From the NCBI RefSeq assembly GCF_017094505.1, contig NZ_CP064787.1, positions 1,364,001 to 1,428,000 of the forward strand: a stretch of 64,000 nucleotides of DNA, given 5' to 3'. This document shows positions 1 to 64,000 of the stretch, one piece after another; the stretch's first letter is position 1; every line of letters begins with the position of its first letter. The notes under the pieces are model-generated. The model did not search any database. It had not been told where the DNA came from and saw only the letters and a program-made list of their open reading frames with translations. The stretch comes from Halapricum desulfuricans. Its GTDB lineage: Archaea > Halobacteriota > Halobacteria > Halobacteriales > Haloarculaceae. A program made the translations under genes and the position numbers.

Positions 1-96
1 GACACCGCGTCTTCCGACGACACATCTGACGCCGGATCGGACGGCACGACACAGTCGGACGGGGACGGACAGGCCACCATGGAGGAATACCTATGA
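1..96 (+). CDS. mre11: Mre11 nuclease, C-terminal tail only (partial)
   Basis: The window opens inside a reading frame that runs to a TGA at 94-96. The visible 31 codons are rich in Asp, Ser, Thr and Gly and end in MEEYL. No nuclease domain is visible, so the name rests on context: the frame overlaps the rad50 start by the ATGA arrangement, and mre11 directly before rad50 in a translationally coupled pair is the usual archaeal order. Mre11 is the Mn-dependent nuclease of the Mre11-Rad50 DNA double-strand-break complex. An acidic disordered tail is normal for haloarchaeal proteins. Confidence 0.7.
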   Translation, partial: DTASSDDTSDAGSDGTTQSDGDGQATMEEYL

Positions 97-2774
97 GGTT
101 CGCGCGAATCGCTCTGAAGAACTTCAAATGTTACGGAGACGCCGACTTGCGCCTGGATCCGGGCGTGACAGTCATCCACGGCGTCAACGGCAGCGGCAAG
201 ACATCGCTGCTGGAGGCGGCGTTTTTCGCGCTGTACGGGGCCCGGGCGCTTGACGCGACGCTGGAGGAGGTGATCACGACCGGGGCCGAGGAGACGGTCG
301 TCGAGCTGTGGTTCACCCACGCCGGGGGCGAGTACTACCTCAAGCGCCGCGTCCGGGCGACCGGCGAGCGCCCGACGACCGCCGAGTGCGTGCTGGAGGG
401 ACCGGAGGCGACCTACGACGGAGCCAGAGACGTCGGCGATCGCGTTGCCGAGTTACTCCGCATGGACCACGAGGCGTTCGTCAACTGCGCGTACGTCCGT
501 CAGGGCGAGGTCAACAAGCTGATCAACGCGACCCCGGCCGAACGCCAGGACATGATCGACGAACTCCTGCAGCTTGGCAAGCTCGAGGACTACCGCTCGC
601 GGGCCAGCGACGCCCGCGTCGGCGTCGGTCGCGTCCGCGACGACAGGCAGGGCGCGCTCGCACAACTCGACGAACAGATCGAGACCAAAGAGGACAAAGA
701 CCTGCCCGGGACGCTCAACGACCTCGAGACGGAGCTTCAGGAGGTCAACTCGGAGATCGACCGCTTCGAGGAGCAACGCGAGGCGGCCGTCGAGACCCTC
801 GAAGAGGCCGAATCAGTCCTCGAAGAGTACGACCAGAAACGCGAGGAACTGGATACCGTCGAGTCGGAGATCGAAGACCTGGAGGCGACGATCGCCGAGA
901 CGGAACGCGAGCGAGAGTCCCTGCAGTCGGAGCTCGCCGAGTTGCGATCGACAGTCGAAGACCGCAAGGAGACGGCGCGGTCGGCCCTCGAAGAGTCGGA
1001 TATCGACGCCGACGCCGAAGCCGCGGCCGTCGAAGAACGACTCGCAGAACTCGACGAGCGCGACGAACAGCTCCGGAACGAGCTCGAGGAGTACCGACTC
1101 GAGGCCAGCGAACACGCCAGCGAGGCCGAAAGCGCGCGCGAGCGGGCCGACTCGCTGGAGTCACAGGCCGCCGAGAAGCGCCAGCGGGCGGACGAGCTCG
1201 AAGCGGAAATCGAATCGGCCGAGTCGAAGCTCGAAGAGCGGCGCGAGCGGACGGACGAACTCGACGAGCAGATCGACGAGCTTCGCGCCCGGTTCGAGGA
1301 CGCTCCGGTCGACGTCGGGGACGCCCAGCAGCACCGCGAAGCGATCGCCGACGATCTCGATACCGTCCGGGACGAACTGGCGGAGCTGTCGGCCGAGATC
1401 GACCGGCAACGCGAGTCCATCGAGGAAGCCGAGGCGCTGCTTGCGGCGGGCAAGTGTCCGGAGTGTGGCCAGGACGTCGAGGGATCGCCCCACGTCGAAT
1501 CGCTCGACGAGCGCCGCGAGGACCTCGAGAAACTGAAAGACGAGCGTGCCGAACACCAGCAGCGCCGCGACCGGCTGCAGGAACGACTCGAGCGGGCGGA
1601 GACGCTCGAAGACGCCGAAGGCGAGATCGAGCGCCTGCGCGAGCGCCGCGAGACCGTCGAGGGACTGCTCGAAGAGCAGGCCGCCGATATCGAAAGCGAC
1701 CGCGAGCGCGTGACCGAACGCCGGGCGTCCGCAGCCGACCTCGAAGAGGAGGCCGAACAGGTGCTCGAAGACGCCGAGCAGGCCGAGCAACAGGCCGAAC
1801 AGGCGCGCCAGCAGGTCGGGTCGATCAACGAGCGTCGGACCGAGCTGAGAGAGCGGCGACAGCGACTCGAGGCGGCGCTCGAGGCGCTGGAGGCGATCGA
1901 CGACGCCGAACGCGAGATCCAGCGCCTGCGCGAACGGCGCTCGGACCTCGCCGAGACGAACGAGGAGCGCCGCGAACGGCTCGCCGAGAAACGCGAGCGC
2001 CGATCCGAACTCGAAGAGGCGGTCGACGACTCGCAGGTCGAGGCCGCGAAGGCGGAGAAACAGAACGCGACGGAGTACATCGAGCAGGTCGACGAGCAAC
2101 TGGCGTCGCTTCGGGAGCGGCGTGACGGTCTGCAGAACCGGATCGGCGGCGTCAGACGGGAGCTCGAAACGCTGGAAGAGCTTCGAGAGCGGCGCGAGGA
2201 ACTCGCGACGGTCCTCGAGCGGCTCGAATCGCTGTACGAGGAGACCGAACAGCTGGAATCGATGTACGGGCAGCTTCGGGCGGAACTGCGCCGGCGCAAC
2301 GTCGAGACCCTCGAACGGATGCTCAACGACACCTTCGAGTTGATCTATCAGAACGCCTCTTACTCGCGCATCGAGCTGGACGGCGACTACGAGCTGACGA
2401 TCCACCAGAAGAACGGTGACACGCTCGATCCCGAACAGCTGTCGGGCGGCGAGCGGGCGCTGTTCAACCTCTCGCTGCGGACCGCGATCTACCGCCTGCT
2501 GTCGGAGGGCATCGAGGGGACGGCCCCGATGCCGCCGCTGGTGCTCGACGAGCCGACCGTCTTCCTCGACTCGGGACACGTCTCACAGCTCGTGGCGCTG
2601 ATCGAGCGGATGCGCGAGCTGGGCGTCGAGCAGATCGTCGTGGTCAGTCACGACGAGGAACTGATCGGCGCGGCCGACGACCTCGTCCACGTCGAGAAAG
2701 ACCCCACGAGCAACCGCTCGCACGTCGAGCGACTCGACTCTCCGGTCCTGGCGGAAGCCGTCGAGTCGGACTAG
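93..2774 (+). CDS. rad50: DNA double-strand break repair ATPase Rad50
   Basis: SMC-like ATPase that partners Mre11 in break sensing, end tethering and processing. The 893-residue protein has the full Rad50 layout: Walker A GVNGSGKTS at residues 30-38; a long Glu/Arg/Leu-rich coiled coil from about 180 to 760; a CPEC zinc hook at 455-458 near the middle of the coil; the ABC signature LSGGER from residue 783; and a Walker B with D819-E820 in LVLDEP. Length is normal for the family. The ATG overlaps the mre11 stop by four bases, implying coupled translation. The stop overlaps that of the convergent gene behind it. The highly repetitive GAG/CGC codon pattern of the coil creates long open shadow frames on both strands, which are not genes. 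Confidence 0.98.
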   Translation: MRFARIALKNFKCYGDADLRLDPGVTVIHGVNGSGKTSLLEAAFFALYGARALDATLEEVITTGAEETVVELWFTHAGGEYYLKRRVRATGERPTTAECVLEGPEATYDGARDVGDRVAELLRMDHEAFVNCAYVRQGEVNKLINATPAERQDMIDELLQLGKLEDYRSRASDARVGVGRVRDDRQGALAQLDEQIETKEDKDLPGTLNDLETELQEVNSEIDRFEEQREAAVETLEEAESVLEEYDQKREELDTVESEIEDLEATIAETERERESLQSELAELRSTVEDRKETARSALEESDIDADAEAAAVEERLAELDERDEQLRNELEEYRLEASEHASEAESARERADSLESQAAEKRQRADELEAEIESAESKLEERRERTDELDEQIDELRARFEDAPVDVGDAQQHREAIADDLDTVRDELAELSAEIDRQRESIEEAEALLAAGKCPECGQDVEGSPHVESLDERREDLEKLKDERAEHQQRRDRLQERLERAETLEDAEGEIERLRERRETVEGLLEEQAADIESDRERVTERRASAADLEEEAEQVLEDAEQAEQQAEQARQQVGSINERRTELRERRQRLEAALEALEAIDDAEREIQRLRERRSDLAETNEERRERLAEKRERRSELEEAVDDSQVEAAKAEKQNATEYIEQVDEQLASLRERRDGLQNRIGGVRRELETLEELRERREELATVLERLESLYEETEQLESMYGQLRAELRRRNVETLERMLNDTFELIYQNASYSRIELDGDYELTIHQKNGDTLDPEQLSGGERALFNLSLRTAIYRLLSEGIEGTAPMPPLVLDEPTVFLDSGHVSQLVALIERMRELGVEQIVVVSHDEELIGAADDLVHVEKDPTSNRSHVERLDSPVLAEAVESD

Positions 2775-3199
2775 TCGAGATCGGACGGAACCGGCGTACC
2801 GTCCGTCGCGATCGCGTCTCGCGCCGCGTCGGTCGTCCGGTAGCCCCGCTGGCCGTGGACGGTCGTCGGTTCGATCAACCCGGCCGCCCGGAGTTCGCTC
2901 GCGGTCCCGTTGAGTTCGCTCTCACAGGCATCGAACCGATCGAGCAACTGCCGCGCCGAGGCGGGACCGCCGACTGCCAGTTCGAGCACGAGTGCGAGCG
3001 CCCGTTCGGCGCGGTCCCGGGAGCCGGAATCACCGGGGACGATTTCGAGCCCGTCAGCGAACTCCCTCGGATCGACGGGCGACAGTTCCGAACACGGGCG
3101 TGTTGTCACCGTTCCCTCAGGAAGCTCTCTGATCCGACACGCGCTCTCGCCCGTGCGCTGGAGGATCCCGTAGGTTTCGCCGTCGCTGACCAGCCGCAT
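2771..3199 (-). CDS. Conserved haloarchaeal protein with HTH-like C-terminal part
   Basis: A 142-residue protein convergent with rad50; the two stop codons overlap. The N-terminal half (MRLVSDGETYGILQRTGES onward) looks like a small beta-rich domain. The C-terminal half, about residues 65-135, has helices consistent with a winged-helix fold, including ARQLLDRFDACESELN and then TASELRAAGLIEPT. I chose the internal ATG at 3199 because the seven residues before it (MCVVRSV) look like read-through of the promoter region. A close association with mre11-rad50 is visible here, but no function can be assigned. It could be a DNA-binding accessory protein; that is a guess. Confidence 0.75.
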   Translation of the reverse strand: MRLVSDGETYGILQRTGESACRIRELPEGTVTTRPCSELSPVDPREFADGLEIVPGDSGSRDRAERALALVLELAVGGPASARQLLDRFDACESELNGTASELRAAGLIEPTTVHGQRGYRTTDAARDAIATDGTPVPSDLD

Positions 3200-3320
3200 G
3201 ACCGAACGGACGACGCACATGCCGAAAGCGGTTTCGACCGGAGCCAGTTCGGCCGCTGAGTCCGACTCTTCCGGTCCCGAAAGACACTTACAGCGCCATC
3301 TAATTACATATCATTACACG

Positions 3321-4298
3321 ATGTCACAGCAATCTGAGTTCCCCGAGTATCTCGACGTCGATTACACCGACGGCGAGGGGGAAGACCCCGAGGACTACGC
3401 GAGTATCGAGGACAAGATCGAGAAGGCCATCGAAGTCACTCGCGAAGGCCTTGAGCAGTACGAGAACCCGGTCGTCATGTGGACCGGCGGCAAGGACTCG
3501 ACGCTGACGCTGTACTTCGTCAAGGAGGTCGCCGACCGGTTCGACCTGGAGGTGCCGCCGGTCGTCTTTATCGACCACTACCAGCACTTCGACGAACTCA
3601 TCGACTTCGTCGAGCACTGGGCCGACGAGTGGGACCTGGAGGTCATCTGGGCGCGAAACACCGATGTCGGCGACTACGTCGACGAGCACGGGCTGGAGCC
3701 GGGCGACGACATCCCGATCGACGCGCTCAGCGAGCACAACCGGCACCACGTCCGAGAACTGCTGGAGTACGAGGAGGAGACGTTCCCGTTCCTGCTCGAT
3801 ACCTACGTCGGCAACCACCTGCTGAAGACGGTCGCGCTCAACGACACCCTCGAAGCGCACGACGTCGACGCCGTCCTCTCGGGCGTGCGCTGGGACGAAC
3901 AGGAGGCCCGCGCCGACGAGACGTTCTTCTCGCCGCGCCACGATCCGGACATCTATCCGCCCCACGACCGCGTCCAGCCGATCCTGCAGTTCACTGAAGC
4001 CGATGTCTGGGAGACGTTCTGGAACTTCGTCGTCCCGGACACCGTCAAGGCGTTCCCCGAAGACGGCTACGTACCCCAGGGCCAGGACGACTTGCCCGAC
4101 GGCGTCGGGAAGGAAGACGTCCCCGTCTCGCCGAAGTACTTCGCCGGGTTCCGCTCGCTCGGCAGCGAGGTCAGCACGGACAAGGCCGCCGAAGAGCCCG
4201 CCTGGCTGCAGGACATGGCCAACACCACCGAGCGCGCCGGCCGCGCCCAGGACAAAGAGGACCTGATGGAACGGCTGCGCGACCTCGGCTACATGTGA
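3321..4298 (+). CDS. CysD-like / PAPS-reductase-family PP-loop ATPase
   Basis: A 325-residue protein with the PP-loop TGGKDST at residues 55-61, the AMP-forming motif shared by CysD (sulfate adenylyltransferase subunit 2) and PAPS reductases. The later pieces SGVRWDEQEARADETFFS, FAGFRSLGSE and TTERAGRAQD match CysD more closely than reductases. I see no cysteine anywhere in the protein, so the catalytic Cys of a true PAPS reductase is missing. No cysN GTPase gene lies nearby. The start at 3321 is preferred to the upstream in-frame one at 3198 because the intervening sequence is AT-rich promoter-like DNA. It probably adenylates an unknown substrate; the name in databases is usually 'phosphoadenosine phosphosulfate reductase family'. 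Confidence 0.85.
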   Translation: MSQQSEFPEYLDVDYTDGEGEDPEDYASIEDKIEKAIEVTREGLEQYENPVVMWTGGKDSTLTLYFVKEVADRFDLEVPPVVFIDHYQHFDELIDFVEHWADEWDLEVIWARNTDVGDYVDEHGLEPGDDIPIDALSEHNRHHVRELLEYEEETFPFLLDTYVGNHLLKTVALNDTLEAHDVDAVLSGVRWDEQEARADETFFSPRHDPDIYPPHDRVQPILQFTEADVWETFWNFVVPDTVKAFPEDGYVPQGQDDLPDGVGKEDVPVSPKYFAGFRSLGSEVSTDKAAEEPAWLQDMANTTERAGRAQDKEDLMERLRDLGYM

Positions 4299-4314
4299 TG
4301 GTGACTGGCCGGTA

Positions 4315-4360
4315 GGACTCATACGGTCGGTTGTAAGTCTGTTCCGGATCGATCGCACCC
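4315..4360 (-). repeat. Dispersed intergenic repeat, copy A
   Basis: An element of about 45 bases between the CysD-like gene and the DUF5813-type gene. It shares the core GTCTGTTCCGGATCGA with copies near 22165, 29018 and 31072. Written on the minus strand, it can be read as GAIDPEQTYNRPYES, closely matching the same-frame reading of the other copies. No start codon or promoter makes it an obvious gene. Orientation is given by that common reading frame. Confidence 0.7.
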
Positions 4361-4457
4361 GGTATGCGATCGTACCGGTAAATCGTTACAATCGACCGTA
4401 TCAACGTCGACGTCCCGACACGACGTATTTTTGCTCGTCGCGGCGTTACAGCGAGCG

Positions 4458-4976
4458 ATGACAGACGAGTTGCCCGACGCAGTGCGCGAGGCGTTCGAGG
4501 CCCGCGATAGCTACGACCTGCGAGACGACCGCGCGCTCGTGACGACGACGGCGTTCGACGCGAGAGTGACGGTCGAAGCGACCGAGGCCGACTGGAACAG
4601 CCAGTACGTCGTGACAGTCGAGGTCCCGACGCTGTCGGCGGCCGTCGAGGACGTCGTCGGCCCGGCCGTCGAGGACGGCTGGTTCGAGACGCTCGAGCGC
4701 CGACTCGAGGACGCGCCGATGGCCACGCGTGTGAACTTCGAACTGGACGCCTTCGAGGTCCGGCGCGAGGACCAGCGAGTCGAGATCACCTACGCCTTCA
4801 CGCTCGGGAGCGAGTCCCAGGCGGCCGACATTGCGAAGACGCTCGTCGAGTACGTCGAGGGAACCTACGTCGAGGGGGTCGTTCCCGGGTACGACTACCG
4901 ACCACCAGTCGTTGGACTGCTCGATCAGGCGCAGTCCGGGGACGCCGCGGGCGAGCGTGGCGGGACGCCGCTGTAG
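4458..4976 (+). CDS. DUF5813-type conserved haloarchaeal protein
   Basis: A 172-residue acidic soluble protein with no signal peptide or membrane segment. It has an alternating strand/helix pattern (ALVTTTAFDARVTVEATEAD, then QYVVTVEVPTLSAAV) and ends with VVPGYDYRPPVVGLLDQA. I recall similar haloarchaeal proteins carrying the DUF5813 label. The ATG at 4458 is chosen; an upstream in-frame start at 4431 would add nine residues coded within the T-rich stretch before the gene. Its function is unknown and the neighbours give no clear hint. Confidence 0.85.
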   Translation: MTDELPDAVREAFEARDSYDLRDDRALVTTTAFDARVTVEATEADWNSQYVVTVEVPTLSAAVEDVVGPAVEDGWFETLERRLEDAPMATRVNFELDAFEVRREDQRVEITYAFTLGSESQAADIAKTLVEYVEGTYVEGVVPGYDYRPPVVGLLDQAQSGDAAGERGGTPL

Positions 4977-5001
4977 GGACAGGCCAATCGCATCCGGTCG
5001 G

Positions 5002-5232
5002 CTAGTCCATCGCGATGTACGTCTGCGTGCCTTCGACGCCGTCGATTTCCTGAATGTGCGTGGCGGCGATGTCTTTGACGTGTGCCGGCGAGTCGACATC
5101 GACCTTCGCGATGAGATCGACGTCGCCGGCGACGATGTGCGCCTCGACAACGCCGTCGAGTCCTTCGATCTCCGATTTGAGTCGATCTGCCTCGCCGGTG
5201 TGAGCTTTGACCATAACGTATGCGATGACCAT
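5002..5232 (-). CDS. Stand-alone Lrp/AsnC ligand-binding (RAM) domain protein
   Basis: A 76-residue protein that is only the alpha-beta RAM domain of Lrp/AsnC regulators; the usual N-terminal helix-turn-helix is absent. Key pieces are AYVMVKAHTGE, VVEAHIVAGDVDLIAKV and VEGTQTYIAMD. RAM domains bind amino acids or other small ligands and assemble into dimers and octamers. It starts two bases after the stop of the upstream trkA-like gene on the same strand, so the two are almost certainly one operon. A same-length paralogue lies on the other side of trkA, at 6009-6239. It probably acts as a ligand sensor or as a partner for HTH-bearing Lrp proteins; this is inference. Confidence 0.9.
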   Translation of the reverse strand: MVIAYVMVKAHTGEADRLKSEIEGLDGVVEAHIVAGDVDLIAKVDVDSPAHVKDIAATHIQEIDGVEGTQTYIAMD

Positions 5233-5234
5233 GT

Positions 5235-5918
5235 TCAGGCACCTCCGAGCGCCGCGCGGCCGGTTTCTCCGACGACGATACTCCGAACGTCTCCGAGAGC
5301 GTCGAAATCAGCGACGACGACCAGCCGGTCGCCGTCCTCCAGCGACACGTCGTCCGTCGGGACAGTCATCGGTTCGCCCTCCTTGCCGAACGCGAGCAGG
5401 CGGCTGTCGGCGGGCAGTTCGAGTTCGCTGATGCTGTAGCCCCGGACCGGCGACGCCGCGTTGATCGTCAGCTCGACGAGCTGGACGTCGTGGGCGACGT
5501 CGGCGATCGCTCGAACGTTGCCACCGAGCAACGCGTTCTTCGTGGCGATCGCTCCCAGCCGCTCCGGGTAGACGACCTCGTCGACTTCGTCGGCGTACTT
5601 GCGGTAGATCTCCTCCCGGTAGTCCTCGTCGATCCGCATGACCGTCCGACAGCCGTAGTGGTCGGCGATCAGGCACGCGAGAAAGTTCGTGTTGAGATCG
5701 CCCGTCAGCCCGCCGAGCGCGTCGGCCGACTCGATGTCGGCTTCCTGCAACGTCGCCTCGAGCGCGCCGTCGCCCTCGACGACGGTGAACCCGTCCGCTT
5801 TGGCCCGTTCGGCCCGCTCGTCCGATCGCTCGACGAGCACGACCTCGTGGCCGCTCTCGCGGAGCGCGCGGGCCGTCCGTAACCCGACGCGCCCTGCACC
5901 CACGATAACGTATCGCAT
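5235..5918 (-). CDS. trkA: TrkA family potassium-uptake regulatory (KTN/RCK) protein
   Basis: A 227-residue protein beginning with the Rossmann fingerprint YVIVGAGRVGLRTA and an acidic residue (E at the end of the second strand, VVLVERSDE), typical of NAD(H)-binding RCK/KTN domains. A TrkA_C-like region follows at about 140-220 (YSISELELPADSRLLAF, LEDGDRLVVVADFD). KTN proteins gate Trk/Ktr potassium transporters, central to the salt-in strategy of haloarchaea. No transporter membrane gene lies beside it. The start at 5918 places the Rossmann fold at the N terminus; the upstream ATG at 5957 would add an unlikely leader. An AT-rich TATA-like stretch on the minus strand lies near 5940-5947. Confidence 0.92.
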   Translation of the reverse strand: MRYVIVGAGRVGLRTARALRESGHEVVLVERSDERAERAKADGFTVVEGDGALEATLQEADIESADALGGLTGDLNTNFLACLIADHYGCRTVMRIDEDYREEIYRKYADEVDEVVYPERLGAIATKNALLGGNVRAIADVAHDVQLVELTINAASPVRGYSISELELPADSRLLAFGKEGEPMTVPTDDVSLEDGDRLVVVADFDALGDVRSIVVGETGRAALGGA

Positions 5919-5992
5919 ATAGTGGAATATACCGACCGGGGGAATAAAGGTATGCACCGCGGCAGGGGCGCAACTTACTTGCTATGTGGTGT

Positions 5993-6003
5993 TGTATCAT
6001 ACA
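5993..6003. promoter_or_regulatory. Palindrome before the second RAM gene, candidate operator
   Basis: TGTATCATACA is an 11-base inverted repeat (5-1-5) ending five bases before the ATG at 6009 and downstream of a TATA-like CTTACTT near 5974-5980. A protein bound here would cover the transcription start. It lies in the divergent promoter region shared with the trkA-like gene. Function is inferred from position and symmetry only. Confidence 0.35.
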
Positions 6004-6008
6004 GCATA

Positions 6009-6239
6009 ATGGTTCGGGCGTTCGTCATGATCAAGACGGCAGCGGGGAAGTCAGAGGAGCTACTGGCCTCGATCGGCGCGGTCACGGGCGTCGAGGAGGC
6101 GCACATCGTCGCCGGACGGTACGACATCATCGCCGAGACCGACGGCGAGGACGTCTACGACGTGATGCAGTCGGTTTCCGGCGAGATCCGCGGTCTCGAC
6201 GGCGTCTCGGACACGCGGACGTACATCTCGCTTGAGTGA
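6009..6239 (+). CDS. Second stand-alone Lrp/AsnC ligand-binding (RAM) domain protein
   Basis: A 76-residue HTH-less RAM protein, paralogous to the one at 5002-5232: same length, the same EAHIVAG motif, and a matching C-terminal part (LDGVSDTRTYISLE). It is transcribed divergently from the trkA-like operon. The ATG at 6009 fits a leaderless or very short 5' end. The pairing of two RAM proteins with one KTN protein suggests a shared regulatory role, possibly in ion or amino-acid homeostasis. No DNA-binding domain is present, so direct transcriptional control by this protein alone is unlikely. Confidence 0.9.
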   Translation: MVRAFVMIKTAAGKSEELLASIGAVTGVEEAHIVAGRYDIIAETDGEDVYDVMQSVSGEIRGLDGVSDTRTYISLE

Positions 6240-6298
6240 ACTCCGGCGTCGGTTGCCGCGAGCGATACGGCAAAGCGTATCGAGTCGGTATCGCGGGT

Positions 6299-6622
6299 AT
6301 GGTCGACGTCGCGGACGCGATCGGGCTTTCTGTTATCCTCTTGCTCAACAGCGCCGTCGCGGCGTTGCTGACCCGGTTTTTCAGGGTCCGACTGGAGACC
6401 GCCTGGGGGAGTCTGACCTACGTCGCGTTCGTGGGAACGATCGTGCTGATAGCGACGACGCTCGTTCTCGGGGGCGGGCTGGGACTGGGACCGAACCTCG
6501 GTTCGCCGGCGGTGGTCGTCATGGGCGTAGTCGTCCTGCCGCTGTCACTCGGGGCGACGTTCGATTACTTCTGGATGCCCGCACCGGAAGAGATCGAACT
6601 GCCCGATCGCCGGACGACGTGA
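6299..6622 (+). CDS. Small conserved membrane protein
   Basis: A 107-residue protein with three hydrophobic segments, roughly residues 5-25 (AIGLSVILLLNSAVAALLTRFF), 38-58 (SLTYVAFVGTIVLIATTLVL) and 68-88 (SPAVVVMGVVVLPLSLGATF), then a polar C-terminal tail. No motif suggests a function. It sits just before mvk in the same direction with a gap of 93 bases. The ATG at 6299 is preferred to the in-frame start at 6236 because it places the hydrophobic segment close to the N terminus, as expected. Confidence 0.8.
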   Translation: MVDVADAIGLSVILLLNSAVAALLTRFFRVRLETAWGSLTYVAFVGTIVLIATTLVLGGGLGLGPNLGSPAVVVMGVVVLPLSLGATFDYFWMPAPEEIELPDRRTT

Positions 6623-6715
6623 CTCTGAGCGCGACACGCGCCGAACCACTGCGCGTCGACCGCACGCCGCGCTCGGTGGAAACACACTTTGTGTCCCGGA
6701 CTGCAACGGACGGGT

Positions 6716-7705
6716 ATGGTCACAGCCAGCGCCCCCGGGAAGGTGTATCTCTTCGGGGAACACGCGGTCGTCTACGGTGAGCCGGCCGTTCCCTGCGCCA
6801 TCGAACGTCGCGCCCGGGTCACTGCCGAACGTCGGGACGACGACAGACTGCGAGTCAACGCGACCGACCTGACGCTCGACGGGTTCACCGTCGAATACGA
6901 CGGCGACGCGACCGGGACGCCGGACGTCGACGTCGCCGAACCACTGCTCGAAGAGGGGATGGGCTACGTCAACGAGGCGATCAAACAGGCCCGCGACGCG
7001 GCCGACGCGCCCGACGCCGGCTTCGACGTCACGATCGAGAGCGCGATCCCGCTCGGGGCCGGACTCGGCTCCTCCGCCGCGGTCGTGACAGCCGCTATCG
7101 AGGCCGCAACCCGCGAACTTGGCGTCGAACTCGACGCCGCGGAGATCGCCGACCGCGCCTACCGGGTCGAGTACGAGGTGCAAGACGGTCAGGCCTCCCG
7201 TGCGGACACGTTCTGCTCGGCGATGGGCGGGGCGGTCCGCGTCGAGGGCGACGACTGTCGACGGATCGACGACGTCCCGACCCTCCCGTTCGTGATCGGC
7301 TACGACGGCGGCTCGGGCGACACCGGCGCGCTGGTCGCCGGGGTCAGGGCCCTCCGTGAGGAATACAACTTCGCCGCCGACACCGTCGGGGCGATCGGCG
7401 ACATCGTTCGACAGGGCGAGCAGGCGCTTGAGGCCGAAGACCTCGAGGAGCTGGGCGAACTGATGGACTTCAATCACGGCCTGCTGTCCGCGCTGGGCGT
7501 GTCCTCGCGCACGCTCGACGCGATGGTCTGGGCGGCCCGTGAGGGCGACGCGCTCGGCGCGAAACTGACCGGTGCCGGCGGTGGCGGCTGTATCGTCGCG
7601 CTCGATCCGGACGACGGAACCGAGACGGCACTCCGCTACACGCAGGGCTGTGAGTCGGTCTTCCGGGCGGAACTGGACACCGAAGGCGTACGGGTGGAAC
7701 CGTGA
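6716..7705 (+). CDS. mvk: Mevalonate kinase
   Basis: GHMP kinase of 329 residues that phosphorylates mevalonate to mevalonate 5-phosphate for archaeal isoprenoid lipids. The sequence opens with ASAPGKVYLFGEHAVVYGEP, the family signature, with the ATP-binding motif PLGAGLGSSAAV near residues 112-123 and a C-terminal GAGGGGCIVAL. Its stop overlaps the GTG start of the isopentenyl phosphate kinase gene, so the two are coupled. This fits the haloarchaeal modified mevalonate route (established for Haloferax), where phosphomevalonate is decarboxylated to isopentenyl phosphate and then phosphorylated. Confidence 0.97.
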   Translation: MVTASAPGKVYLFGEHAVVYGEPAVPCAIERRARVTAERRDDDRLRVNATDLTLDGFTVEYDGDATGTPDVDVAEPLLEEGMGYVNEAIKQARDAADAPDAGFDVTIESAIPLGAGLGSSAAVVTAAIEAATRELGVELDAAEIADRAYRVEYEVQDGQASRADTFCSAMGGAVRVEGDDCRRIDDVPTLPFVIGYDGGSGDTGALVAGVRALREEYNFAADTVGAIGDIVRQGEQALEAEDLEELGELMDFNHGLLSALGVSSRTLDAMVWAAREGDALGAKLTGAGGGGCIVALDPDDGTETALRYTQGCESVFRAELDTEGVRVEP

Positions 7706-8448
7706 CGACAGTCCTCAAACTCGGCGGGAGCGTCGTCACCGACAAGGACGAGCCGGAGACCGTCGACCGGGCAGCGCTGGCGGACGCGGCGGACGCGATC
7801 GCCGAGGCGAACGGCGACCTCGTCGTGATTCACGGCGGCGGGAGCTTCGGACACCCTTCTGCCGCCGCTCACGGCGTTACCGACACGGCGGGAACCCACG
7901 ACGCGGCCGGCATCCGCAAAATCCACGACGCGATGGGCGAACTGAACGCGGCCGTCGTCGGGGCGCTGCAGGACCGGAAGGTGCCCGCGCTTCCCGTTCG
8001 CCCGCTCTCGGTCGCCTACCGCGACGACGATGGAGAGACTGCGTTCCCGTCCGAACCGATCGCGACGATGCTCGCGGAGGGGTTCGTCCCGGTCGCCCAC
8101 GGCGACGTGGTGGCCCAGCGCGGCGAGGGGGCGACGGTCCTCAGCGGCGACGAGATCGTCACGCTGCTGGCCGAGCGACTGGACGCCGACCGCGTCGGCG
8201 TCTGTTCGACGGTTCCGGGCGTTCTCGACGGCGACGGCGAAGTGATCGACCGGATCGACGACTTCGAGGCGGTCGCGTCGGCGCTGGGCGACAGCGAGGC
8301 GACCGACGTGACCGGGGGCATGGCCGCGAAGATACGGGCGCTGCTGGAACTGGAGACGCCGGCGTCGGTGTTCGGGCCGGCACAGTTGCGGACGTTCCTC
8401 TCGGGGGGCCGTCCCGGGACGCTCGTCGCTCGGGACTCGACGCCATAG
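7702..8448 (+). CDS. ipk: Isopentenyl phosphate kinase
   Basis: Amino-acid-kinase-fold protein of 248 residues that converts isopentenyl phosphate to isopentenyl diphosphate, the last step of the archaeal alternative mevalonate pathway. It starts with VLKLGGSVVTDKDE, contains VIHGGGSFGHP (the glycine-rich loop with the family's catalytic His), and carries a C-terminal TDVTGGMAAKIRALLEL segment typical of IPK. The GTG start lies inside the mvk stop (GTGA overlap). Clustering of mvk with ipk is common in haloarchaea and supports both calls. Confidence 0.96.
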   Translation: MTTVLKLGGSVVTDKDEPETVDRAALADAADAIAEANGDLVVIHGGGSFGHPSAAAHGVTDTAGTHDAAGIRKIHDAMGELNAAVVGALQDRKVPALPVRPLSVAYRDDDGETAFPSEPIATMLAEGFVPVAHGDVVAQRGEGATVLSGDEIVTLLAERLDADRVGVCSTVPGVLDGDGEVIDRIDDFEAVASALGDSEATDVTGGMAAKIRALLELETPASVFGPAQLRTFLSGGRPGTLVARDSTP

Positions 8449-8507
8449 AAGCCGGGTGAGACTGCCGGAGGCGTCGGAACTTACCCCTGTCGTCTCGAAC
8501 CGTGCGC

Positions 8508-10625
8508 ATGACCGACGACCCGCTCGCGCGCAACCGTCTCGAAAACGAGGAGAGCCCGTACCTCCAGCAGCACGCCGACAACCCGGTCAACTGGCAACCC
8601 TGGGACGAGACCGCACTCGAGGCCGCCCGCGAGCGCGACCGACCGATCTTCCTGTCGATCGGCTACTCCTCCTGTCACTGGTGTCACGTGATGGCCGAGG
8701 AGAGCTTCGAGGACGGGACGGTCGCCGAGGTGCTCAACGAGCAGTTCGTCCCGATCAAGGTCGACCGCGAGGAGCGTCCCGACCTCGACAGCGTCTACCA
8801 GACGCTCGCCCAGCTGGTCAGCGGCCGCGGCGGCTGGCCGCTGTCGGTGTGGCTCACGCCCGATCAGAAGCCCTTCCACGTCGGGACGTACTTCCCGCGC
8901 GAGCCGCGCCGCGGGATGCCCGGCTTCCTGGAGGTGCTCGGGAAGTTGCGAGCCAGATACACCGACGAGCGCGAGGAGATCGAGGCCCGCGCCGAGGAGT
9001 GGACCGAAGCCGTCGAGGACGAGCTCTCATCGACCCCCGAACGGTCGGGCGAGGTCGGCGACGACCTGCTGGCGAGAGCCGGCGAGACCGCGGTGCAACG
9101 CGCCGACCGCACGCACGGCGGGTTCGGGTCGGGCGGCCCGAAGTTCCCCCAGACCGGGCGGCTCCGGATCCTGTTGCGTGCCTACGGGCGGACCGGTCGC
9201 GAGCAGTTCCGGACCGTCGCTACCGAAGCGCTAGAGGCGTTGATCGAGGGCGGGATCTACGATCAGGTCGGCGGCGGTTTCCACAGGTATGCGACCGATC
9301 GGGAGTGGGTCGTCCCGCACTTCGAGAAGATGCTCTACGACAACGCCGAGATCCCGCGCGTGCTCCTGTTGGGCTATCAGGTCACCGGCGAGGACCGCTA
9401 CGCCGCGGCCGCCAGAGAGACCTTCGAGTTCCTTCGGCGAGAGCTTCGCCACCCCGAGGGCGGGCTGTTCAGCACGCTCGACGCGCGCAGCGCGCCGCGC
9501 GACGACCCCGGTGCGAGCGAGGAGGGGGCGTTCTACACCTGGACGCCCGCGGCGGTGCGCGAGGCCGTCGAGAGCGAGGCCGACGCCGACCTGTTCTGCG
9601 ATCGCTACGGCGTCACCGAGGCCGGCAACTTCGAGGGCGAGACGGTCCTGACTCGCGACGCCTCGATCCCGGAGCTGGCGGAGGCGTACGAACTCGACCC
9701 GGACGCCGTCGAGGAGCGCCTCGAAACCGCTCGCGAGCAGGTCTTCGACGCGCGGAGCGAACGGCCGCGACCGAACCGCGACGAGAAGGTACTGGCCGGC
9801 TGGAACGGGCTGGCGATCTCGGCGCTCGCGTCGGGCGGGCTCGTCCTCGACCCGTCGTACGCCGAGACGGCCGGCGAGGCGCTGTCGTTCTGTCGCCGCC
9901 ACCTCTGGGACGGATCCGACGACCGACTGCACCGTCGATACAAGGACGGTGACGTCCGGATCGACGGGTATCTCGAGGACTACGCTTTCCTCGCACGCGG
10001 CGCGTTCGACACCTACCAGGTGACCGGTGACCTCGAACAGCTGTCGTTCGCGCTCGATCTCGGCGACGCGCTGATCGAGCGGTTCTGGGACGCCGACGCC
10101 GGGACGCTGTATTTCACGCCCGCCGGCGGCGAGCGCCTGATCGCCCGGCCACAGGAGCTGTCCGATCAGTCCACGCCCTCGAGCGCTGGCGTCGCCGCCG
10201 AGACGCTGCTCGCGCTCGATGGCGTCCGGCCGGACGATCGCTTTGCCGAGGTGGCCGCGGGCGTACTCGAGACGCACGCCGACACGATCGAACGCGACCC
10301 GCTCCGACACGCGTCGCTGACGCTGGCGGCCGATCGCTACCGGAACGGCTCGGCCGAGCTCACGATCGCCGCCGAGTCGATCCCCGACGAGTGGCGAGAT
10401 CGGCTGGCGACGACCTATCTACCGGCCCGGATCCTGACTCGTCGGCCGCCGACGGCCGACGGACTGGACGCGTGGCTCGATCGGCTCGAGATGGCCGACG
10501 CGCCACCGATCTGGGCCGGCCGGGACGCTCGTGACGGGCAGCCGACGGTCTACGCCTGCCGGGCGTTCGCGTGCTCGCCGCCCCAGCACGACCTCGAGGC
10601 GGCGATCGAGTGGCTCCGGGAGTAG
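8508..10625 (+). CDS. Thioredoxin domain-containing DUF255 protein (YyaL/SPATA20 family)
   Basis: A 705-residue protein. The N-terminal part (about 1-165) is the thioredoxin-like DUF255 domain, with NPVNWQPW, a CHWC motif at residues 56-59, and VDREERPDLDSVY. The remainder resembles the alpha/alpha-barrel seen in N-acylglucosamine epimerase/cellulase-like folds (GGIYDQVGGGFHRYATDREWVVPHFEKML). The family's biochemical role is not established. ATG 8508 is chosen over the GTG two codons upstream. It follows ipk by 59 bases on the same strand and may be cotranscribed. Length is normal for the family. Confidence 0.92.
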   Translation: MTDDPLARNRLENEESPYLQQHADNPVNWQPWDETALEAARERDRPIFLSIGYSSCHWCHVMAEESFEDGTVAEVLNEQFVPIKVDREERPDLDSVYQTLAQLVSGRGGWPLSVWLTPDQKPFHVGTYFPREPRRGMPGFLEVLGKLRARYTDEREEIEARAEEWTEAVEDELSSTPERSGEVGDDLLARAGETAVQRADRTHGGFGSGGPKFPQTGRLRILLRAYGRTGREQFRTVATEALEALIEGGIYDQVGGGFHRYATDREWVVPHFEKMLYDNAEIPRVLLLGYQVTGEDRYAAAARETFEFLRRELRHPEGGLFSTLDARSAPRDDPGASEEGAFYTWTPAAVREAVESEADADLFCDRYGVTEAGNFEGETVLTRDASIPELAEAYELDPDAVEERLETAREQVFDARSERPRPNRDEKVLAGWNGLAISALASGGLVLDPSYAETAGEALSFCRRHLWDGSDDRLHRRYKDGDVRIDGYLEDYAFLARGAFDTYQVTGDLEQLSFALDLGDALIERFWDADAGTLYFTPAGGERLIARPQELSDQSTPSSAGVAAETLLALDGVRPDDRFAEVAAGVLETHADTIERDPLRHASLTLAADRYRNGSAELTIAAESIPDEWRDRLATTYLPARILTRRPPTADGLDAWLDRLEMADAPPIWAGRDARDGQPTVYACRAFACSPPQHDLEAAIEWLRE

Positions 10626-10742
10626 GGGTCGAATCGCAGAGCCGTTGCCGTAGGTCCGGCCGTGTCACTGAGGGAGTATAGCCACCAGCATGAGACGCTA
10701 CTCAGACCGGACTCTGGTGGGCGTCGTGTGACTCCGCTCGAG

Positions 10743-11798
10743 TCACCCGAATCGACCGTTCTCCGGAACAGCCGTCCAGTCCCCCCGGATCGCGGCGGCG
10801 ATCCACTGCTCGTCGCCGCCGGTCCGCCGTTCGACGAGTTCGACGAACCGCTCGACTGTGATCGATTCGGCCGCTGCGTTCATCGCTCGAAACACGTCGA
10901 CCAGTGTGTGCTCACCGCCGGTCTCGGCACGAATCTCTGCGTCGACGGCCCCAAGCAGTCGAGCGCCGGCGCGGTAGTGGTCGGTCGTCCCCGCCCAGCT
11001 CGTCCGGTTCGCGAGGACGACGCGCTCGCTCCCGGCGGCCAGTTCGTCCCGGAGGTCGGCCGCCGTCACGCCCTCGTATTGCTCCTGCATGAACCGGGCG
11101 CTGAGATAGCGGGCGCTGGCCTCCCGGAACCACGCCATGCCGCCGGCGGTCCGGAAGTCCTGACGCGCGTGGACGTACTCGTGGATCCAGACGCTGTGAG
11201 CGTCGCCGTCCCAGAACGCCTCGACGGTCACGTATCCGCGATCGTCGGCGTACATGAGACCCTCGTGGGGGAGCGTGTCGGGTACGGAGACGAGCACGAC
11301 GCGCCGTTCGTCGCTCGGCGACAGCGAGTACGGGCCGGCGAAGGCCTCGACGAACCCGGCTTTGCGGACCGGATCGACGTCCCGCCCCGCCGGAACGACG
11401 ACGGACAGTTCCGTTCCGTCGATCGGAACCGTCGCCGTCTCGACCGCGCCGACCAGCGCCCACTCGCCGAATCCGACCACGCCGTTGCCGGGGTCGTCAT
11501 CGACGGCACGCAGCGCCGAGGGCAGCGACGACCGATCGACGATCGCCCAGCCGCGTTCGGGGCTGGCGAGGGCCGGATCGACGCCGGCGATCGTAAACTG
11601 ATCGGACGCGCCCGAGGAATCGGTGTACGTGACGGTAACGGTCCCGGTGCCCGAGACCGACTCGACGGACGGGCCGTCGTCGGCCCCGGCTGTTGCGCCG
11701 GGCTCGAGAACGACGACAGTAACGACTGCGCCCGCGAAGAGGACGACGAGCACGACACTCACTGCCGACCCCGAGAGTTCCTGGAACCGACTGAGCAT
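10743..11798 (-). CDS. Membrane-anchored metalloprotease-like protein
   Basis: A 351-residue protein with one N-terminal membrane segment (about residues 12-31, SAVSVVLVVLFAGAVVTVVV) and a large extracellular part. A zinc-protease motif HEYVH lies at 206-210, followed by E226 in WFREASARYL, the spacing and context of a gluzincin-type third ligand. A beta-rich region that includes 'GTGTVTVTYTDSSG' precedes it. It probably acts outside the membrane as a peptidase, but family membership is not certain. It is transcribed away from the abrB-pemK pair and has no operon partner. Confidence 0.78.
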   Translation of the reverse strand: MLSRFQELSGSAVSVVLVVLFAGAVVTVVVLEPGATAGADDGPSVESVSGTGTVTVTYTDSSGASDQFTIAGVDPALASPERGWAIVDRSSLPSALRAVDDDPGNGVVGFGEWALVGAVETATVPIDGTELSVVVPAGRDVDPVRKAGFVEAFAGPYSLSPSDERRVVLVSVPDTLPHEGLMYADDRGYVTVEAFWDGDAHSVWIHEYVHARQDFRTAGGMAWFREASARYLSARFMQEQYEGVTAADLRDELAAGSERVVLANRTSWAGTTDHYRAGARLLGAVDAEIRAETGGEHTLVDVFRAMNAAAESITVERFVELVERRTGGDEQWIAAAIRGDWTAVPENGRFG

Positions 11799-11856
11799 CT
11801 TCTGACCGTTTCGGTCTACGGGACCATAACTCTCGTCGGGCGGAAACCGTTTTGAG

Positions 11857-11875
11857 TATGAATATGATATGAATA
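11857..11875. promoter_or_regulatory. Direct repeat before the AbrB antitoxin gene, candidate autoregulatory site
   Basis: TATGAATA occurs at 11857-11864 and again at 11868-11875, an 11-base period (about one helical turn), three bases before the antitoxin ATG. AbrB/MazE-type antitoxins usually bind AT-rich repeated sites at their own promoter. Binding here is inferred from position and periodicity. Confidence 0.4.
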
Positions 11876-11878
11876 CGC

Positions 11879-12145
11879 ATGACTCGAGCCGAAAAGCGCA
11901 AGGTCGGAGAGCGCGGGCAAGTCACGCTGCCCAAGGAACTTCGAGAGAAATTCGATATTCGGGGAGGAGACGAGGTACTCATCCACGAGGAAGACGGGAG
12001 GATCACCATCGAAAAGCCGGTCAGTCGGGAGGAACTGGCCGAAGGATATCGACGATACGCGACACGAGCAGCAACCCTCGAAGCGGAGCTGTCCGGCGTG
12101 TCCAGTGAAGCCAACCAGTACCTCGGTGACGCGCCGGACTGGTAA
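11879..12145 (+). CDS. AbrB/MazE/SpoVT-family antitoxin
   Basis: An 88-residue protein with the swapped-hairpin AbrB motif near the N terminus: VGERGQVTLPKELREKFDIRGGDEVLIHEEDGRITIEKP (about residues 9-47; shown only to mark the span). A helical C-terminal tail (EELAEGYRRYATRAATLEAEL) follows and probably binds and neutralises the toxin. Its stop is one base before the start of the PemK-like toxin gene. The arrangement antitoxin-then-toxin, with the small gene first, is the standard type II toxin-antitoxin layout. It most likely represses its own operon through the AT-rich repeats just upstream. Confidence 0.92.
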   Translation: MTRAEKRKVGERGQVTLPKELREKFDIRGGDEVLIHEEDGRITIEKPVSREELAEGYRRYATRAATLEAELSGVSSEANQYLGDAPDW

Positions 12146-12146
12146 C

Positions 12147-12494
12147 ATGCGTGTTCGACGCGGGGACGTCGTCATCGTCGATCCCGCAACGGGGTCAGAG
12201 CAACGGGGTACTCGTCCGTGTCTCGTCGTGCAAAACGACGTCGGGAACGACAACGCACCGACGACGATTATCGTCCCGTTCTCGACATCGTTCGGTGACA
12301 GACTCTATCCGTTCGAGGTGCTCGTCCCGGCGGACGAGTCCCCGCTGTGTGCGGACTCGATCGCCCTCTGCAACCAGATCCGCACGGTCTCTGTCGAGGA
12401 ACGCATCGCCGAGAATATCGGTCCCGTTCCGGACGCCCGGATGGCGGAGGTCGATACGGCACTCGAATACAGTCTCGGCCTGCGAGAACTGTGA
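12147..12494 (+). CDS. PemK/MazF-family toxin (endoribonuclease-type)
   Basis: A 115-residue protein with the PemK/MazF fold signature: RRGDVVIVDPATGSEQRGTRPCLVV at the N terminus (span about residues 3-27), then TTIIVPFSTS and the helix-start IRTVSVEERI. Family members cleave mRNA; the conserved Arg in the RG-TRP loop and the Ser/Thr of the PFST-like strand are present. It is separated from the AbrB antitoxin by one base and is surely cotranscribed. The ATG at 12147 gives the usual N terminus; a frame-compatible ATG at 12105 lies within the antitoxin gene. Confidence 0.92.
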   Translation: MRVRRGDVVIVDPATGSEQRGTRPCLVVQNDVGNDNAPTTIIVPFSTSFGDRLYPFEVLVPADESPLCADSIALCNQIRTVSVEERIAENIGPVPDARMAEVDTALEYSLGLREL

Positions 12495-12800
12495 CTACCT
12501 GTTCTCGCGCTGCTCGACCTTGTTCAGCTCGATCAGGAGTCGGAAGACGGCCTTGACCAAGTTGGCGTCGACGTCGAACTGCTCGGCGTTGTCACCGGCG
12601 CGTTCCATCACGGCCTGCTCCTGCTGCTCGTCGGTCGTCGGCAGCCCCTTCTCGGATTTGACCTGCGCGATCGTGTCCGCGACGTAGGTTCGCTGGGCGA
12701 TCTTCTCGACGATCTCGCGGTCGATCGTCTCGATCTCCTCGCGCAGTTCCTCGAGGCTCATCTCGTCCGGGTGCCTGCCGTCTGTGTCGTTGTCAGCCAT
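12495..12800 (-). CDS. Chorismate mutase
   Basis: AroQ-type all-helical chorismate mutase, 101 residues. It converts chorismate to prephenate for Phe and Tyr. The family's active-site pattern is visible: the arginine in AQRTYVADTIAQVKSEKGLP, a catalytic lysine, and KAVFRLLIELNKVEQ. From the ATG at 12800 it overlaps the 3' end of the shikimate kinase gene by 43 bases. The alternative ATG at 12761 (MSLEELREEI) would give an ATGA four-base overlap and a shorter protein of 88 residues; either could be correct. Its stop abuts the convergent pemK-like gene. Confidence 0.92.
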   Translation of the reverse strand: MADNDTDGRHPDEMSLEELREEIETIDREIVEKIAQRTYVADTIAQVKSEKGLPTTDEQQEQAVMERAGDNAEQFDVDANLVKAVFRLLIELNKVEQRENR

Positions 12801-13618
12801 GTTGATCCGTCCCGTTGGTCCCACATCTCTCGTACGTCCTCTAATGACTCCCGGTCCCCGACCGCGACGACGCTCGGGCCGGTCCCCGACAGCGAGACGC
12901 CCGTAACCAGCGGCATGGCCTCGACCATCGGGTCCGTCGAGAAGTCCAGTGCCGCCGAGAAGGCCAGCCCGTTGACCGTCATCGCGCGGCCGTACGCGCC
13001 CTCGCGGGCCAGATCGAAGGCCAGCTCGGCCATCGGGGCGACCCGCTTGCACCGCGTCACGTCGGCGTCGGCGCTGAACGACCGCTCGTCGGGCGTCCAG
13101 ACGAGCACGTCCCAGTCGACTTCCTCGCGGGCGAGCAACTCGTCGGTCGTGTTGTCGGTGACGGTGACGCCCCCGAGCATCGACGCCGAGGCGTCGTCGA
13201 ACGCGCCGGTGACCGTGACGCCGACGTCCCGGGCGGCCATCACGCCCAGCCGGGCGGCGTCCTCTCGGGTCATCCGATCGGTCGCGTCCAGCGCGTCGAG
13301 CGTCGCCATGACGGTCGCGTTGGCGGCTGCCGATGACGATTTCAGCCCCGAAGCCATCGGTACCTCGCTCTCAGTCTCGACGCGTGCGCCCGATATCTCC
13401 GGGCCGCCGTGGGCGTCGAGTACGTACTCGACGCAGGTCTCGATCAACCGCGTGTCGGCGTCGGGTTCCTCCGCCACCGTGCCGGTCACCTCTTCGGTGT
13501 CGTCGAACAGTTCCACTGTCGCGGTCGTGTAGGCGTCGATAGCGAACGCCGAGCCCTTGCCGGTCGCGAGCGCGTTGAGTACCGTCCCGGCGGCCGGTGC
13601 CCGTGCCTGTCCCTGCAT
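12758..13618 (-). CDS. aroK: Shikimate kinase, archaeal GHMP type
   Basis: A 286-residue GHMP-superfamily enzyme that makes shikimate 3-phosphate; archaea use this fold in place of the bacterial P-loop shikimate kinase. It starts MQGQARAPAAGTVLNALATG, has the ATP motif VPMASGLKSSSAAANA near residues 82-97, and a C-terminal GVSLSGTGPSVVAVGD. The start at 13618 gives the standard N terminus; an upstream ATG adds 15 unrelated residues. Transcription continues into chorismate mutase with overlapping ends, linking two steps of the aromatic amino-acid pathway in one message. Confidence 0.95.
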   Translation of the reverse strand: MQGQARAPAAGTVLNALATGKGSAFAIDAYTTATVELFDDTEEVTGTVAEEPDADTRLIETCVEYVLDAHGGPEISGARVETESEVPMASGLKSSSAAANATVMATLDALDATDRMTREDAARLGVMAARDVGVTVTGAFDDASASMLGGVTVTDNTTDELLAREEVDWDVLVWTPDERSFSADADVTRCKRVAPMAELAFDLAREGAYGRAMTVNGLAFSAALDFSTDPMVEAMPLVTGVSLSGTGPSVVAVGDRESLEDVREMWDQRDGSTWLTTTQTAGTRTR

Positions 13619-13705
13619 GGTCGTCGCTGGGTTCGAACTGGATATATGGGTGGTGGTTCGCAACGGGAACGAAATACGGAGTGTGGCTGGATCGAAATAC
13701 CGGAC

Positions 13706-13906
13706 CTAGTCTTCGAGTTCGAAGGCGATGACCGCTTCGGCCTGATACTGGCGGTCCTCCGCGGTCGCGATCTCGACCCCGAACTCTTCGACTTCGACCC
13801 AGTGGATGTTCTCGAGTGTCGCCTCGGCGCGCTCGATGGCGTCGTCGACCGCGTCCTCGAAGCTCTCTGTGCTCGTCCCGATCAGCGTGATTTTCTTGAA
13901 TACCAT
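13706..13906 (-). CDS. Dodecin (flavin-storage protein)
   Basis: A 66-residue protein that matches dodecin over its whole length: [20 protein letters not shown] at the start, then the tryptophan of [10 protein letters not shown] that stacks on flavin, and [11 protein letters not shown] at the end. Dodecins form hollow 12-mers; haloarchaeal ones store riboflavin or lumichrome (known for Halobacterium). I chose the ATG at 13906 rather than the one three codons upstream, to match family N termini. It is a single gene 88 bases upstream of shikimate kinase on the same strand. Confidence 0.95.
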
Positions 13907-14024
13907 GGGTATCACCTGCCGGCACGACTCCCGAGCGGGTCACGTGCCACTCGAAATTTATCACGGAAGACCGATATAGTTACCGACCGCCACAGTCTTG
14001 GCCTCCCGCCCCCGAGAGAAGGAT

Positions 14025-14747
14025 ATGCGGTACGAGGACCAGGGACTGCGCGAGCCGCGCGACGACGAGCCGTGGGTCAGCTCCGGACCGGGCGACGGCT
14101 CGCTCCCGCGGACCGAGGCGGTCAAAGACGAGCGCGTCCGCCGGTGGGACGTCGCGACGCCGAGCGCGACGCTGATCGGCCGGGCACAGAGTCCGAACGA
14201 GGACGTCCCCGAGCGCCTTCGCCGGCTTCACGAGGAGCGTCACCCGGCGATGGCCGGTCACAGCGAGCGCATGCACCGGCTGGACAAGATCCGGATCGCC
14301 CACGCGATCTGTTCGCGACTCGATCTGACGCCCTGGGAGCGAGACCGCGTGCTCGGGCTGATGGCCGACCTCGACCTCACGGCGTTCGGGAGCCAGCGGG
14401 CCATCCCCACGGTCGCGCTCGTCGTCGTCAGCCACGTCGTCGACCGCGAGCGCCAGCGCCAGCTCGGCCTGCACGACGGCGACCGGCTGGCCGAGCTCTC
14501 GGCCGACAGCATGGAACGGCTCTACGAGCTGTACGATCCGATCACCGACGACGAGACCTACCAGCAGTTGCTCGACCGACAGGACCTGACGACGACGAAC
14601 GTCAATCGCCTCAAGCGCGTACTCAAATCCCAGATCGAGGAACGAGACCTCGACGGGTCAGTACTGGGGCGGTCGCCGTTTCGCGATCCGAACCTCCCGA
14701 CAGTCAGTGCGGACAGTGACCGTGCCGAACGACCGGAAGACACCTGA
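14025..14747 (+). CDS. Haloarchaeal 'RNA polymerase subunit epsilon'-like protein
   Basis: A 240-residue acidic, helical protein. The N-terminal 60 residues are disordered-looking and charged. The core, about residues 50-205, includes WDVATPSATLIGRA, HPAMAGHSERMHRLDKI, TPWERDRVLGLMADLDLTAFG and a cyclin-like helical pattern ending NVNRLKRVLKSQI. I recall this family being annotated in haloarchaea as DNA-directed RNA polymerase subunit epsilon; the helical repeats would also fit a TFB/cyclin-like fold. The name rests on memory of that family, not on a catalytic motif. The ATG at 14025 matches the family start. Confidence 0.7.
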   Translation: MRYEDQGLREPRDDEPWVSSGPGDGSLPRTEAVKDERVRRWDVATPSATLIGRAQSPNEDVPERLRRLHEERHPAMAGHSERMHRLDKIRIAHAICSRLDLTPWERDRVLGLMADLDLTAFGSQRAIPTVALVVVSHVVDRERQRQLGLHDGDRLAELSADSMERLYELYDPITDDETYQQLLDRQDLTTTNVNRLKRVLKSQIEERDLDGSVLGRSPFRDPNLPTVSADSDRAERPEDT

Positions 14748-14881
14748 CCTCACACGGCGGTACGTCTGTTCTGCGTCGGTCGTGCCGTCGTGTCGCGTGG
14801 TGAGCGAGTGCGGTTGAGAAGAAACCGCATGAGACGACTCCTCACATCAGACCTTTGTCGGGGGCACTTCTGAGTGTGGTT

Positions 14882-15856
14882 GTGGAATACGTAAGATTAG
14901 GACAAACTGGACTGGAAGTGTCGCCGATCGCGCTCGGAACCTGGCGATTCGGGATGGAACACGAGGAAACCGGTATCGTCGAAACGGGTCGAGAAGAAGC
15001 CCACGAACTGCTCGACGCGTACGCCGAAATGGGCGGCAACTTCATCGACACCGCCAACGGCTACGGCGGAGGCGACTCCGAACGCTGGATCGGTGAGTGG
15101 CTCGACGACCGGGATCGCGAGGACTACGTGATCGCCTCGAAGTGCTACTGGTCGGACGTCTCGCGCTTCCAGGAAAATCTCTCGGCGAAGAACGTCCGCG
15201 CGGAAGTCGAGGGCTCGCTGGCGAAACTCGATACGGAGTATCTGGATATCCTGTACCTGCATCGCTTCGACGACGACACGCCGATCGAGAAGACCCTGCG
15301 CACCGTCGACGATCTCATTAGCGAGGGGAAAGTCCACAACGTCGGCCTCTCGACGGCTGACGCCTGGAAGCTGACCAAGGGCCTCTGGAAGGCCGATGTC
15401 AACAACTACGAGGCCTTCACGGTCACTCAGCCCCAGTACTCGGCCGTCTACCGGGACCCGGTCTCAGAGTATCTCGACGTCTGTGAGGATCAGAATCTGG
15501 CGGTCTGTCCGTACTCGCCGCTGCACGGCGGCTTCCTGACCGGGAAGTACGAGCGCGTCGGCGACGGCGCGGTCGAGGCACCCGACGGCTCGCGCGGGGA
15601 CATCGACGAGCACTTCGAGGACTGGTACCTCAAGGAAGACGCCTGGGACGTCCTCGAGGAGATCCGTGCCGTGGCCGAGGAGACCGGCGCCTCGCCGGCC
15701 CAGGTCTCGCTTGCGTGGCTGCTCCACCACGAGGACCTGACAATCGTGCCGATCATCGGTGCCCGGACGCCCGATCAGCTCGAGGAGAACCTCGGCGCGG
15801 TCGACGTCGAGCTGACGGACGCACAGTTCGAGCGGATCGACGCCGCAATGGAGTGA
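14882..15856 (+). CDS. Aldo/keto reductase
   Basis: A 324-residue TIM-barrel NADPH oxidoreductase. It begins VEYVRLGQTGLEVSPIALGT, contains FIDTANGYGGGDSERWIGEWL (the catalytic Asp and Tyr of the family), then DYVIASKCYW and YLDILYLHRFDD, and a C-terminal VPIIGARTPDQLEENLGA cofactor-binding segment. It is closest in style to the potassium-channel beta-subunit/YajO-like branch. The substrate cannot be told. The GTG at 14882 gives the standard N terminus; TTG or GTG codons a little upstream are possible but unlikely. Confidence 0.93.
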   Translation: MEYVRLGQTGLEVSPIALGTWRFGMEHEETGIVETGREEAHELLDAYAEMGGNFIDTANGYGGGDSERWIGEWLDDRDREDYVIASKCYWSDVSRFQENLSAKNVRAEVEGSLAKLDTEYLDILYLHRFDDDTPIEKTLRTVDDLISEGKVHNVGLSTADAWKLTKGLWKADVNNYEAFTVTQPQYSAVYRDPVSEYLDVCEDQNLAVCPYSPLHGGFLTGKYERVGDGAVEAPDGSRGDIDEHFEDWYLKEDAWDVLEEIRAVAEETGASPAQVSLAWLLHHEDLTIVPIIGARTPDQLEENLGAVDVELTDAQFERIDAAME

Positions 15857-15977
15857 AATCGTCTCTCGACTCGTTCGCGAGGACGCAGTCGTGTGACTGA
15901 CCGGCCGATCGCTTGCACCAATCACGGTGGAGAGGATGCTTCGACAGGTGGGCGGTCATCGGTTTCGAGGCGGGGAC

Positions 15978-15984
15978 TTATATT
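15978..15984 (+). promoter_or_regulatory. TATA box for the zinc-ribbon gene
   Basis: TTATATT lies 23-29 bases before the ATG at 16007, the spacing expected for a leaderless haloarchaeal transcript. It stands out in GC-rich DNA. No gene overlaps it. Confidence 0.5.
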
Positions 15985-16006
15985 GTTCAAGAATCTATTG
16001 TAGAAT

Positions 16007-16174
16007 ATGTCGATCACACAGAAACAGTACTGTCCGTCGTGTGAAGAACAACGAACGTTCATCCAGGTTGCGACGACGACCCTGAACGTCGGTGAGAAAA
16101 CCAAGTGGCGCTGTCAGGAGTGCGGGTACCGGGCCGTTCGGATCGGTTCCGCCGTCGATACGGCGACTGCGTGA
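16007..16174 (+). CDS. Small zinc-ribbon protein
   Basis: A 55-residue protein with two CxxC knuckles, CPSC at residues 9-12 and CQEC at 36-39, separated by a basic strand-forming stretch (EKTKWRCQECGYRAVRIG). This is a rubredoxin/TFIIS-like zinc ribbon with no other domain. A TATA-like box sits at the leaderless distance. Haloarchaea carry many such microproteins, some shown to affect growth or biofilm formation, but this one has no assigned role. It precedes the response regulator gene by 52 bases. Confidence 0.75.
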   Translation: MSITQKQYCPSCEEQRTFIQVATTTLNVGEKTKWRCQECGYRAVRIGSAVDTATA

Positions 16175-16226
16175 CCGCGTCGACGATAGTCAAATTACAA
16201 GTTCGTGACGCTCGTAGCTGTCATCG

Positions 16227-16613
16227 ATGGCCGAAACGATCGCTGTCTTGCTCGTCGACGAGGACACTGACGTGCTCGAGCTGACACAGACGTTTCTGGA
16301 GCGCGAGGACGACGCCATTTCGGTGACGGCCGAAACGAGCGCGCCGGACGCGCTCGACCGGCTCGAGTCCGAACCGTTCGACTGTGTCGTCAGCGACTAC
16401 TCGATGCCGTCGACGTCCGGAATCGAGTTCCTGCGGGAAGTCCGCGACCGCGTTCCCGGTCTGCCCTTCTTTTTCTTCACTGGAAAGGACCGCGAGGAAA
16501 TCGAAACCGAGGCGGGGGGCGTCCAAATCACCGGCCACGTCCGGAAGGGGACTGGGACCGAGCGATACGGCGAACTCGCCGACGAGATCAGAGCGGCTGT
16601 CGAACGCTCGTAG
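16227..16613 (+). CDS. Response regulator receiver-domain protein
   Basis: A 128-residue stand-alone CheY-like receiver domain without an output domain. The acidic pocket (D11, E12, D13 in VDEDTD), the phospho-accepting D57 in CVVSDYSMP, the Thr of FFFFTGKD and the conserved Lys in VRKGTG are all present, so it should be phosphorylatable. Such single receivers in haloarchaea usually act with the many REC-PAS histidine kinases; one of these is encoded at 46558-47952 but nothing links them directly. It lies upstream of the hyp operon on the same strand, with an independent TATA box between. Confidence 0.92.
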   Translation: MAETIAVLLVDEDTDVLELTQTFLEREDDAISVTAETSAPDALDRLESEPFDCVVSDYSMPSTSGIEFLREVRDRVPGLPFFFFTGKDREEIETEAGGVQITGHVRKGTGTERYGELADEIRAAVERS

Positions 16614-16687
16614 GTGCGCCACCGGCACGGTACCGTTTACCACAGAGACGACCGTGACGATTTCCAGCCCGTGATAATCGGGAAGAG

Positions 16688-16695
16688 TATAAAAG
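16688..16695 (+). promoter_or_regulatory. TATA box of the hyp operon
   Basis: TATAAAAG at 16688-16695 is the clearest TATA element near hypC. Its expected transcription start is about 16720, leaving a leader of roughly 65 bases before the hypC ATG at 16785. The leader contains no obvious gene. Confidence 0.5.
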
Positions 16696-16784
16696 GCTGG
16701 CCGACCCCTACCTTCTGGCAGGAACCCCCACGATCGGGATGGGTGGCATCGCGGACGTGGGACGACCAACACGAGGCGATACCA

Positions 16785-17069
16785 ATGTGTTTAGGCATAC
16801 CGGGTCAGATCACGGAGATCGACGGCACAGAGGCCACGGCCGAGTTCTGGGACGTCGAGAAGACAGTGCGAATAGACATCGTCGACGAGGACGTCGAAGT
16901 CGGCGATTACATCCTCAACCACGCGGGGTTCGCGATTCGGAAGATCCCCGACGAGGAAGTCGAGGAGACCATCGAGATCTACGAGTCGTTCCTCGAGGGC
17001 GACGAGGACGAGGCGCTCGAAGAGATCGGCGGCGAACCCGACGAGCGGCTCGGCATCGGGGGTGATTAG
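16785..17069 (+). CDS. hypC: Hydrogenase maturation chaperone HypC
   Basis: A 94-residue HypC/HupF protein that carries the Fe(CN)2CO group with HypD and delivers it to the large subunit of [NiFe] hydrogenase. It starts MCLGIPGQI, with the essential second-position Cys, and has the family's small beta barrel (VGDYILNHAGFAIRKI). The acidic C-terminal extension is haloarchaeal in style. It is the first gene of the hypCDEAB operon; the stop is immediately followed by the hypD ATG. The ATG at 16785 is fixed by the required N-terminal Met-Cys. Confidence 0.97.
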   Translation: MCLGIPGQITEIDGTEATAEFWDVEKTVRIDIVDEDVEVGDYILNHAGFAIRKIPDEEVEETIEIYESFLEGDEDEALEEIGGEPDERLGIGGD

Positions 17070-18185
17070 ATGGCCGTCGAGAGCGGCGAACCGGACCTGC
17101 AATTCCGCGACCCCGAGAAGGCCGAACAGTTGACGGATCGTCTCGAGGCGCTGATGGACGACATCGGCGAGCGCGTGACGATCATGCACGTCTGCGGGAG
17201 CCACGAGCAGGCCATCGCGAAGTACGGCCTGCGGAGTCTCCTGCCCGACGGGCTGACGATCCGGATGGGTCCGGGCTGTCCCGTCTGTGTGACCGACATG
17301 CCCGAGGTCGACGAGGCGGTCGCGCTCGCCGAGGACGGCAAGATCGTCGCGACCTACGGGGACATGCTCCGCGTGCCGGGCACCGAGAAGAGCCTCGACG
17401 ACGCCAAGGCCGACGGGGCGGACGTGCGCGTCGTCTACTCGGCCAGCGAGGCCGCCGAGATCGCCGAGGAAGAACCGGAGCGGGAGGTGGTCTTCTTCGC
17501 GACCGGCTTCGAGACGACAGCGGCCCCGACCGCGGCTGTCCTGACCGCCGATCCGCCGGAGAACTTCTCGATTCTCTCCGCACACAAATACGTCCCGCCG
17601 GCGATGGAGGTCGTCGCCGAACTGCCGGACACGGACGTCGACGGCTTTCTGGCGGCTGGCCACGCCGCGACGATCACCGGCTACGGCCTCTTCGAGGAGT
17701 TCGTCGAGGACTACGAGGTGCCGACCGTCGTCGGCGGGTTCGAGCCCATCGATATCCTGTTTGGCCTGGCGAAACTGCTCGAGTTCATCCGCGACGACGA
17801 GCCCGGGCTGGCCAATGCCTACCAGCGGTGTGTCTCCGAAGAAGGGAACGTCCCCGCCAAAGAGACGATGTGGGACGTCTTCGAGACGACCACCGGGGAG
17901 TGGCGCGGGATCGCACAGATCCCCGAGGCGAACCTCGTCTTGCGCGAGGAATACAGGCAGTACGACGCCCGCGAACGGTTCGACATCGACGTCGACACCG
18001 CCAGTTCCAACCCGCTGACCGAGGAGTGTCTCTGCGGGGAGATCATGGCCGGCAAGGCCGATCCCGACGACTGTGACCTGTTCGGTGAAGAGTGCACGCC
18101 ACAGGACCCCGTCGGAGCCTGTATGGTCTCCAGCGAGGGGCCCTGCAAGATCTGGCTCGAATACGGCGGCCAGCCGGACATCTGA
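17070..18185 (+). CDS. hypD: Hydrogenase formation protein HypD
   Basis: A 371-residue iron-sulfur scaffold on which the Fe(CN)2CO unit of [NiFe] hydrogenase is assembled. The three HypD motifs are intact: HVCGSHEQ near residue 34, GPGCPVCVTD near 67, and the C-terminal cysteine region ECLCGEIMAG, with further cysteines (CDLFGEEC, CMVSSEGPC) that hold the [4Fe-4S] cluster. Length is normal. It directly follows hypC and is followed three bases later by hypE. Confidence 0.98.
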   Translation: MAVESGEPDLQFRDPEKAEQLTDRLEALMDDIGERVTIMHVCGSHEQAIAKYGLRSLLPDGLTIRMGPGCPVCVTDMPEVDEAVALAEDGKIVATYGDMLRVPGTEKSLDDAKADGADVRVVYSASEAAEIAEEEPEREVVFFATGFETTAAPTAAVLTADPPENFSILSAHKYVPPAMEVVAELPDTDVDGFLAAGHAATITGYGLFEEFVEDYEVPTVVGGFEPIDILFGLAKLLEFIRDDEPGLANAYQRCVSEEGNVPAKETMWDVFETTTGEWRGIAQIPEANLVLREEYRQYDARERFDIDVDTASSNPLTEECLCGEIMAGKADPDDCDLFGEECTPQDPVGACMVSSEGPCKIWLEYGGQPDI

Positions 18186-18188
18186 ACC

Positions 18189-19226
18189 ATGAGTGACGAA
18201 CAGGAGGTCATCACGGAGGCCCACGGCGCGGGCAGCGGGCAGATGCGGGAACTGATCGAGGAACTGGCCGTCTCGCGCTTCGAGAGCGACGACGCCGAGA
18301 CGGACGTCCCGCTGGCGGCGCTTGACGACGGCTCGGTCCACCGGCTGGCCAACGGCGGCGGCTCGGTGGTCGTGACCACGGACAGCCACGTCGTCACGCC
18401 GCTTTTCTTCCGGGGCGGTGACATCGGCCGGCTCGCGGTCGCCGGGACGGTCAACGACCTGGCGATGATGGGCGCGACCGAGCCGGTCGCGCTGACCTGC
18501 TCGCTGATCGTCGAGTCGGGGACGCCGGTCGAGACCGTCGAGCGCGTCATGGAGTCGATGCGCGAGACCAGCGAGGAGGCCGGCGCGCCGATCACGACCG
18601 GCGACACGAAGGTGATGGGCAGCGGCGAGATCGACACGCTCGCGATCAACACCACGGGGGTCGGGATCGTCCCGCAGGGCGGACACGTCCCGGACGCCGG
18701 GCTCTCGCCGGGCGACAAATTGATCGTCACCGGGACGGTCGGCGATCACGGCATCTCGCTGCTCTCGGAACGCGAGGGGTTCGACTTCGAGGGCGACCTG
18801 CAGAGCGACGTCGCGCCGGTCAACGACCTCGTGGCGGCCGCGATGGACGCCGGCGAGATCACCGCGATGAAAGACCCCACCCGCGGCGGGCTCGCGACCT
18901 CGCTCAACGAGATGGCGAGCAAAGCTGGCGTCGGTCTCGAAATTGACGAGCGATCGGTCCCCGTCTCGGGGGCAGTCGCCTCGGCCGGAGAGGTGCTCGG
19001 CATCGAACCGCTGAACGTCGCCAACGAGGGCAAAGTCGTGCTGGGTGTCGCGAGCGAGGACGCCGACGCGGTGCTCGAAGCGATCCGGAATCACCCCCAG
19101 GGTGCGGACGCCGCGATCGTCGGCGAGGCGGTCGACGATCACGCCGGCAGGGTCATCCTCGATACCGGATTCGGGAACCGCTATCTGACCGAACCCGAGG
19201 GCGAACAACTCCCGAGGATCTGCTGA
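18189..19226 (+). CDS. hypE: Carbamoyl dehydratase HypE
   Basis: A 345-residue AIR-synthase-like (PurM) enzyme that dehydrates a carbamoyl group on its C-terminal cysteine to thiocyanate, the cyanide source for hydrogenase iron. The protein ends in PRIC, the required C-terminal Cys. ATP-binding pieces FFRGGDIGRLAVAGTVNDLAMMGA and MKDPTRGGLATSLNEMA are typical. It needs a HypF carbamoyltransferase partner, and no hypF lies in this window. It sits between hypD and hypA in the operon. Confidence 0.98.
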   Translation: MSDEQEVITEAHGAGSGQMRELIEELAVSRFESDDAETDVPLAALDDGSVHRLANGGGSVVVTTDSHVVTPLFFRGGDIGRLAVAGTVNDLAMMGATEPVALTCSLIVESGTPVETVERVMESMRETSEEAGAPITTGDTKVMGSGEIDTLAINTTGVGIVPQGGHVPDAGLSPGDKLIVTGTVGDHGISLLSEREGFDFEGDLQSDVAPVNDLVAAAMDAGEITAMKDPTRGGLATSLNEMASKAGVGLEIDERSVPVSGAVASAGEVLGIEPLNVANEGKVVLGVASEDADAVLEAIRNHPQGADAAIVGEAVDDHAGRVILDTGFGNRYLTEPEGEQLPRIC

Positions 19227-19227
19227 C

Positions 19228-19656
19228 ATGCACGAGTTCTCGATCGCCGCACAGATCCTCGACACCGCCCGCGAACACGCCGAAGAGGAAGGAGCCAGTC
19301 ACGTTACGCGCCTGGAAATCGAGGTCGGGGAGGCCAGCCACGTCAACCCCCGTCAACTAGAAACCTGCATGGACGCAGCCAAGACCGATACGATCGCGGC
19401 CCAGGCGACGGTCGAAATCGAGACGGCCGCACCCTACGCCGAGTGTGCGTGTGGCTGGAGCGGCGAACCCGATGTCGCGGAGAACGCGCTGGTGTACGCG
19501 CCGGACCTGACCTGCCCGTCGTGTGGCGAGCGCATCGATCTCACTGGCGGCGACAGCTGCCGGCTGATGAGTCTGACTGTCAGCGACGAGCCGCCGACTG
19601 ACGACGTATCGGACACTGATGAACCCGACGAGCACACGCCGAGTGAACCAGTATGA
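19228..19656 (+). CDS. hypA: Hydrogenase nickel-insertion protein HypA
   Basis: A 142-residue nickel metallochaperone. The N terminus MHEFSIA provides the nickel ligands (Met1-His2-Glu3). The zinc site is formed by ECACG near residue 72 and CPSCG near 95. A 25-residue acidic tail (EPPTDDVSDTDEPDEHTP) extends beyond the usual family end. It passes nickel with HypB to hydrogenase. It starts two bases after the hypE stop, and its own stop overlaps the hypB start by four bases. Confidence 0.97.
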   Translation: MHEFSIAAQILDTAREHAEEEGASHVTRLEIEVGEASHVNPRQLETCMDAAKTDTIAAQATVEIETAAPYAECACGWSGEPDVAENALVYAPDLTCPSCGERIDLTGGDSCRLMSLTVSDEPPTDDVSDTDEPDEHTPSEPV

Positions 19657-20528
19657 CGTACAACTACATTCACGACAATCCACTGCAGCACGGTATCGGA
19701 CACATCGTCGATCGACTGCTCGACGCTGGCCGAAACGTTCCGATCGGCCCGGCACGAGCCCACCGGTTCGGCCACGGCGATCACGACCACGACGGCGACG
19801 ACGTCGAGGCCGATATCCTCGAACAGTTCGCCCAACAGGCCGACGATCTCCACGAGCGGGTCGTCCACGAGCACGGAATCTTCGTCGCGGAGTTTCTGGG
19901 CGCGACCGGCGCGGGCAAGACCCGCCTGATCGAGCGACTGATCGAGCGCGCGCCGGAAGACGAGCGGATCGGTGTCATCGTCGGCGACGTCGCCGGCGAG
20001 GACGACGCGACGCGGTTCCGCGAACGCGGAGCCGAGGTCGCCAACGTCAACACCGGAAAGGAGTGTCATCTCGATCCGGAGTTCGTCGAGCGCGGCCTCT
20101 CGGAACTCGACCTCGACGAGCTCGATACGCTCTATATCGAGAACGTCGGGAACATGGTCTGTCCGGCGGACTTCCCGCTGGGAGCGCAGGCCCGAGTTCT
20201 GGTCGTCTCGACGACTGAAGGCGACGACGTGGTGCGCAAACACCCGCTACTCTTCCAGGCATGTGACGCGACCGTCATCAACAAGACCGATATCGCAGAC
20301 GCGGTCGGGTCGGACCTGGATCTGATGGAGTCGGACGTCAGGGACATCGTCCCCGGCATGGACGTCTTCCGAACCGACGCCGAACACGGCGAGGGTATCG
20401 AAGACCTCGCCGCATTCCTCGACGAACGCGGCCACGCACACGCCCACGATCACGAGGCATACGTGAGCAAGACAGCGAGTCACGCGCACGTCCACGACGA
20501 CCACGGACACGCGTCCGAACACGACTAG
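19653..20528 (+). CDS. hypB: Hydrogenase nickel GTPase HypB
   Basis: A 291-residue SIMIBI GTPase that drives nickel insertion. The P-loop GATGAGKT lies near residues 83-90, with VGDVAGEDDA, the metal-site NTGKECHLD, NVGNMVCPADF and NKTDIAD (guanine recognition) in order. Both ends are His/Asp-rich: HRFGHGDHDHDGDD near residues 38-51, and a C-terminal tail with HAHAHDHE and HAHVHDDHGH, consistent with nickel storage. This is the last gene of the hyp operon. HypB can also serve urease or Ni-dependent proteins in some organisms, but hypCDE alongside points to hydrogenase. Confidence 0.97.
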   Translation: MTYNYIHDNPLQHGIGHIVDRLLDAGRNVPIGPARAHRFGHGDHDHDGDDVEADILEQFAQQADDLHERVVHEHGIFVAEFLGATGAGKTRLIERLIERAPEDERIGVIVGDVAGEDDATRFRERGAEVANVNTGKECHLDPEFVERGLSELDLDELDTLYIENVGNMVCPADFPLGAQARVLVVSTTEGDDVVRKHPLLFQACDATVINKTDIADAVGSDLDLMESDVRDIVPGMDVFRTDAEHGEGIEDLAAFLDERGHAHAHDHEAYVSKTASHAHVHDDHGHASEHD

Positions 20529-20715
20529 ACGACACGCGCCGGGACCCGAACCGGGTGAGACGAATTTCCCGGTGACACGGTCGGGAGTTCCTCGATGACT
20601 GCTGACTCGATTTCTGGAGTGAACTACTCCTGTCTGCTCGCCGTCCCCGTGGCAGGGACTTTCCGCTTCCACGCTGCGCTCGCGTCTCTGCTCGCCTCGA
20701 AGCGACAGGCCGGAC
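20529..20715. other. Hairpin-rich intergenic stretch, possible non-coding RNA or terminator region
   Basis: This interval separates hypB (+) from gar1 (-). I see an inverted repeat GGAGT-GAACT-ACTCC near 20617-20631 and, on the minus strand, GTCCC-TGCCACG-GGGAC near 20640-20660, with further short complementary pieces beside them. Frames here are short and not convincing. A bidirectional terminator or a small RNA transcribed behind gar1 would fit. No known RNA family could be matched with confidence. Confidence 0.3.
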
Positions 20716-20949
20716 TCACGAGTCTCGGTAGTACAGGACGTCCCCGAGAAGCGACGCCAGCCGCGCGTCATCGCCGGGCGAGACCGCCAGAAACGGTCGA
20801 TCGACCGGGCCGAAGACGTCGACGACCCGGCCGACCGTCTCGAGATTTTCGTCCAGCAGTGGCGTCCCGATCTCCGGGTGGTCGTCGTCGGGACAGCGCA
20901 CGACGGCGACGTTCTGAGCGACGTCTTCGACGGTGCCGGCGCGCTGCAT
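20716..20949 (-). CDS. gar1: H/ACA ribonucleoprotein component Gar1
   Basis: A 77-residue beta-barrel protein. Gar1 binds Cbf5 in H/ACA small RNPs and helps rRNA pseudouridylation. The sequence follows the archaeal Gar1 pattern: [47 protein letters not shown] and YLAVSPG-like ending. Its ATG overlaps the stop of srp19 by one base, so the two form a tight operon. The gar1-srp19 pairing is widely seen in haloarchaea. Confidence 0.93.
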   Translation of the reverse strand: MQRAGTVEDVAQNVAVVRCPDDDHPEIGTPLLDENLETVGRVVDVFGPVDRPFLAVSPGDDARLASLLGDVLYYRDS

Positions 20950-21227
20950 TATTCGCGCAGGACCTGCACGTAGGCCGCGACGGCGCCCAGCAGGTCGCTT
21001 TTGGTCGCGTCGTCGGCGTTCGTGACGACGACTCGCCCGCGCGCCTCGTACTCGCGGGGATAGGTCTTCTCGCGCTCGATCCGGGCGTCGTATCCCACCT
21101 GCTGGACGGCCTCGGCGATCTCCTCGACCGTTGGGTCCGGGACGGCCAGCTCCTCCGGGACCCGTCGCCCCTCGCTGCGGGTCAACTCCGCGTCGAGGGC
21201 CGCGGGCCAGATGACGTTCTCGACCAT
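20949..21227 (-). CDS. srp19: Signal recognition particle protein SRP19
   Basis: A 92-residue protein that binds 7S RNA and helps SRP54 load. The start [29 protein letters not shown] is the archaeal SRP19 N terminus (span about residues 1-29), with [35 protein letters not shown] following. I use the ATG at 21227; an upstream frame extension to 21308 encodes unlikely Pro/Arg-rich sequence. It is translated first and overlaps gar1 by one base. The gene's promoter lies in the region shared with the divergent Pcm-like gene. Confidence 0.94.
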
Positions 21228-21394
21228 ATCACCGGGTGGGCGGGCCGGACGTAAACGCCTTACTGGTCGGACGAGCGGTGGTGATCCGCTCTCGCTCGAA
21301 GTCGACATCGGTCTCAGAGTCGATCCGCCGGTCGCTCATCCGGACCGACCTCGCCTAGCGCGTCATTCATTACGACGCGGCCGAAAGGCCGGGT

Positions 21395-22135
21395 ATGGAT
21401 CCCGCGGTACTGCGCGAGGACATGGTCGACAGCCTCGAACACGAGAGCAAGGGCTGTCTCGGAGACGAGCAGGTGTCGCTGGCGATGCGGTCGGTCGAAC
21501 GCGAGGCGTTCGTGGAGGAGGGAGCCGCCTACGCGGATCGAACGTTCGAACGCTACGGGACGCGCGTGCTCGCTCCGAGTACCGCCGCGCGTCTGCTGGA
21601 TGTACTCGCTCCGAGACCCGACGAGCGCGCGCTGGTCGTCGGCGCGGGCATCGGTTACACCGTCGCCGTGATCGCCGAGGTCGTCGGCGCGACCGACACC
21701 CACGCGATCGATATCAACCGGCAGCTGGTCTACGAGGCCCGATCGAACCTCTCGACGGCGGGCTACGGCGAGGTGCTCGTCGATCGCCGCGACGGAGCTG
21801 AAGGGCTGGCCGCCTACGCCCCCTACGACTGTATCCTGCTGGAGGCAGGCGTCGTCGAGCCGCCGCGGGCGCTGCTCGAACAGCTGGCACCCGACGGTCG
21901 GCTCGTCGCGCCGCTGGGGGCCGGTACCCAGACGCTGTCAGTCGTCTCGAAAGACGGCGAGATCGAGCGACACGGGACCGTCGCCTTCCAGCCCATGCTG
22001 GTCGACGGCGAGTCGGCCCACGAGGTCGAACGCAATCGAACCCACCGCGAGGATCGGGAGTTCGCCCGCAAACACGCCGAGTCACGCCCCGGCTGGGAAC
22101 AGGACTGGATCGACTGGGACGACTCGCGGCGGTGA
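21395..22135 (+). CDS. pcm: Protein-L-isoaspartate O-methyltransferase-like protein
   Basis: A 246-residue class I methyltransferase of the PCMT type. Family pieces are MRSVEREAFVEEGAAYADRTF, then the SAM-binding VVGAGIGYTVAVIAEVVG near residues 77-94, and an acidic strand end in THAIDINRQL. Bona fide enzymes repair isoaspartate in damaged proteins. The conserved N-terminal 'GQTIS'-like substrate loop is not obvious here (FERYGTRVLAPSTAA instead), so it may be a divergent second paralogue; haloarchaea often have two. The C-terminal 40 residues are charged and extend past the core. Confidence 0.82.
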   Translation: MDPAVLREDMVDSLEHESKGCLGDEQVSLAMRSVEREAFVEEGAAYADRTFERYGTRVLAPSTAARLLDVLAPRPDERALVVGAGIGYTVAVIAEVVGATDTHAIDINRQLVYEARSNLSTAGYGEVLVDRRDGAEGLAAYAPYDCILLEAGVVEPPRALLEQLAPDGRLVAPLGAGTQTLSVVSKDGEIERHGTVAFQPMLVDGESAHEVERNRTHREDREFARKHAESRPGWEQDWIDWDDSRR

Positions 22136-22164
22136 TCGCACCCATTCATCGGTCCGGCCTCACA

Positions 22165-22209
22165 GGTGCGGTCGATCCCGAACAGACGTCCAACGGTCGC
22201 TATGAGTCC
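22165..22209 (+). repeat. Dispersed intergenic repeat, copy B
   Basis: Copy B of the roughly 45-base element, between the Pcm-like and AAC(3)-like genes. On the plus strand it reads GAVDPEQTSNGRYES. It is inverted relative to copies A and D and parallel to C. Much of its difference from copy A is at third codon positions or in a few changed residues. Confidence 0.7.
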
Positions 22210-22273
22210 GTCAGTCGTCCGCGACGGTCAGGTAGGGAGGCAATTTTAACACGGCCGGACGCGTGTCGAGCGC

Positions 22274-23083
22274 ATGGGCGATCGAGAACTCGTCGAACGC
22301 ACCGACGAGCCGGTGACGACGGATCGAATCGTCGATGACCTCCGGTCGCTGGGTGTCGACACCGGTGACACGTTGCTCGTCCACGCCTCGCTGTCAGCGA
22401 TCGGGTGGGTCGCCGGCGGACCGCAGGCGGTGGTCGACGCCCTCCAGCGTGCCGTCGGAGAGACCGGTACCGTCGTCGTCCCGACGCACACGCCACAGTA
22501 CATCGATCCCGAACAGTGGTCGAACCCGCCGGTGCCCGAAGCGTGGTTCGAGTCGGTCCGGGCCTCGATGCCGCCGTACCGCCCCGCAGTCACCCCGAGT
22601 CACGGCGTCGGCGCGATTCCCGAGTGCCTCCGAACGTATCCCGAGGCCGTCCGGAGCCGTCACCCGCTGTTCTCTTTCGCGGCTCTCGGTGCCGACGCCG
22701 CGGCGATCGCCGGCGATCACCGACTCGATTTCGGGCTCGGCGAGGGCTCGCCGCTGGGTCGGATCTACGACCGTGGCGGTCGCGTTCTCATGCTCGGAAC
22801 CGGCTACGAGACGAACACCTCGATCCACCTCGCCGAATATCGCGCGAGCGTCTCGACCGAACGCGCCGAGCATCGGGCCCCGGTCCGCCGGGACGGCGAA
22901 CGCGTCGTCGTCGCCTTCGAAGACATCGAGACGAGTACCGACGACTTCGAGCGACTCGGGGCGGCGTTCGAACGCTCGGCCGAGGTCAAGCGTGAGTCCG
23001 TCGGTGAGGCCAACGCGACGCTGGTGGCACAGCAAGCGCTGGTCGATTTCGCCGTCGAGTGGCTGGAGGAGAATCGGCCCTAG
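22274..23083 (+). CDS. AAC(3)-family N-acetyltransferase
   Basis: A 269-residue protein of the aminoglycoside 3-N-acetyltransferase fold. Visible pieces include GDTLLVHASLSAIGWVAGGPQAV, TGTVVVPTHTP, SHGVGAIPECLR, HPLFSFAALGADA and LGTGYETNTSIHLAEYRA, all characteristic of the family. In archaea these proteins are probably not antibiotic-resistance factors; related enzymes act on other amines. The stop codon overlaps that of the convergent Met/Gly-rich gene. The start at 22274 fits the N terminus. Confidence 0.9.
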   Translation: MGDRELVERTDEPVTTDRIVDDLRSLGVDTGDTLLVHASLSAIGWVAGGPQAVVDALQRAVGETGTVVVPTHTPQYIDPEQWSNPPVPEAWFESVRASMPPYRPAVTPSHGVGAIPECLRTYPEAVRSRHPLFSFAALGADAAAIAGDHRLDFGLGEGSPLGRIYDRGGRVLMLGTGYETNTSIHLAEYRASVSTERAEHRAPVRRDGERVVVAFEDIETSTDDFERLGAAFERSAEVKRESVGEANATLVAQQALVDFAVEWLEENRP

Positions 23084-23550
23084 TCTTCGAGCGCGTCGGC
23101 GACTCGGTCGACCGACCGTCGGAGATCGTGGACCTCGTCGCGGAGCTTGCGGAGTTCTCGGACCACCTCTTCGTTGTCGCCGTCGTCCTCTTCACGGCCC
23201 CGCCCGCCGGGTCCGCCGGCCATACCGCCGGGACCGCCGCCGCCCATCATACCGCCCATCATCTGCGCGAAGGGGTTGCCCCCGCCCATGCCGCCGGGGC
23301 CGCCGCCCATCATCTCTTCCATGCGCTCTTCGCGGCTCATCTCGCCGCTCTCGCCTTCTTCGCGCTCTTCGGAGCGCTGCTGGCGGATCTCCTCGACGCG
23401 CTCGCGGAAGGACTTCCCGTCGTCGCCGCCCTCCTCGGCCGCGTCGTCCTCGTCCGGTTCGGGGTCGGACGCCCGGGGGGTGTTCCGGGGCGATGGGATG
23501 TCTTCCTGTTCCTCGGCGTCGGACTGATCTGACTGCTCGTCGTCTGTCAT
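23080..23550 (-). CDS. Met/Gly-rich low-complexity protein with C-terminal coiled coil
   Basis: A 156-residue hydrophilic protein in three parts: an acidic disordered N terminus (about 1-45), a charged helix (KSFRERVEEIRQQRSEEREE), a Gly/Met-rich tract around residues 75-115 with repeated GGM and MMGG units (as in chaperonin tails), and a C-terminal heptad region (VVRELRKLRDEVHDLRRSVDRVADAL). No enzyme motif is present. The ATG at 23550 is preferred; a long frame extension upstream is Arg/Ser-rich shadow. It may be a scaffold or chaperone-like protein, which is speculation. Confidence 0.75.
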   Translation of the reverse strand: MTDDEQSDQSDAEEQEDIPSPRNTPRASDPEPDEDDAAEEGGDDGKSFRERVEEIRQQRSEEREEGESGEMSREERMEEMMGGGPGGMGGGNPFAQMMGGMMGGGGPGGMAGGPGGRGREEDDGDNEEVVRELRKLRDEVHDLRRSVDRVADALED

Positions 23551-23593
23551 GCTCCGGTCTTCGCGTGGGGTTCGGAAAAGCGTTGTCTTGTCG

Positions 23594-24022
23594 CTACCCG
23601 GCGAAATCGAACCGGCGACGCGCCAGCAGCGAGAGGCCGGCCAGCGCAACCAAAAGCAGCGTGAGGTTGAACGCCGCCTGAAACAGCGACACGTAGGACG
23701 CAGCGACGAACTCCGAAATCGCGCGGCTGGCGTTCGTGTAGAACCCGTACGCGGTGACGGCAGCGAACAGCGCAAGTCCGGCCAGTGCGGCGAACTCGAG
23801 ATACGCTTGCAGGGATTGCGTGTCTCCGCCCGTCTCGCCAGTCACGACCGATTCATCACCCCCGTCGTCCGCGGCGTCGTCGACGAAGACGTTCTCGGAC
23901 GGCGTCTCGGTCGAGGCACTCTCGTCGTCAGTCGGCGGGCCCGGAGTGCCGTCGGACGCCTCCGAACGTGGTTGCGCTGGCTGTTCGTCCGCGTCGTCGG
24001 AAGCGTTGTCAGTATCAGTCAT
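23594..24022 (-). CDS. Small membrane protein with acidic N-terminal tail
   Basis: A 142-residue protein. Residues 1-70 are acidic and disordered (MTDTDNASDDADEQPAQP and on). Two hydrophobic segments follow, about 73-95 (YLEFAALAGLALFAAVTAYGF) and 108-130 (VSLFQAAFNLTLLLVALAGL), ending in the basic RRRFDF. It overlaps the 3' end of the PGF-CTERM-like gene by eight bases and is probably cotranscribed with it. A role with the secreted protein is possible; nothing more can be said. Confidence 0.8.
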   Translation of the reverse strand: MTDTDNASDDADEQPAQPRSEASDGTPGPPTDDESASTETPSENVFVDDAADDGGDESVVTGETGGDTQSLQAYLEFAALAGLALFAAVTAYGFYTNASRAISEFVAASYVSLFQAAFNLTLLLVALAGLSLLARRRFDFAG

Positions 24023-25037
24023 GTATCTGTCTGAATATGAGCGCGCTTGCGAGAACGGCGACCAGCGCGACGGCGACGCCGAAGCCGGGACCGTCACCGC
24101 CGCCGGTCTCAGGGGTCGCGGTTTCGGGTTCGCGTTCACGCCTGTCGTCGGCGTCGTCCCCGACGAAGTCGTCGACGTTCAGGTCGATCGAACGGGTCGT
24201 CCGGTTCACCTCGACGGTCTCCGTGGGATCGAGGTTCGCCCCAGTGGCCGCGGTATCGACGATCACGTCGTCACGGGTCAGGATCGCGTCGAGCTGATAG
24301 GAGTAGTTGTCGGGGACCGACAGGCGCGCGGTCGGCGTGCCCGTCCGCCCCGGACGGACGTCTTCGACCCCGACAGTGGCGCGGTCGGCGACGACGTTCG
24401 AATCCGATTGCCGGGCGCGCACGAGCAACTGGAGGTCTTCGGCCGGCTGATCGCCGTGGTTGGTCAGAAACGCCGTCGTGTTGATCGTCACAGTGTCATC
24501 GTCCGTCGAGACGATGTCATAGGTTACCGTCGGGAACAGCGGGCCGAACTCGTGAAACTGAAGCCCCGTCCTCGCGGCGGCCGGCCGGAGGGCTTCGACG
24601 CCGTCGATCTCCGTCGAACGAGTCGTTCGGCGCTCGCCGTCGACGAAGACCAGCGTCTCGAAGCGGTAGCCACCCGATCGCTCGACGGTCACGTTCAGCT
24701 CGACCGGCTCGTCGCGGTCGCCTTCGAGGTCCCCGACGTCGCTCCCCGCGCGCGTCTCGACGAAGCCGGTATCGGTGTCGATCGCGCGGACGAGCAGCGA
24801 GACGTTCTCCGACGTGCCGCCCTCGTGGGCGAGCCAGTTCGTCACCGTCAGCGTCGCCGAGTCCTCGGAGACTGCCGCGGGCGTGAGACGGATCTCGGAG
24901 AGGTCCAGTCTCCCTTCAGGCTGTGGCTCCGGATCGTCCTCGGCGTCGACGAGGGCGCCCGGTGCGACCAGCGCGAGCAGGACGGCGACGACGAGCACCG
25001 CCACCGCCGCCCCCACGAGTGCGTGTTCGCGTTGCAC
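24015..25037 (-). CDS. Secreted beta-rich protein with PGF-CTERM-like C terminus
   Basis: A 340-residue protein with an N-terminal signal/anchor (about residues 8-30, VGAAVAVLVVAVLLALVAPGAL), two similar beta-sandwich-like repeats (VTNWLAHEGGTSENVSLLVRA and then NTTAFLTNHGDQPAEDLQLLVRA), and a C-terminal GPGFGVAVALVAVLASAL segment followed by basic residues. The last part matches the PGF-CTERM/archaeosortase sorting pattern, suggesting cell-surface lipid anchoring. The two repeats likely bind or brace the cell surface. It forms an operon with the small membrane protein behind it. Confidence 0.85.
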   Translation of the reverse strand: MQREHALVGAAVAVLVVAVLLALVAPGALVDAEDDPEPQPEGRLDLSEIRLTPAAVSEDSATLTVTNWLAHEGGTSENVSLLVRAIDTDTGFVETRAGSDVGDLEGDRDEPVELNVTVERSGGYRFETLVFVDGERRTTRSTEIDGVEALRPAAARTGLQFHEFGPLFPTVTYDIVSTDDDTVTINTTAFLTNHGDQPAEDLQLLVRARQSDSNVVADRATVGVEDVRPGRTGTPTARLSVPDNYSYQLDAILTRDDVIVDTAATGANLDPTETVEVNRTTRSIDLNVDDFVGDDADDRREREPETATPETGGGDGPGFGVAVALVAVLASALIFRQIHD

Positions 25038-25120
25038 GTCCTCGACTGCTCGCGACTGCTATAAGTGTTTTGTGCTAACAGGGAACAGACGAAATACAGT
25101 CGCGTTGAGGACGGATCGAA

Positions 25121-25891
25121 TCACTCGAAAGCACTCAGACTGGACTGTAACTGCCGCGATGCGGCCTGACGTCCCACGTCGTACCCCACTAGCCGGCGCA
25201 TGTCCACGGCGTAGGTGCTCCCCGCCCGCTCGAGCACGAGCACGCGCCCCTGCGTGCCACGGACCGTCCCGGTCGCCATCGTCTCGACGACCGGACGCTC
25301 CGTCAGATCGAGCCCGTACTCGAAGGTATACGTCTCAATGGGGTCATACGACGCGAGCAGTTCGGCCCAGGCGTCGGCATCGACAGTGCGGTGCAGTCCC
25401 TCGATTTTCGTCGGGACGCGGACGCGATCGCCCACGTCGGTCGCGATGTCCGCCTCGATCCGTCTGGCGATGCGACCGTTTTCGACGGTCCGAATGTGGG
25501 CCGCTCGATCCGCCCCTTGCTCGCGGAGCCGGGTTTCGAGCCGCCACGATCGGGTGACGCCGACCTTGAACGTCGCCGGTGCGAATGCCGCCAGATAGAC
25601 GGCGTGCTCTTCCCGACACGCTTTCAGGGGGAGGTCACAGTCTCCCGTGCAGCGCGCACACGGCCAGCGATCGGTGTGCTGGGGACAGTACGGTGCCTGT
25701 TGGGCGTCACAGCCGAGATGGCGAAGGGTGTCGCCGGAGCTGTCGATCGTCCCGGCACAGTGGCGCTGTTTTAAGGTCAGTTCGAGTCGCTCACCCGGCT
25801 GAAGCGCCCGCCGCTGGACGTCCCCGTCGTCCGCGAGCAGCAGCGCCGGTTCCTCGCCCGGCGTGTCCGTCTCGTAGCCGACGATCTGCAC
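25121..25891 (-). CDS. DUF2797 family protein
   Basis: A protein of about 256 residues with the DUF2797 pattern: VQIVGYETDTPGEEPALLL at the start, then CAGTIDSSG, a cysteine-rich zinc-binding stretch (CDAQQAPYCPQHTDRWPCARCTGDC, span near residues 69-93), and YLAAFAPATFKVGVTRSWRLETRLREQGAD. The GTG at 25891 matches family N termini. An ATG 13 codons further out (25930) is also open and could be used. Its function is unknown; the 'VGVTR' segment and basic residues have suggested a nucleic-acid role, which is not proven here. Confidence 0.87.
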   Translation of the reverse strand: MQIVGYETDTPGEEPALLLADDGDVQRRALQPGERLELTLKQRHCAGTIDSSGDTLRHLGCDAQQAPYCPQHTDRWPCARCTGDCDLPLKACREEHAVYLAAFAPATFKVGVTRSWRLETRLREQGADRAAHIRTVENGRIARRIEADIATDVGDRVRVPTKIEGLHRTVDADAWAELLASYDPIETYTFEYGLDLTERPVVETMATGTVRGTQGRVLVLERAGSTYAVDMRRLVGYDVGRQAASRQLQSSLSAFE

Positions 25892-26144
25892 GCCCCACCG
25901 TAGCGCCCGGAGGGATTTGGCCCTTGCCATCACCGGGCCCCGCGGACGGGAACGCTCGAACCGGGCGAGCGGTTCGTCGAGACGGTTTCCGACCCCGACC
26001 GTCCGGCTGGAGAACGGACGATCCGGGCGTGGCTGTGTGCCGAGGGCGTCGATTGTGAAACGACGCCGACCACCGGGAGCGATAGAACGGGCAACACGAA
26101 CCTGGATAGACGATATTATCCGAGTCGGACGCGGATCCAGTCTC

Positions 26145-26786
26145 ATGACAGAGCGAACGTCGATGACACGCCGCGGGTTCCTCGCGAGCGGGGCTGTCGC
26201 GGGCTCAGTCGGGCTCGCCGGCTGTGGTGCCCTCAGTCGTGGGGGAACGAAAACGACGGTCGATCCGGACGCCGAGACGCTTCCGACACCAGTTCGAGGT
26301 GACTCGAACGCCGACGTGACCGTCATGGCGTTCGAGGATTACGTCTGTGGCCACTGTGCGACCTTCGTTCTCGACCATCTCCCGGATCTCATCAGCGAGT
26401 ACGTCGAGCCGGGCACGGTCCGATACGAACACCACGATTTCCCGCTTCCGCTGAGCGGCGAATCCTGGCGCGCACCCAACGCCGCCCGGGCCGTTCAGGA
26501 CACCGCCGGCGAAGACGCGTTCTGGGAGTTCTCACACGGACTGTACGAGAACCAGTCGGATCTCGGCCCGTCGCTCTACGAAACGCTGGCCGAAGAGGTC
26601 GGTGCCGATCCGGAAACCGTCAGATCGGCTGCCGTCGACGAAACGTACGAAACGACGGTCGTCGCCGACAAACAGTACGGCGACAGCCTCGGCGTCGACT
26701 CGACACCGACGGTTTTCGTGAACGGCAACGCCCTCGGTCGCTACGACTTCGAAACGGTCTCGCAGGCTATCGACGACGCGCTGTGA
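26145..26786 (+). CDS. DsbA-like thioredoxin-fold lipoprotein
   Basis: A 213-residue exported thiol oxidoreductase. The N terminus MTERTSMTRRGFLASGAVAG combines a twin-arginine-like RR-FL motif with a lipobox LAGC, so it is probably a Tat-exported lipoprotein, typical for haloarchaea. The thioredoxin fold has a CGHC active site in FEDYVCGHCATF, and a cis-Pro segment GVDSTPTVFVNG near residue 190. It should form or shuffle disulfides in surface proteins. It is divergent from the DUF2797 gene and single. Confidence 0.93.
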   Translation: MTERTSMTRRGFLASGAVAGSVGLAGCGALSRGGTKTTVDPDAETLPTPVRGDSNADVTVMAFEDYVCGHCATFVLDHLPDLISEYVEPGTVRYEHHDFPLPLSGESWRAPNAARAVQDTAGEDAFWEFSHGLYENQSDLGPSLYETLAEEVGADPETVRSAAVDETYETTVVADKQYGDSLGVDSTPTVFVNGNALGRYDFETVSQAIDDAL

Positions 26787-26836
26787 CGTCCGACCGATCC
26801 GAAAGCGGCTAACCCGTCCCGAAAGAGGAGTCGAGT

Positions 26837-27379
26837 ATGCAAGACCAGCCGGACGTCGTCGTCCTCAGACTCGGCCATCGCCCGGGCCGGGACGAACGGA
26901 TGACCACCCACGTCGGACTCACTGCGCGTGCGCTCGGGGCCGATCGGCTCGTCCTCGAGGACGCGGCGGCAGGACGCAAAGAGACCGTCACGGACATCAC
27001 TGACCGCTTCGGCGGCCCCTTCGAGGTCGAGGTGACCGATCGGACACTGGGTCGCGTGCGGTCGTGGGAGGGCTCGATCGCACACCTGACGATGTACGGC
27101 CAGCCGATTCAGGACGTCGAAGCCGAGATCCGGACTGCACACCGCGAGGAACCGCTGCTCGTCGTCGTCGGCGCGGAGAAAGTCCCCTTCGAGATCTACG
27201 AGCGCGCTGATTTCAACGTCGGCGTGACGAACCAGCCCCACTCCGAGATCGCCGCGCTGGCCGTGTTTCTCGATCGGCTGTTCGAGGGGCGGGAACTCGA
27301 ACGCGACTGGCAGGACGCAGAGAAGCGAGTCGTCCCACAGGAGACCGGCAAGCGCGTGATCGACATCGACGACGAGTAA
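26837..27379 (+). CDS. trm56: tRNA (cytidine-56-2'-O)-methyltransferase
   Basis: A 180-residue SPOUT-fold methyltransferase that modifies C56 in the T-loop of archaeal tRNAs. The sequence carries the Trm56 pattern VVVLRLGHRPGRDERMTTHVGLTARALGA at the start (span about residues 8-36), HLTMYGQPIQDV, and the knot region LLVVVGAEKVPFEIYERADFNVGVTNQPHSEIAALAVFLDRLF. This enzyme replaces a box C/D guided modification in some archaea. It stands alone 50 bases behind the DsbA-like gene. Confidence 0.95.
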   Translation: MQDQPDVVVLRLGHRPGRDERMTTHVGLTARALGADRLVLEDAAAGRKETVTDITDRFGGPFEVEVTDRTLGRVRSWEGSIAHLTMYGQPIQDVEAEIRTAHREEPLLVVVGAEKVPFEIYERADFNVGVTNQPHSEIAALAVFLDRLFEGRELERDWQDAEKRVVPQETGKRVIDIDDE

Positions 27380-27404
27380 CGGCGCCCCCCTCGGTCGGCC
27401 ATTC

Positions 27405-27908
27405 TCACTGCAGCTCGATTTTCCGGACGAACGACAGCTCGCGGATCTCGTTGATCAGTTCGCCGGGTAGGTGCTGGCCGGTGATAACGTACAGTTTCGG
27501 CTCGTCGGAGAACTCCGGGTCGTCGCTGATGACCTGCCGGATCGCGATGTCGTGCTCGGCGATGGCACCCGTGACAGCTGCGACGAGGCCGGTGGCTTCG
27601 GCGTCAGAGACAGTCACGGTCAGGACCGACAGGTCCAGCACCGGCGCGAGATCCATCAGACTCGGGATCGCTGAGATGTTCTGGAAGATGCGCCGCAGTT
27701 GCTCGTCTTCGAGGATCGCGGTGGTCGTGGCGTCGACGACCCGCCGGTCGACGTCGATCTCGCGAGCGATTCCCGTGTTCGGGATCTCGATCCCGCCCGA
27801 GACGACGCGGCCCTCGTCGTTAACCGAAAAGCCGCGCTCGAGCAGCAACCGGATCACCCGCTGTTGACTCGGACTGTCCTCGAATTTCTCCATGATCTCG
27901 TCGAACAT
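27405..27908 (-). CDS. ACT-domain regulator of amino-acid metabolism
   Basis: A 167-residue protein with an N-terminal HTH-like part (SPSQQRVIRLLLERGFSVND, then VDRRVVDATTTAILEDEQL) and a C-terminal ACT-like ligand domain (LTVTVSDAEATGLVAAVTGAIAEHDIAIRQVI). This matches the archaeal group often named 'regulator of amino acid metabolism, contains ACT domain'. The ligand is unknown. The ATG at 27908 is preferred to a frame extension to 28079 that would code for unrelated residues. It is convergent with trm56. Confidence 0.85.
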   Translation of the reverse strand: MFDEIMEKFEDSPSQQRVIRLLLERGFSVNDEGRVVSGGIEIPNTGIAREIDVDRRVVDATTTAILEDEQLRRIFQNISAIPSLMDLAPVLDLSVLTVTVSDAEATGLVAAVTGAIAEHDIAIRQVISDDPEFSDEPKLYVITGQHLPGELINEIRELSFVRKIELQ

Positions 27909-28136
27909 ACCCGATACAGAACAGGCCAGGATCTTGAGTGTGGTTATCGGCAACGAGAGCCGATCGCCACGATCGGCCGACATGCCCCCCACGAGCGGCC
28001 CGCTCGTCCTGTCTCTCGTCCAGACGTCGAGCGGACGTTCTCTGGAAAATTCCCCGATATTCGCCGATAGAGTCGTCATATGTGCAGTTTCGCCGCCGTC
28101 GGAGTGTGTGTCTCGCTACCAAACATCCACAAACAA

Positions 28137-28144
28137 TTATTATA
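28137..28144 (+). promoter_or_regulatory. TATA box for the small C2H2 protein
   Basis: TTATTATA ends 23 bases before the ATG at 28167, in an AT-rich island. The spacing suits a leaderless transcript. Confidence 0.45.
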
Positions 28145-28166
28145 CTCCGGCACGAAGCACGCACGT

Positions 28167-28286
28167 ATGGCGACACGCCAGCAATCCCAGACGGGGTATC
28201 ACACGTGTACCTGTGGTGCGGAGTTCGAGAGCACGGAGGAACTTCTCGAACACGCACGAGAGTCGCACGGGCTCGGGGTATACTAG
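28167..28286 (+). CDS. Micro zinc-finger protein (C2H2-like)
   Basis: A 39-residue protein with CTCGAEF followed by HARESH, the C-x-C ... H-x4-H pattern of a short C2H2 finger; GYHTCTCGAEFESTEEL and LLEHARESHGLG lead in and out. It has an independent TATA box. Such microproteins are common in haloarchaea and often regulatory. The ATG at 28167 is used because the frame upstream crosses the promoter. It lies between the ACT regulator (divergent) and a winged-helix gene. Confidence 0.65.
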   Translation: MATRQQSQTGYHTCTCGAEFESTEELLEHARESHGLGVY

Positions 28287-28357
28287 CTGGCTGACGTAAA
28301 CGATCGAACTGGATAAAAACTGTTTTAGCCGTCGATACGGAGTTACGAGTACCGACT

Positions 28358-28894
28358 ATGTCCGGTATCGAACTCACGGCGAGCCAGCAGACGATCTTGC
28401 AGGAACTGATCAACAGCTACCGGGAGAGCGACAGCGCGGTCAAAGGCGAACGGATCGCCGAGGAGATCGACCGCAGTGCGGGGACGATCCGCAATCAGAT
28501 GCAGAGCCTCAAGGCCCTGCAGCTTGTCGAAGGTGTCCCGGGGCCGAAAGGCGGGTACAAGCCGACAGCGAAGGCCTACGACGCGCTGCAGATTCAGGAG
28601 ATGGACCGCTCCGCTGACGTCTCACTGTACCACAACGGCGAACTCGTCGAGGAAGCGAACGTCACCGAGATCAACCTGACGAGCGTCCACCACCCCGAGA
28701 AGTGTCGCGCCGAGATCTACCTTCAGGGATCGATGTCCGACTTCCAGCCGGGCGACACGATCACCGCCGGACCGACGCCGTCGGCGGGCCTGCAGATCAT
28801 CGGGACGATTGACGGCAAAGACGAGACGAACAACGTCCTCGTGCTGGTCATCGACGACATGCGCGCGCCCGTCGAAGAAGCCGAAAGCGAGTAA
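28358..28894 (+). CDS. Winged-helix transcriptional regulator
   Basis: A 178-residue protein. An N-terminal winged helix occupies about residues 5-75 (TASQQTILQELINSYRESDSAVKGERIAEEI, RSAGTIRNQMQSLKALQLVEGVPGPKGGY). The C-terminal part, about 85-170, is beta-rich (VTEINLTSVHHPEKCRAEIYLQG, FQPGDTITAGPTPSAGLQIIGTI). The gene is similar to haloarchaeal proteins labelled Rrf2- or HTH-family, but the cluster cysteines of Rrf2 are missing. The target is unknown. A run resembling GGATAAAAAC upstream near 28310 may hold the promoter. Confidence 0.85.
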   Translation: MSGIELTASQQTILQELINSYRESDSAVKGERIAEEIDRSAGTIRNQMQSLKALQLVEGVPGPKGGYKPTAKAYDALQIQEMDRSADVSLYHNGELVEEANVTEINLTSVHHPEKCRAEIYLQGSMSDFQPGDTITAGPTPSAGLQIIGTIDGKDETNNVLVLVIDDMRAPVEEAESE

Positions 28895-29017
28895 TCGGCA
28901 GGCGCAGGCGAATCGTCCCACACGGGCCGCGAACGGTCCTGCCGGGGTTCGAAGGAACGGCAACTCCTTTCGTACTGATCGTTATCCCGATTTCTCGCTC
29001 CGATGATCCGGTGGAAG

Positions 29018-29059
29018 ATAGCCAACCCGGAACAGACTTACAGCGGCCACTATCACTCG
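29018..29059 (+). repeat. Dispersed intergenic repeat, copy C
   Basis: The most diverged clear copy: the common frame reads [14 protein letters not shown]. It lies between a winged-helix gene and msrB and runs into the msrB stop codon. The shared core is CCGGAACAGACTTACA in this orientation, matching copy A when inverted. Confidence 0.6.
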
Positions 29060-29466
29060 TCGGGATCGAAATCCAGCGCCGCCGAGTTGATACAGTATCG
29101 TTTACCCGTCGGGTCAGGACCGTCATCGAAGACGTGACCGAGGTGGCCGCCGCAGTTCGCACACGTGACTTCCGTCCGTTCCATCCCGTGACGGGTGTCG
29201 GGTTCGGTCACGACGTTGCCCTCATCGACGATGTCGTAGAAACTCGGCCAGCCGGACCCGGAATCGAACTTCGTGCCGGCGTCGAAAAGCGCCGCCCCAC
29301 AGCCGGCACACCTGAACACGCCGTCGTCGTCGACGTCGAGCAGTTCGCCGCTGAACTTCGGCTCCGTACCGCGCTCGCGCAGGATGTGATACTCTTCCTC
29401 GGTCAGCATTTCGCGCCACTCCTCGTCGGTTCCCGGCAGGTCGTCAATCGAATCGGAGTCGGACAT
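29053..29466 (-). CDS. msrB: Peptide-methionine (R)-S-oxide reductase MsrB
   Basis: A 137-residue enzyme that reduces methionine R-sulfoxide in proteins. The zinc site is CAGCG near residue 53 and [12 protein letters not shown] near 100; the catalytic Cys lies in [11 protein letters not shown] near the C terminus. [12 protein letters not shown] is the substrate motif. The start at 29466 gives the normal N terminus ([19 protein letters not shown] follows). No msrA lies nearby. Its stop codon sits on the edge of a dispersed repeat. Confidence 0.96.
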
Positions 29467-29591
29467 GCCCGCTCGTAGGTCCCCGAGGCGTATATGTCCC
29501 CTGACATCGGCAGTCTCCGTCGGCACCGCCTCGAACGGGCAGTCGACGGACACGGAGACTGCTCGCCGGCGTTCTGTTCCGCCGGCACAGT

Positions 29592-29599
29592 GTATAAAC
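29592..29599 (+). promoter_or_regulatory. TATA box before the MBL-like gene
   Basis: GTATAAAC at 29592-29599 lies 23-30 bases before the ATG at 29622, the expected leaderless spacing. It is the only AT-rich element in the divergent region with msrB. Confidence 0.45.
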
Positions 29600-29621
29600 C
29601 GGTGGGAGTCGTTGTTCGGGT

Positions 29622-30302
29622 ATGCCTCTGAAAGGGTCGGGACCGGCCCGGATGCGCGAGATCGACCGCTACGACGGCGGCGTCGGCTGGATGGCACACC
29701 CCGACGAGCGAATGCAACGCGCCAGCCACGCCGTCGTCGGGGAATCTGGCGGCGTCTGGGTGCTCGACCCGGTCGACGCCGACGGCCTCGACGGCCTCCT
29801 GGCGGAGTACGGCGAGGTCGCGGGCGTCGCCGTCCTGCTGGATCGACACAAGCGCGACGCCGCCGCGGTCGCACGTCGTCACGACGTCTCTGTGTACGTC
29901 CCCGAGTGGATGGACGGCGTCGCCCCGAAACTCGACGCGCCAGTCGAGCGCGTCCGCGCCGACCTCGGGGGCTCCGGGTTCGAGGTCCACGAACTGATCG
30001 ACACGCCGCTGTGGCAGGAAGCGGCCCTCTACGGCGAACACGACGGGACGCTGGTCGTTCCCGAGGCGCTCGGGACGGCGGAGTACTTCCTCGCGAGCGG
30101 GGAGTCACTTGGCGTCCATCCGGCACTGCGGCTGAAACCGCCCCGGTCGCTCCGGCGGTTCGCCCCCGAACGCCTGCTCGTCGGCCACGGGGAGGGCGTC
30201 CTCACGGACGCGGCGAGGGCGATTGCTGACGCACTCGATGGGTCTCGCCGACGCGCACCGAAGTTGTACGCCCAGACTATCCAGTCGATGCTGTTCGGAT
30301 GA
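29622..30302 (+). CDS. Degenerate metallo-beta-lactamase-fold protein
   Basis: A 226-residue protein that appears to keep the metallo-beta-lactamase (MBL) scaffold without its metal motif. [53 protein letters not shown] aligns with the HxHxDH region, but only LDRHKRD is present. The late GHG (VGHGEGVL) resembles the last MBL ligand strand. Enzyme activity is therefore doubtful. It overlaps the next gene by four bases, so the two are translated together. The family is conserved in haloarchaea as 'hypothetical'. Confidence 0.75.
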
Positions 30303-30715
30303 CCGAGACCCGATACATCACGGAAGGGCTCCTCGAGTACCTGCTTGAGTACGCCGGCGATCGCGACCCGCAGTCGGTGACCGTCTCGCTGGACACTACG
30401 CCGGCCGGGGAACTGGACGTCCTCGATCTGGACTCGGAGACGCCGGTGTTCACGCACGTCTACCTGCCGCAGGCCGGGTCGTCCGTCAACGCCGTCTTCG
30501 GGATGGACCTGAGGACGCCGGTCGGCCAGACCGACGGCCGGTTCGTGTCCCACCCGACCGGCGAGTTGAGCGTCTCCGAGACCGACGACCTCCACGCGGT
30601 CGTGTTCGTGGCCGTCCCGCCGTGGGACCGGTCGTCGCTCGCGGCGTTCGATCCGGGCGGCCGTCGGCTGCCGATTGAAGTGCTCGCAGTCGAACCGCCC
30701 GAAGACGGACTGTGA
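30299..30715 (+). CDS. Small protein with a weak JAB/JAMM-like signature
   Basis: A 138-residue soluble protein, coupled to the gene before it by an ATGA overlap. The segment FVSHPTGELSVSETDDLHAV, about residues 81-100, resembles the HxHP...S..D part of JAMM/MPN proteases, but the first His and the upstream Glu are absent. The later FVAVPPWDRSSLAAFD fits a core strand and helix of that fold. A ubiquitin-like-specific isopeptidase is not supported because the metal ligands are incomplete. It could be a pseudoenzyme or something unrelated. Confidence 0.7.
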   Translation: MTETRYITEGLLEYLLEYAGDRDPQSVTVSLDTTPAGELDVLDLDSETPVFTHVYLPQAGSSVNAVFGMDLRTPVGQTDGRFVSHPTGELSVSETDDLHAVVFVAVPPWDRSSLAAFDPGGRRLPIEVLAVEPPEDGL

Positions 30716-30768
30716 CCGCGCTGGAACCCGTACCGCGCTCCGCCAGATCTCCCTGACCCCTGTTCGGC

Positions 30769-30978
30769 TTACTCCAGATACCCCAGGTCCTGCAGTTGCT
30801 CGGCGATCTCGGCAAACTCCGCCTCGGTGAGCCGCCCCTCTCGCTGGTGTTCGATGACGATACTCCGCAGGAGAAACCGCACGAGATCGCTCGTGCTGGA
30901 GAAACTCGTTCCCTCGATCGTCTCCTCGACGCGGTCGGCCAGGTCTTTCGGGATCGAGACGGTCGTGTACTCGGTCAT
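30769..30978 (-). CDS. CopG/RHH-family ribbon-helix-helix protein
   Basis: A 69-residue DNA-binding protein. The ribbon strand is TEYTTVSIPKDLADRVEETIE, followed by SFSSTSDLVRFLLRSIVIEH, the standard RHH pattern; a short helical tail (LTEAEFAEIAEQLQDLGYLE) ends it. The ATG at 30978 gives the usual start just before the ribbon; upstream in-frame sequence is not protein-like. No toxin partner is adjacent, so it is probably a stand-alone repressor. The gene behind it on this strand is not closely linked. Confidence 0.85.
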   Translation of the reverse strand: MTEYTTVSIPKDLADRVEETIEGTSFSSTSDLVRFLLRSIVIEHQREGRLTEAEFAEIAEQLQDLGYLE

Positions 30979-31071
30979 AGCAGAGTGTGAGGACAGCACG
31001 GGGGATAGGCGTTGTGTCCTGACTGTGGGACAGCACGAGGTCGGTGTCGTGGACTCGATCCCGGACCCTGT

Positions 31072-31114
31072 TTCGTAATGACTGTTGGACGTCTGTTCCG
31101 CATCGACCGCCCGA
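31072..31114 (-). repeat. Dispersed intergenic repeat, copy D
   Basis: Copy D lies in the region before the CopG-like gene and behind the alpha/beta hydrolase gene. The core GTCTGTTCCGCATCGACC matches the family. On the minus strand the common frame reads RAVDAEQTSNSHYE. Its orientation is the same as copy A. Confidence 0.65.
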
Positions 31115-31135
31115 TGGAGGTCGGTCAGATCGGGA

Positions 31136-31915
31136 TCAGGTCCGTCGCTCGTCCAGCCACGCCAGCAACTCGTCGGCGACGACCCGCGGCTGTTCGACGT
31201 GGACCAGATGGCCGCTCTCGACCGCTCGACCCTCGCCGCGCGGGAGCTGTTCGGCCAGTCGTCGGCCTGCCTCGGGATCGACAATCGCGTCCTCGACGCC
31301 GTGAAAGACCAGCGAGGGCGTCGTCACCTCGTACAGATCGGTCAGTTCGGCCTCGCGCATGGCGGCCAGCTGTCCGTCCCAGCCCGTCCGACCGGCGTCG
31401 TCCGTCGCCCGCCACTCGACGATCCGTCTGATCTCGTCGGGGTGTGCTTCGACCGTGCCGGGCGCGAACGCCACCTCCAGCGACCGCTCGAGCTCTTCCG
31501 GTTCGTCACTGGGGGCGCGAAGCCAAGCGAGCGCGTCGAAATCGACGTCCGACGGAGCAGTCGGAGTCCCCATTAGTCCGAGCGACTCCGCTCGTCCGGC
31601 GCGGCGGGCGTACTCGACGGCGACGACCCCGCCGAGACCGGCCCCGAGGAGGTGCACCGAGCGAGCACCGTGGTCTGAGAGCACGGCGTCGAGATCGGCC
31701 GTCAGGTCACGAACAGTGTAGGGTCCGTCGGGCGTCCCGGAGTTCCCGGTCCCGCGATAGTCGAACACGACGACCTCGTATTCGCGCGCGAGCGGCGTCA
31801 CGAGGTAGCTCCACTGCCAGGCGCCGAGACCGGCGACCCCACAGCAGACGACGGTCGGCCCCTCGCCGTGGACGGCGTACTCGATATCGACAGCGCCGTT
31901 ACGTGCAGTCGGCAT
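31136..31915 (-). CDS. Alpha/beta-hydrolase-fold protein with altered nucleophile elbow
   Basis: A 259-residue protein clearly of the alpha/beta hydrolase fold: IEYAVHGEGPTVVCCGVAGLGAWQW, VVVFDYRGTGNSG, then HLLGAGLGGVVAVEYARRAG and a C-terminal ESGHLVHVEQP with the catalytic-type His. At the nucleophile elbow the normal G-x-S-x-G reads G-A-G-L-G, so the catalytic Ser is replaced by Gly. Either it is inactive as an esterase or it uses another chemistry. The ATG at 31915 gives the standard start; a longer frame to 32035 is not supported. Confidence 0.87.
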   Translation of the reverse strand: MPTARNGAVDIEYAVHGEGPTVVCCGVAGLGAWQWSYLVTPLAREYEVVVFDYRGTGNSGTPDGPYTVRDLTADLDAVLSDHGARSVHLLGAGLGGVVAVEYARRAGRAESLGLMGTPTAPSDVDFDALAWLRAPSDEPEELERSLEVAFAPGTVEAHPDEIRRIVEWRATDDAGRTGWDGQLAAMREAELTDLYEVTTPSLVFHGVEDAIVDPEAGRRLAEQLPRGEGRAVESGHLVHVEQPRVVADELLAWLDERRT

Positions 31916-32033
31916 GACCCGTAGTTGGGCGGCCGTCCTCGTGTGGGTTTCGACAGCCGGACGAAGCGCCTCGACCGGGACGCGCCGATCCGGTTCCGCA
32001 TCGGTTATGCACACGGGGACGGTAGACGGGGAC

Positions 32034-33008
32034 ATGAGCGACGAGGGTGGTCCCCGGCAGGTCGGCGACCCCGACTACCACAGTGTCAATCACACTGCCG
32101 TCCAGACGTGTGGGTGGACCGACAACGCTCTCCAGGGCGAGGGCAAGTGCTATAAATACGCGTTCTATGGCATCGAGAGCCACCGCTGTATGCAGATGAC
32201 CCCGGTGGTGAAGTGCAACGAGCGCTGCGTGTTCTGCTGGCGTGATCACGCCGGCCACGCCTACGAGCTGGGCGACGTCGAGTGGGACGACCCCGCGGCG
32301 GTCGCGGACGCCACGATTGACCTCCAGCGGAAGCTGCTGTCGGGCTACGGCGGCAACGACGACGTCCCCCGCGAACGGTTCGAACAGGCGATGGAGCCGC
32401 GCCACGTCGCCATCTCGCTGGACGGCGAACCCACGCTGTATCCCCACCTGCCCGAACTCATCGAGGAGTTTCACGACCGGGAAATCACGACGTTTCTGGT
32501 CTCGAACGGGACGAAACCGGAGATGATCGAGCGGTGTGAGCCGACCCAGCTGTATATCTCGGTGGACGCGCCCGACCGAAAGACATTCGAAGAGACCGTC
32601 AAGCCCGTCGGGGAAGAGCTCTGGGAGCGGCTGATCGAGACGCTGGACGTCCTCGCGGCGAAAGACGACACCCGAACGGTGCTTCGGACGACGCTCGTCG
32701 GCGGCGAGAACGACTACCGTCCGGCGTGGTACGCCGCGATGGCCGACCGCGCTGACGTCGATTTCTTCGAACTGAAGGCGTACATGCACGTCGGCCACTC
32801 TCGAGGGCGTCTCGACCGCTCGTCGATGCTCGACCACGACGACGTCGTCTCGTTCGCACGCGAGGTCCAGTCGTTCCTGCCCGACCACGATCACCTCGTT
32901 GACGTGCCGGACTCCCGGGTCGCCATGCTCGCACGAGACTCGGACACCTGGGTGCCGAAACTGCAGAAAGGAAGTGAATTCTGGGCGGACGATCCGGCTG
33001 CGCGCTGA
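32034..33008 (+). CDS. twy1: tRNA 4-demethylwyosine synthase (Twy1/Taw1)
   Basis: A 324-residue radical-SAM enzyme that builds the tricyclic wyosine base at position 37 of tRNA-Phe from m1G and pyruvate. The radical-SAM cysteines are C61, C65 and C68 (CNERCVFC), and the second cluster's cysteines C26, C39 and C52 are present. [18 protein letters not shown] is diagnostic for the family. It starts at the ATG at 32034; an earlier in-frame ATG at 32007 is possible. The partner enzyme Taw2 is encoded at 36564, so the window carries two steps of the wyosine route. Confidence 0.96.
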
Positions 33009-33090
33009 CTGTCGGTGTCCGATCGCCGGTCCCGGAATGCTCTTTGTCGATCGATGTGACGTTCACGGTTTTCCATTCCAATTCTGGGAT

Positions 33091-33110
33091 GCATACAACA
33101 GTCGGTATGC
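33091..33110. promoter_or_regulatory. Inverted repeat before the riboflavin kinase gene, candidate RbkR operator
   Basis: GCATAC at 33091-33096 and GTATGC at 33105-33110 form a perfect 6-8-6 inverted repeat. It lies directly before a TATA-like TTATCC (33111-33116) that is at the leaderless distance from the ATG at 33140, so binding would block TFB/TBP. The downstream gene encodes an HTH-fused riboflavin kinase of the RbkR type, known in archaea to autoregulate. The match to a published motif was not checked. Confidence 0.5.
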
Positions 33111-33139
33111 TTATCCGTCGGGATACCGCAGTTTCAGGT

Positions 33140-33835
33140 ATGGAATTGTCGGGCCGGGTGATCGGGTATGACGAGCTCCGGACGCTGAAAGTGCTGGCGC
33201 TGGCCGGCGCGCTCGACGGCGAGGCGAAAGTCTCCTGTGCGGGGCTGGCCGGCAAGCTCGACGTGTCGAACCAGACCGCCTCGCGTCGTCTGCAGAGCCT
33301 CGAGGACACCGGCATGATCGAGCGCGAGATCGTCAGCGACGGGCAGTGGGTGTCGGTGACCCGCGAGGGCGAGGCGCTGCTCCAGCGCGAGTACGCCCAC
33401 TACCAGCGGATCTTCGAGTCGCAGGTCGGCGTGACGCTGACCGGCACGCTGACAAGCGGGATGCACGAGGGCGGCCACTACATCACGCTGCCGGGATACA
33501 TGCGCCAGTTCGACGCGAAGCTCGGCTACGAGCCGTACGCGGGGACGCTGAACGTCGAACTCGACGCCGAGAGCGTCCGCGCCCGAGCGCGAATGGACGC
33601 GCTCGACCCGATCGAGATCGAGGGCTGGGAAGACGACGAGCGCACGTACGGACCGGCCTACTGCTATCCGGCGACAATCGAGTTCGAGACGGGGACCTAC
33701 GACAGCGCTCACGTCATCGCGCCCGAACGGACACACCACGACGACGACCAGCTCGAGTTGATCGCTCCGGAGAAACTGCGCGCCCGGTTCGACGCCGACG
33801 ACGGCGACCACCTCACCATCCATGTCCACGAGTAA
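33140..33835 (+). CDS. ribK: Bifunctional CTP-dependent riboflavin kinase / HTH regulator (RbkR-type)
   Basis: A 231-residue two-domain protein. The N-terminal winged helix is about residues 10-85 ([15 protein letters not shown]-like pattern: [35 protein letters not shown]). The C-terminal part is the archaeal riboflavin kinase, [23 protein letters not shown], which uses CTP to make FMN. In characterised archaea this fusion represses riboflavin genes in an FMN-responsive way. It is followed by ribB with a 14-base overlap, forming an operon. The ATG at 33140 gives the known N terminus. Confidence 0.95.
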
Positions 33836-34496
33836 CGAGACCTCAGGCGGATCGACCAGTATCGACCACGCGATCGCGGCGTTTCGGGACGGCGACCCGG
33901 TACTCGTCCACGACGCCGCCGACCGCGAGGGCGAGACCGACATCGTCTACCCGGCCGGGGCGGTCGATTCGGACGCCGTCGCACGGATGCGCAACGACGC
34001 CGGCGGGCTGATCTGCGTTGCCCTCTCGGATGCGGTCGCCGAAGCGTTCGACCTGCCGTTCTCCCAGGAGATCATCGATCACCCGACCGCCGCGGATCAC
34101 GAACTCGGCTACGACGAGCGGTCGTCTTTCTCGCTGACTGTCAACCACCGGGATACCTACACCGGCATCACTGACGAGGATCGGGCCCTGACGATTACCG
34201 AACTCGCTGCGGCCGCGGCCGATCCCGCAGCCGTCGACTTCGGCGAGCAGTTTCGCTCGCCCGGTCACGTCCACCTGCTACGGGGCGCGCCCGGACTGGT
34301 AGACGATCGAGAGGGGCACACGGAACTGGGACTCGCGCTGGCGGACACCGCTGACCTCCCGCCAGCCGTCGTCGTCTGTGAGATGCTCGACGACGAGACC
34401 GGTCGCGCGCTCTCGCCGGCGGACGCTCGCGCCTACGCCGCCGAGCACGATCTGGTCTACGTCGAAGGTCGAGATATCGTCGAGCAGCTATCGTAG
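33822..34496 (+). CDS. ribB: 3,4-dihydroxy-2-butanone 4-phosphate synthase
   Basis: A 224-residue enzyme that makes the four-carbon precursor of riboflavin from ribulose 5-phosphate. Characteristic pieces are [30 protein letters not shown] (span near residues 18-48), [24 protein letters not shown]-like [10 protein letters not shown] and the acidic catalytic loop. It overlaps ribK, so RbkR repression would control both enzymes of flavin synthesis. Length is normal for a monofunctional RibB. Confidence 0.96.
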
Positions 34497-34555
34497 CTGG
34501 GTGCCGGTATACCGAGACGACTGCACCGATCGAGACGACACGAGGGTGGCCCCAG

Positions 34556-35299
34556 TCAGCGGTGCGCGGGGCGAGACAGGTCCCGCTCGGCGATCGTGCT
34601 CAGGAGATCGACCAGCGCCGAAGTCGCGTCCGCGAGCAGCTGCTCGCCCAGTTCGGCGCTGCCGTCGCCCGGATCGCCGACGTTGCCGCTGTCGCTGAAC
34701 TCGGCGAAGTCGTAGGCCAGATTCGTTCCCCGGTGGAACTGGCCGAACCCGTCGCCGGCACCCGCCGCGGCGTCCTCGAAGCGGTCTTCGTGAACGAGAT
34801 CGGGACGGACGGCCCGGACGAACGCCGTCTCGACGGGGCCGCCGTGGCCAAGATCGATCCTGTCTTCCTCGAAGGACAGGGCGTCGAACCACGTCCAAGG
34901 AACGGCGTATGCGTCACCGCTTCGGGTGACCGCTCCGCAGACTTCTCGGAGCGCGCCGGTGTTACCCCCGTGGCCGTTGACGACGACGATCCGTTCCCAG
35001 CCGTGGCTCGCGAGACTTTCGATCGTCTCTCCGACGTACGACCGGAACGTGTCCTCGCTGACCCACAGCGAGCCCGTGAAGTGACGATGCTCTTCGGAGA
35101 CACCGACGTTCACCGGCGGGGCGACGACGACCTCGCCGTCGTAGGCGTCGGCGGCTTCGGCGGCGATCGTCTCCGCGCTGAGCGCGTCGGTCCCCATCGG
35201 CGCGTGCGGACCGTGCTGTTCGGTGCTGCCGGTCGGCAACAGCGCGAGGTCGGTATCGGCGGCGTCGGCGTCGGTCCAGGTCGTTTCCGAGAGGTGCAT
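34556..35299 (-). CDS. arfB: Creatininase-family amidohydrolase, probably ArfB deformylase
   Basis: A 247-residue creatininase-fold enzyme. Metal-site pieces are LPTGSTEQHGPHAPMGTDA near residues 21-39, VSEEHRHFTG near 68-77, and IVVVNGHGGNTGALREV near 105-121. In archaea ArfB removes the formyl group from an early intermediate (2-amino-5-formylamino-6-ribosylaminopyrimidinone 5'-phosphate) in flavin and F420 synthesis. The assignment to ArfB rather than another creatininase homologue rests on the neighbouring ribK-ribB genes. It is convergent with ribB. Confidence 0.85.
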   Translation of the reverse strand: MHLSETTWTDADAADTDLALLPTGSTEQHGPHAPMGTDALSAETIAAEAADAYDGEVVVAPPVNVGVSEEHRHFTGSLWVSEDTFRSYVGETIESLASHGWERIVVVNGHGGNTGALREVCGAVTRSGDAYAVPWTWFDALSFEEDRIDLGHGGPVETAFVRAVRPDLVHEDRFEDAAAGAGDGFGQFHRGTNLAYDFAEFSDSGNVGDPGDGSAELGEQLLADATSALVDLLSTIAERDLSRPAHR

Positions 35300-35434
35300 A
35301 CCCGGACTACGCGTGGCGGCCCAAAAGTCCGTCCGATGTCCGGGCGGCGGTACGTCGCGGGACAGCCGGCTGAAACGCGAGCCGACGCGGCGAGAGCGCG
35401 CTGTTTAAACGATTGAATCGCGTATCGATACCCA

Positions 35435-36571
35435 ATGAGTCGGTCTGGGGAATTCTGCCCGCGCTGTGGCGATCCGATCGAGCGCGACCCCGAGGTCAGC
35501 CTGCCGGGCGGCCAGCGCGATCCGGATCGCGTCCTCTGTGACGCCTGCTACTTCGAGGAGTTCGATCTCGTGGACGCGCCCGAGCGGGTCGAGGTCACCG
35601 TCTGTTCGCAGTGTGGGGCCGTCCACCGCGGGAACAGGTGGGTCGACGTCGGCGCCGAGGACTACACTGACGTGGCCGTCGAGGCGGTCTCGGAGGAACT
35701 CGGCGTCCACGTCGACGCCGAGAGCGTCTCCTGGCAGGTCGCCCCCGAGGAGGTCGACGAGACGACGATCCGGATGCACTGTCAGTTCTCCGGCGTGATC
35801 CGGGAGACGCCAGTCACCGAGGAGGTCGTCGTCCCGGTCAAGATCGGCCGGGAGACCTGTGATCGATGCGGGAAGATCGCCGGCGGGTCCTTCGCCAGCG
35901 TCGTCCAGGTCCGGGCCGACGAACGGACGCCGACGGGCGAGGAGATCAAGCGCGCCCGCGAGATCGCCGAGTCCTACGTCGCCGCCCGCGAGGAGACCGG
36001 CGACCGGAACGCCTTCATCACGGAGGTCGGCGAAGTCGACGAGGGGCTGAACATGAAGATCTCGACGAACCAGCTGGGGGAGGGCGTCGCCAAGCAGATC
36101 GTCGAGGAACTGGGCGGGACGTATTCCGACTCTGAGCGGTTGATCTCCGAGGACAGCGACGGGAACGAGCTCTATCGGGTCACCTACGCGGTCCGGCTGC
36201 CGCGGTATCGTCCGGGCGAGATCATCGATCCGGCAGACGGAGACGGACCGGTGCTGGTCACGAGCGTCCGGGGCAACCTCAAGGGGACGCGCCTGGCCAG
36301 CGGGGATCGCTACGAGGCCGCTTTCGAGGACGAGGACGCTCCGGACGCCCGGCGACTCGGCGAACGTGAGGACGGCACGGAGACGACGCTGGTGGCGATC
36401 GAAGACGAGCACGCCGTGCAGGTCCTCGATCCCGAAACGTACGAGACGAAATCGGTCCCGCGACCGGACTTTCTCGATCCCGACGCCGACGAGGTCCCCG
36501 TGCTGAAGAGTCGCGCCGGGCTGCATCTCCTCCCGGAGCGCAGTGACGCGAACGGTGGGCGAGATGACTGA
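35435..36571 (+). CDS. nmd3: NMD3-family protein
   Basis: A 378-residue archaeal homologue of the eukaryotic 60S export adaptor NMD3. In archaea it lacks the export region but keeps the N-terminal zinc-binding part: CPRCG (residues 8-12), CDACY near 35, CSQCG near 57 and CDRCG near 143, followed by SH3/OB-like beta domains (RYRPGEIIDPADGDG, VLVTSVRGNLKG). It probably acts on the large ribosomal subunit. The last bases overlap the start of the Taw2-like gene by eight, so the two are coupled. Confidence 0.92.
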   Translation: MSRSGEFCPRCGDPIERDPEVSLPGGQRDPDRVLCDACYFEEFDLVDAPERVEVTVCSQCGAVHRGNRWVDVGAEDYTDVAVEAVSEELGVHVDAESVSWQVAPEEVDETTIRMHCQFSGVIRETPVTEEVVVPVKIGRETCDRCGKIAGGSFASVVQVRADERTPTGEEIKRAREIAESYVAAREETGDRNAFITEVGEVDEGLNMKISTNQLGEGVAKQIVEELGGTYSDSERLISEDSDGNELYRVTYAVRLPRYRPGEIIDPADGDGPVLVTSVRGNLKGTRLASGDRYEAAFEDEDAPDARRLGEREDGTETTLVAIEDEHAVQVLDPETYETKSVPRPDFLDPDADEVPVLKSRAGLHLLPERSDANGGRDD

Positions 36572-37646
36572 CGATCGACCCGGAGACGGGACCGACGGCG
36601 GCGACCGTCTCGCCGTCGTGGTCGCCAAGCCACGCGCCCAGGACGTCATCGATACCCTGCAGGAGGAGGGCGTCTACGACGCCGACCGCAGCGTCACCGA
36701 GCACGGCGAGGACGCCGTCGCGATCCCCGTGACCGCGCCGCCGGAGACCGTGAGTTCCCGCGAGGTTGTCCGACAGGTCGGCGAACCGCGCCTCCGAACC
36801 CTCGAGGATCACCTCCGCGAGCGCGGCTGGAGCGACGGCGAGATCGACGCGGCGCCCGGTTCGTGGGCGGTCATCGGGTCGGTCGTCCTCGTCGAGATGG
36901 GCGACGCGCCGCGACCCGGGGAGGTCGGTGACGCGTTGCTGACGATGCACGGAGAGGCCGACACGGTCCTTTCTCGCGGTCCCATTTCGGGCACGCACCG
37001 TGAACCGGACGTCGAAGTCGTCGCCGGCGAGGGCGACACCCGGACCGTCCATCGCGAGCACGGCATCGAATACGGGCTCGACCTGTCGGCGGTGATGTTC
37101 TCGCCCGGGAACAAGGCCGAGCGAGCGCGGATGGGCGAGATTGTGGACGCGGACGACCGCGTTCTCGACATGTTCGCGGGGATCGGCTACTTCACGCTCC
37201 CGATGGCCGACGCCGGCGCGAAAGTTATCGCCGTCGAGCACAACCCGACAGCCTTCGAGTTCCTGCTGGAGAACGCGATGCGAAACGGTGTCACCGATCG
37301 CGTTCAGGCGTATCGGGCAGACAACCGCGACGTTCTCGGGGAAGGGCTCGACGCCTTCGGCGACCCACCGACCGTCGATCGGATCGTGATGGGCTATTAC
37401 GACGCGACCGAACCCGACGGGGACGGCTACGCGTATCTCGATCCCGCGATCGAAGCGCTCGAGCCCGGCGGCATCATGCACGTCCACGAGGCGACGCCCG
37501 AGCAGCTGGCGTTCGACCGGCCGATCGAGCGGATCGAGGACGCCGCCGGCGCACAGGGCCGGACGGTCGAGGTACTCGACACGCGCCGGGTCAAAGGCTA
37601 CAGCGAGGGAGTCGCTCACGTTGTCGTGGACGCACGAATCGAGTGA
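36564..37646 (+). CDS. taw2: Taw2-type tRNA aminocarboxypropyl-transferase (Trm5/TYW2 family)
   Basis: A 360-residue class I SAM-dependent enzyme. The core has HGIEYGLDLSAVMFSPGNKAERARM, VLDMFAGIGYFTLPMADAGAKVIAVEHNPTAFEFL (spans near 170-235), and DRIVMGYYDATEPDGDGYAYLD. Trm5 guanine-N1 methyltransferases carry an NLP-type catalytic motif where this protein has MGYY, and HVHEATPE follows; these traits favour the Taw2/TYW2 branch that transfers an aminocarboxypropyl group from SAM to 4-demethylwyosine. It follows nmd3 with overlap. A Trm5 identity cannot be excluded. Confidence 0.85.
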   Translation: MTDDRPGDGTDGGDRLAVVVAKPRAQDVIDTLQEEGVYDADRSVTEHGEDAVAIPVTAPPETVSSREVVRQVGEPRLRTLEDHLRERGWSDGEIDAAPGSWAVIGSVVLVEMGDAPRPGEVGDALLTMHGEADTVLSRGPISGTHREPDVEVVAGEGDTRTVHREHGIEYGLDLSAVMFSPGNKAERARMGEIVDADDRVLDMFAGIGYFTLPMADAGAKVIAVEHNPTAFEFLLENAMRNGVTDRVQAYRADNRDVLGEGLDAFGDPPTVDRIVMGYYDATEPDGDGYAYLDPAIEALEPGGIMHVHEATPEQLAFDRPIERIEDAAGAQGRTVEVLDTRRVKGYSEGVAHVVVDARIE

Positions 37647-37688
37647 TGTGACGAAAAGGCTAATTGTGTCGCTGATCGACTGTCCGAT

Positions 37689-37775
37689 ATGAACAGACAA
37701 CAGATCCTCGCGATCGTCCTCACGGTCCTCATGGTCGGGTCGTCGATCGCGTACGGCGCGGCGCTGATTTTCTAG
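37689..37775 (+). CDS. 28-residue single-span membrane peptide
   Basis: A short frame, MNRQQILAIVLTVLMVGSSI then AYGAALIF, that is almost all one hydrophobic segment with a polar start. It looks like the conserved haloarchaeal micro-membrane proteins beginning MNRQQ that I recall from other genomes. An AT-leaning stretch (GGCTAATTG) sits upstream near 37658-37666. Its role is unknown. Confidence 0.6.
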   Translation: MNRQQILAIVLTVLMVGSSIAYGAALIF

Positions 37776-37797
37776 AGGCCGAGTCGTCCGACACAGG

Positions 37798-39519
37798 TCA
37801 CTCCGTCTCCCAGACATCCGCGATCGGGTCGTCCGAGCCGCGCTTCGACCGCGATCGGGTTCGCGATCGTCTGTCTATCGCTGCAGTCGCCCTACCGGGA
37901 TCGAACGCCGGCAGGTCGGGAGTCGACAGGCGATCGACCTGCTCGCCGAACCAGTCGGGCATGTCCGTCCGGGCGCGCTCGAAGAGATCCAGCAGCGAGT
38001 CGTCGGCGAGGTAGGTCGCGCCGTAATCGTCCGGCGAGCGGACGACCCGCCCGCAGGCCTGGATCACTGTTCGGAGTGCCGTCCGGTAATACCAGCCCCA
38101 CTGTCCGTCTTCGAGTCGGCGGGCGACCCGCGAATCGCGGGTGTTGGGATAGGGCGCCTTCGTGAGCAGTTGCCACCGGCAGAGGTCACCCTCTAAATCG
38201 AGTGCCTCTTCCATCTTGACAGAGAGGAAGACTGCGGGGTCGTCGCTGCGCTGCCAGGCAGCCAGCTGGCCGTCGCGGTCGTTCCGGTCGTGACTCCGGA
38301 TCCGGCGTCCGACGCCGAACTCCTCGAGGTGGCGCTCTAGCTGCTCTTGGATCGCATACGAGTGACAGTGCACCAGCCCCTTCTCGGCGGGGTGATGGGC
38401 CATCAGACGCACGAGCACGCGGGCAATTTCCGGCAGCGTTTCATCGCGGTGCTCGTAGGTCATCTTCCCCCGGGTGACGTCATACAGCGGCCGGTTCTCG
38501 ACGGGGAAGGTGTGGGGTACGTCGACCAGCGCGACGCGGTCGGGATCGAGACCGACGTTCGCGCAGAACGCCTCCTTGTTCAGGATCGTCGCCGACAGCA
38601 GCGCGAACGTGTTGCCCCGGTCCCAGACAGTGTGGCCGAGAAAGCGCTCGGGATCGAGCGGCTTGATCGTCACCGGCGAGCCCGCGCCGTCGGGTTGATC
38701 GACCACCCAGGTCGTCGCGGCCTCGGGATCGCGGTACTCCTCGCGGAACCACTTCAGGTCCGACCGCAGCTGCTGGAGCCGGTCGCGCTCCTCGGCCTCT
38801 TCGGGCGTGATCTCCGCGTTCCCCCGAAGCTCCGAGAGCCGACGGTCGGCTGCCTGAACCAGTCCCTGCGCATAGGCGGCGGCGTCGTCGAGGCCGTCGA
38901 TCTCAGGCGGTTCGCGGGCGTCCCAGATCGGAACGGTGTCGGGCCGCAGGTCGATGGTGGCGTACATCTCGGCCCACTCGCCCAGGCCGTGGGCCTCGTC
39001 GATGACGACGACGTCACGAGCGCCGAACACGTCGCTGCCGGCGGTCTGCATGAAATACGCCAGCGTCATCGCAGCGATCCGGCGGTTGGCCGCGATGGCA
39101 CGGTCCGAGAAGTAGGGACAGCGGTGTTTGACCTGGCACTCGAACTCCCGTTCTCGGACACAGGGGGCCTGATCGACGGGCGTGTCAGTCTCGCCCGGGA
39201 GGATGCAGTCGTAGTTGTTCTTCCCGCGGATGATCGAGAGGTCCTCCAGAAGGGGGTCCTCGGCGACGTCGTCGAGCTGGGAGACCTGTGGCGTCGTGTA
39301 GTAAGCGTCGATGGGCCGGCTCGCCGAGGCCTGGCTTCCCTCTCGGGCACAGCCAGCGATCGCCCGGGCGAGCAGAGACTTGCCGCTACCGGTCGGTGCG
39401 CGCACGAGCACGACGTCGTTGCCGGCCTCGAACGCCTCCCGGATGTCTGCGAGAGCCTGCTTCTGGGCACCTCTGTATTCGGGCGCGGGGAAGGCCGCCT
39501 CGATACGGGACGGATCCAC
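37798..39519 (-). CDS. XPD/DinG-like Fe-S ATP-dependent DNA helicase
   Basis: A 573-residue superfamily 2 helicase. Walker A is VRAPTGSGKSLLARAI (near residues 36-51), Walker B is VVVIDEAHGLGEWAEMY. Four cysteines of an XPD-type iron-sulfur domain lie between them (YDCILPG, QAPCVRE, EFECQVKHRCPYF). Late motifs include GLVHCHSYAIQEQL and QACGRVVRSPDDYGATYLADD. The GTG at 39519 (VDPSRIEAAFPAPEYRGAQ) matches family N termini; ATGs further out would add atypical sequence. Probable roles are 5'-3' unwinding in repair or recombination. Confidence 0.92.
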   Translation of the reverse strand: MDPSRIEAAFPAPEYRGAQKQALADIREAFEAGNDVVLVRAPTGSGKSLLARAIAGCAREGSQASASRPIDAYYTTPQVSQLDDVAEDPLLEDLSIIRGKNNYDCILPGETDTPVDQAPCVREREFECQVKHRCPYFSDRAIAANRRIAAMTLAYFMQTAGSDVFGARDVVVIDEAHGLGEWAEMYATIDLRPDTVPIWDAREPPEIDGLDDAAAYAQGLVQAADRRLSELRGNAEITPEEAEERDRLQQLRSDLKWFREEYRDPEAATTWVVDQPDGAGSPVTIKPLDPERFLGHTVWDRGNTFALLSATILNKEAFCANVGLDPDRVALVDVPHTFPVENRPLYDVTRGKMTYEHRDETLPEIARVLVRLMAHHPAEKGLVHCHSYAIQEQLERHLEEFGVGRRIRSHDRNDRDGQLAAWQRSDDPAVFLSVKMEEALDLEGDLCRWQLLTKAPYPNTRDSRVARRLEDGQWGWYYRTALRTVIQACGRVVRSPDDYGATYLADDSLLDLFERARTDMPDWFGEQVDRLSTPDLPAFDPGRATAAIDRRSRTRSRSKRGSDDPIADVWETE

Positions 39520-39563
39520 GTTCGTGGGCGGGAGTCCGTCGGTGGTAAACGCTCCGGTCCGAC

Positions 39564-39581
39564 ACCCACATGATGGTGGGT
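39564..39581. promoter_or_regulatory. Inverted repeat upstream of the Fe-S helicase gene
   Basis: ACCCAC-ATGATG-GTGGGT at 39564-39581 is a perfect 6-6-6 inverted repeat lying about 45 bases before the helicase GTG, on the far side of a TATA-like GTTTAC (minus strand, near 39545-39550). A regulatory role is possible but not supported by any known motif. Confidence 0.25.
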
Positions 39582-39768
39582 TGATAATAGCCAGCATGGG
39601 CGATCGAGCGTGTACGCGACGTCGTGTCCTCCATCTCGGTGGCGCGGCCGTTCGGGTCACTTGAGACGCCACCGTTCGAGTCGTCTGGGAGTCGGAAAGC
39701 GCCTCGGCCGTGCTCGCACGATGGACCGGTCCAGACGGCTGATACGCACGGCTACCCCGTCGTCGGAG

Positions 39769-39972
39769 TCACAGCGCCTCGATGTCCTCGGCCGTCACCG
39801 CACGATCCTCGGGGAGCCGATCGAGACACTCGAAACAGAGGAAGTGCTCGCTGCCGTCGGCCAGTTCGAGGTTGACCCCGCCGCTCGATCCGCCGGCCTT
39901 GCTCCAGAAGTCGCTGATCCCGCCGGCGATCCGGGTCCGCTCGTTGCAGCCGTCACAGCGTCGGGTCGCCAT
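39769..39972 (-). CDS. Small zinc-finger protein
   Basis: A 67-residue protein with CDGC at residues 6-9 and CFEC at 46-49, forming a two-knuckle zinc ribbon. The part between is rich in Gly, Ser and Lys (IAGGISDFWSKAGGSSGGVNLELADGSEHFLCF). It is a haloarchaeal family of unknown role. It lies 249 bases behind the Fe-S helicase gene on the same strand and is probably transcribed on its own. Confidence 0.8.
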   Translation of the reverse strand: MATRRCDGCNERTRIAGGISDFWSKAGGSSGGVNLELADGSEHFLCFECLDRLPEDRAVTAEDIEAL

Positions 39973-40055
39973 CAGACGTCATTGTCGCTCGGCGGTCAAA
40001 AGCGTTCGTCGTCGCGTCGCTACTCGCGGGTTCAAACATGGAACGATACACGGTC

Positions 40056-40229
40056 TCAGGACGATTTGATCTCCTCGAACTGATCGAGGAGTTCCTCTGT
40101 CGACTCGCCGGCGTCGTACTCGACGCTCCCGTGATAGGTCGTCCGATCGTCGTCGAAACTCGCGTCGACCTCGGTGTTTTTGCGTTCACGGCGCTCGTGC
40201 TCGTCGTCGTCGAAGGAGCCCATCGCCAT
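40056..40229 (-). CDS. DUF5786-type small acidic protein
   Basis: A 57-residue charged protein, MAMGSFDDDEHERRERKNTE and on, ending GESTEELLDQFEEIKSS. The pattern of an N-terminal MG-SF/Y-D start, a poly-Asp middle and a C-terminal ELLDQFEEIK helix matches haloarchaeal DUF5786 proteins as I recall them. The ATG at 40229 is chosen; one at 40223 is two codons inside. The function is unknown. Divergent from htpX. Confidence 0.75.
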   Translation of the reverse strand: MAMGSFDDDEHERRERKNTEVDASFDDDRTTYHGSVEYDAGESTEELLDQFEEIKSS

Positions 40230-40333
40230 TGGATACCACACGCAAACTTGTTCATTCTTGCTTATCAATGTAACGCCATCACACGGGGAGAACTCTCATG
40301 GGCCCCTATCGTGGTGATCTATCGGACAGGAGA

Positions 40334-40340
40334 CTTATAC
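40334..40340 (+). promoter_or_regulatory. TATA box for htpX
   Basis: CTTATAC at 40334-40340 lies 27-33 bases before the ATG at 40367, suiting a leaderless or near-leaderless htpX transcript. Confidence 0.45.
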
Positions 40341-40366
40341 GCCTCGACGGCCAACGGTCGCGCACC

Positions 40367-41200
40367 ATGCGACATCCTGGTCTCAAGCTCCGGATGGCGA
40401 TCGTCGGATCGATCCTGTTCGGGTTCTACGCGCTCGTCGCCGCCGTCCTCTATGCGGCGTTCGGCGGTTCGACGACGGTGCTCGCGCTCGTGCTCGCGGG
40501 GAGCGTCCTGTTGATCGGCGTCCAGTACAAGCTCGGCAAGTGGGGTGCACTGCGCAGCGTCGGCGCGCAGGACATGCCCGAAGACGATCCCCGGTATCGG
40601 GAGATCCACCGGTCGGTCGAGCGACTCAGCGACGAGATGGGCATCGACAAGCCCCGGCTGATGATCGCCGAGATGGGCGTGCCGAACGCCTTCGCGGTCG
40701 GCCGCAAGAAAGCCGGGGTCGTGGTCGTCTCGGCGCAACTCATCCAGCTGCTGGATCACGACGAACTCGAGGGCGTACTCGCACACGAGCTGTCGCACAT
40801 CCGCAACCGCGACGTCGTGACGATGGTCGTCGGGCAGGGGATCGCGACGATCGTCGGGCTCGTCGCGCAGTTCGCCGTGCTCTTTGCCGGCGACAACGAC
40901 CTCGCCGACCTCTTCGTCAGTATGATCGTGGGGAACATCGTCCAGTTCCTCGTGATGCTGTTCGTGCTAGCGATCTCCCGCTACCGGGAGTACGTCGCCG
41001 ACAGCGACGCCGCCGAGGCGATCGGCCGCGGCGAACCGCTGGCCCGCGCGCTGGAAAAGATCAGCGGTGCCGATCACAGCCGCTCGCGAGTCAGCGAGGA
41101 GGCCAGCGCGCTCTGTATCTTCGGTGAATCACGGAGCCTCCTCTCGAAACTCGTTTCGACGCACCCGCCGACCGAAAAGCGCATCGAGAAGCTTCGATAG
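40367..41200 (+). CDS. htpX: HtpX-family membrane zinc protease
   Basis: A 277-residue M48 protease for quality control of membrane proteins. Two N-terminal membrane segments (about 10-30 and 35-55) precede the active site HELSH at residues 140-144 (VLAHELSHIRNRDVVTM). The third zinc ligand Glu is in SRYREYVADSDAA near 210. Two further hydrophobic segments lie at about 150-170 and 180-200. The C terminus has the usual LVSTHPPTEKRIEKL. The start at 40367 fits the TATA box. A T-run (GACTTTTT) just behind the stop may terminate transcription. Confidence 0.95.
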   Translation: MRHPGLKLRMAIVGSILFGFYALVAAVLYAAFGGSTTVLALVLAGSVLLIGVQYKLGKWGALRSVGAQDMPEDDPRYREIHRSVERLSDEMGIDKPRLMIAEMGVPNAFAVGRKKAGVVVVSAQLIQLLDHDELEGVLAHELSHIRNRDVVTMVVGQGIATIVGLVAQFAVLFAGDNDLADLFVSMIVGNIVQFLVMLFVLAISRYREYVADSDAAEAIGRGEPLARALEKISGADHSRSRVSEEASALCIFGESRSLLSKLVSTHPPTEKRIEKLR

Positions 41201-41262
41201 ACGACTTTTTCCACATTGGGCAACGGTAGCGACCCGTACGGTCGACCGCGACCCGTATCGGT

Positions 41263-44001
41263 CTAGTCACCCGTCGCCGCGTCCGCGGGTTCGTCGCCGA
41301 TCGCTTCGAGCACGCGCTCGTGGAACTCCTGCAGCACTGCGGACTCGTCCTCGGCGAGCACGACGTCGCTGGCCGACAGCGTCGCCAGGCCGAACGCCCG
41401 CGGCGTGGGCGAGTCTACGCGGATCGAGTTGACGCTGATGTCACCAGACTGGATCGATCCGAGAACGTCCTCGATGGCGTCGACGTTGAGTTTGTCTTCG
41501 AGGATCTCCCGGTAGGTCTCTTCGACGACCGCGAACTCCTCGAGGTCGGTCGCGAAATCCAGCAACATGTCGGCGTTGAACTGCTGTTCGCTGGCGGACT
41601 TCTCGTAGCCCTTGTAGCGTTTGAGGATCAGCAGCGCCCGCGTGGCGTTGATCCGGAAATACCGCTCCAGCAGGTCCGTCCCTTCCAGACTCGCCCGCAG
41701 GTCCGCTCTGACCGAATCGGGGTCGAGGTCGGCGACGAGCCCCTCGACGTCGACTTTCCGGTTGAGCGGCATCGAGAGCGTGAAGCCGTTGTCAGCGACC
41801 GCGACCTGGACGTTTGCGGTCGCCTGCTGAGCGACGTGGGAGGCCAGCAACCGTGAGAAGCCGTCGTTGAACCGCCGTCCGTACGTCGAGTGGACGTGAT
41901 ATCGCCGTTCGTACTCCCCGCGGTCGCGCACCTCCTCGATGACGAGTCGCCCGTCGGTCGCGACGCTCTCGGGGCCGGTGTACCGGACCTGCTCGTCGAA
42001 CAGCCGCGCGATCGCCCGGACGCTGTGTTCGTCGATCGGGAACTCCCGCAACCACGTCCTGACTGCGGGTCGGCCACCTTCGGAAAGGCGCGAGAGGGAC
42101 TCACGCTGGAAGGCGAGGATCTCCCGTCCGAGGTCGTAGCTCATCGGCAACCGCTCGGAGAACCACGAGGGGACGGTCGGCCGGGCCGAGGTCCGATCGA
42201 CATAGACCTTCGAGCCGCGGCGATACCGGAACTCGAAGTGCTCGCCGCCCAGCACGAACACGTCACCCGTCTCGAGATTGTCCAGGTACGCCTCGTCGAG
42301 TTGCCCGACCCACTCCTCACCCGACCGAGTGAACACGTCGCAGGTGAAGCTGTCGGGGATCGTCCCGATGTTGGTCATGTAGATGACTCGAGCCATCCGC
42401 CCGCGCTTGCCGATCAACCGCTCGCCGACGTCGAACTCCTCGTAGTGGTACTCGCCGTCGGGCGGATCGTTGGTGTCGCGCCAGATCTTGGCGTAGACGT
42501 TCTTCTCCTCGAGACCGGGATAGTCGGCCGTGAGATAACGCATGAGCGACTCCCACTGCTCGTCTCCGTAGTTCCGGTAGGGATAGGCTCGCGTCAGGAT
42601 CTCGCGGATCTCCGCCTCCGGTCGGGGGCCGTTGATCGCCATCCCGTAGACGTGCTGGACAGCGACGTCCTGAGCGGCCTCGGGGACGAACACGCGATCG
42701 ACGAACCCCTCTTCGGCCTTTTTGAGCATGACTGCACACTCGATCAACTCGTCGCGGTCGAGCGCGACGACGCGGCCGGTGACGGTCTCACCGAGCTGGT
42801 GGCCCGCGCGTCCGACGCGCTGGAGCAGCGCGGCCACGGACTTGGGCGAGCCGACCTGCACGACCAGATCGACGTGGGGCATGTCGATCCCCAGCTCGAG
42901 GCTGGTCGAGGTCGTCACCACGTCGATCTCGCCGTCCTTCAACTGTCGTTCGATCGCCTCGCGGCTGTCTTTCGAGAGGCTACCGTGGTGGGCCCCGGAG
43001 TTGTCCTCGTCATAGGCCTCGAAGTTCGCCCGCAGGTTGTGCAGGACTCGCTCCGCGCCCGATCGCGTGTTGGTGAACACGATCGTGTTCGTGTGCTCCC
43101 GGATGAGTTCGTGAAGCTGCTCGTAAAAGCGGTCGGTCACGACCTCCGGCGGGGCGTCGATCAGGTCGTCAGTCGGCGTCGAGAGTTCGATGTCGAACTC
43201 GCGGGCGAAGCGGGCGTCGACAATCTCGTACTCGCGTGGCTCGCCGTCAGCACACCGACCGACCAGAAACTCGGCCATCGTCTCTAAGGGCTCGACGGTC
43301 GCCGAACAGCCGATCCGCGTCGGCGACTGCTCGGCCATCGCCTCGAGTCGCTCAAGCGACACCGAGAGGTGCGTGCCGCGTTTGTTCGCGGCGAGGCTGT
43401 GGATCTCGTCGACGATGACGTACTCGACGGTCTCGAGTTTCCCCTTGAACTTCGGGGAGTTGAGCAGGATCGAAAGCGTCTCCGGGGTCGTGTTGAGGAT
43501 GTGGGGAGTCTCCTCGAGCATCCGCCGGCGCTCGCTGTCGTCGGTGTCGCCATGGCGGATCGCGTGGCGAATTTCGACGTCCTCGCCGCGTTCGCCGAGC
43601 TTCTCGGTGATTCCCTCTAGCGGTACCTCGAGGTTGCGATGGATGTCGTTGGCCAGCGACTTGAGCGGCGAGATGTAGAGACAGTACACGGAGTTTTCCA
43701 GTTCGTCGGCCCGGTCGCGGACGAACAGTTCGTTGATGATGCCGGTAAACGAGGCGAGCGTCTTCCCGCTGCCCGTCGGCGCTGCGATCAGTGCGTTCTC
43801 GCCGTCGCGAATGTGCGGAATCGCTTCTTTCTGTGGCGGCGTGAAGAAGCCGCCGTTCTCGGGAACGAACTCGCCGAACTGTTCGACCCACCACTCGCGG
43901 ACGACCGGATCGAGCGCCTCCAGCACGTCCCCGTCGTCGATCTCGACGGTCTCGGGATCGAAGGAGACGCTCGCGTCGGCAAGGAGCTCCCGGACACCCA
44001 T
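41263..44001 (-). CDS. lhr: Lhr-type ATP-dependent helicase
   Basis: A 912-residue superfamily 2 helicase of the 'large helicase-related' group. Motifs in order: FTPPQKEAIPHI, LIAAPTGSGKTLASF (Walker A), LYISPLKSLANDI, VDEIHSLAANKRGTHLS (motif II DEIH), CSATV, IVFTNTRSGAERVLHNL, HHGSLSKDSREAIERQLKDG, and QRVGRAGHQLGE (motif VI). The C-terminal Lhr winged-helix and DUF1998-like regions follow. It acts in DNA repair as a 3'-5' helicase by family knowledge. The product is larger than simple Hel308 helicases and complete. Confidence 0.95.
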   Translation of the reverse strand: MGVRELLADASVSFDPETVEIDDGDVLEALDPVVREWWVEQFGEFVPENGGFFTPPQKEAIPHIRDGENALIAAPTGSGKTLASFTGIINELFVRDRADELENSVYCLYISPLKSLANDIHRNLEVPLEGITEKLGERGEDVEIRHAIRHGDTDDSERRRMLEETPHILNTTPETLSILLNSPKFKGKLETVEYVIVDEIHSLAANKRGTHLSVSLERLEAMAEQSPTRIGCSATVEPLETMAEFLVGRCADGEPREYEIVDARFAREFDIELSTPTDDLIDAPPEVVTDRFYEQLHELIREHTNTIVFTNTRSGAERVLHNLRANFEAYDEDNSGAHHGSLSKDSREAIERQLKDGEIDVVTTSTSLELGIDMPHVDLVVQVGSPKSVAALLQRVGRAGHQLGETVTGRVVALDRDELIECAVMLKKAEEGFVDRVFVPEAAQDVAVQHVYGMAINGPRPEAEIREILTRAYPYRNYGDEQWESLMRYLTADYPGLEEKNVYAKIWRDTNDPPDGEYHYEEFDVGERLIGKRGRMARVIYMTNIGTIPDSFTCDVFTRSGEEWVGQLDEAYLDNLETGDVFVLGGEHFEFRYRRGSKVYVDRTSARPTVPSWFSERLPMSYDLGREILAFQRESLSRLSEGGRPAVRTWLREFPIDEHSVRAIARLFDEQVRYTGPESVATDGRLVIEEVRDRGEYERRYHVHSTYGRRFNDGFSRLLASHVAQQATANVQVAVADNGFTLSMPLNRKVDVEGLVADLDPDSVRADLRASLEGTDLLERYFRINATRALLILKRYKGYEKSASEQQFNADMLLDFATDLEEFAVVEETYREILEDKLNVDAIEDVLGSIQSGDISVNSIRVDSPTPRAFGLATLSASDVVLAEDESAVLQEFHERVLEAIGDEPADAATGD

Positions 44002-44052
44002 TTCTATCCGCTCTCGGGCCCGGATCGACTTGTGCGTTTGGAGCGGGAGTGA

Positions 44053-44757
44053 CTAGCTCGGGAACTCCTGACACTCCATGTCGGGTGGCGTGATCGGTTC
44101 GACGTCGCCCCACGAGTGGAAGACGATCACGCCCCACTCGGCCTCGATCCGGCGCAGGTATCCCGTCGACGCGCTCACGTAGAACGTGAGCACCCCTTCG
44201 ACGTCTGGACCGGAGACATCGAACACGTAGACCGTTTCGCCGTCGATTTCGTCGGTCCCGGACGGCTCGAGGTCGACGTCAGGCTTCGATCCGTACGTCT
44301 CGGCATCGGAGTCGACGTCAGCGTCGGGCGTCAGCGACGCACCCGGGTTGCGGAAACACTGCTCGCCGTCGATGACCGCGTAGTCGTCACTGTCGACACG
44401 GTACAGCTCGATACGGTTGCCCTCGTCGTCCTCGAACCGCTGATACCAGTCGTCGCCGTAGTATCTGACCTCCGTCGTTACGCCCGGGTCGTCGATCTCG
44501 ACCTCGGCGACGTAGTTGGTCTCCATCGCGTACAGGTCGCCGAACACGACTGCCGGCCCTTCTTCAGTCGTCGTTTCGCCGGTCTCCTCAGTCGTCGTCT
44601 CGTCCGTCGTCGTCCCACCGCCGTCGGTCGGCCCCTGATCCTCTGTCCCGGTCTGTTCGTCTGTCGTTGTCGGCTCACCGTCGCCACCCCCCGAACAGCC
44701 GGCAACGGCAACTGCCCCGACCCATGCCCCACCGATGAGAAACTCTCGACGGTCCAT
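44053..44757 (-). CDS. Exported Thr-rich lipoprotein of unknown function
   Basis: A 234-residue protein with a twin-arginine-like start (MDRREFLIGGAWVGAVAVAGC) and a lipobox VAGC at residues 18-21, so it is probably a Tat-exported surface lipoprotein. A Thr/Glu/Gly-rich linker (about 25-65) precedes a beta-rich domain (YVAEVEIDDPGVTTEVRYYGDDWYQRFE, TVYVFDVSGPDVEGVLTFYVSASTGYLRRIE) resembling LolA/LppX-like lipid or ligand carriers in length and pattern, but no motif confirms this. Divergent from the GCS2-family gene. Confidence 0.82.
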   Translation of the reverse strand: MDRREFLIGGAWVGAVAVAGCSGGGDGEPTTTDEQTGTEDQGPTDGGGTTTDETTTEETGETTTEEGPAVVFGDLYAMETNYVAEVEIDDPGVTTEVRYYGDDWYQRFEDDEGNRIELYRVDSDDYAVIDGEQCFRNPGASLTPDADVDSDAETYGSKPDVDLEPSGTDEIDGETVYVFDVSGPDVEGVLTFYVSASTGYLRRIEAEWGVIVFHSWGDVEPITPPDMECQEFPS

Positions 44758-44956
44758 GTGAAGTGTCGTCTAGCCTACTACATAGTTCTATGTTATATTC
44801 TCACAATTCTGCAACGACGGACGGGGAGTGGCAGCTTCGCGGAGACGGCCGCCACTGGTGGCGCTTTCGAGTCGGCGTTCACGTCTCGTGGCTCGCCGTC
44901 CCGGTCCGTTGGAGTCGGGACATACTACTATGACTGCGGGCCCCATAGCGTCGCCA

Positions 44957-46519
44957 ATGACAGATCTGGCCGAGCTGGTGGCGCGCTCGCTCGACGGGAC
45001 CACTCGCGAGGAATTCGACAGCCGCGTCCGGGAACAGACGGCGTTTCTCTACGGACAGTTCGAGAAAGGCGCACTCGACAACGAAGGATTCGCGATCGGG
45101 CTGGAGATGGAGGTGTACGCGGTCGCCGGTCGGCCAGACGACAGCGAGCGGACGGCTCGGCCGACCGAGGGGAGTCGGTTACACCAGATTCCGGGGAGTA
45201 TCTTCGAGGACACCGACGCCGTCAGCAAGGAACTCGGATTGCACAACGCCGAGATCAACACCGATCCCAATACCTTCGATTCGGCCGGGCTGGACGTACA
45301 GGCCACCGCGATCGAGATGGAGACGCGAAAGGCCCGCGCGGCGGCGGGCGAAGAGAATTGCGCGCTCGTCCTCGACGCGATGTGGACGATCCCGCCGGAG
45401 TCGGGGACCGTCGACTACCTCTCGGCGACGACGGACATCGACGGCGTTCGACTGGCGACGAACATGCGCACCGACCCACGGTACGTGGCGATCGACAACG
45501 ACCTGCTCGAGCGGGCAGACGGATCGATCGGACTGTCGGTGCCGGGCGTCGAACGGTCGTTTCCCTCGATCCTCGTCGAGTCGCTGGCGACGTCGATCCA
45601 GCCCCACCTGCAGATCCCACGGACGGAGGCCTTCCCCGAGTACTACAACGCCGCGATCCGGACGATGGGGCCGCTGGTGGCGCTGGCGAGCAACTCCCCG
45701 TTTCTCCCCGCTGATCTCTACGACGAGGTGACCGATCCGGGGCGACTCCTCGAGGACACCCACCACGAACTCCGGATCGCCGTCTTCGAGCAGTCGGTCA
45801 ACGTCACCCCTGACCCGAAAGTCCGTGTCCCGCCTGATCTCGACACCGTGACCGACGTCGTCGATGACGTGCGCGAGGACGACGTCGTCGCGCCGTTTCT
45901 CAGCGAGTGGCTCGGGTCCGGGTCCGGCAGCGAGTACACGGACAACTACTGGGAGTTCGAGCACAAGCGCGGCACGTACTGGCGGTGGGTCCGGTGTGTG
46001 ATCGGCGGCGACCCCGTCGAGGGGGCCGGCGACGAGCGCTCGGTCCGGATCGAGTACCGCCCGCTGCCGACACAGCCGACCGTCACCGACGTGGTCGGTC
46101 TGCAGGCGCTGACAGCCGGGTTGATCCGCGGGCTGGTCGCCGCCGATCACCCGATCACTGACCTCCCGTGGGACGCGGCCGAATCGGCGTTCTACGCGGC
46201 CGCCAGGGACGGACTGGACGGCGAGTTGGCGTGGGTGACCGCCGGCGGCGAGCGGACGACCGATCCCGACGAGATCTTCTCCGAGGTGTTCGAGTACGCC
46301 GAGCACGGCCTCGAAGTCCAGGGGATCGACGACGGCGCGTCGTATCTCGACCCGATCCGGGCGCGCTGGCGAGCCGGGACGACGCCCAGCGGCTGGAAGA
46401 AAGCCCGCGTTCGCGAACACCTCGAAGACGGCCTCGACTTCCGGGAGGCGATCGAACGCATGCAGCGCGAGTACATCCGGAAGAGTCGCGAGACCGAGTC
46501 GTTCGCGGAATGGGTATAG
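44957..46519 (+). CDS. GCS2-family carboxylate-amine ligase (glutamate-cysteine ligase-like)
   Basis: A 520-residue ATP-dependent ligase of the GCS2 family, whose members make gamma-glutamyl-cysteine and similar bonds. The N-terminal metal-binding region is EGFAIGLEMEVYAVAG near residue 45; then LGLHNAEINTDPNTFDSAG, PHLQIPRTEAFPEYYNAAIRTMGPL and DNYWEFEHKRGTYWRWVRC. Haloarchaea use gamma-glutamylcysteine instead of glutathione, so that product is possible, though this may be a paralogue with another substrate. ATG at 44957 is chosen; one at 44930 is possible. Confidence 0.85.
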   Translation: MTDLAELVARSLDGTTREEFDSRVREQTAFLYGQFEKGALDNEGFAIGLEMEVYAVAGRPDDSERTARPTEGSRLHQIPGSIFEDTDAVSKELGLHNAEINTDPNTFDSAGLDVQATAIEMETRKARAAAGEENCALVLDAMWTIPPESGTVDYLSATTDIDGVRLATNMRTDPRYVAIDNDLLERADGSIGLSVPGVERSFPSILVESLATSIQPHLQIPRTEAFPEYYNAAIRTMGPLVALASNSPFLPADLYDEVTDPGRLLEDTHHELRIAVFEQSVNVTPDPKVRVPPDLDTVTDVVDDVREDDVVAPFLSEWLGSGSGSEYTDNYWEFEHKRGTYWRWVRCVIGGDPVEGAGDERSVRIEYRPLPTQPTVTDVVGLQALTAGLIRGLVAADHPITDLPWDAAESAFYAAARDGLDGELAWVTAGGERTTDPDEIFSEVFEYAEHGLEVQGIDDGASYLDPIRARWRAGTTPSGWKKARVREHLEDGLDFREAIERMQREYIRKSRETESFAEWV

Positions 46520-46557
46520 CGCGTCGCGGATACCTGCCGCAGTCTTCGATTTGACCA

Positions 46558-47952
46558 TCACGGCTCAACGGCTTCGACACCCGTGATCTCGAACCGTGCG
46601 CCGCCGTACTCGCTGTCCGCGATCGCGATTGCCCAGCCGTGTGCTTCGACGATCTGTCTGACGATCGCCAATCCGAAGCCTGTTCCGCGTTTGTCGGTCG
46701 AATAGCCGCTCTCGAAGACTGTGTCCCGTTCGTCCGGCGGGATGCCGGGGCCGTTGTCAGCGACGAAAAAGCCGTTTTCCAACTCGCCGACGACGACGGT
46801 GACATCGCCGTCGCTATGCTGGTCCGCGTTCTGAAAGAGATTTTCCAGGAGTGTCGTGATCCGATCCGGATCCGCCCGGACGACCGGGTCGCCTTCGACG
46901 TGGAGTCCGACGTTGTCCGTCTCGGTGTTCTCCCAGGCGCGTTCGACAGCCGCCTGTAGCGCCACGGGTTCGACACTGCCGACGACATCGCCTTGCTGTG
47001 CCAGCGACAGCAGGTCGGTAACCAACTGCTCCATGTGTTCGAGGTTCGTTTCGATGTCCTCGATGTGGGGCGACTCGCAGTTCTCACCGAGTAGTTCGAG
47101 TCGAGCGCTGGCCGCGTCCAGCGGGTTTCGAAGGTCGTGTGAGACGAAACTGGCGAACTCCTCGAGTCGGTCCCGTTCCCGTCTGAGCGCCTGCTCCTTG
47201 TGCTTGAGCTCCGAAACGTCTCGACAGATCGCAACGGTCCCGTCGACCTGTCCGTTGCCGTCGTAGTGGGGATACCGAAGCGTCGAGAACCAGCGGGTGC
47301 CCGCCTCCGGAAACGACGGTCGAACCTCGTAAGTGAGCGCAGTCTCCTCGTCGATTACGCGGTCTTTTTTCGCCTCAATGGCGTCGGCGGCCTGCTCGTC
47401 CATGAACGCGTACTCGTCGGCACCGATCAACTCCGACTTCGGTCGGTTCGCGTACTCGGCCACGGCCCGGTTGACGACCTCAAACTCCCCGTCCAGATTT
47501 TGGTACACTACGGGGTCGTCGAGTTCTTCGACAATCTCTCCGAAGAGCTCCCGTTGTCTCCGCTGTTGATACGACTCGATCTCGGACAGCAAGACGTCAG
47601 CCAGCTCCTCGGTCTTTGCTCGCAGGTCGCCCTGCTTTCGGACGTACCGGTCCGCATCGCGGTTGAGCGCTTCAATTGCGATATCGGCCTCACTCTCAGA
47701 CGTGAAAATGACGACCGGCAGATCGCGACCTTGATCTATCCGAATCGTGTCGAGTAGATCGAGTCCGTCGATCGTCGGTGGTCGAATCTCGGCGACGACG
47801 GCGTCGAACTCCCGCTCGGACAGTCGCGCGAGAGCGCCGTCGGACGACGTCACGGATTCGGCTGTGAGCCGCTCGCGCTGGGATACCGTCCCGGCGATCG
47901 TGTCCACCTCAGGCAGCTCATCGACGACAAGCACCGTGTGCGGACTTCCCAT
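46558..47952 (-). CDS. REC-PAS-histidine kinase with altered receiver
   Basis: A 464-residue sensor kinase. A receiver-like domain is at about 6-120, a PAS domain at about 135-245 (DDPVVYQNLDGEFEVVNRAVAEYANRP), then the HisKA box FVSHDLRNPLD near 270 and the ATPase domain with LFQNADQHSDG, VADNGPGIPP and GTGFGLAIVRQIVEAHG. In the receiver, the phospho-accepting Asp is replaced by Glu55 (FDAVVAEIRPP), and the acidic pocket is VVDELPE, so the receiver may be fixed in an active-like state. No membrane segment is visible; the protein is cytosolic. No cognate regulator is adjacent. Confidence 0.93.
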   Translation of the reverse strand: MGSPHTVLVVDELPEVDTIAGTVSQRERLTAESVTSSDGALARLSEREFDAVVAEIRPPTIDGLDLLDTIRIDQGRDLPVVIFTSESEADIAIEALNRDADRYVRKQGDLRAKTEELADVLLSEIESYQQRRQRELFGEIVEELDDPVVYQNLDGEFEVVNRAVAEYANRPKSELIGADEYAFMDEQAADAIEAKKDRVIDEETALTYEVRPSFPEAGTRWFSTLRYPHYDGNGQVDGTVAICRDVSELKHKEQALRRERDRLEEFASFVSHDLRNPLDAASARLELLGENCESPHIEDIETNLEHMEQLVTDLLSLAQQGDVVGSVEPVALQAAVERAWENTETDNVGLHVEGDPVVRADPDRITTLLENLFQNADQHSDGDVTVVVGELENGFFVADNGPGIPPDERDTVFESGYSTDKRGTGFGLAIVRQIVEAHGWAIAIADSEYGGARFEITGVEAVEP

Positions 47953-48011
47953 CTCTCAGCAATATACGCTATTTGTTCATAAGCGGCCGGGTCCGATATT
48001 CATGACTGATA

Positions 48012-48908
48012 TCAAACCCCGTACAGTGTGACTGTCCAGAAGTCCTCGAAAGCTTCGTTCAGTGCCCGTTCGGGCTCGCCCGTGGCGTCGACGGCGGCGG
48101 TCGCGTCGGCGGCGTCGCTGACCGCCCCGAGGACGCTGCGCTCGCCGACGACGAAAAGCGGCGCGTCGTCCGGTCGTTCGGCGAGCGCCTCCTGACAGCG
48201 CCCCAGATGCGTGTCGATTTGGCCGTCGCGGAGCCGCTCGAAGCGCGACTGTGAGAACCCGCCCTTGGAGTGGTTGCTCTTGAGCTCGCTGTCGAAGCCG
48301 TGGAAGGCCGTCCGCTCGCGCCCCTCGTAGACGCCCATCGCGAACAGGTCAGACCGGACGAGCGCGAGCGTGAACCGCCCGGTCGGTTCGAACCACGACC
48401 GGTCGAACTCGACGCTGTCGTCCCACGCCGCGAACGCCTCCGGCGGATTCGGGATGTCGAAGGCGACGCTCACCATCTCGGCGTCGTCGGTCACGGCCAG
48501 ACAGGGCGCTGCTCGGGCGACCAGCGCCGCGCGCTCGCCGAATCCGTCTCTCAGCGACTGGGGAATCCGGTGGTCGTCGTCGACGACTGCGGTGAGGATA
48601 CTCTCCGATTGCCCGTCCAGCGACGCCAGTCGGTCGAAGACGTCTCTGACGCGCTCGCCCGCGAGTCGCTCGCGTCGCCGATAGGACAGCGTCTGCTCGC
48701 CGTCCTCGAGACGGTCGATCCGGTCCTGTAGTTGCGTGACCCGGTCTTCGAGTTCGTTGACGCGGCGTTCAGCGGCCTGTCTGTCGGTGACGGCGTCCGT
48801 ACGACGCTCCTGCTCGGCCTCGAGTCGGTCCTGCAGGTCGGCCTTCTCGCTTTCGAGCGCCTCGATACGCTCTTTGAGTTCGGCGCGGCCGAACAACTCG
48901 TCGAACAT
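48012..48908 (-). CDS. Vms1/VLRF1-like peptidyl-tRNA release factor
   Basis: A 298-residue protein with an N-terminal coiled coil (about 10-85, KERIEALESEKADLQDRLE) and a C-terminal eRF1-related domain. SNHSKGGFSQSRFERLRD near residues 215-232 matches the GGxSQ-type loop of Vms1/Ankzf1/VLRF1 that releases nascent chains from stalled ribosomes. I recall haloarchaeal proteins of this kind labelled that way. The ATG at 48908 (MFDELFGRAEL) gives the right start. It is followed upstream, same strand, by a DUF5802-type gene and may be cotranscribed with it. Confidence 0.87.
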   Translation of the reverse strand: MFDELFGRAELKERIEALESEKADLQDRLEAEQERRTDAVTDRQAAERRVNELEDRVTQLQDRIDRLEDGEQTLSYRRRERLAGERVRDVFDRLASLDGQSESILTAVVDDDHRIPQSLRDGFGERAALVARAAPCLAVTDDAEMVSVAFDIPNPPEAFAAWDDSVEFDRSWFEPTGRFTLALVRSDLFAMGVYEGRERTAFHGFDSELKSNHSKGGFSQSRFERLRDGQIDTHLGRCQEALAERPDDAPLFVVGERSVLGAVSDAADATAAVDATGEPERALNEAFEDFWTVTLYGV

Positions 48909-48933
48909 ACCCGCATGCGGGAGACGCAGGCGC

Positions 48934-49293
48934 TTAAATCCCGGTCTGATCCGGCAGGGACTGCTCCATTTCCAGCAGCTGTTCGGCCCGGTCGGCCTTC
49001 GCGAGGAAGACCTCTCTGAGCGCCGGCGGGTTGTGGATCCGCGTGTCGGCTTCGAGAATCCTCGGCGGGACCGCGAGCGTATCGGCCGGCACGCCGTCGT
49101 CGCCGTGGACACGGAAGTGTCGCGTCCCGAGTTTCATTACCAGCGGTCGATCGGGTGTCGTTCGCCCCTGTTCGGCGTACAGTTGCGCTGCGATCTGCTC
49201 GTACTGCTGGCGACACAGCGTCGCTGGCTGCTGGTCCTGTGGCTCGACGTAGAGACGCCCGAGATAGTACCCCCGGGAGAACTGTTCGAACAT
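48934..49293 (-). CDS. DUF5802-type conserved haloarchaeal protein
   Basis: A 119-residue soluble protein that starts MFEQFSRGYYLGRLYVEP and continues HFRVHGDDGVPADTLAVPP, NPPALREVFLAKADRAEQLLEM. The pattern fits what I recall as DUF5802, found across haloarchaea. No enzymatic motif is seen. The ATG at 49293 is chosen; a start three codons further out is possible. It lies 25 bases before the Vms1-like gene on the same strand, so a shared transcript and possibly a ribosome-linked role are likely. Confidence 0.85.
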   Translation of the reverse strand: MFEQFSRGYYLGRLYVEPQDQQPATLCRQQYEQIAAQLYAEQGRTTPDRPLVMKLGTRHFRVHGDDGVPADTLAVPPRILEADTRIHNPPALREVFLAKADRAEQLLEMEQSLPDQTGI

Positions 49294-49394
49294 TCTATGC
49301 ATGTGTATCTCTCACACGGAAATTGATAAGTCTTCCGCGGATCCGGATCAGAGAGATTCAAGCGGGCAGTATGAAGCGAGTGCAGAACGCCGAT

Positions 49395-50237
49395 TCAGGT
49401 CTCTGAGGACTCTTCGTCCTCGATTTTCTCGTCGACCTTCGCTTCGACTTTCTCTTCGACCGTTTCGTCGACCTTCTCTTCGACGGTTTCCTCGACCTTC
49501 TGTTCGGCCTTCTCCTCGACGGTCTCCTCGACCTTCTGTTCGGCCTTCTCTTCGACAGTCTCCTCGACCTTCTGTTCGGCCTTCTCTTCGACAGTCTCCT
49601 CGACCTTCTGTTCGGCCTTCTCTTCGACAGTCTCCTCGACCTTCTGTTCGGCCTTCTCTTCGACAGTCTCCTCGACCTTCTGTTCGGTTTTCTCCTCGAC
49701 TGTTTCGCTGACAGCGTCCTCGACCGATTGCTCGACAGTCTCTCCGACCTTCTCTTCGACAGTCTCGTCAACGGCCGCTTCGACAGATTGCTCGACGGTC
49801 TCGCCGACTGCTTCGTCGACTTTCTCTTCGACGGTCTTGTCGACTGTCTCGTCAACTGTTGCCTCGACGGTCTCACCGACGGTCTCCTTGACTGTCTCGT
49901 CAACTGTTGCTTCGACAGTCTCACCGACAGTCTCCTTGACTGTCTCGTCAACCGTTGCTTCGACGGTCTCACCGACGGTCTCGTCGACCTGCTGTTCGAC
50001 GGTTTCACCGACCGTATCGTCGACGGTTTCCTGAACCGTCTCTTTGACCGTTGTCGTCATCCAGTCGGGGTCGAATCGAGCCATCTTCCAGATGATATGG
50101 ACGATATACGACACCAGTACACCGATCCCGAACGCCAGGCCGATGGGCCCCTCTGCGAGCAGGATGAGCCCTACTGCGAGCGCGATCAACAGCCCGTAAG
50201 TCAGATCGATGAGCGAATCGACGCGACTCGGATTCAT
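49395..50237 (-). CDS. Membrane-anchored tandem-repeat coiled-coil protein
   Basis: A 280-residue protein. The N terminus holds two hydrophobic segments (about residues 13-29 and 32-50, LTYGLLIALAVGLILLA and GLAFGIGVLVSYIVHIIW). Everything after residue 60 is an amphipathic repeat of the type VxETVxxxV: a 16-residue unit (VGETVEATVDETVKET) three times, then a degenerate stretch, then a 12-residue unit (VEEKAEQKVEET) about six times. It should form a long, highly charged helix on the cytoplasmic or outer face. No homologous family was recognised; apolipoprotein-like or YtxH-like helices are the nearest in style. Confidence 0.88.
   Translation of the reverse strand: MNPSRVDSLIDLTYGLLIALAVGLILLAEGPIGLAFGIGVLVSYIVHIIWKMARFDPDWMTTTVKETVQETVDDTVGETVEQQVDETVGETVEATVDETVKETVGETVEATVDETVKETVGETVEATVDETVDKTVEEKVDEAVGETVEQSVEAAVDETVEEKVGETVEQSVEDAVSETVEEKTEQKVEETVEEKAEQKVEETVEEKAEQKVEETVEEKAEQKVEETVEEKAEQKVEETVEEKAEQKVEETVEEKVDETVEEKVEAKVDEKIEDEESSET
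49495..49710 (+). repeat. 36-base tandem repeat array inside the repeat-protein gene
   Basis: Six units of 36 bases. The four from 49531 to 49674 are identical to each other; the outer two (49495-49530 and 49675-49710) differ at a few bases. The unit reads ACCTTCTGTTCGGCCTTCTC then TTCGACAGTCTCCTCG on the plus strand and codes for twelve residues on the minus strand. Identity at synonymous sites implies recent copying or gene conversion. Confidence 0.9.
49861..49956 (+). repeat. 48-base tandem repeats inside the repeat-protein gene
   Basis: Units at 49861-49908 and 49909-49956 are near-identical (differences at a handful of bases), with a partial third unit following. They encode the 16-residue VGETVEATVDETVKET-type unit on the minus strand. 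This second, more diverged array is older than the 36-base array by its mismatches. Confidence 0.8.
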
Positions 50238-50355
50238 GCAACCACCTCATAGTGGCCGTCGGTATGGGTCGCGTTCGCTCCCGGACGACGTGCAGAAGTC
50301 ATACGATAACGGAGAGGTGGCCCGCACAAGTAGCTTGTTGTACCGCGCCGAGCCG

Positions 50356-50979
50356 TTACCGCACCCGGTACGGGTCGCCGCCGGGAATGAACCGCCCGAG
50401 ATCGACCTCCTGACGGTAATCCCGCTGCTGGAGGGCGACCAGCGCGTCGATCAACGCCCGTTCGTCGTCGTCAGTCCACTCTCGCGGGTCCTTGATGGGG
50501 TAGATCAGCCATCCGGCCCCCTGGATCTCGCTGGCGTGCAGTTCGTCCATGTCAACCCGGCCGTTGCGTGCGGAGTAGTTGGCGAGCGCGTACTCGGTCG
50601 CTCGCTGGCCGACTGGCAAGAGAACGTGGGCCGTGATCGCGCGCAGCTCCGAGTCGAAAAACCGCTCCAGATCCGCGTACTCCGAATCGGTCGGTTCGCC
50701 CGGATGAACGCACATGTAGAGATACGAGAAGTACGTCCGATCGACCGTCGGTGGCGTGCCCGTCGATTCGAGCAGTCCCGCCTCGAGTAGCGCCCGCTGG
50801 AGGCGCTCGCTCGCTGCCGTACCTGTGAAGGGAATCCCGGATTCGGTACCGCCGTGGACGCCCGGGTGGTCGCCGATGACGTGGAAGTGGGCGTTCGCGT
50901 CGCCGTAGCCCGGGACGAACTCCTGACAATCGGGGTCCATCCCAAAGGGGTTCGACTGCCGGTGGGTGACGTTCTTCAC
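50356..50979 (-). CDS. Uracil-DNA glycosylase-family protein
   Basis: A protein of about 207 residues of the UDG superfamily. Pieces include NPFGMDPDCQEFVPGYGDANAHFHVIGDHPGVHGG, GIPFTGTAASERLQRALLEAGLL, and LLPVGQRATEYALANYSA. The iron-sulfur cysteines of family 4/5 UDGs are absent. The GTG at 50979 (VKNVTHRQSNPFGM) is my choice; an ATG at 51096 would add 39 residues of less conserved sequence. It may excise uracil or another lesion. The region beyond it is the promoter area of the metal transport operon. Confidence 0.8.
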   Translation of the reverse strand: MKNVTHRQSNPFGMDPDCQEFVPGYGDANAHFHVIGDHPGVHGGTESGIPFTGTAASERLQRALLEAGLLESTGTPPTVDRTYFSYLYMCVHPGEPTDSEYADLERFFDSELRAITAHVLLPVGQRATEYALANYSARNGRVDMDELHASEIQGAGWLIYPIKDPREWTDDDERALIDALVALQQRDYRQEVDLGRFIPGGDPYRVR

Positions 50980-51150
50980 GCCGTCTCCCACGGGCCAGAA
51001 CGAAAAAACTCCGACGGTCTCGTCCGCTCGTTCTCGAACGATCGTGGACGACTCGGACACGGCTCGAAGCGACGGATACTCCGACAGCCGAACCATCCCG
51101 GTCCAGAGGCACTGTGAAATCGACTGTTCCCGGAGTGGTCGCCCGCGGAT

Positions 51151-51162
51151 GTGATTAATCAC
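51151..51162. promoter_or_regulatory. Perfect palindrome upstream of the metal-transport operon
   Basis: GTGATTAATCAC is a 12-base perfect palindrome 63 bases before the ATG at 51225 and about 30 bases before the TATA-like box. A nickel- or cobalt-responsive repressor or activator could bind here. No published motif was compared. Confidence 0.4.
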
Positions 51163-51191
51163 TACAATTCTGTCGGCCAGTAGCGCAAGAG

Positions 51192-51200
51192 TTATTAATA
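51192..51200 (+). promoter_or_regulatory. TATA box of the metal-transport operon
   Basis: TTATTAATA at 51192-51200 is 25-33 bases before the ATG at 51225 in an AT-rich island, suiting a leaderless transcript. Confidence 0.5.
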
Positions 51201-51224
51201 TCAATACCAGATTTAGTAACGTAC

Positions 51225-51899
51225 ATGGCACACATCCACCTTCCGGAGGGCTCGATACCGCTGTGGGCGGTCGGCCTGTGGTCGGCGCTCGCGGTGGCCG
51301 TCCTCGCGGTCGCGGTGTATCGGCTCCGTCGTGACGGGCTCGACGCCAGACACGTCGCGCTCGGCGGGATGGTCGCCGCGGCGAGTTTCGCGGTCTTCCA
51401 GATCAACGTTCCCGTGTTGGGCGGCGTTCACCTGTCGCTGAGCGCGCTCGTCGGCATCCTCGTCGGCCCGGCGCTGGGCGCGATCGTGATGTTCGTGGTG
51501 AACGTCCTCTCGGCGATGCTCGGCCACGGCGCGTGGGGCTTTCTGGGCGCGAACACGCTCGTCAGCGTCGTCGAGGTCGCGGGCGCGTACTACGTCTTCC
51601 AGTTGCTTCGTGGCTCCGACTGGAGTCACTTCCCGGCGGCGACGCTGGCGACGATCGGCGGACTCGCGGCCGGTTCAGTCCTGATGGGGGCGATCCCGAT
51701 GGTGAGCGGGATCACCGGCGTCGAGATCAGCGGGCTCGACCTGGGGATCTACATGCTCGCGCTGGTCGCGCTCAACCTCGCCGTCGCCGTCGTCGAGGGC
51801 GTCGTTACCGGCTCGGTCGTCTCCTACATCGCCTCGATCCGTCCCGACCTGCTCGGTGATCGAACGCCCACCGCTGGCCCGGAGGTGACCAGCACGTGA
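51225..51899 (+). CDS. cbiM: Energy-coupling-factor metal permease CbiM/NikM
   Basis: A 224-residue membrane protein with about six to seven membrane segments that forms the substrate-binding S component of a group I ECF transporter for Co2+ or Ni2+. The N terminus MAHIHLPEGSIPL corresponds to the MHI metal-binding start of the family. Further segments include LSLSALVGILVGPALGAIVMFVVNVLSAMLGHGAWGFLGANTL (span near 73-115). The hypCDEAB operon in the same window makes nickel the more likely ion. Its stop overlaps the GTG of the next gene. Confidence 0.93.
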   Translation: MAHIHLPEGSIPLWAVGLWSALAVAVLAVAVYRLRRDGLDARHVALGGMVAAASFAVFQINVPVLGGVHLSLSALVGILVGPALGAIVMFVVNVLSAMLGHGAWGFLGANTLVSVVEVAGAYYVFQLLRGSDWSHFPAATLATIGGLAAGSVLMGAIPMVSGITGVEISGLDLGIYMLALVALNLAVAVVEGVVTGSVVSYIASIRPDLLGDRTPTAGPEVTST

Positions 51900-52210
51900 A
51901 ACGAACCAATCAGTACCTGCTCACGGGCGGTGTAGTCGCGGTCGCGCTGGCCGTCGGATATCTGGGCTTTCGCGCCAGCGGCGGCGCGGTCCCGTGGGGC
52001 AAGCGCTTCGCGGCGGTCGTCTCGGGCGGCGCGTCCGGCGGCGACGGGATCTTCCAGTTCGGCCGCGGCGGCCTCGGCGGGTTCGTTCTTGCCGGCCCGC
52101 TCCGGGACAGCGTCGGCCCCTTCGTTGCGATTGTCACCCTGCTGGTCGTCGGTAGCGCCGGGCTGTACTGGTACAGCAAGCGCACTGACGAGCCGGGAGG
52201 GCACAACTAG
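51896..52210 (+). CDS. CbiN/PDGLE-type accessory membrane protein of the metal transporter
   Basis: A 104-residue protein with two membrane segments (about 8-26, YLLTGGVVAVALAVGYLGF, and 75-95, DSVGPFVAIVTLLVVGSAGLYWY) joined by a Gly-rich loop. This matches the CbiN/NikN-type small subunit that helps CbiM load metal. The GTG at 51896 overlaps the cbiM stop. The gene directly abuts the cbiQ ATG. Whether it should be called NikN depends on the ion carried. Confidence 0.85.
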   Translation: MKRTNQYLLTGGVVAVALAVGYLGFRASGGAVPWGKRFAAVVSGGASGGDGIFQFGRGGLGGFVLAGPLRDSVGPFVAIVTLLVVGSAGLYWYSKRTDEPGGHN

Positions 52211-53011
52211 ATGAGCGGACTGTCGAGTCACGTCCCCGATCCGCGGCTGCTGACTACCTACGCCGAACACGAGGACAGTCCATTTCACCGGGTCAACGCC
52301 TGGACGAAGGTGGCCGTGCTCGCGTTGCTGGTCGTCGCCGTCACGATCGCGGACGGGCTGGCGGCGGTCTGGGGCCTGTACATAGCCGTCCTCGTCGGCT
52401 ACGCCTACGCCGGGCTCCCGGTCCGGAAACTCCTGGCGTGGTATACGCTGCCAGTGATCTTCGTGGCGGCGATCGCCGGGCCGCTGGCGTTCGGCATCGG
52501 TGGCACGCCGATGGTCGAACTCGGCCCCGTCTCGATCACCTGGGAGGGGGCCGCGACCTTCGTGACCCTGCTCGGTCGAGGACTGACGGTCGTGACCTAC
52601 TCGCTTGCGGTCTGGATGTCCACGCCCTACGCCTCGATCGCACACGTCCTCGGGCGGTCGCTGCCGTCGCCGATCGACCAGGTCGCGCTGTTTGCCTACC
52701 GGTTCACGTTCGTCATCCTCGAGGTCGTCGAGGACCTGCTCGCGGGGATTCACGCCCGCGGCGGCCGGATCCAGTCTGACTTCTGGGAGAACCGGTCGCT
52801 GTACGGGCGGATCTTCGGTCACACGTTCATCCGGTCGATCGAGCGGTCCGAGGCGCTGTTGAAATCGATGAACGCCCGCGGGTATCAGGGCGATCTCGCG
52901 GTGTACGGCCACGTCGGTCGACCGCCGGCCCGCGAGTTGCTCGCGGTCGGCGCGTTCGCGCTGGGGATCGTCGTCTACGCTGTGACAGTCGCCTATGGAG
53001 TGATGCCATGA
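52211..53011 (+). CDS. cbiQ: ECF transporter transmembrane component CbiQ
   Basis: A 266-residue T component of the ECF transporter, with about five membrane segments and the two short cytoplasmic motifs that touch the ATPase (MNARGYQGD near residues 221-229, with IERSEALLKSMNARG around it). It couples ATP hydrolysis by CbiO to CbiM. The gene follows the small subunit without a gap and overlaps cbiO by four bases. Length is normal. Confidence 0.94.
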   Translation: MSGLSSHVPDPRLLTTYAEHEDSPFHRVNAWTKVAVLALLVVAVTIADGLAAVWGLYIAVLVGYAYAGLPVRKLLAWYTLPVIFVAAIAGPLAFGIGGTPMVELGPVSITWEGAATFVTLLGRGLTVVTYSLAVWMSTPYASIAHVLGRSLPSPIDQVALFAYRFTFVILEVVEDLLAGIHARGGRIQSDFWENRSLYGRIFGHTFIRSIERSEALLKSMNARGYQGDLAVYGHVGRPPARELLAVGAFALGIVVYAVTVAYGVMP

Positions 53012-53904
53012 GCCACGACACCAATACAACAGACTACGGCAGCGAGTGTACGCACAAACATCCGATGGAGTTCGACGAGGAGCCGCTTGTCGCGCTTCAC
53101 TGTCTGTCACACACCTACCCGGACGGGACGCGCAGCGTCCACGACGTGAGTTTCGCGGTGTTCGAAGACGAGACCGTCGGGTTGATCGGCGCGAACGGCG
53201 CGGGCAAGTCGACGCTGATGGAACACCTCAACGGCTTGCTCGAGGTTCAGGCGGGCGAGCTCAGGGTCGCCGGCGAGTTGATCACCGACGAGAACGTCGA
53301 ACTCGCCCGCCAGGAGGTCGGGTTCGTCTTCCAGGACGCGGACGCCCAGATCGTCGCGCCGACGGTCCTCGACGACGTGATGTTCGGGCCGCTGAACTAC
53401 GGTGCGAGCCGTGAAGAGGCGCGCGAACGCGCACACGAAGCCCTCGAACGGCTCGACGCCGGGCATCTCGTCGACCGCGTCCCCCATCACCTCAGCGGCG
53501 GCGAGAAGCGGCTGGTCGCGATCGCGGGCGTCCTCGCGATGGACCCGAGCGTGATCGTCATGGACGAACCCCTGGCCGGGCTGGATCCGGCCCGCGAGCG
53601 GCGCGTCCGGGAGGTCATCGAGGAGTTGCAGGCCGACGGAATCAGCCTCGTCGTGGCGACCCATGACGTCGACTTCGCGGCCGCGGTCGCCGATCGACTC
53701 GTCGCGATGACCGACGGCGACATCGTCGGCGACGGACCGCCCGAAGAGATCTTCTACGACGACGCGCTGCTTCAGCGCGCGAACCTCGAGCCGCCGACGG
53801 CCGTCCGGATGGCGCGGGAACTGGACGTCGAAGAAGCCGATCCCGTCACCGAGGACGAACTCGTGGCGGCGCTTTCCCGACGACAGGCGGTTCCGGGCCC
53901 GTGA
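53008..53904 (+). CDS. cbiO: ECF transporter ATPase CbiO
   Basis: A 298-residue ABC ATPase of the metal ECF system. Walker A is IGANGAGKSTLMEHLNG, the signature is HLSGGEKRLVAIAG and Walker B VIVMDEPLAGLDP, followed by the switch His in VVATHDVDFAA. It has an N-terminal extension (about 25 residues) before the usual start of the ATPase fold. It ends the cbiMNQO operon. Only one ATPase gene is present, so it probably works as a homodimer. Confidence 0.95.
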   Translation: MSHDTNTTDYGSECTHKHPMEFDEEPLVALHCLSHTYPDGTRSVHDVSFAVFEDETVGLIGANGAGKSTLMEHLNGLLEVQAGELRVAGELITDENVELARQEVGFVFQDADAQIVAPTVLDDVMFGPLNYGASREEARERAHEALERLDAGHLVDRVPHHLSGGEKRLVAIAGVLAMDPSVIVMDEPLAGLDPARERRVREVIEELQADGISLVVATHDVDFAAAVADRLVAMTDGDIVGDGPPEEIFYDDALLQRANLEPPTAVRMARELDVEEADPVTEDELVAALSRRQAVPGP

Positions 53905-53931
53905 TGAGTTGATTTTCCTGCGAGACGATCG

Positions 53932-55413
53932 CTATCGCCGCGACACGACCATCTCGTTGTCCGTCTCCAGGCTGGGGGGCAGGTCCGTCTCCCCCGTCAG
54001 GTACTCGTCGATATGGCGGGCGGCGTCCCGGCCCTCACCGATGGCCCAGACGATCAGCGACGGGCCGGAGTTGGCGTCGCCCGCGGCGAAGACCCCGTCG
54101 ACGCTCGTCTGGTAGTCGTCAGTCTCGAACGTGCCGTCGTCGGCCATCTCGAGCCCGAGCGGGTCGAACGGCGTCTCCTCGGGGCCGTCGAATCCGGCGG
54201 CGATCAGCACCATGTCGGCGTCGACGCGCACGTCTTCTTCGACGACGGTGCTCTCCCACTCGCCGTCCTCGTTCTGGTCCCATTCGACGCGGTGGGCGCG
54301 GAGTTCGTCGACCGTCCCGTCGCCGTCGGCGTCGAGGAACTCCTGGGTCTGCACGCAGTACTCTTCGACGCCGCCTTCCTCCTGGGAGTAGGACTTCTCG
54401 TATGTCTGGGGCTGGTCGGGCCACTGGTTGCCCTCGGGTCGCTCTTCGGGCGGCCTGGGCAGCAGTTCGATCTGGACGACCTGCGTCGCGCCCTGGCGGT
54501 GAGCCGTGCCGACACAATCTGCACCGGTGTCGCCGCCGCCCAGCACGACGACGTTCCTGTCTTCGGCGTCCATCGCTTCGGGCACGGCCACGCCGTCGTT
54601 CTGCCCGGGGTTGGCCCGCGGCAGATACTCCATGGCGAAGTAGATTCCATCGAGGTCGCGGCCGTCGATCGGAATGTCGATCGGCTTCTGGGACCCGACG
54701 GCGATACACGCGGCGTCGTATTCGTCTTCGAGTGTCTCCGCGGGAACGTCCTCGCCGACCTCGACGCCGCACTCAAACTCGATGCCCTCCTCGCGGAGCT
54801 GGTCGATCCGGCGTTCGACCTTCTTCTTGCTGAATTTGGCGTCCGGGATCCCGTATCGCATCAGCCCGCCGGGATGCGCGTCGCGCTCGTAGACCGTGAC
54901 GTAGTGGCCCGCGCGGTTGAGCTGCTGGGCGGCGGCCAGCCCCGCGGGGCCGCTCCCGACGATCGCGACCTCGTAGTCGGTGCGCTGCTCGGGCGGATCG
55001 GGTTCGATCCAGCCCTCCTCCCAGCCTCTGTCGACGATCGCGCGCTCGATCGATTTGATGGTCACTGGATCGTCGTTGTAGTTGAGCGTGCAGGTGTTCT
55101 CACAGGGGGCCGGACAGTTGTAGCCGGTGAACTCCGGGAAGTTGTTCGTGGCGTGTAGTCGTTCGAGCGCGCGCTTCCAGTCGCCTCGATACACGAGGTC
55201 GTTCCAGTCGGGAATGATGTTGCCGATCGGACAGCCGCTCATGCAGGTCGGCGTCCCGCAGGACATACACCGCTCGCCCTGCGACCGGAGGTGATCCTCG
55301 TCCCACTTCTGTTCCCAGATCTCCTCGAAATCGTTCTTGCGCTCGTCGGGATCGCGTTTGTGGATCGGTTCGCGCCCGTGTTTCAGGTAGCCGTCGGGGT
55401 GGTCTTTGCTCAT
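53932..55413 (-). CDS. gltD: Glutamate synthase small subunit GltD
   Basis: A 493-residue FAD and Fe-S protein that passes electrons from NAD(P)H to the large subunit. The N-terminal ferredoxin-like cysteines are CMSCGTPTCMSGCPIGNII and CPAPCENTC. FAD and NAD(P) fingerprints follow at VAIVGSGPAGLAAAQQL near 148 and VVLGGGDTGADCVGTAH near 287. Its start overlaps the stop of gltB by one base. In haloarchaea this GOGAT works with glutamine synthetase for ammonium assimilation. Confidence 0.96.
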   Translation of the reverse strand: MSKDHPDGYLKHGREPIHKRDPDERKNDFEEIWEQKWDEDHLRSQGERCMSCGTPTCMSGCPIGNIIPDWNDLVYRGDWKRALERLHATNNFPEFTGYNCPAPCENTCTLNYNDDPVTIKSIERAIVDRGWEEGWIEPDPPEQRTDYEVAIVGSGPAGLAAAQQLNRAGHYVTVYERDAHPGGLMRYGIPDAKFSKKKVERRIDQLREEGIEFECGVEVGEDVPAETLEDEYDAACIAVGSQKPIDIPIDGRDLDGIYFAMEYLPRANPGQNDGVAVPEAMDAEDRNVVVLGGGDTGADCVGTAHRQGATQVVQIELLPRPPEERPEGNQWPDQPQTYEKSYSQEEGGVEEYCVQTQEFLDADGDGTVDELRAHRVEWDQNEDGEWESTVVEEDVRVDADMVLIAAGFDGPEETPFDPLGLEMADDGTFETDDYQTSVDGVFAAGDANSGPSLIVWAIGEGRDAARHIDEYLTGETDLPPSLETDNEMVVSRR

Positions 55414-58400
55414 CAGTCGTCACCCTCCGTTGGAGACGCCGCAGTCGTCGGCGCAGGCGGCGAGACGCGGATGTCCTCGCCCGCTTCGAGGTGTTCCTCG
55501 ACGACTTCCGCGTAGGCGTCGGGCATGACTTTCACGAACGTCTCGAGGTACTCCTCGAAGTCCTCGAGGATCTCCTGCCCCTTCTCGCTGCCCGTGTAGC
55601 GGACGTGGTTCTCGATCATCCGTCGGATCATCTGGACGTCGCGCTCGTCTTCGATCGGTTCTAGCGAGACCATGTCCTTGTTGACGTTCTCGGCGAAGTC
55701 GCCGCTCTCGTCGAGGACGTACGCCTCCCCGCCGGACATCCCGGCGCCGAAGTTCTTGCCCGTCTCCCCGAGGACGACGGCGATACCGCCCGTCATGTAC
55801 TCACAGCCGTGGTCGCCGACGCCCTCGACGACGGTCTTGACCCCCGAGTTGCGGACGGCGAATCGCTCGCCCGCCTGACCGTTGACGTACGCCTCGCCGC
55901 TGGTCGCGCCGTACAGCGCGACGTTGCCGATGAGGACGTTCTCATCGGCCTCGTAACTGGCGTCGTCGGGCGTCTCGACGATCAGTTTCCCGCCGGAGAG
56001 CCCCTTCCCGCAGTAATCGTTGGCATCGCCTTCAAGGTGCATCGTGATCCCGTTCGTGAGGAAGGCGCCGAAGCTCTGTCCGCCGGTCCCTTCGACGTCG
56101 ATCGAGACGGTGTCCTCGGGCAGGCCGTCCTCGCCGTGGTGCTTCGAGATCTCCGAGGAGAGCATCGCACCCAGCGTCCGGTCCTCGTTGCCCGCCCGGA
56201 GATCGACGTGGACGCTCTCGCCGTCCTCGATGGCCGGTTCGGCCGCCTCGAGCAGGTCCTGATCGAGTTTCGCCTCGAGGCCGTGGTCCTGCTCGGTCGT
56301 CTTCTGCAGGTCGTCGCCCTCGGGCTCCCAGAGCAGCTCCGAGAGATCGACGTGCTTGGCCTTGGGGTGTTCGACGTCCTTCTGTTCGAGCAGGTCGACC
56401 CGGCCGATGGCCTCCTCGATGGACTCGAAGCCGAGTTCGGCCAGATATTCCCGGACTTCCTGGGCCATGTGGCGCATGTAGTTGGCGACGTACTCGGGGT
56501 CGCCGGGGAAGCGCTCGCGGAGTTGTTCGTCCTGGGTCGCGACGCCGACCGAGCAGGTGTTGTTGTGACACTGCCGGAGCATCAGACAGCCACACGTGAT
56601 GAGCGGTGCGGTCCCGAAGCCGTACGCTTCCGCGCCGAGCAGTGCGCCGACCAGCACGTCGCGGCCGGTCTTCATGCCGCCGTCGACGCGAACCTTGATG
56701 CGCGAGCGGAGGCCGTTCTCGACGAGCACCTGCTGGGCCTCGGCCAGTCCGAGTTCCCAGGGCAGGCCCGCGTTCTTGATCGACGTCTTCGGAGAGGCAC
56801 CGGTCCCGCCGGCGGCACCCGAGATGAGCACCGAGTCCGCCTTGCCTTTCGAGACGCCGGCGGCGATGATACCGACGCCGGCCTCGGAGACGAGCTTGAC
56901 GTGGACGCCCGCCTCGGGGTTGGAGCACTTCAGGTCGTGGATCAGCTGTGCGAGGTCCTCGATCGAGTAGATGTCGTGGTGTGGCGGCGGCGAGATCAGC
57001 GGCACGCCCGGCGTCGTCGAACGGGTGTCGGCGATGATCTCGTTGACCTTCTCGCCCGGGAGGTGGCCGCCCTCGCCGGGCTTTGAGCCCTGGGCCATCT
57101 TGATCTCGAGCATCTCGGCGTTGGCGAGGTAGTAGCTCGTCACGCCGAACCGGCCCGAGGCGACCTGCTTGTTGGCACACTCCCGTTCGGTGCCGAACCG
57201 CTCGACCTGCTCGCCGCCCTCGCCGGTCCCGGCGAACCCGCCGACCCGGTTCATGCCCGCCGCCAGCGTCTCGTGGGCCTCCTTGCTCAGCGATCCGAAC
57301 GACATCGACCCCGTGAAGAAGCGCTGGGTGATCTCCTCGACCGGCTGGACCTCCTCGATCGGGATCGACTCCCGGCTCTGAGTGTCGAACTCCAGCAGCC
57401 CCCGGAGCGTCTGCAGGCGCTCCGCCTGGTCGTTGATCATCGAGGCGAACTCCCGGTAGGCGTCGTAGTCGTCGTTCTGTGCCGCGTCCTGAAGCTTGCC
57501 GATGGTGTTGGGGTTCCACTGGTGGAACTCACCGTCCCGTCGCCAGTTGAGCTCGCCGCCCTGTTCCAGATGGAGGGACCCGCTGATCCGGGTATCGAAG
57601 CCGTACTCGTGGCGTTCGAGCAGGTCGTGTTCAAGTTCCTCGATGCCGATCCCTTCGGTCCGGTTCTCGGTGCCGCGGAAGTACTCCGCGACGAAGTCCG
57701 AATCCAGTCCGACGGCCTCGAAGATCTGCGCTCCCTTGTAGCTCTCCAGCGTGGAGATGCCCATCTTGGCCATGACCTTCTGGATGCCGTCCTCGATTGC
57801 GTGGCGATACTGCGCCAGCGCCTCCCCGGCGTCGGAATCGACGATCCCCTCGTGGACGAGATCCTCGATGGTCTCGTAGGCCAGATAGGGAGTCACGGCG
57901 TCGGCACCGTACCCGACGAGCGTAGCGAAGTGATGGACTGCACAGGGCTGACCGCTCTCGACGACGAGGCCTGTGCGCGTGCGCAGCCCCTCGCGAACGA
58001 GATGGTGGTGGATCCCGCCGGTCGCAAGCAGACTCGGGATCGGGACTCGATCCGGCCCCGTGTTTCGATCGGAGAGGACGAGCAGTTCGTAGCCGTCCTC
58101 GACCGCTGCGACGGCCTCCTCGCGAATCTCATCGACGGCGGTTTCGAGGTCCCTCCCTTTTTGGTAGGTAACGTCGATCGTCTTCGCCTCGATCCCGTTT
58201 TCGTCGATGTCAGCGACTTTGGCCTGCTGCTCGCGCGTGAGAACCGGCGATTCCAGATAGAGCTGACGGCAGTGTGCGGGCGTTTCACCGAGCAGGTTGC
58301 GCTGGTGGCCGACGTGCTGCTCCAGCGACGTGACGGTCTCCTCGCGGATGTAGTCGATCGGCGGGTTCGACACCTGTGCGAACAGCTGCTTGAAGTACGT

Positions 58401-59987
58401 GAACAGCGTCTTGTTCCGGCTCGACAGCACAGACAGCGGCGTGTCGTTGCCCATCGCGCCGACCGGGTCTTTCCCGTCCTCGGCCATCGGTTCGACCAGG
58501 TGCTCGACGTGATCCAGCGTGTAGCCGAACGCCCGCTGGTAGGCCGTGATATCGCCGTCGACGTACGTGGGCGTCGATTCGGGGCCACCGTCGAGGTCCT
58601 CGAGGCGGACCTCGTTCGCCTCGAGCCAGCGGCCGTACTTTTCGTCGGTGAGCCGGTCGAAGATCTCCTCGTCGGAGACGACGCCGCCTTCCTCGGGGTC
58701 GGCGTAGAACAGCTGGCCAGGCTGCAGACGGTCCTTGTGGACGACGTTGTCTTCTTGGACCTCTAGCGCCCCGGTCTCGCTGGCCATCACGAGCCGGTCG
58801 TCCTCGGTGACGACGTATCGACACGGTCGCAGGCCGTTGCGGTCCAGGACCGCACCGACGCTGTATCCGTCCGTGTATGCGATCAGTGCCGGGCCGTCCC
58901 ACGGCTCGTTGATCGTCGAATGGTAACGATACCAGTCTTCCCGGTCGGCGTCGAGCTGATCGTTCTGCTCCCAGGCCTCCGGGACGAGCATCCGGAGCGC
59001 GTGCGGCATCGAGCGCCCGCTCTCGACCAGCAGCTCGAGGACGTTGTCGACGACGGCGGTGTCGGACTGGTCCTCGTCGGTGATCGGTTTGAGTTTGTCG
59101 ATCGCTCGCGGCTCGTCGCCGCTCGTGTTCGCGGAGTGCGGCTCCGCGCTCTCGAACTCGGGGCTCTCCAGCTCGGATTCGCGGGCCTGCATCCAGTTGA
59201 GGTTCCCGCGTAGCGTGTTGATCTCGCCGTTGTGGATGATGTTCCGGTAGGGGTGGGCGAGCTCCCACGCGCCGAGGGTGTTCGTCGAGAACCGCGAGTG
59301 GACGAAGGCCAGCCGCGAGACGACCCGTTCGTCCGAGAGGTCGGGGTAGTACTCCCGCACCTGTGCGTTCGTGAGCAACCCCTTGTAAACGACCTTGCGG
59401 CGGTCGAGCGAGCAGACGTAGAAGCGCTCGCTCCCGGCCGGCTGCTCGGCCTCGACGCGGTTCTCGATGACTCGCCGCAGGACGTACAGCCCGGAGTCGA
59501 TCTCCCCGGGCTCGAGGTCGGCCTGCGGTTCGACGAAGAACTGCTCGACGTCCGGTTCCGTCGCCACGGCCGTCTCGCCCAGACTGGTGTTGTCCGTCGG
59601 AACCGACCGCCAGGCGACGACCTCGAACCCCTCCTGGTCGGCCGTGTCCTCGATCAGCGCCCGGAGCTGTTCGCTCGACTCGCCTCTCGGCAGGAAGACG
59701 ACGCCGACGCCGTAGCTGTCGAACCCGCCCAGCCCGTCCACCTCGTCGGTGAAGAAGCCGTGTGGCTTCTGGATCAAGATTCCGGCCCCGTCGCCGGTGT
59801 TCGGCTCGGCCCCGCGCGCCCCACGGTGGTCGAGGTTCTCCAGCAGGTCGAGCCCGTCTTCGATGATCCCGTGGCTTCGATCGCCCGACAGATCGAGCGT
59901 GATGCCGACGCCGCAGTTGGCCTTTTGACCCGATCTATCATATAGCCGTTTATTTTCCTCTCTATCGATGGTGTCCATGATCTGCAT
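55413..59987 (-). CDS. gltB: Glutamate synthase large subunit GltB
   Basis: A 1524-residue enzyme that makes two glutamates from glutamine and 2-oxoglutarate. It carries all GOGAT parts: class II glutaminase with the catalytic Cys25 (ANCGVGI) after a 24-residue leader that must be removed; a central domain; the FMN/2-oxoglutarate synthase region (PGEGGHLPGEKVN, SPPPHHDIYSIEDLAQLI, SEAGVGIIAAGVSKGKAD); the 3Fe-4S cysteines in CGCLMLRQCHNNTCSVG; and the C-terminal beta-helix (GKGLSGGKLIV, GNVALYGATSGEAY). Translated before gltD. A dyad and a TATA box lie upstream. Confidence 0.97.
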   Translation of the reverse strand: MQIMDTIDREENKRLYDRSGQKANCGVGITLDLSGDRSHGIIEDGLDLLENLDHRGARGAEPNTGDGAGILIQKPHGFFTDEVDGLGGFDSYGVGVVFLPRGESSEQLRALIEDTADQEGFEVVAWRSVPTDNTSLGETAVATEPDVEQFFVEPQADLEPGEIDSGLYVLRRVIENRVEAEQPAGSERFYVCSLDRRKVVYKGLLTNAQVREYYPDLSDERVVSRLAFVHSRFSTNTLGAWELAHPYRNIIHNGEINTLRGNLNWMQARESELESPEFESAEPHSANTSGDEPRAIDKLKPITDEDQSDTAVVDNVLELLVESGRSMPHALRMLVPEAWEQNDQLDADREDWYRYHSTINEPWDGPALIAYTDGYSVGAVLDRNGLRPCRYVVTEDDRLVMASETGALEVQEDNVVHKDRLQPGQLFYADPEEGGVVSDEEIFDRLTDEKYGRWLEANEVRLEDLDGGPESTPTYVDGDITAYQRAFGYTLDHVEHLVEPMAEDGKDPVGAMGNDTPLSVLSSRNKTLFTYFKQLFAQVSNPPIDYIREETVTSLEQHVGHQRNLLGETPAHCRQLYLESPVLTREQQAKVADIDENGIEAKTIDVTYQKGRDLETAVDEIREEAVAAVEDGYELLVLSDRNTGPDRVPIPSLLATGGIHHHLVREGLRTRTGLVVESGQPCAVHHFATLVGYGADAVTPYLAYETIEDLVHEGIVDSDAGEALAQYRHAIEDGIQKVMAKMGISTLESYKGAQIFEAVGLDSDFVAEYFRGTENRTEGIGIEELEHDLLERHEYGFDTRISGSLHLEQGGELNWRRDGEFHQWNPNTIGKLQDAAQNDDYDAYREFASMINDQAERLQTLRGLLEFDTQSRESIPIEEVQPVEEITQRFFTGSMSFGSLSKEAHETLAAGMNRVGGFAGTGEGGEQVERFGTERECANKQVASGRFGVTSYYLANAEMLEIKMAQGSKPGEGGHLPGEKVNEIIADTRSTTPGVPLISPPPHHDIYSIEDLAQLIHDLKCSNPEAGVHVKLVSEAGVGIIAAGVSKGKADSVLISGAAGGTGASPKTSIKNAGLPWELGLAEAQQVLVENGLRSRIKVRVDGGMKTGRDVLVGALLGAEAYGFGTAPLITCGCLMLRQCHNNTCSVGVATQDEQLRERFPGDPEYVANYMRHMAQEVREYLAELGFESIEEAIGRVDLLEQKDVEHPKAKHVDLSELLWEPEGDDLQKTTEQDHGLEAKLDQDLLEAAEPAIEDGESVHVDLRAGNEDRTLGAMLSSEISKHHGEDGLPEDTVSIDVEGTGGQSFGAFLTNGITMHLEGDANDYCGKGLSGGKLIVETPDDASYEADENVLIGNVALYGATSGEAYVNGQAGERFAVRNSGVKTVVEGVGDHGCEYMTGGIAVVLGETGKNFGAGMSGGEAYVLDESGDFAENVNKDMVSLEPIEDERDVQMIRRMIENHVRYTGSEKGQEILEDFEEYLETFVKVMPDAYAEVVEEHLEAGEDIRVSPPAPTTAASPTEGDD

Positions 59988-60007
59988 GTATCTGTGGGAA
60001 ATAGACT

Positions 60008-60015
60008 CATAAATC
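60008..60015 (-). promoter_or_regulatory. TATA-like box of the gltB-gltD operon
   Basis: On the minus strand GATTTATG (plus CATAAATC at 60008-60015) lies about 21-28 bases before the gltB ATG at 59987. The wider interval 59988-60140 is strongly AT-rich compared with the window. Confidence 0.4.
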
Positions 60016-60023
60016 GCACGGTG

Positions 60024-60042
60024 ATCGGATTCGATGTCCGAT
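60024..60042. promoter_or_regulatory. Inverted repeat before gltB, candidate nitrogen-responsive operator
   Basis: ATCGGA at 60024-60029 and TCCGAT at 60037-60042 form a perfect 6-7-6 inverted repeat directly upstream of the TATA-like box of gltB (minus strand). That is where an archaeal activator usually binds. Lrp-type or other nitrogen regulators are candidates; none is shown. Confidence 0.45.
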
Positions 60043-60140
60043 TTTCGGGCGGCAAATATTACGAGCGTACACCTAGGATCGTCTACTGAAACAATACCTA
60101 TCGAAAGACGTAGTATTCATAATATTGTTTAATGGCCCTA

Positions 60141-60599
60141 TCAGATCGACTTCTCGAGTCGGACCCCGGGCAGGCCGTGCCACTCGGCGGTGCCCGCCGT
60201 TTCGAACCCGCACGTCTCGAAAAACGCCAGTGCGGATCGAGGTGCGACCGCGGAAAGCGATTCGTGTCCGTGTTCGTTCGCGGCGGTCTCGACGTGAGCG
60301 AGGATCGCGCTCGCGAACCCCTCACGTTCGTAGTCGGGGCTCGTCACGATCGACAGGATCGTGCCGTTCCGGCGGTCGAAGACGACGTATGAAACGGGCG
60401 TGACTTCGGTTTCGGCCACCGCCACGAGGAATCGGTCGTCGTCGATCCGGTCCGGCAGTTCCTCGTCGACGGTCGCGACGAGGTCACCGACCGTCTGGCG
60501 GTCGTACTCGTCTTCGAACGTCGCCTTGAGCGCCTGCGCACGAAGCACGTCGAGACTGCTCGCGTCGCCCGGTTCGGCGTCGCGTATCGTGACTTCCAT
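60141..60599 (-). CDS. GNAT-family N-acetyltransferase
   Basis: A 152-residue acetyltransferase. The start MEVTIRDAEPGDASSLDVLRAQAL, the acetyl-CoA loop ILSIVTSPDYEREGFASAILAHVETAANEHGH and the late ALAFFETCGFETAGTAEWHG give the complete GNAT fold. The exact substrate is unknown. It is the last gene of a same-strand group with an asparagine-synthase-like gene and a PHP-domain gene (62 bases behind the former). The group as a whole suggests a small-molecule modification pathway. Confidence 0.9.
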   Translation of the reverse strand: MEVTIRDAEPGDASSLDVLRAQALKATFEDEYDRQTVGDLVATVDEELPDRIDDDRFLVAVAETEVTPVSYVVFDRRNGTILSIVTSPDYEREGFASAILAHVETAANEHGHESLSAVAPRSALAFFETCGFETAGTAEWHGLPGVRLEKSI

Positions 60600-60661
60600 C
60601 GACGGGAGTTCGGCCGCCAGTCGCTTGATGCTGGTGGCGCTGGTCGCGCCGACACGGCCGA

Positions 60662-61729
60662 TCAGCGGCTCAGCGACTCGACGTACTGCGTGACGTGGTC
60701 GTCCATCCGGCGCTTGAAGCCGGCCTGTCGGGCCAGCCGATCGAGTTCGCGCGCGACGAGACTGCCGTACTGGACGGCCTTCTTCTCGCGGGTCGCCAGC
60801 TCCTCGGGGAGCCACCGCCAGGCCGCCTCCCGGAGCGCGACCTTCCGCGTCTCGCCCTCGACGAGCAACTCGCCGGGCAACCCCAGCGCGGCCTCGACGA
60901 CCGCGTCGTGCAACAGCGGCGCGACCGGTTCGACGCCGGCCGCGCGGACGGTCAGTACGTCCCGTTCGAGCTGGTCCGGAAGCGTCTCGATGACCTCGCG
61001 AGTCGCCCCCCGGACGGTGTCGCTCTCGACCCGCGGGTCCTCGGGGGCCTTCGCGACCTTGGCGTAGCCGCCGAACAGTTCGTCGGCGCCCTGGCCCAGC
61101 GCGAGCCGATCGAACCCGTCGGCGGCGACGCGCTCGGCGACCAGATACAGCGGGAGCGCGATCTGGACGTCCATCGCGTTGGTCCGGCCGGTCGCGGCCA
61201 CGATCTCGGGGACGGCGCGTTCGAGATCGGCGTGCGTGGCCTCGACGACGGTGAGATCGGCATCGAGCAGGTCCGCGCCGTGCCGTGCCGCCTCGACGTC
61301 GTGGCTGTCCGGGAACCCGACGACGTACAGCGGGACGTCGAAGACGGCCGCGAGCAGCGCCGAGTCGAGCCCGCCGGAGAAGGCGATGGCGAGGCCGTCC
61401 GTGTCGACCGTCGAGAACGCGCGTTCGAGCGCCGACCGGACGGCTTCGACGCCGTCGCTGGGTTCGGCGAGAGACGGTTCGGGGAGCGAACCCCACCGTT
61501 CCATCCCCTCCCGGGACCGGACGTGGCCGGCCGGGAACGATCGCGGGTCGTCGAGTTCGGTCGGGTCGAACGCCCACGCCTCACCGTCGATAAAGAGTGG
61601 GTACCGGCCGAGGACGTCCCGGACGAGCAGTCCGTCGACCTCGCCGGCGAAGCCGCGCGTGCCGGGGAGCGGGTCGCCTCGCTGGATCGCTGCGCGCACG
61701 ACCGACGGGGGGGCACCGTGAAGCGTCAT
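60662..61729 (-). CDS. Asparagine-synthase-like ATP-pyrophosphatase without glutaminase domain
   Basis: A 355-residue protein with the asparagine synthetase C-terminal fold: PP-loop IAFSGGLDSALLAAVF near residues 118-133, VEATHADLERAVPEIV, and ALGQGADELFGGYAKVAK near 221-238. The N-terminal class II glutaminase is missing: the first 95 residues lack the Cys2 nucleophile and only vaguely resemble that domain. The enzyme probably adenylates a carboxyl group and uses free ammonia or an amine, as beta-lactam synthetase relatives do. Its ATG overlaps the stop of the PHP-domain gene (ATGA). Haloarchaeal function is unknown. Confidence 0.87.
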   Translation of the reverse strand: MTLHGAPPSVVRAAIQRGDPLPGTRGFAGEVDGLLVRDVLGRYPLFIDGEAWAFDPTELDDPRSFPAGHVRSREGMERWGSLPEPSLAEPSDGVEAVRSALERAFSTVDTDGLAIAFSGGLDSALLAAVFDVPLYVVGFPDSHDVEAARHGADLLDADLTVVEATHADLERAVPEIVAATGRTNAMDVQIALPLYLVAERVAADGFDRLALGQGADELFGGYAKVAKAPEDPRVESDTVRGATREVIETLPDQLERDVLTVRAAGVEPVAPLLHDAVVEAALGLPGELLVEGETRKVALREAAWRWLPEELATREKKAVQYGSLVARELDRLARQAGFKRRMDDHVTQYVESLSR

Positions 61730-62412
61730 TCGAAAAGCGTCGAGAGTCTGGCCCGAACGCGTCGCTTCGCCCCGCCGGCGGCCTGTTTGAAACTGATATG
61801 CCACGGCGTCCGTCGCCCCTCGATGCTGGTCCGGCCGTCGGCGATCGCCGACAGGATCGCCTCGACCGACCGCTCGTCGGTGTCGACGTCGGTGGTCGCC
61901 CGGCCGACCATCTCCGCGATATGGGCGTCGCTCCCGGCGGTCATCGGGATCCCGTGTTCGAGCGCGAACCGCCGCGCCTGCCGGTTGGCGTAGCCGGTCA
62001 ACAGCCGGGAGTTGTAGACCTCGATGGCGTCGGCCCGCGCGAGGTCGACGCGCGAGACCTCCGCCATCACGCCGCTCCGTGATTCCTGGAAGGGGTGGGG
62101 AACGACGGCGATACCGCCCTGTGCGTGGATCCGGTCGAGCGTCTCGGTGAACGGCAGTCCCTTCGGGATCGCCTCGGAGATCCCCAGCGCGAGCACGTGT
62201 CCCGCCGCGCTGGTCACCTCCATCCCGGGAATGCCGACGAGACCGTATTCGGGTGCCTTCTCGACGGCCTCGAGGCTCGCGTCGAACTCGTCGTGGTCGG
62301 TGATCGCGAGCGCGTCGAGCGACGCCTCGCGTGCCCGTACCAGAATGTCGTCGACGGGATCGCGCCCGTCGTAGGAGAGCGAGGAGTGAACGTGAAGCTC
62401 GACCGAGAGCAC
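61726..62412 (-). CDS. PHP-domain metal-dependent phosphoesterase
   Basis: A 228-residue PHP protein. Metal-binding motifs are all present: [10 protein letters not shown] at residues 7-16, [37 protein letters not shown], and [14 protein letters not shown]. Relatives hydrolyse phosphate monoesters or act as nucleases on small substrates. The GTG at 62412 puts the HxH motif at the usual position; more upstream sequence is shared with the divergent cofD promoter. The stop overlaps the next gene, so the PHP, asparagine-synthase-like and GNAT genes form a translationally coupled operon. Confidence 0.9.
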
Positions 62413-62571
62413 GCTCGACCGTTCGACGGCACCGATGAAAAACCGCTCGATATCGTCCCGTCGGTTGCAGGCTATAGCTACGTTCGACGCGACAGCGTAC
62501 CGCGAACTCCCGCCCGTGGCCGCGAGACCGAGGCCGAAAGCCTTTCTCTCGCGCCGCGCCTCCCTTCGGGT

Positions 62572-63576
62572 ATGATTACCTTTCTCTCGGGCGGGACGGG
62601 CACGCCCAAGCTGCTCGCGGGGGCCGACGCGGTCTTCGATCCCCGGGAGACGACAGTCGTCGCGAACACCGGCGACGACATCGAACTCGGCGGCCATCTC
62701 GTCTGCCCGGACGTAGATACGGTACTGTTCCTCGACGGCGGCGAACTCGATCGGGAGACGTGGTGGGGGATCGAAGGAGACACCGCCGAGACACACGAGC
62801 GACTGCACGCGCTCGCCGACGCCGCAGGAATCGAAGCCGGCCCGCGGTATCTCTCCGACGAGCGACAGACGGCCGGCCGCGAGATCGCTCGCTGGCGGCG
62901 CTTCTCGGCGGTCGCGGAGTTCATGCATATCGGCGACCGCGACAGGGCGATCCATCTCACGCGGACGGGACTGCTCGACGAGGGGCATTCGCTCACTGAG
63001 GCGACGGCCGCGCTGGCCGAGGCGCTGGGCATCGAGCGCTCGATCCTCCCGATGAGCGACGATCCCGTTGCGAGTCTCGTCCACACGCCCGACGGAGTCC
63101 AGCACTTCCAGGAGTGGTGGGTCGCCCGCGACGGCGAGCCGCCGGTCGAGACCGTCGAGTTCAGAGGGGGCGACGAGGCGACGCCGACCGACGCCGTGCT
63201 CGAGGCGCTCGAAGCGCCGGTCGTGATCGGTCCCTCGAATCCGGTCACGAGCATCGGCCCGATGCTCGCGATGGACGAGTTCCGCGACGCGCTGGAGTCG
63301 ACCCCCGTCGTCGCCGTCTCGCCGTTCGTCGAGGACCGGGTGTTCTCCGGACCGGCCGGGAAACTGATGGCCGCGACCGGGCGCGACCCCTCGACGGCGG
63401 GGACGGCCGAGGCCTATCCCTTCGCGGACGCGTTCGTCCTCGACAGCGACGACGGGACGGACCTCGACCGGCCGGTCGTGCGTACCGATACCGCGATGGA
63501 CACCGAAGCCGACGCCGAGCGGGTCGCCCGGTCGGTCGAGCGGGCGCTCTCGGACCTCGCGGGGGTGTCACTGTGA
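62572..63576 (+). CDS. cofD: 2-phospho-L-lactate transferase CofD
   Basis: A 334-residue enzyme of coenzyme F420 synthesis that joins 2-phospholactate (or a related acid) to the deazaflavin FO. Typical pieces: [66 protein letters not shown] and [17 protein letters not shown] (last near 226). The ATG at 62572 is the family start. Its stop overlaps the GTG of the CitG-like gene (GTGA), so the two are cotranscribed. Confidence 0.96.
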
Positions 63577-64000
63577 GATCGATCGCCCAGAACGCCGAAC
63601 TGGCGCTGTTGCTCGAAGTCGCCGGGACGCCCAAGCCGGGCAACGTCGACCGAGAACGCGAGTACGCCGACCTCCGGTTCGAGCACTTCCTCGCCGGTGC
63701 TGTGGGCGCACGGCCCGGACTCGAACTGGCTGCCGATCCCGACGGACCGCCGATCGGCGAGGCCTTCGAGCGTGCCGTCGCGGGAATGAGCGACCAGCGC
63801 GGCGGGAACACGCAGTTCGGCGCGCTGTTGTTGCTCACGCCGCTCTCGCGCGCGGCAGGTCGTGGAAACCTCTCGCTGTCCGGTGTTCGAGCTGTCGTCG
63901 AATCGACGACCGTCACCGACGCGGCGGGCTTCTATCGGGCGTTCGAGCACGTCGCCGTCGCCGTCGACGATCCGCCGGCCGACATGGACGACCTCGACGT
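63573..64000 (+). CDS. CitG/MdcB-like triphosphoribosyl-dephospho-CoA synthase family protein (3' end cut off)
   Basis: About 142 codons are visible before the window edge. The start [46 protein letters not shown] carries the family's E[11 protein letters not shown] signature (span near residues 11-40), and [19 protein letters not shown] follows. The family makes a nucleotide cofactor precursor in bacteria; haloarchaeal members have unknown substrates. Overlap with cofD suggests a link to F420 or a neighbouring nucleotide pathway, which is inference. Confidence 0.87.

Follow-up and report, generated by a model that had tools for sequence, protein, structure and literature searches.

The short repeat dispersed between genes in a 64,000-nucleotide stretch of the Halapricum desulfuricans genome (contig NZ_CP064787.1, positions 1,364,001 to 1,428,000; hereafter the window) belongs to an element that transposes with a 3-bp TNA target duplication, and that has moved after the two Halapricum genomes compared here separated. 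It is very probably a haloarchaeal non-autonomous mobile element (MITE) of about 80 bp, consisting entirely of one imperfect hairpin and moved in trans. What had been an unexplained intergenic string thus becomes a defined and recently active mobile element, present in many genera of haloarchaea and known in its exact ends, target and fold. The family can be masked or annotated in haloarchaeal genomes without delay.

Anatomy of the element and its four copies in the window

A preliminary description of the window reported a repeat of about 45 bases in at least four copies and in both orientations. The string is real, and all four copies lie where they had been placed, but the unit itself is larger, as the 45 bp form only the left half of a near-perfect inverted repeat of about 80 bp with a 3-bp duplication. 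The element has 15-bp terminal inverted repeats, a TNA target duplication (nearly always TCA/TGA) and zero coding capacity. Strong copies are near palindromes with the layout TAGTGACCGTTGTA-CGTCTGTTCCGG-ATCGACCGCACG..CGTGCGGTCG-CACCGGTAAATCGT-TACAACGGTCACTA and TCA or TGA on either side. A search of the window with covariance model R1, built from 18 copies of the source genome, matched these four places only, with the right half decayed in all but copy 1, which is intact:

4319-4403, plus strand: copy 1, intact, of subfamily B (TACGGTCGGTTGTAA ends); TCA, the 79-bp hairpin element at 4322-4400 and TCA; R1 98.5 bits
4322-4336, plus strand: left terminal inverted repeat of copy 1, 15 bp, with one mismatch to the reverse complement of 4386-4400
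4337-4352, plus strand: GTCTGTTCCGGATCGA, the core given in the preliminary description; left side of the internal loop, CCGG stem and start of the inner hairpin, as placed from the alignment
4386-4400, plus strand: right terminal inverted repeat of copy 1, 15 bp
22133-22205, minus strand: copy 2, decayed, with the left half recognisable and the right half shortened and diverged; R1 32.6 bits
28970-29055, minus strand: copy 3, right half decayed; R1 33.2 bits
31073-31155, plus strand: copy 4, right half decayed; R1 40.7 bits

Copy 1, whose neighbours are a PAPS-reductase-family gene (ending at 4298) and a DUF5813 gene (Pfam), reads TCA-TACGGTCGGTTGTAA...TTACAATCGACCGTA-TCA from end to end, and this copy by itself contradicts the earlier view that inverted ends and target duplications are not obvious and that the repeat therefore does not resemble an ordinary insertion sequence. 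A weak fifth copy suspected at 14757-14785 gave no R1 match even at E=5.

The statement that copies always lie between genes holds roughly, with exceptions at the very edges of genes. Copy 2 is flanked by TCA/TCA in element orientation at a gene distance of 0, and its flanking triplet TGA at 22133-22135 is also the stop codon of a PCMT methyltransferase gene (21395-22135; Pfam PF01135). The TCA at 29053-29055 beside copy 3 is, likewise, the TGA stop codon of a minus-strand SelR-domain gene that ends at 29053 (Pfam PF01641). Copy 4 goes a step further, as the minus-strand alpha/beta-hydrolase gene 31136-32035 (Pfam PF12697) has its stop codon (31136-31138) inside the decayed right half, and the remnant may therefore supply the stop and the last codons of this gene.

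The element is present in many copies and in several sequence families

A search of the 2.94-Mb source genome for the 23-bp core, allowing up to 3 mismatches, gave 38 matches; the reversed control pattern gave none. R1 gave 122 two-strand matches at E<=0.1, from which 72 distinct sites were analysed, so the source genome holds at least 72 copies. Neither a frequency at chance level nor a restriction to the four copies of the window, the two outcomes that were to speak against an element family, was thus observed.

Two further families, C (TACTGGTGGC...; TACTGGTGGCTATAA ends) and D (TACTGCCGGC...; TACTGCCGGCTGTAA ends), were found in the same genomes. Their sequences are unlike those of A/B, yet length, target and fold are common to all. 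Elements of C and D measure 78 bp, as seen at loci L189, L194, L198, L199, L384 and L385 of G001, the sister genome closest to the source genome within the genus, in which the ends pattern gave at least 74 forward and at least 71 reverse matches.

Empty sites, target duplications and nested insertions demonstrate movement

Equal triplets flank 38 of the 72 source-genome copies (TCA at 28 and TGA at 10). Independently, 1.7 Mb of loci were scanned for equal TNA flanks together with 15-bp inverted ends starting with TA, and 200 short elements were recovered, with a length peak at 80, 79 and 78 bp and with TGA (97), TCA (96), TAA (4) and TTA (3) as duplicated triplets; the loci were mostly chosen for holding elements and some overlap, so that these counts include repeats.

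Eight copies in G001 face an uninterrupted site in the source genome, and at all eight the two genomes align once the 80-bp element and one triplet are removed from G001. The single triplet is unchanged at five of these empty sites (L188/L201, L071/L202, L186/L203, L184/L204 and L187/L207) and carries one substitution at the other three (L066, L182 and L181). The clearest case is L188/L201, with about 97% identity around the site. The reverse situation was also seen: G001 lacks the source-genome copy at 2780905 and has in its place a single TGA that serves as the gene's stop codon, and this was the only clear case in that direction, as intergenic DNA around source-genome copies is mostly too diverged from G001 to be read. 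In addition, three B elements of G001 (L384, L385 and L194) are interrupted by an element of family C or D, with the TAA duplicated on either side, at the identical position GTTG-TAA-GTC, and head-to-tail elements with a common TCA are present as well. Taken together, the empty sites, the duplicated targets and the nested copies show that the element is mobile, in agreement with the mobile miniature element named in the preliminary description as one of several possibilities.

Two minor observations concern the choice of site. With three nested insertions at GTTG-TAA-GTC, the foot of the B element's terminal stem is an insertion hotspot. Read on the GTCTGTTCC strand, the source-genome copies have an orientation bias (duplicated triplet TCA 28 vs TGA 10, p=0.005), unlike loci mostly of Natrialbaceae, where TCA and TGA were found 28 and 26 times.

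Distribution among haloarchaea

The search of related genomes that had been proposed was productive. Within the genus, each of the six genomes gave 41-133 two-strand matches, and in the order of the source genome 102 of the 293 genomes and 38 of the 87 genera match, with Natrialba, Natronorubrum, Natrarchaeobius, Natronococcus, Natrinema and Halovivax among the carriers. When 247 genomes were drawn from the phylum, 11 of them matched and all 11 belong to that same order; genomes of this draw from outside the order gave no match. Presence is patchy within families, as is expected of mobile DNA.

Matches on plasmids are few (Haloarcula, Halococcus, Haloterrigena, Halapricum), and family D occurs also on plasmids of Haloarcula hispanica, Halomicrobium and Haloplanus. 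In 200 kb of a Halomicrobium plasmid we found one intact D element and zero long elements. No element of this kind was seen in two Haloquadratum plasmid stretches (97 kb), no match was found in phages, and viral contigs searched with three patterns gave no match either.

Insertions are enriched at stop codons

As genes were called with a home-made, simple codon-usage caller, the figures on insertion sites are approximate. The genes next to the 72 copies are arranged convergently in 21 cases, divergently in 18 and in tandem in 33. In 18 (47%) of the 38 copies with equal flanks, the triplet that was duplicated also ends the neighbouring gene as its TGA stop codon, which is more than the share of 21% expected from the 38 stop codons among 180 available T[C/G]A sites (binomial p=0.0003), a background drawn from a single 64-kb window.

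When an element inserts at a TGA stop codon the protein is left untouched, because the duplicated triplet restores the stop. Such insertions, being harmless to the protein, would be tolerated and thereby enriched, and landing on a stop codon with duplication would give a transposon a simple low-harm route of spread in compact genomes. Three of the eight G001-specific insertions are at stop codons, and at least one of the eight lies inside a gene call; fresh copies within genes are found at L182/L206 and possibly at L186/L203. The enrichment may therefore stem from tolerance under selection, from some preference for the target, or from both.

A conserved fold that covaries across lineages

Folding, also proposed earlier, revealed a very stable predicted hairpin: copy 1 has a predicted free energy of -42.2 kcal/mol, 6.7 standard deviations below shuffled sequences (z -6.7). 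For the analysis of covariation we used 19 elements of equal length that differ pairwise at 14 or more positions and that were picked for inverted ends. In the proposed fold 91.7% of the cells of these 19 elements are paired, while structures slid along the alignment reach only 25-44%, and the covariation score was attained by none of 500 shuffles. There are 16 compensatory pairs, in which both sides have changed, 10 of them in the terminal stem, which is favoured by the selection for inverted ends, and 6 in the inner stem, which is free of that selection. A single transposase reading both ends would explain why the ends covary, but not why the inner hairpin does. Certain mismatches are fixed too, as columns 16:65 are G-G in 18 of the 19 elements and columns 18:63 are paired in none. 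It is thus unlikely that one arm being corrected by the other accounts for all of the covariation, because the mismatches themselves are conserved.

Families A/B, C and D have in common a 15-bp stem, an internal loop of about 7x7, a 3-4-bp stem, a 2x2 loop and a 9-10-bp hairpin, within 78-80 nt, with C departing somewhat in the middle. This conserved length and fold suggests that propagation needs a whole folded or length-fixed unit, beyond the tips.

The behaviour of old copies is quite different. In the decayed copies of the source genome, pairing of the outer stem is 0.784 vs 0.759 expected under independent drift, and that of the inner stem 0.856 vs 0.839. Resident copies thus decay almost neutrally after insertion. 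Set against the covariation across lineages, this near-independent drift indicates that the structure seems to matter while the element spreads, and not to the host once a copy is in place. We also noticed that in the weakest source-genome copies the left half is better kept than the right (0.79 vs 0.69), a weak tendency that may reflect how these copies were found.

Search for a mobiliser

The 1.7 Mb of loci contained no autonomous transposon sharing these ends, and among the matches listed for the terminal inverted repeats in G001, all pair as elements of about 80 bp, as nested elements or as remnants. Thirty loci with PF01609 transposases were scanned, and matching ends were seen in none of them. 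The source genome has only two weak PF01609 matches, one of them broken, and no match to PF13586 or PF05598; PF13586 is absent across the genus.

Two candidates were considered and rejected. A 1.5-kb unit with D ends (G001, L245:1004-2501) turned out to be an unrelated insertion sequence inside a D element, which mimics a transposon with D ends; this insertion sequence, which we take to be ISH8-like, encodes a 458-aa PF01609 transposase and has its own ends (CATCCGTCTTTAGCTAAGA...). A RAYT-like layout, with a gene between paired elements, was dismissed as well, since the sequences of the genes enclosed by close pairs, when read, did not resemble those of transposases.

How the element may move, and what else it could be

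Because the element encodes nothing, a transposase supplied in trans would recognise both ends and join them to a staggered 3-bp cut. As far as the duplication by itself indicates, this mobiliser would most likely be a DDE enzyme choosing TNA targets, and the inserted copy would then be left to almost neutral decay. A TNA 3-bp duplication is known for IS1031-like members of the IS5 family, which the triplets duplicated here (TCA, TGA, TAA and TTA) resemble. A quite different idea is that of a host element kept for a function in place, such as a bidirectional 3'-end structure, an RNA stabiliser or a small RNA, and spread by occasional duplication. The great stability of the predicted hairpin, its frequent location exactly at stop codons and its covariation across lineages would agree with it. 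We nevertheless regard it as highly improbable, since copies lie upstream as well as downstream of genes, with the divergent, convergent and tandem arrangements alike, fresh copies are found also inside genes, and the two sides of old pairs drift almost independently. Rfam 15 at its gathering score gave no match in the window. For the same reasons neither the small RNA family nor the widespread regulatory site entertained in the preliminary description is upheld, and there is little sign of a role at the host site.

The conserved architecture brings up another possibility, namely that the element might be mobilised as a folded hairpin, in single-stranded DNA or as a cruciform, and not through ordinary double-stranded ends. 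A recombinase would then recognise the conserved mismatches, much as happens with integron attC sites or REP/RAYT hairpins. Families that are unlike in sequence and alike in fold, the fixed 16:65 and 18:63 mismatches amid covarying pairs, and the lack of a transposon with matching ends (in the 1.7 Mb of loci and among the G001 terminal-repeat matches listed) would all be in line with such a mechanism. However, a clean 3-bp TNA duplication is the product of staggered cutting of double-stranded DNA and speaks against attC- or Y1-like chemistry, systems not known to duplicate their target, while the fixed mismatches could equally mark non-inverted protein-binding sites in double-stranded DNA; we thus consider this mechanism unlikely. 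Slightly less unlikely, though still speculative, is a haloarchaeal class of mobile DNA defined by its fixed 78-80-nt folded architecture and not by sequence, with the dissimilar families A/B, C and D as members, in which a structure-recognising enzyme would make the 3-bp TNA duplication. A small mobile repeat (SMR) in the Haloquadratum sense, i.e., a short inverted-repeat element without a transposon of matching ends, is conceivable but doubtful. The size class is alike (family HqIRS41 of SMR-B is 80 bp; PMC3119063), as are the prominent inverted repeats, the lack of a matching transposon in our search and the insertion into other mobile elements, but SMRs are reported without target duplication, whereas the present elements duplicate TNA, and the 97 kb of Haloquadratum plasmid held nothing of this kind. 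The trans-mobilised MITE thus remains our preferred reading.

Comparison with known short elements

ERIC and RUP are bacterial, and their sequences, lengths and target duplications differ from those of the haloarchaeal element. Like it, they are short, imperfect intergenic palindromes, and they are regarded as transposons of the non-autonomous kind (general knowledge; PMC10969869, PMC2229807). REP/RAYT systems are alike in forming high-copy extragenic palindromes with conserved imperfect hairpins, but REPs depend on Y1 tyrosine transposases, which make no target duplication (general knowledge; PMC2817692), while a clear 3-bp duplication is seen here. An origin as an IS605-derived PATE was rejected, as PATEs have neither terminal inverted repeats nor target duplication and both are present here.

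Every feature of a MITE that lent itself to testing is found: the element is short, lacks a transposase gene, has terminal inverted repeats and a target duplication, and is multi-copy and mobile. Nevertheless, in contrast to MITEs such as those of Haloquadratum walsbyi (reviewed in PMC10969869), no autonomous partner was found in the loci scanned or among the G001 terminal-repeat matches listed. The Haloquadratum MITEs are reported to have ends related to known transposons and to reach up to about 500 bp (PMC3119063), while here the length is fixed at 78-80 bp and the whole hairpin covaries across the lineages of an order. MITEs do not usually conserve an entire inner hairpin.

The closest published description, a likeness drawn from the description, is that of SMR-A and SMR-B of Haloquadratum walsbyi, which are about 80-110 bp long with prominent inverted repeats and ends unrelated to any transposon found (PMC3119063). 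SMR-A targets PATEs and IS605-type elements (PMC3119063), whereas the nested targets observed here are sister hairpin elements. We did not class the element as an SMR because of the TNA duplication. The open-access literature, to which our search was directed (subscription papers and ISfinder were outside its scope), gave no description of this element family.

A fixed hairpin architecture in dissimilar sequences, with no visible transposase, raises the testable question of whether folded DNA is read by the mobiliser, and the interest of the element would rise if this were true. The D copies on plasmids of Haloarcula hispanica make the mobiliser question open to experiment in that species.

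A tandem array in the same window

Elsewhere in the window, at 49381-50088, a repeat scan showed a tandem array with a 12-bp period and 45 copies in register, which overlaps open frames on either strand. Of these, the frame on the minus strand (49358-50008) would encode a low-complexity protein rich in R, S, K and P.

Follow-up and report, generated by a model that had tools for sequence, protein, structure and literature searches.

Closest described systems

A haloarchaeal hydABC-hydD-hyp module carrying a group-1 hydrogenase has already been published (Sorokin et al. 2018, PMC6176080), and the electron-bifurcating NiFe-HydABCSL (NiFe-Bfu) hydrogenase is described from Acetomicrobium mobile (PDB 7t2r; PMC8880783, PMC9304861), with Halorhabdus already listed as a carrier of archaeal NiFe-Bfu in PMC9304861. 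Neither the group-1 enzymes of haloarchaea nor the bifurcating NiFe enzyme of Halorhabdus is therefore new to the literature; our literature search, whose reach excluded subscription papers on carbohydrate-using sulfur-respiring haloarchaea, found no paper treating Halapricum hydrogenases.

Here, we analysed a hypCDEAB operon in a 64-kb window (1364001-1428000) of the one-contig, 2.94 Mb genome of a Halapricum-like haloarchaeon. On the Natrarchaeobaculum plasmid pAArc1-02, CDEAB(F) directly follows SSU-LSU-(cytb)-protease. The operon in the window shares with the Natrarchaeobaculum hyd-hyp module the order C-D-E-A-B and high identity (HypD 75%, HypC 83%, group-1 large subunit 75%), and its genome likewise encodes a group-1 hydrogenase accompanied by cytochrome b and a protease. 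Unlike in that module, hypCDEAB lies 85 kb from the group-1 operon, hypF lies off on the other side, and the genome holds two additional hydrogenases. Judging from sequence, the operon very probably provides general [NiFe]-cofactor maturation in this haloarchaeon, serving three hydrogenases encoded elsewhere on the chromosome.

The hyp operon

The preliminary description had reported a complete and intact hypCDEAB operon, and the five open frames with their profile matches and motifs bear this out (Table 1).

Table 1 Features of the window, with positions counted from its first nucleotide.
Feature	Position	Strand	Details
Candidate operon promoter	16688..16694	+	TATA-box-like TATAAAA, ~90 bases upstream of hypC; by eye
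hypC	16785-17069	+	94 aa; N-terminal MCLGIPGQ; TIGR00074 70.2 bits (cut-off 48)
hypD	17070-18185	+	371 aa; CGSHE, GPGCPVC, C-terminal cysteines; TIGR00075 433.8 bits (cut-off 192.8); PF01924 447.5 bits
hypE	18189-19226	+	345 aa; C-terminal PRIC; TIGR02124 385.1 bits (cut-off 251.6)
hypA	19228-19656	+	142 aa; MHE start; zinc-site cysteines C73-x-C75 and C96-xx-C99; PF01155 84 bits (cut-off 28.9)
hypB	19653-20528	+	291 aa; P-loop GATGAGKT; His-rich N and C ends; TIGR00073 235.3 bits (cut-off 121.2)
ECF-type metal transporter	51225..53904	+	CbiM/NikM-like 51225-51899; small N-like protein 51896-52210; CbiQ 52211-53011; CbiO 53008-53904

Every motif that was looked for was found, namely Met-Cys in HypC, CGSHE and GPGCPVC in HypD, PRxC in HypE, the P-loop in HypB and MHE in HypA. 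HypA scored 77.9 bits, under the NCBIfam equivalog cut-off of 88.1, which is a curated score threshold and not a biological feature, and above the Pfam cut-off for PF01155; its first zinc pair is C-x-C in 17/17 aligned haloarchaeal HypA sequences. Measured on a single genome pair, against sister genome G109, dN/dS was 0.046 for HypC, 0.053 for HypD, 0.082 for HypE, 0.206 for HypA and 0.084 for HypB. The preliminary description had taken the intact motifs to argue for active use, and together with these ratios they make the operon look functional. By eye, a purine-rich stretch lies immediately upstream of the candidate promoter. The ECF-type transporter in the window is a possible source of nickel, although nickel and cobalt specificity are indistinguishable here. 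A CbiM match is also present in Haloferax volcanii.

hypF and three hydrogenases elsewhere on the chromosome

The window contains no match to hypF and none to the [NiFe] large-subunit profile PF00374, as the preliminary description had stated, and all matches in this genome lie outside it. Its expectation that the rest of the system must lie elsewhere proved right: searching the whole genome for hypF, large-subunit cysteine motifs and maturation proteases, as it had suggested, yielded one hypF, three large subunits and three proteases on the same chromosome. This is the opposite of a genome with neither hydrogenase nor hypF, the outcome it had named as refuting a functional hydrogenase pathway. 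Since these genes sit on the same chromosome, the operon is not an orphan, and the puzzle of a HypE lacking its HypF and hydrogenase dissolves. hypF, at 1695046-1697325 and ~311 kb from hypCDEAB, matches TIGR00143 at full length (803.5 bits, positions 1-740 of 741), with the acylphosphatase domain, two zinc fingers, YrdC and Kae1-like domains all present. Profile searches of the genome returned a single HypD, and placed the three hydrogenases 85 kb to 1.2 Mb from the hyp operon; each large subunit has its two CxxC motifs, retains a C-terminal tail and lies in a gene cluster with a small subunit, and each hydrogenase has one HycI-family maturation protease.

The first hydrogenase is predicted to be a group-1 membrane-bound uptake enzyme. 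By Pfam, its cluster comprises a small subunit with a NiFe_hyd_SSU_C domain, a large subunit, a cytochrome b561-type subunit and a protease, and the small subunit carries a Tat-like RRNFLK by eye. The second is a putative group-3b-like sulfhydrogenase, with the same four subunits and protease as the Pyrococcus-type enzyme (HydBGDA / ShyABCD). Its NCBIfam scores (ShyA 258, HydD 161, HydG 223 and ShyB 188 bits) all fall under the equivalog cut-offs, and the top model for its gamma subunit is that of the related PRK08345 subfamily (256 bits).

The third appears to be a close relative of NiFe-HydABCSL, with hydC, B, A, S and L all together, the same gene set as in A. mobile, and a group-3 large subunit. 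The top PDB match of HydL was A. mobile 7t2r_D (541.9 bits), followed by the NAD-reducing hydrogenase 5xf9_D (448.8), and that of HydA was 7t2r_A. HydB keeps both C-terminal [4Fe-4S] motifs as in A. mobile, yet it scores slightly higher against the FeFe-type HydB 7q4v_B (730.5) than against 7t2r_B (712.3). The B2 ligands given for A. mobile HydB are Cys438, Cys/Thr476, His525, Cys531 and Cys536 (PMC8880783); in the alignment the Cys, His, Cys and Cys are conserved, and Thr occupies the Cys/Thr position. HydL is 93.4% identical to that of Halapricum hydrolyticum, compared with ~81% for two Halorhabdus species, and it is on this comparison that we call the organism Halapricum-like. Unlike the A. 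mobile enzyme, this one is haloarchaeal, and its bifurcation and ferredoxin partner are predictions. In a scan of the phylum, A1 matches at E ≤ 1e-30 occurred in 80/294 genomes, and among the best 20 of these loci (flanks of ~1.5 kb) HydA lay beside small and large subunits only in the three belonging to this organism's own family. A group-4, Mbh-like hydrogenase is present in close relatives and was not detected in this genome.

The steps of Hyp maturation follow an established order. In this organism, the distant HypF would carbamoylate the C-terminal cysteine of HypE, and HypE would make the cyanide; HypC-HypD would assemble Fe(CN)2CO, and HypA-HypB would insert nickel, after which each large subunit would be trimmed by the hydrogenase's own HycI-family protease. 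The clients would be the group-1 uptake enzyme, the group-3b-like sulfhydrogenase and the NiFe-Bfu relative.

Distribution and gene order

The PF00374 large subunit, HypD and the HypF zinc finger occur in the identical 18 of 195 genomes of the order, an exact match with a chance of 1/C(195,18), ~9e-26, if phylogeny is ignored; the statement that most haloarchaea lack [NiFe] hydrogenases is thereby supported. A bifurcating-type (NiFe-Bfu) hydrogenase is present in six of the 18, where no large subunit is closer than 42 kb to hypD, whereas in the other 12 the two are 1-23 kb apart, mostly within one compact block. In most of the non-Bfu genomes, too, SSU-LSU-(cytb)-protease is followed at once by CDEAB(F). 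Given the 18/18 co-occurrence and these distances, we regard the operon as an ordinary haloarchaeal hyp module split from its structural genes; it appears to be the hypCDEAB part of the compact haloarchaeal hydABC-protease-hypCDEABF module, detached in a lineage with several hydrogenases.

The preliminary description had also proposed a HypD phylogeny as a check for transfer. All 19 haloarchaeal sequences formed one clade (support 100/100), within which the six HypD of detached operons formed another (97/93), and finer branching inside the haloarchaea was weak in places. The haloarchaeal clade is firm, and its neighbour may be bacterial or from other archaea; the tree is midpoint-rooted with long branches flagged, and 3/30 archaeal rows were dropped by a filter for stops or short stretches.

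Alternative readings

Co-occurrence alone is no proof of a single Hyp set acting on all three hydrogenases. The operon might serve just one of them, for example the group-1 enzyme, the other two being inactive; indeed, in 10/12 clustered genomes a large subunit best matched by this organism's group-1 query sits no more than 2.5 kb from hypD, nine of these subunits being 54-71% identical to the query and one (G010) only 33%. We consider this improbable. In three genomes (G003, G075 and G119) hyp is present and the PF00374 matches are only of group-3 and group-4 kinds, so hyp there must serve those, and all three large subunits of the present genome retain their motifs, tails and proteases. Most likely, one Hyp set serves several hydrogenases, and we infer that all three are made and active.

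Maturation of a different target, raised in the preliminary description, could take the form of nickel delivery by HypAB to urease, and ureases are reportedly another client of HypB-type GTPases (PMC12134894). Against this very unlikely reading, which we rejected, stand the three [NiFe] clients in the genome and the strict co-occurrence, HypD and HypF never being found without a large subunit across the 195 genomes. To our knowledge, [NiFe] hydrogenases are the sole established target of Fe(CN)2CO, the product of HypC, D, E and F, and this too counts against it; a non-hydrogenase target is unnecessary. A relic decaying after hydrogenase loss, which the detached position and a window free of hydrogenase genes might suggest, was rejected as barely conceivable in view of the five open, motif-bearing frames, the low dN/dS, and the intact hypF and clients on the chromosome.

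Implications

Reading the operon as a shared maturation module removes the apparent paradox of hyp genes without a hydrogenase. The detached arrangement is systematic, as hyp is no longer beside a large subunit in 6/6 NiFe-Bfu-type genomes of the order. We tentatively suggest, as a possibility short of an expectation, that the single detached Hyp set supports a three-way hydrogen economy of exported group-1 uptake, a group-3b enzyme linked to NAD(P)H, and a confurcating NiFe-Bfu enzyme that would vent electrons from reduced ferredoxin and NADH as H2 while sugar is fermented at salt saturation; hyp would have become unlinked when the lineage gained further hydrogenases. The genome, a single contig, belongs to a haloarchaeon in which three kinds of [NiFe] hydrogenase are predicted to be in use, one of them predicted to be electron-bifurcating, and it therefore makes ferredoxin re-oxidation in a salt-in fermenter testable.

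Hyp operon and its probable partners across the genome

Five same-direction open frames in the window correspond to hypC, hypD, hypE, hypA and hypB, and they carry the motifs that the preliminary description had named. HypC, HypD, HypE and HypB exceeded the curated NCBIfam cut-offs, whereas HypA (77.9 bits) fell below the equivalog cut-off of 88.1 and exceeded that of Pfam. hypA and hypB overlap by 4 bases, the remaining gaps measure 0-3 bases, and a candidate TATA-like box, read by eye, lies ~90 bases upstream of hypC. The dN/dS values between this genome (G000) and its sister G109 (HypC 0.046, HypD 0.053, HypE 0.082, HypA 0.206, HypB 0.084) indicate purifying selection on the hyp genes. The first HypA zinc pair is usually C-x-x-C; this HypA and 16 other haloarchaeal HypA proteins have C-x-C-G-W (17/17 aligned).

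The earlier statement that hypF and hydrogenase genes are absent holds for the window, which contained no match, but not for the genome, a single contig of 2,940,338 bases in which the window occupies 1364001-1428000, since hypF, large subunits and HycI proteases all lie outside it. The single full-length HypF match (803.5 bits, positions 1-740 of 741), ~311 kb from hypB, contains acylphosphatase, HypF zinc finger, YrdC and both Kae1-like domains. Six stretches matching PF00374 fall in three large-subunit genes (1294.7-1296.0, 168.1-169.4 and 158.7-159.8 kb), each beside one of three HycI proteases, and all three large subunits retain both CxxC motifs and the C-terminal tail past the second. 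The apparent puzzle of hyp genes without a hydrogenase is explained by the remainder of the genome.

A sample of 195 genomes of the order, one and the same for every query, was scanned for PF00374, HypD (PF01924) and the HypF zinc finger (PF07503), and all three returned an identical set of 18, so that Hyp matches and hydrogenase matches never occurred apart (0/195); the chance of such identity, phylogeny ignored, is 1/C(195,18), ~9e-26.

Positions of hyp, hydrogenase and neighbouring genes
Feature	Position	Remarks
Response-regulator receiver domain protein	window 16227-16613	upstream of hyp operon
hypCDEAB	window 16785-20528	hypA 19228-19656
Gar1, SRP19	window 20716-21308	downstream of hyp operon, opposite strand
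ECF-type CbiM-N-like-Q-O transporter (nickel or cobalt)	window 51225-53904	complete; 31 kb downstream of hypB
hypF	G000:C1 1695046-1697325	
Enzyme A	1293-1297.5 kb	small subunit, large subunit, cytochrome b561-type subunit, protease
Enzyme B	158-163 kb	protease, alpha, delta, gamma, beta
Enzyme C	163-170 kb	divergent from B; HydC 191, HydB 627, HydA 625, HydS 188, HydL 472 aa, protease
Four molybdopterin oxidoreductases	G000:C1 97, 379, 395, 571 kb	802-863 aa
Group-1-type large subunits, sister genome	G109:C1:944822-945859; 988193-989227	
PAS-domain sensor histidine kinase	L015:1926-3368	
Group-4 cluster	L067:14986-18203 (+)	protease 18593-19084 (-)
Group-4 cluster	L153:4392-11440	
Group-4 cluster		also G119, G075, G003

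Predicted client hydrogenases

Three enzymes are predicted from sequence. The small subunit of enzyme A, a putative group-1 uptake hydrogenase, carries an NiFe_hyd_SSU_C domain and a Tat-like RRNFLK stretch; its large subunit shares 75% identity with that of Natrarchaeobaculum, a type assigned to group 1a in PMC6176080. Two group-1-type large subunits occur in the sister genome. Enzyme B is group-3b-like, with every match to Shy/Hyd sulfhydrogenase models under the equivalog cut-off.

Enzyme C, a NiFe-HydABCSL (NiFe-Bfu) relative, is predicted to be bifurcating. The top PDB match of HydL was 7t2r_D, an electron-bifurcating NiFe hydrogenase (541.9 bits, nearly full length), ahead of NAD-reducing hydrogenase (448.8 bits) and Mvh (419.1 bits). 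HydA matched 7t2r_A best (285.2 versus 173.9 bits for the runner-up), and HydB scored slightly higher against FeFe-type HydB (730.5 bits) than against 7t2r_B (712.3). At the B2 cluster ligand positions described in PMC8880783, where one is Cys or Thr, HydB aligns Cys, Thr (at that position), His, Cys and Cys; two C-terminal [4Fe-4S] motifs are also present. Directly 3′ of the protease of the HydABCSL-type operon (L015) lies a PAS-domain histidine kinase, a possible regulator. The four molybdopterin oxidoreductases are candidate electron sinks via sulfur or DMSO respiration.

Detached and clustered hyp genes

Hyp neighbourhoods were examined in 18/18 genomes and a Natrarchaeobaculum plasmid. 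hypD sits ~1-2.5 kb from its closest large subunit in 10 genomes; the spacing widens to 10 kb in G193 and 23 kb in G127, and reaches at least 42 kb in the six genomes that carry a NiFe-Bfu-type large subunit (G000 85, G109 407, G003 132, G075 94, G119 42 and G143 101 kb), the assignment of G119 and G143 to this type being made from the large subunit only. HydABC adjoins the NiFe-Bfu-type large subunit in G000, G109, G003 and the named loci L067-L069, as does HydA in G075. hypF lies ~5-10 kb from hypD in G075, G119 and G143. Clustered genes follow the order SSU, LSU, (cytochrome b), protease, hypC, D, E, A, B, F, except that the G182 and G010 clusters gave no cytochrome b match, HypA/HypB matches were sought and not seen in the G127 and G193 hyp stretches, and the G185 contig ends after hypA.

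In a 51-row HypD tree (19 haloarchaeal, 27 other archaeal, 5 bacterial), haloarchaeal sequences formed a single clade (100/100) with no group firmly placed beside it, and the six detached HypD formed a clade within it (97/93). HypD of G067 and G182, members of the family of G000 with clustered hyp genes, was placed apart from the detached clade, which would fit exchange among haloarchaea. HydL of G000 shares 93.4% identity with that of Halapricum hydrolyticum, and G075, G119 and G143 show 91-94% identity to two named Halorhabdus species, suggesting that the genomes are Halapricum-like and Halorhabdus-like, respectively.

A group-4, membrane-bound-hydrogenase-like cluster occurs in Halapricum hydrolyticum, three Halorhabdus-like genomes and G003, comprising small, NuoC-, NuoD/large-, NuoH-like, antiporter-like, NuoJ- and NuoK-like subunits and a HycI protease. 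Its large subunit, with intact CGIC and DPCISC motifs, matched Pyrococcus MBH best in the PDB (6cfw_L, 317 bits); in G000 and G109 the search for it returned only a 35% NuoD-type match. Our literature search, mostly of openly available papers, returned no paper clearly treating haloarchaeal energy-converting hydrogenases and none on Halapricum hydrogenases.

Haloarchaeal group-1 hydrogenases are already published (PMC6176080, with hyp genes adjacent; PMC5437934) and Halorhabdus represents archaeal NiFe-Bfu according to PMC9304861. The operon is of an ordinary kind, and its genomic pattern is a tidy one; the present case adds a Halapricum-like genome to the carriers of NiFe-Bfu and connects the detachment of hyp genes with NiFe-Bfu-bearing genomes.
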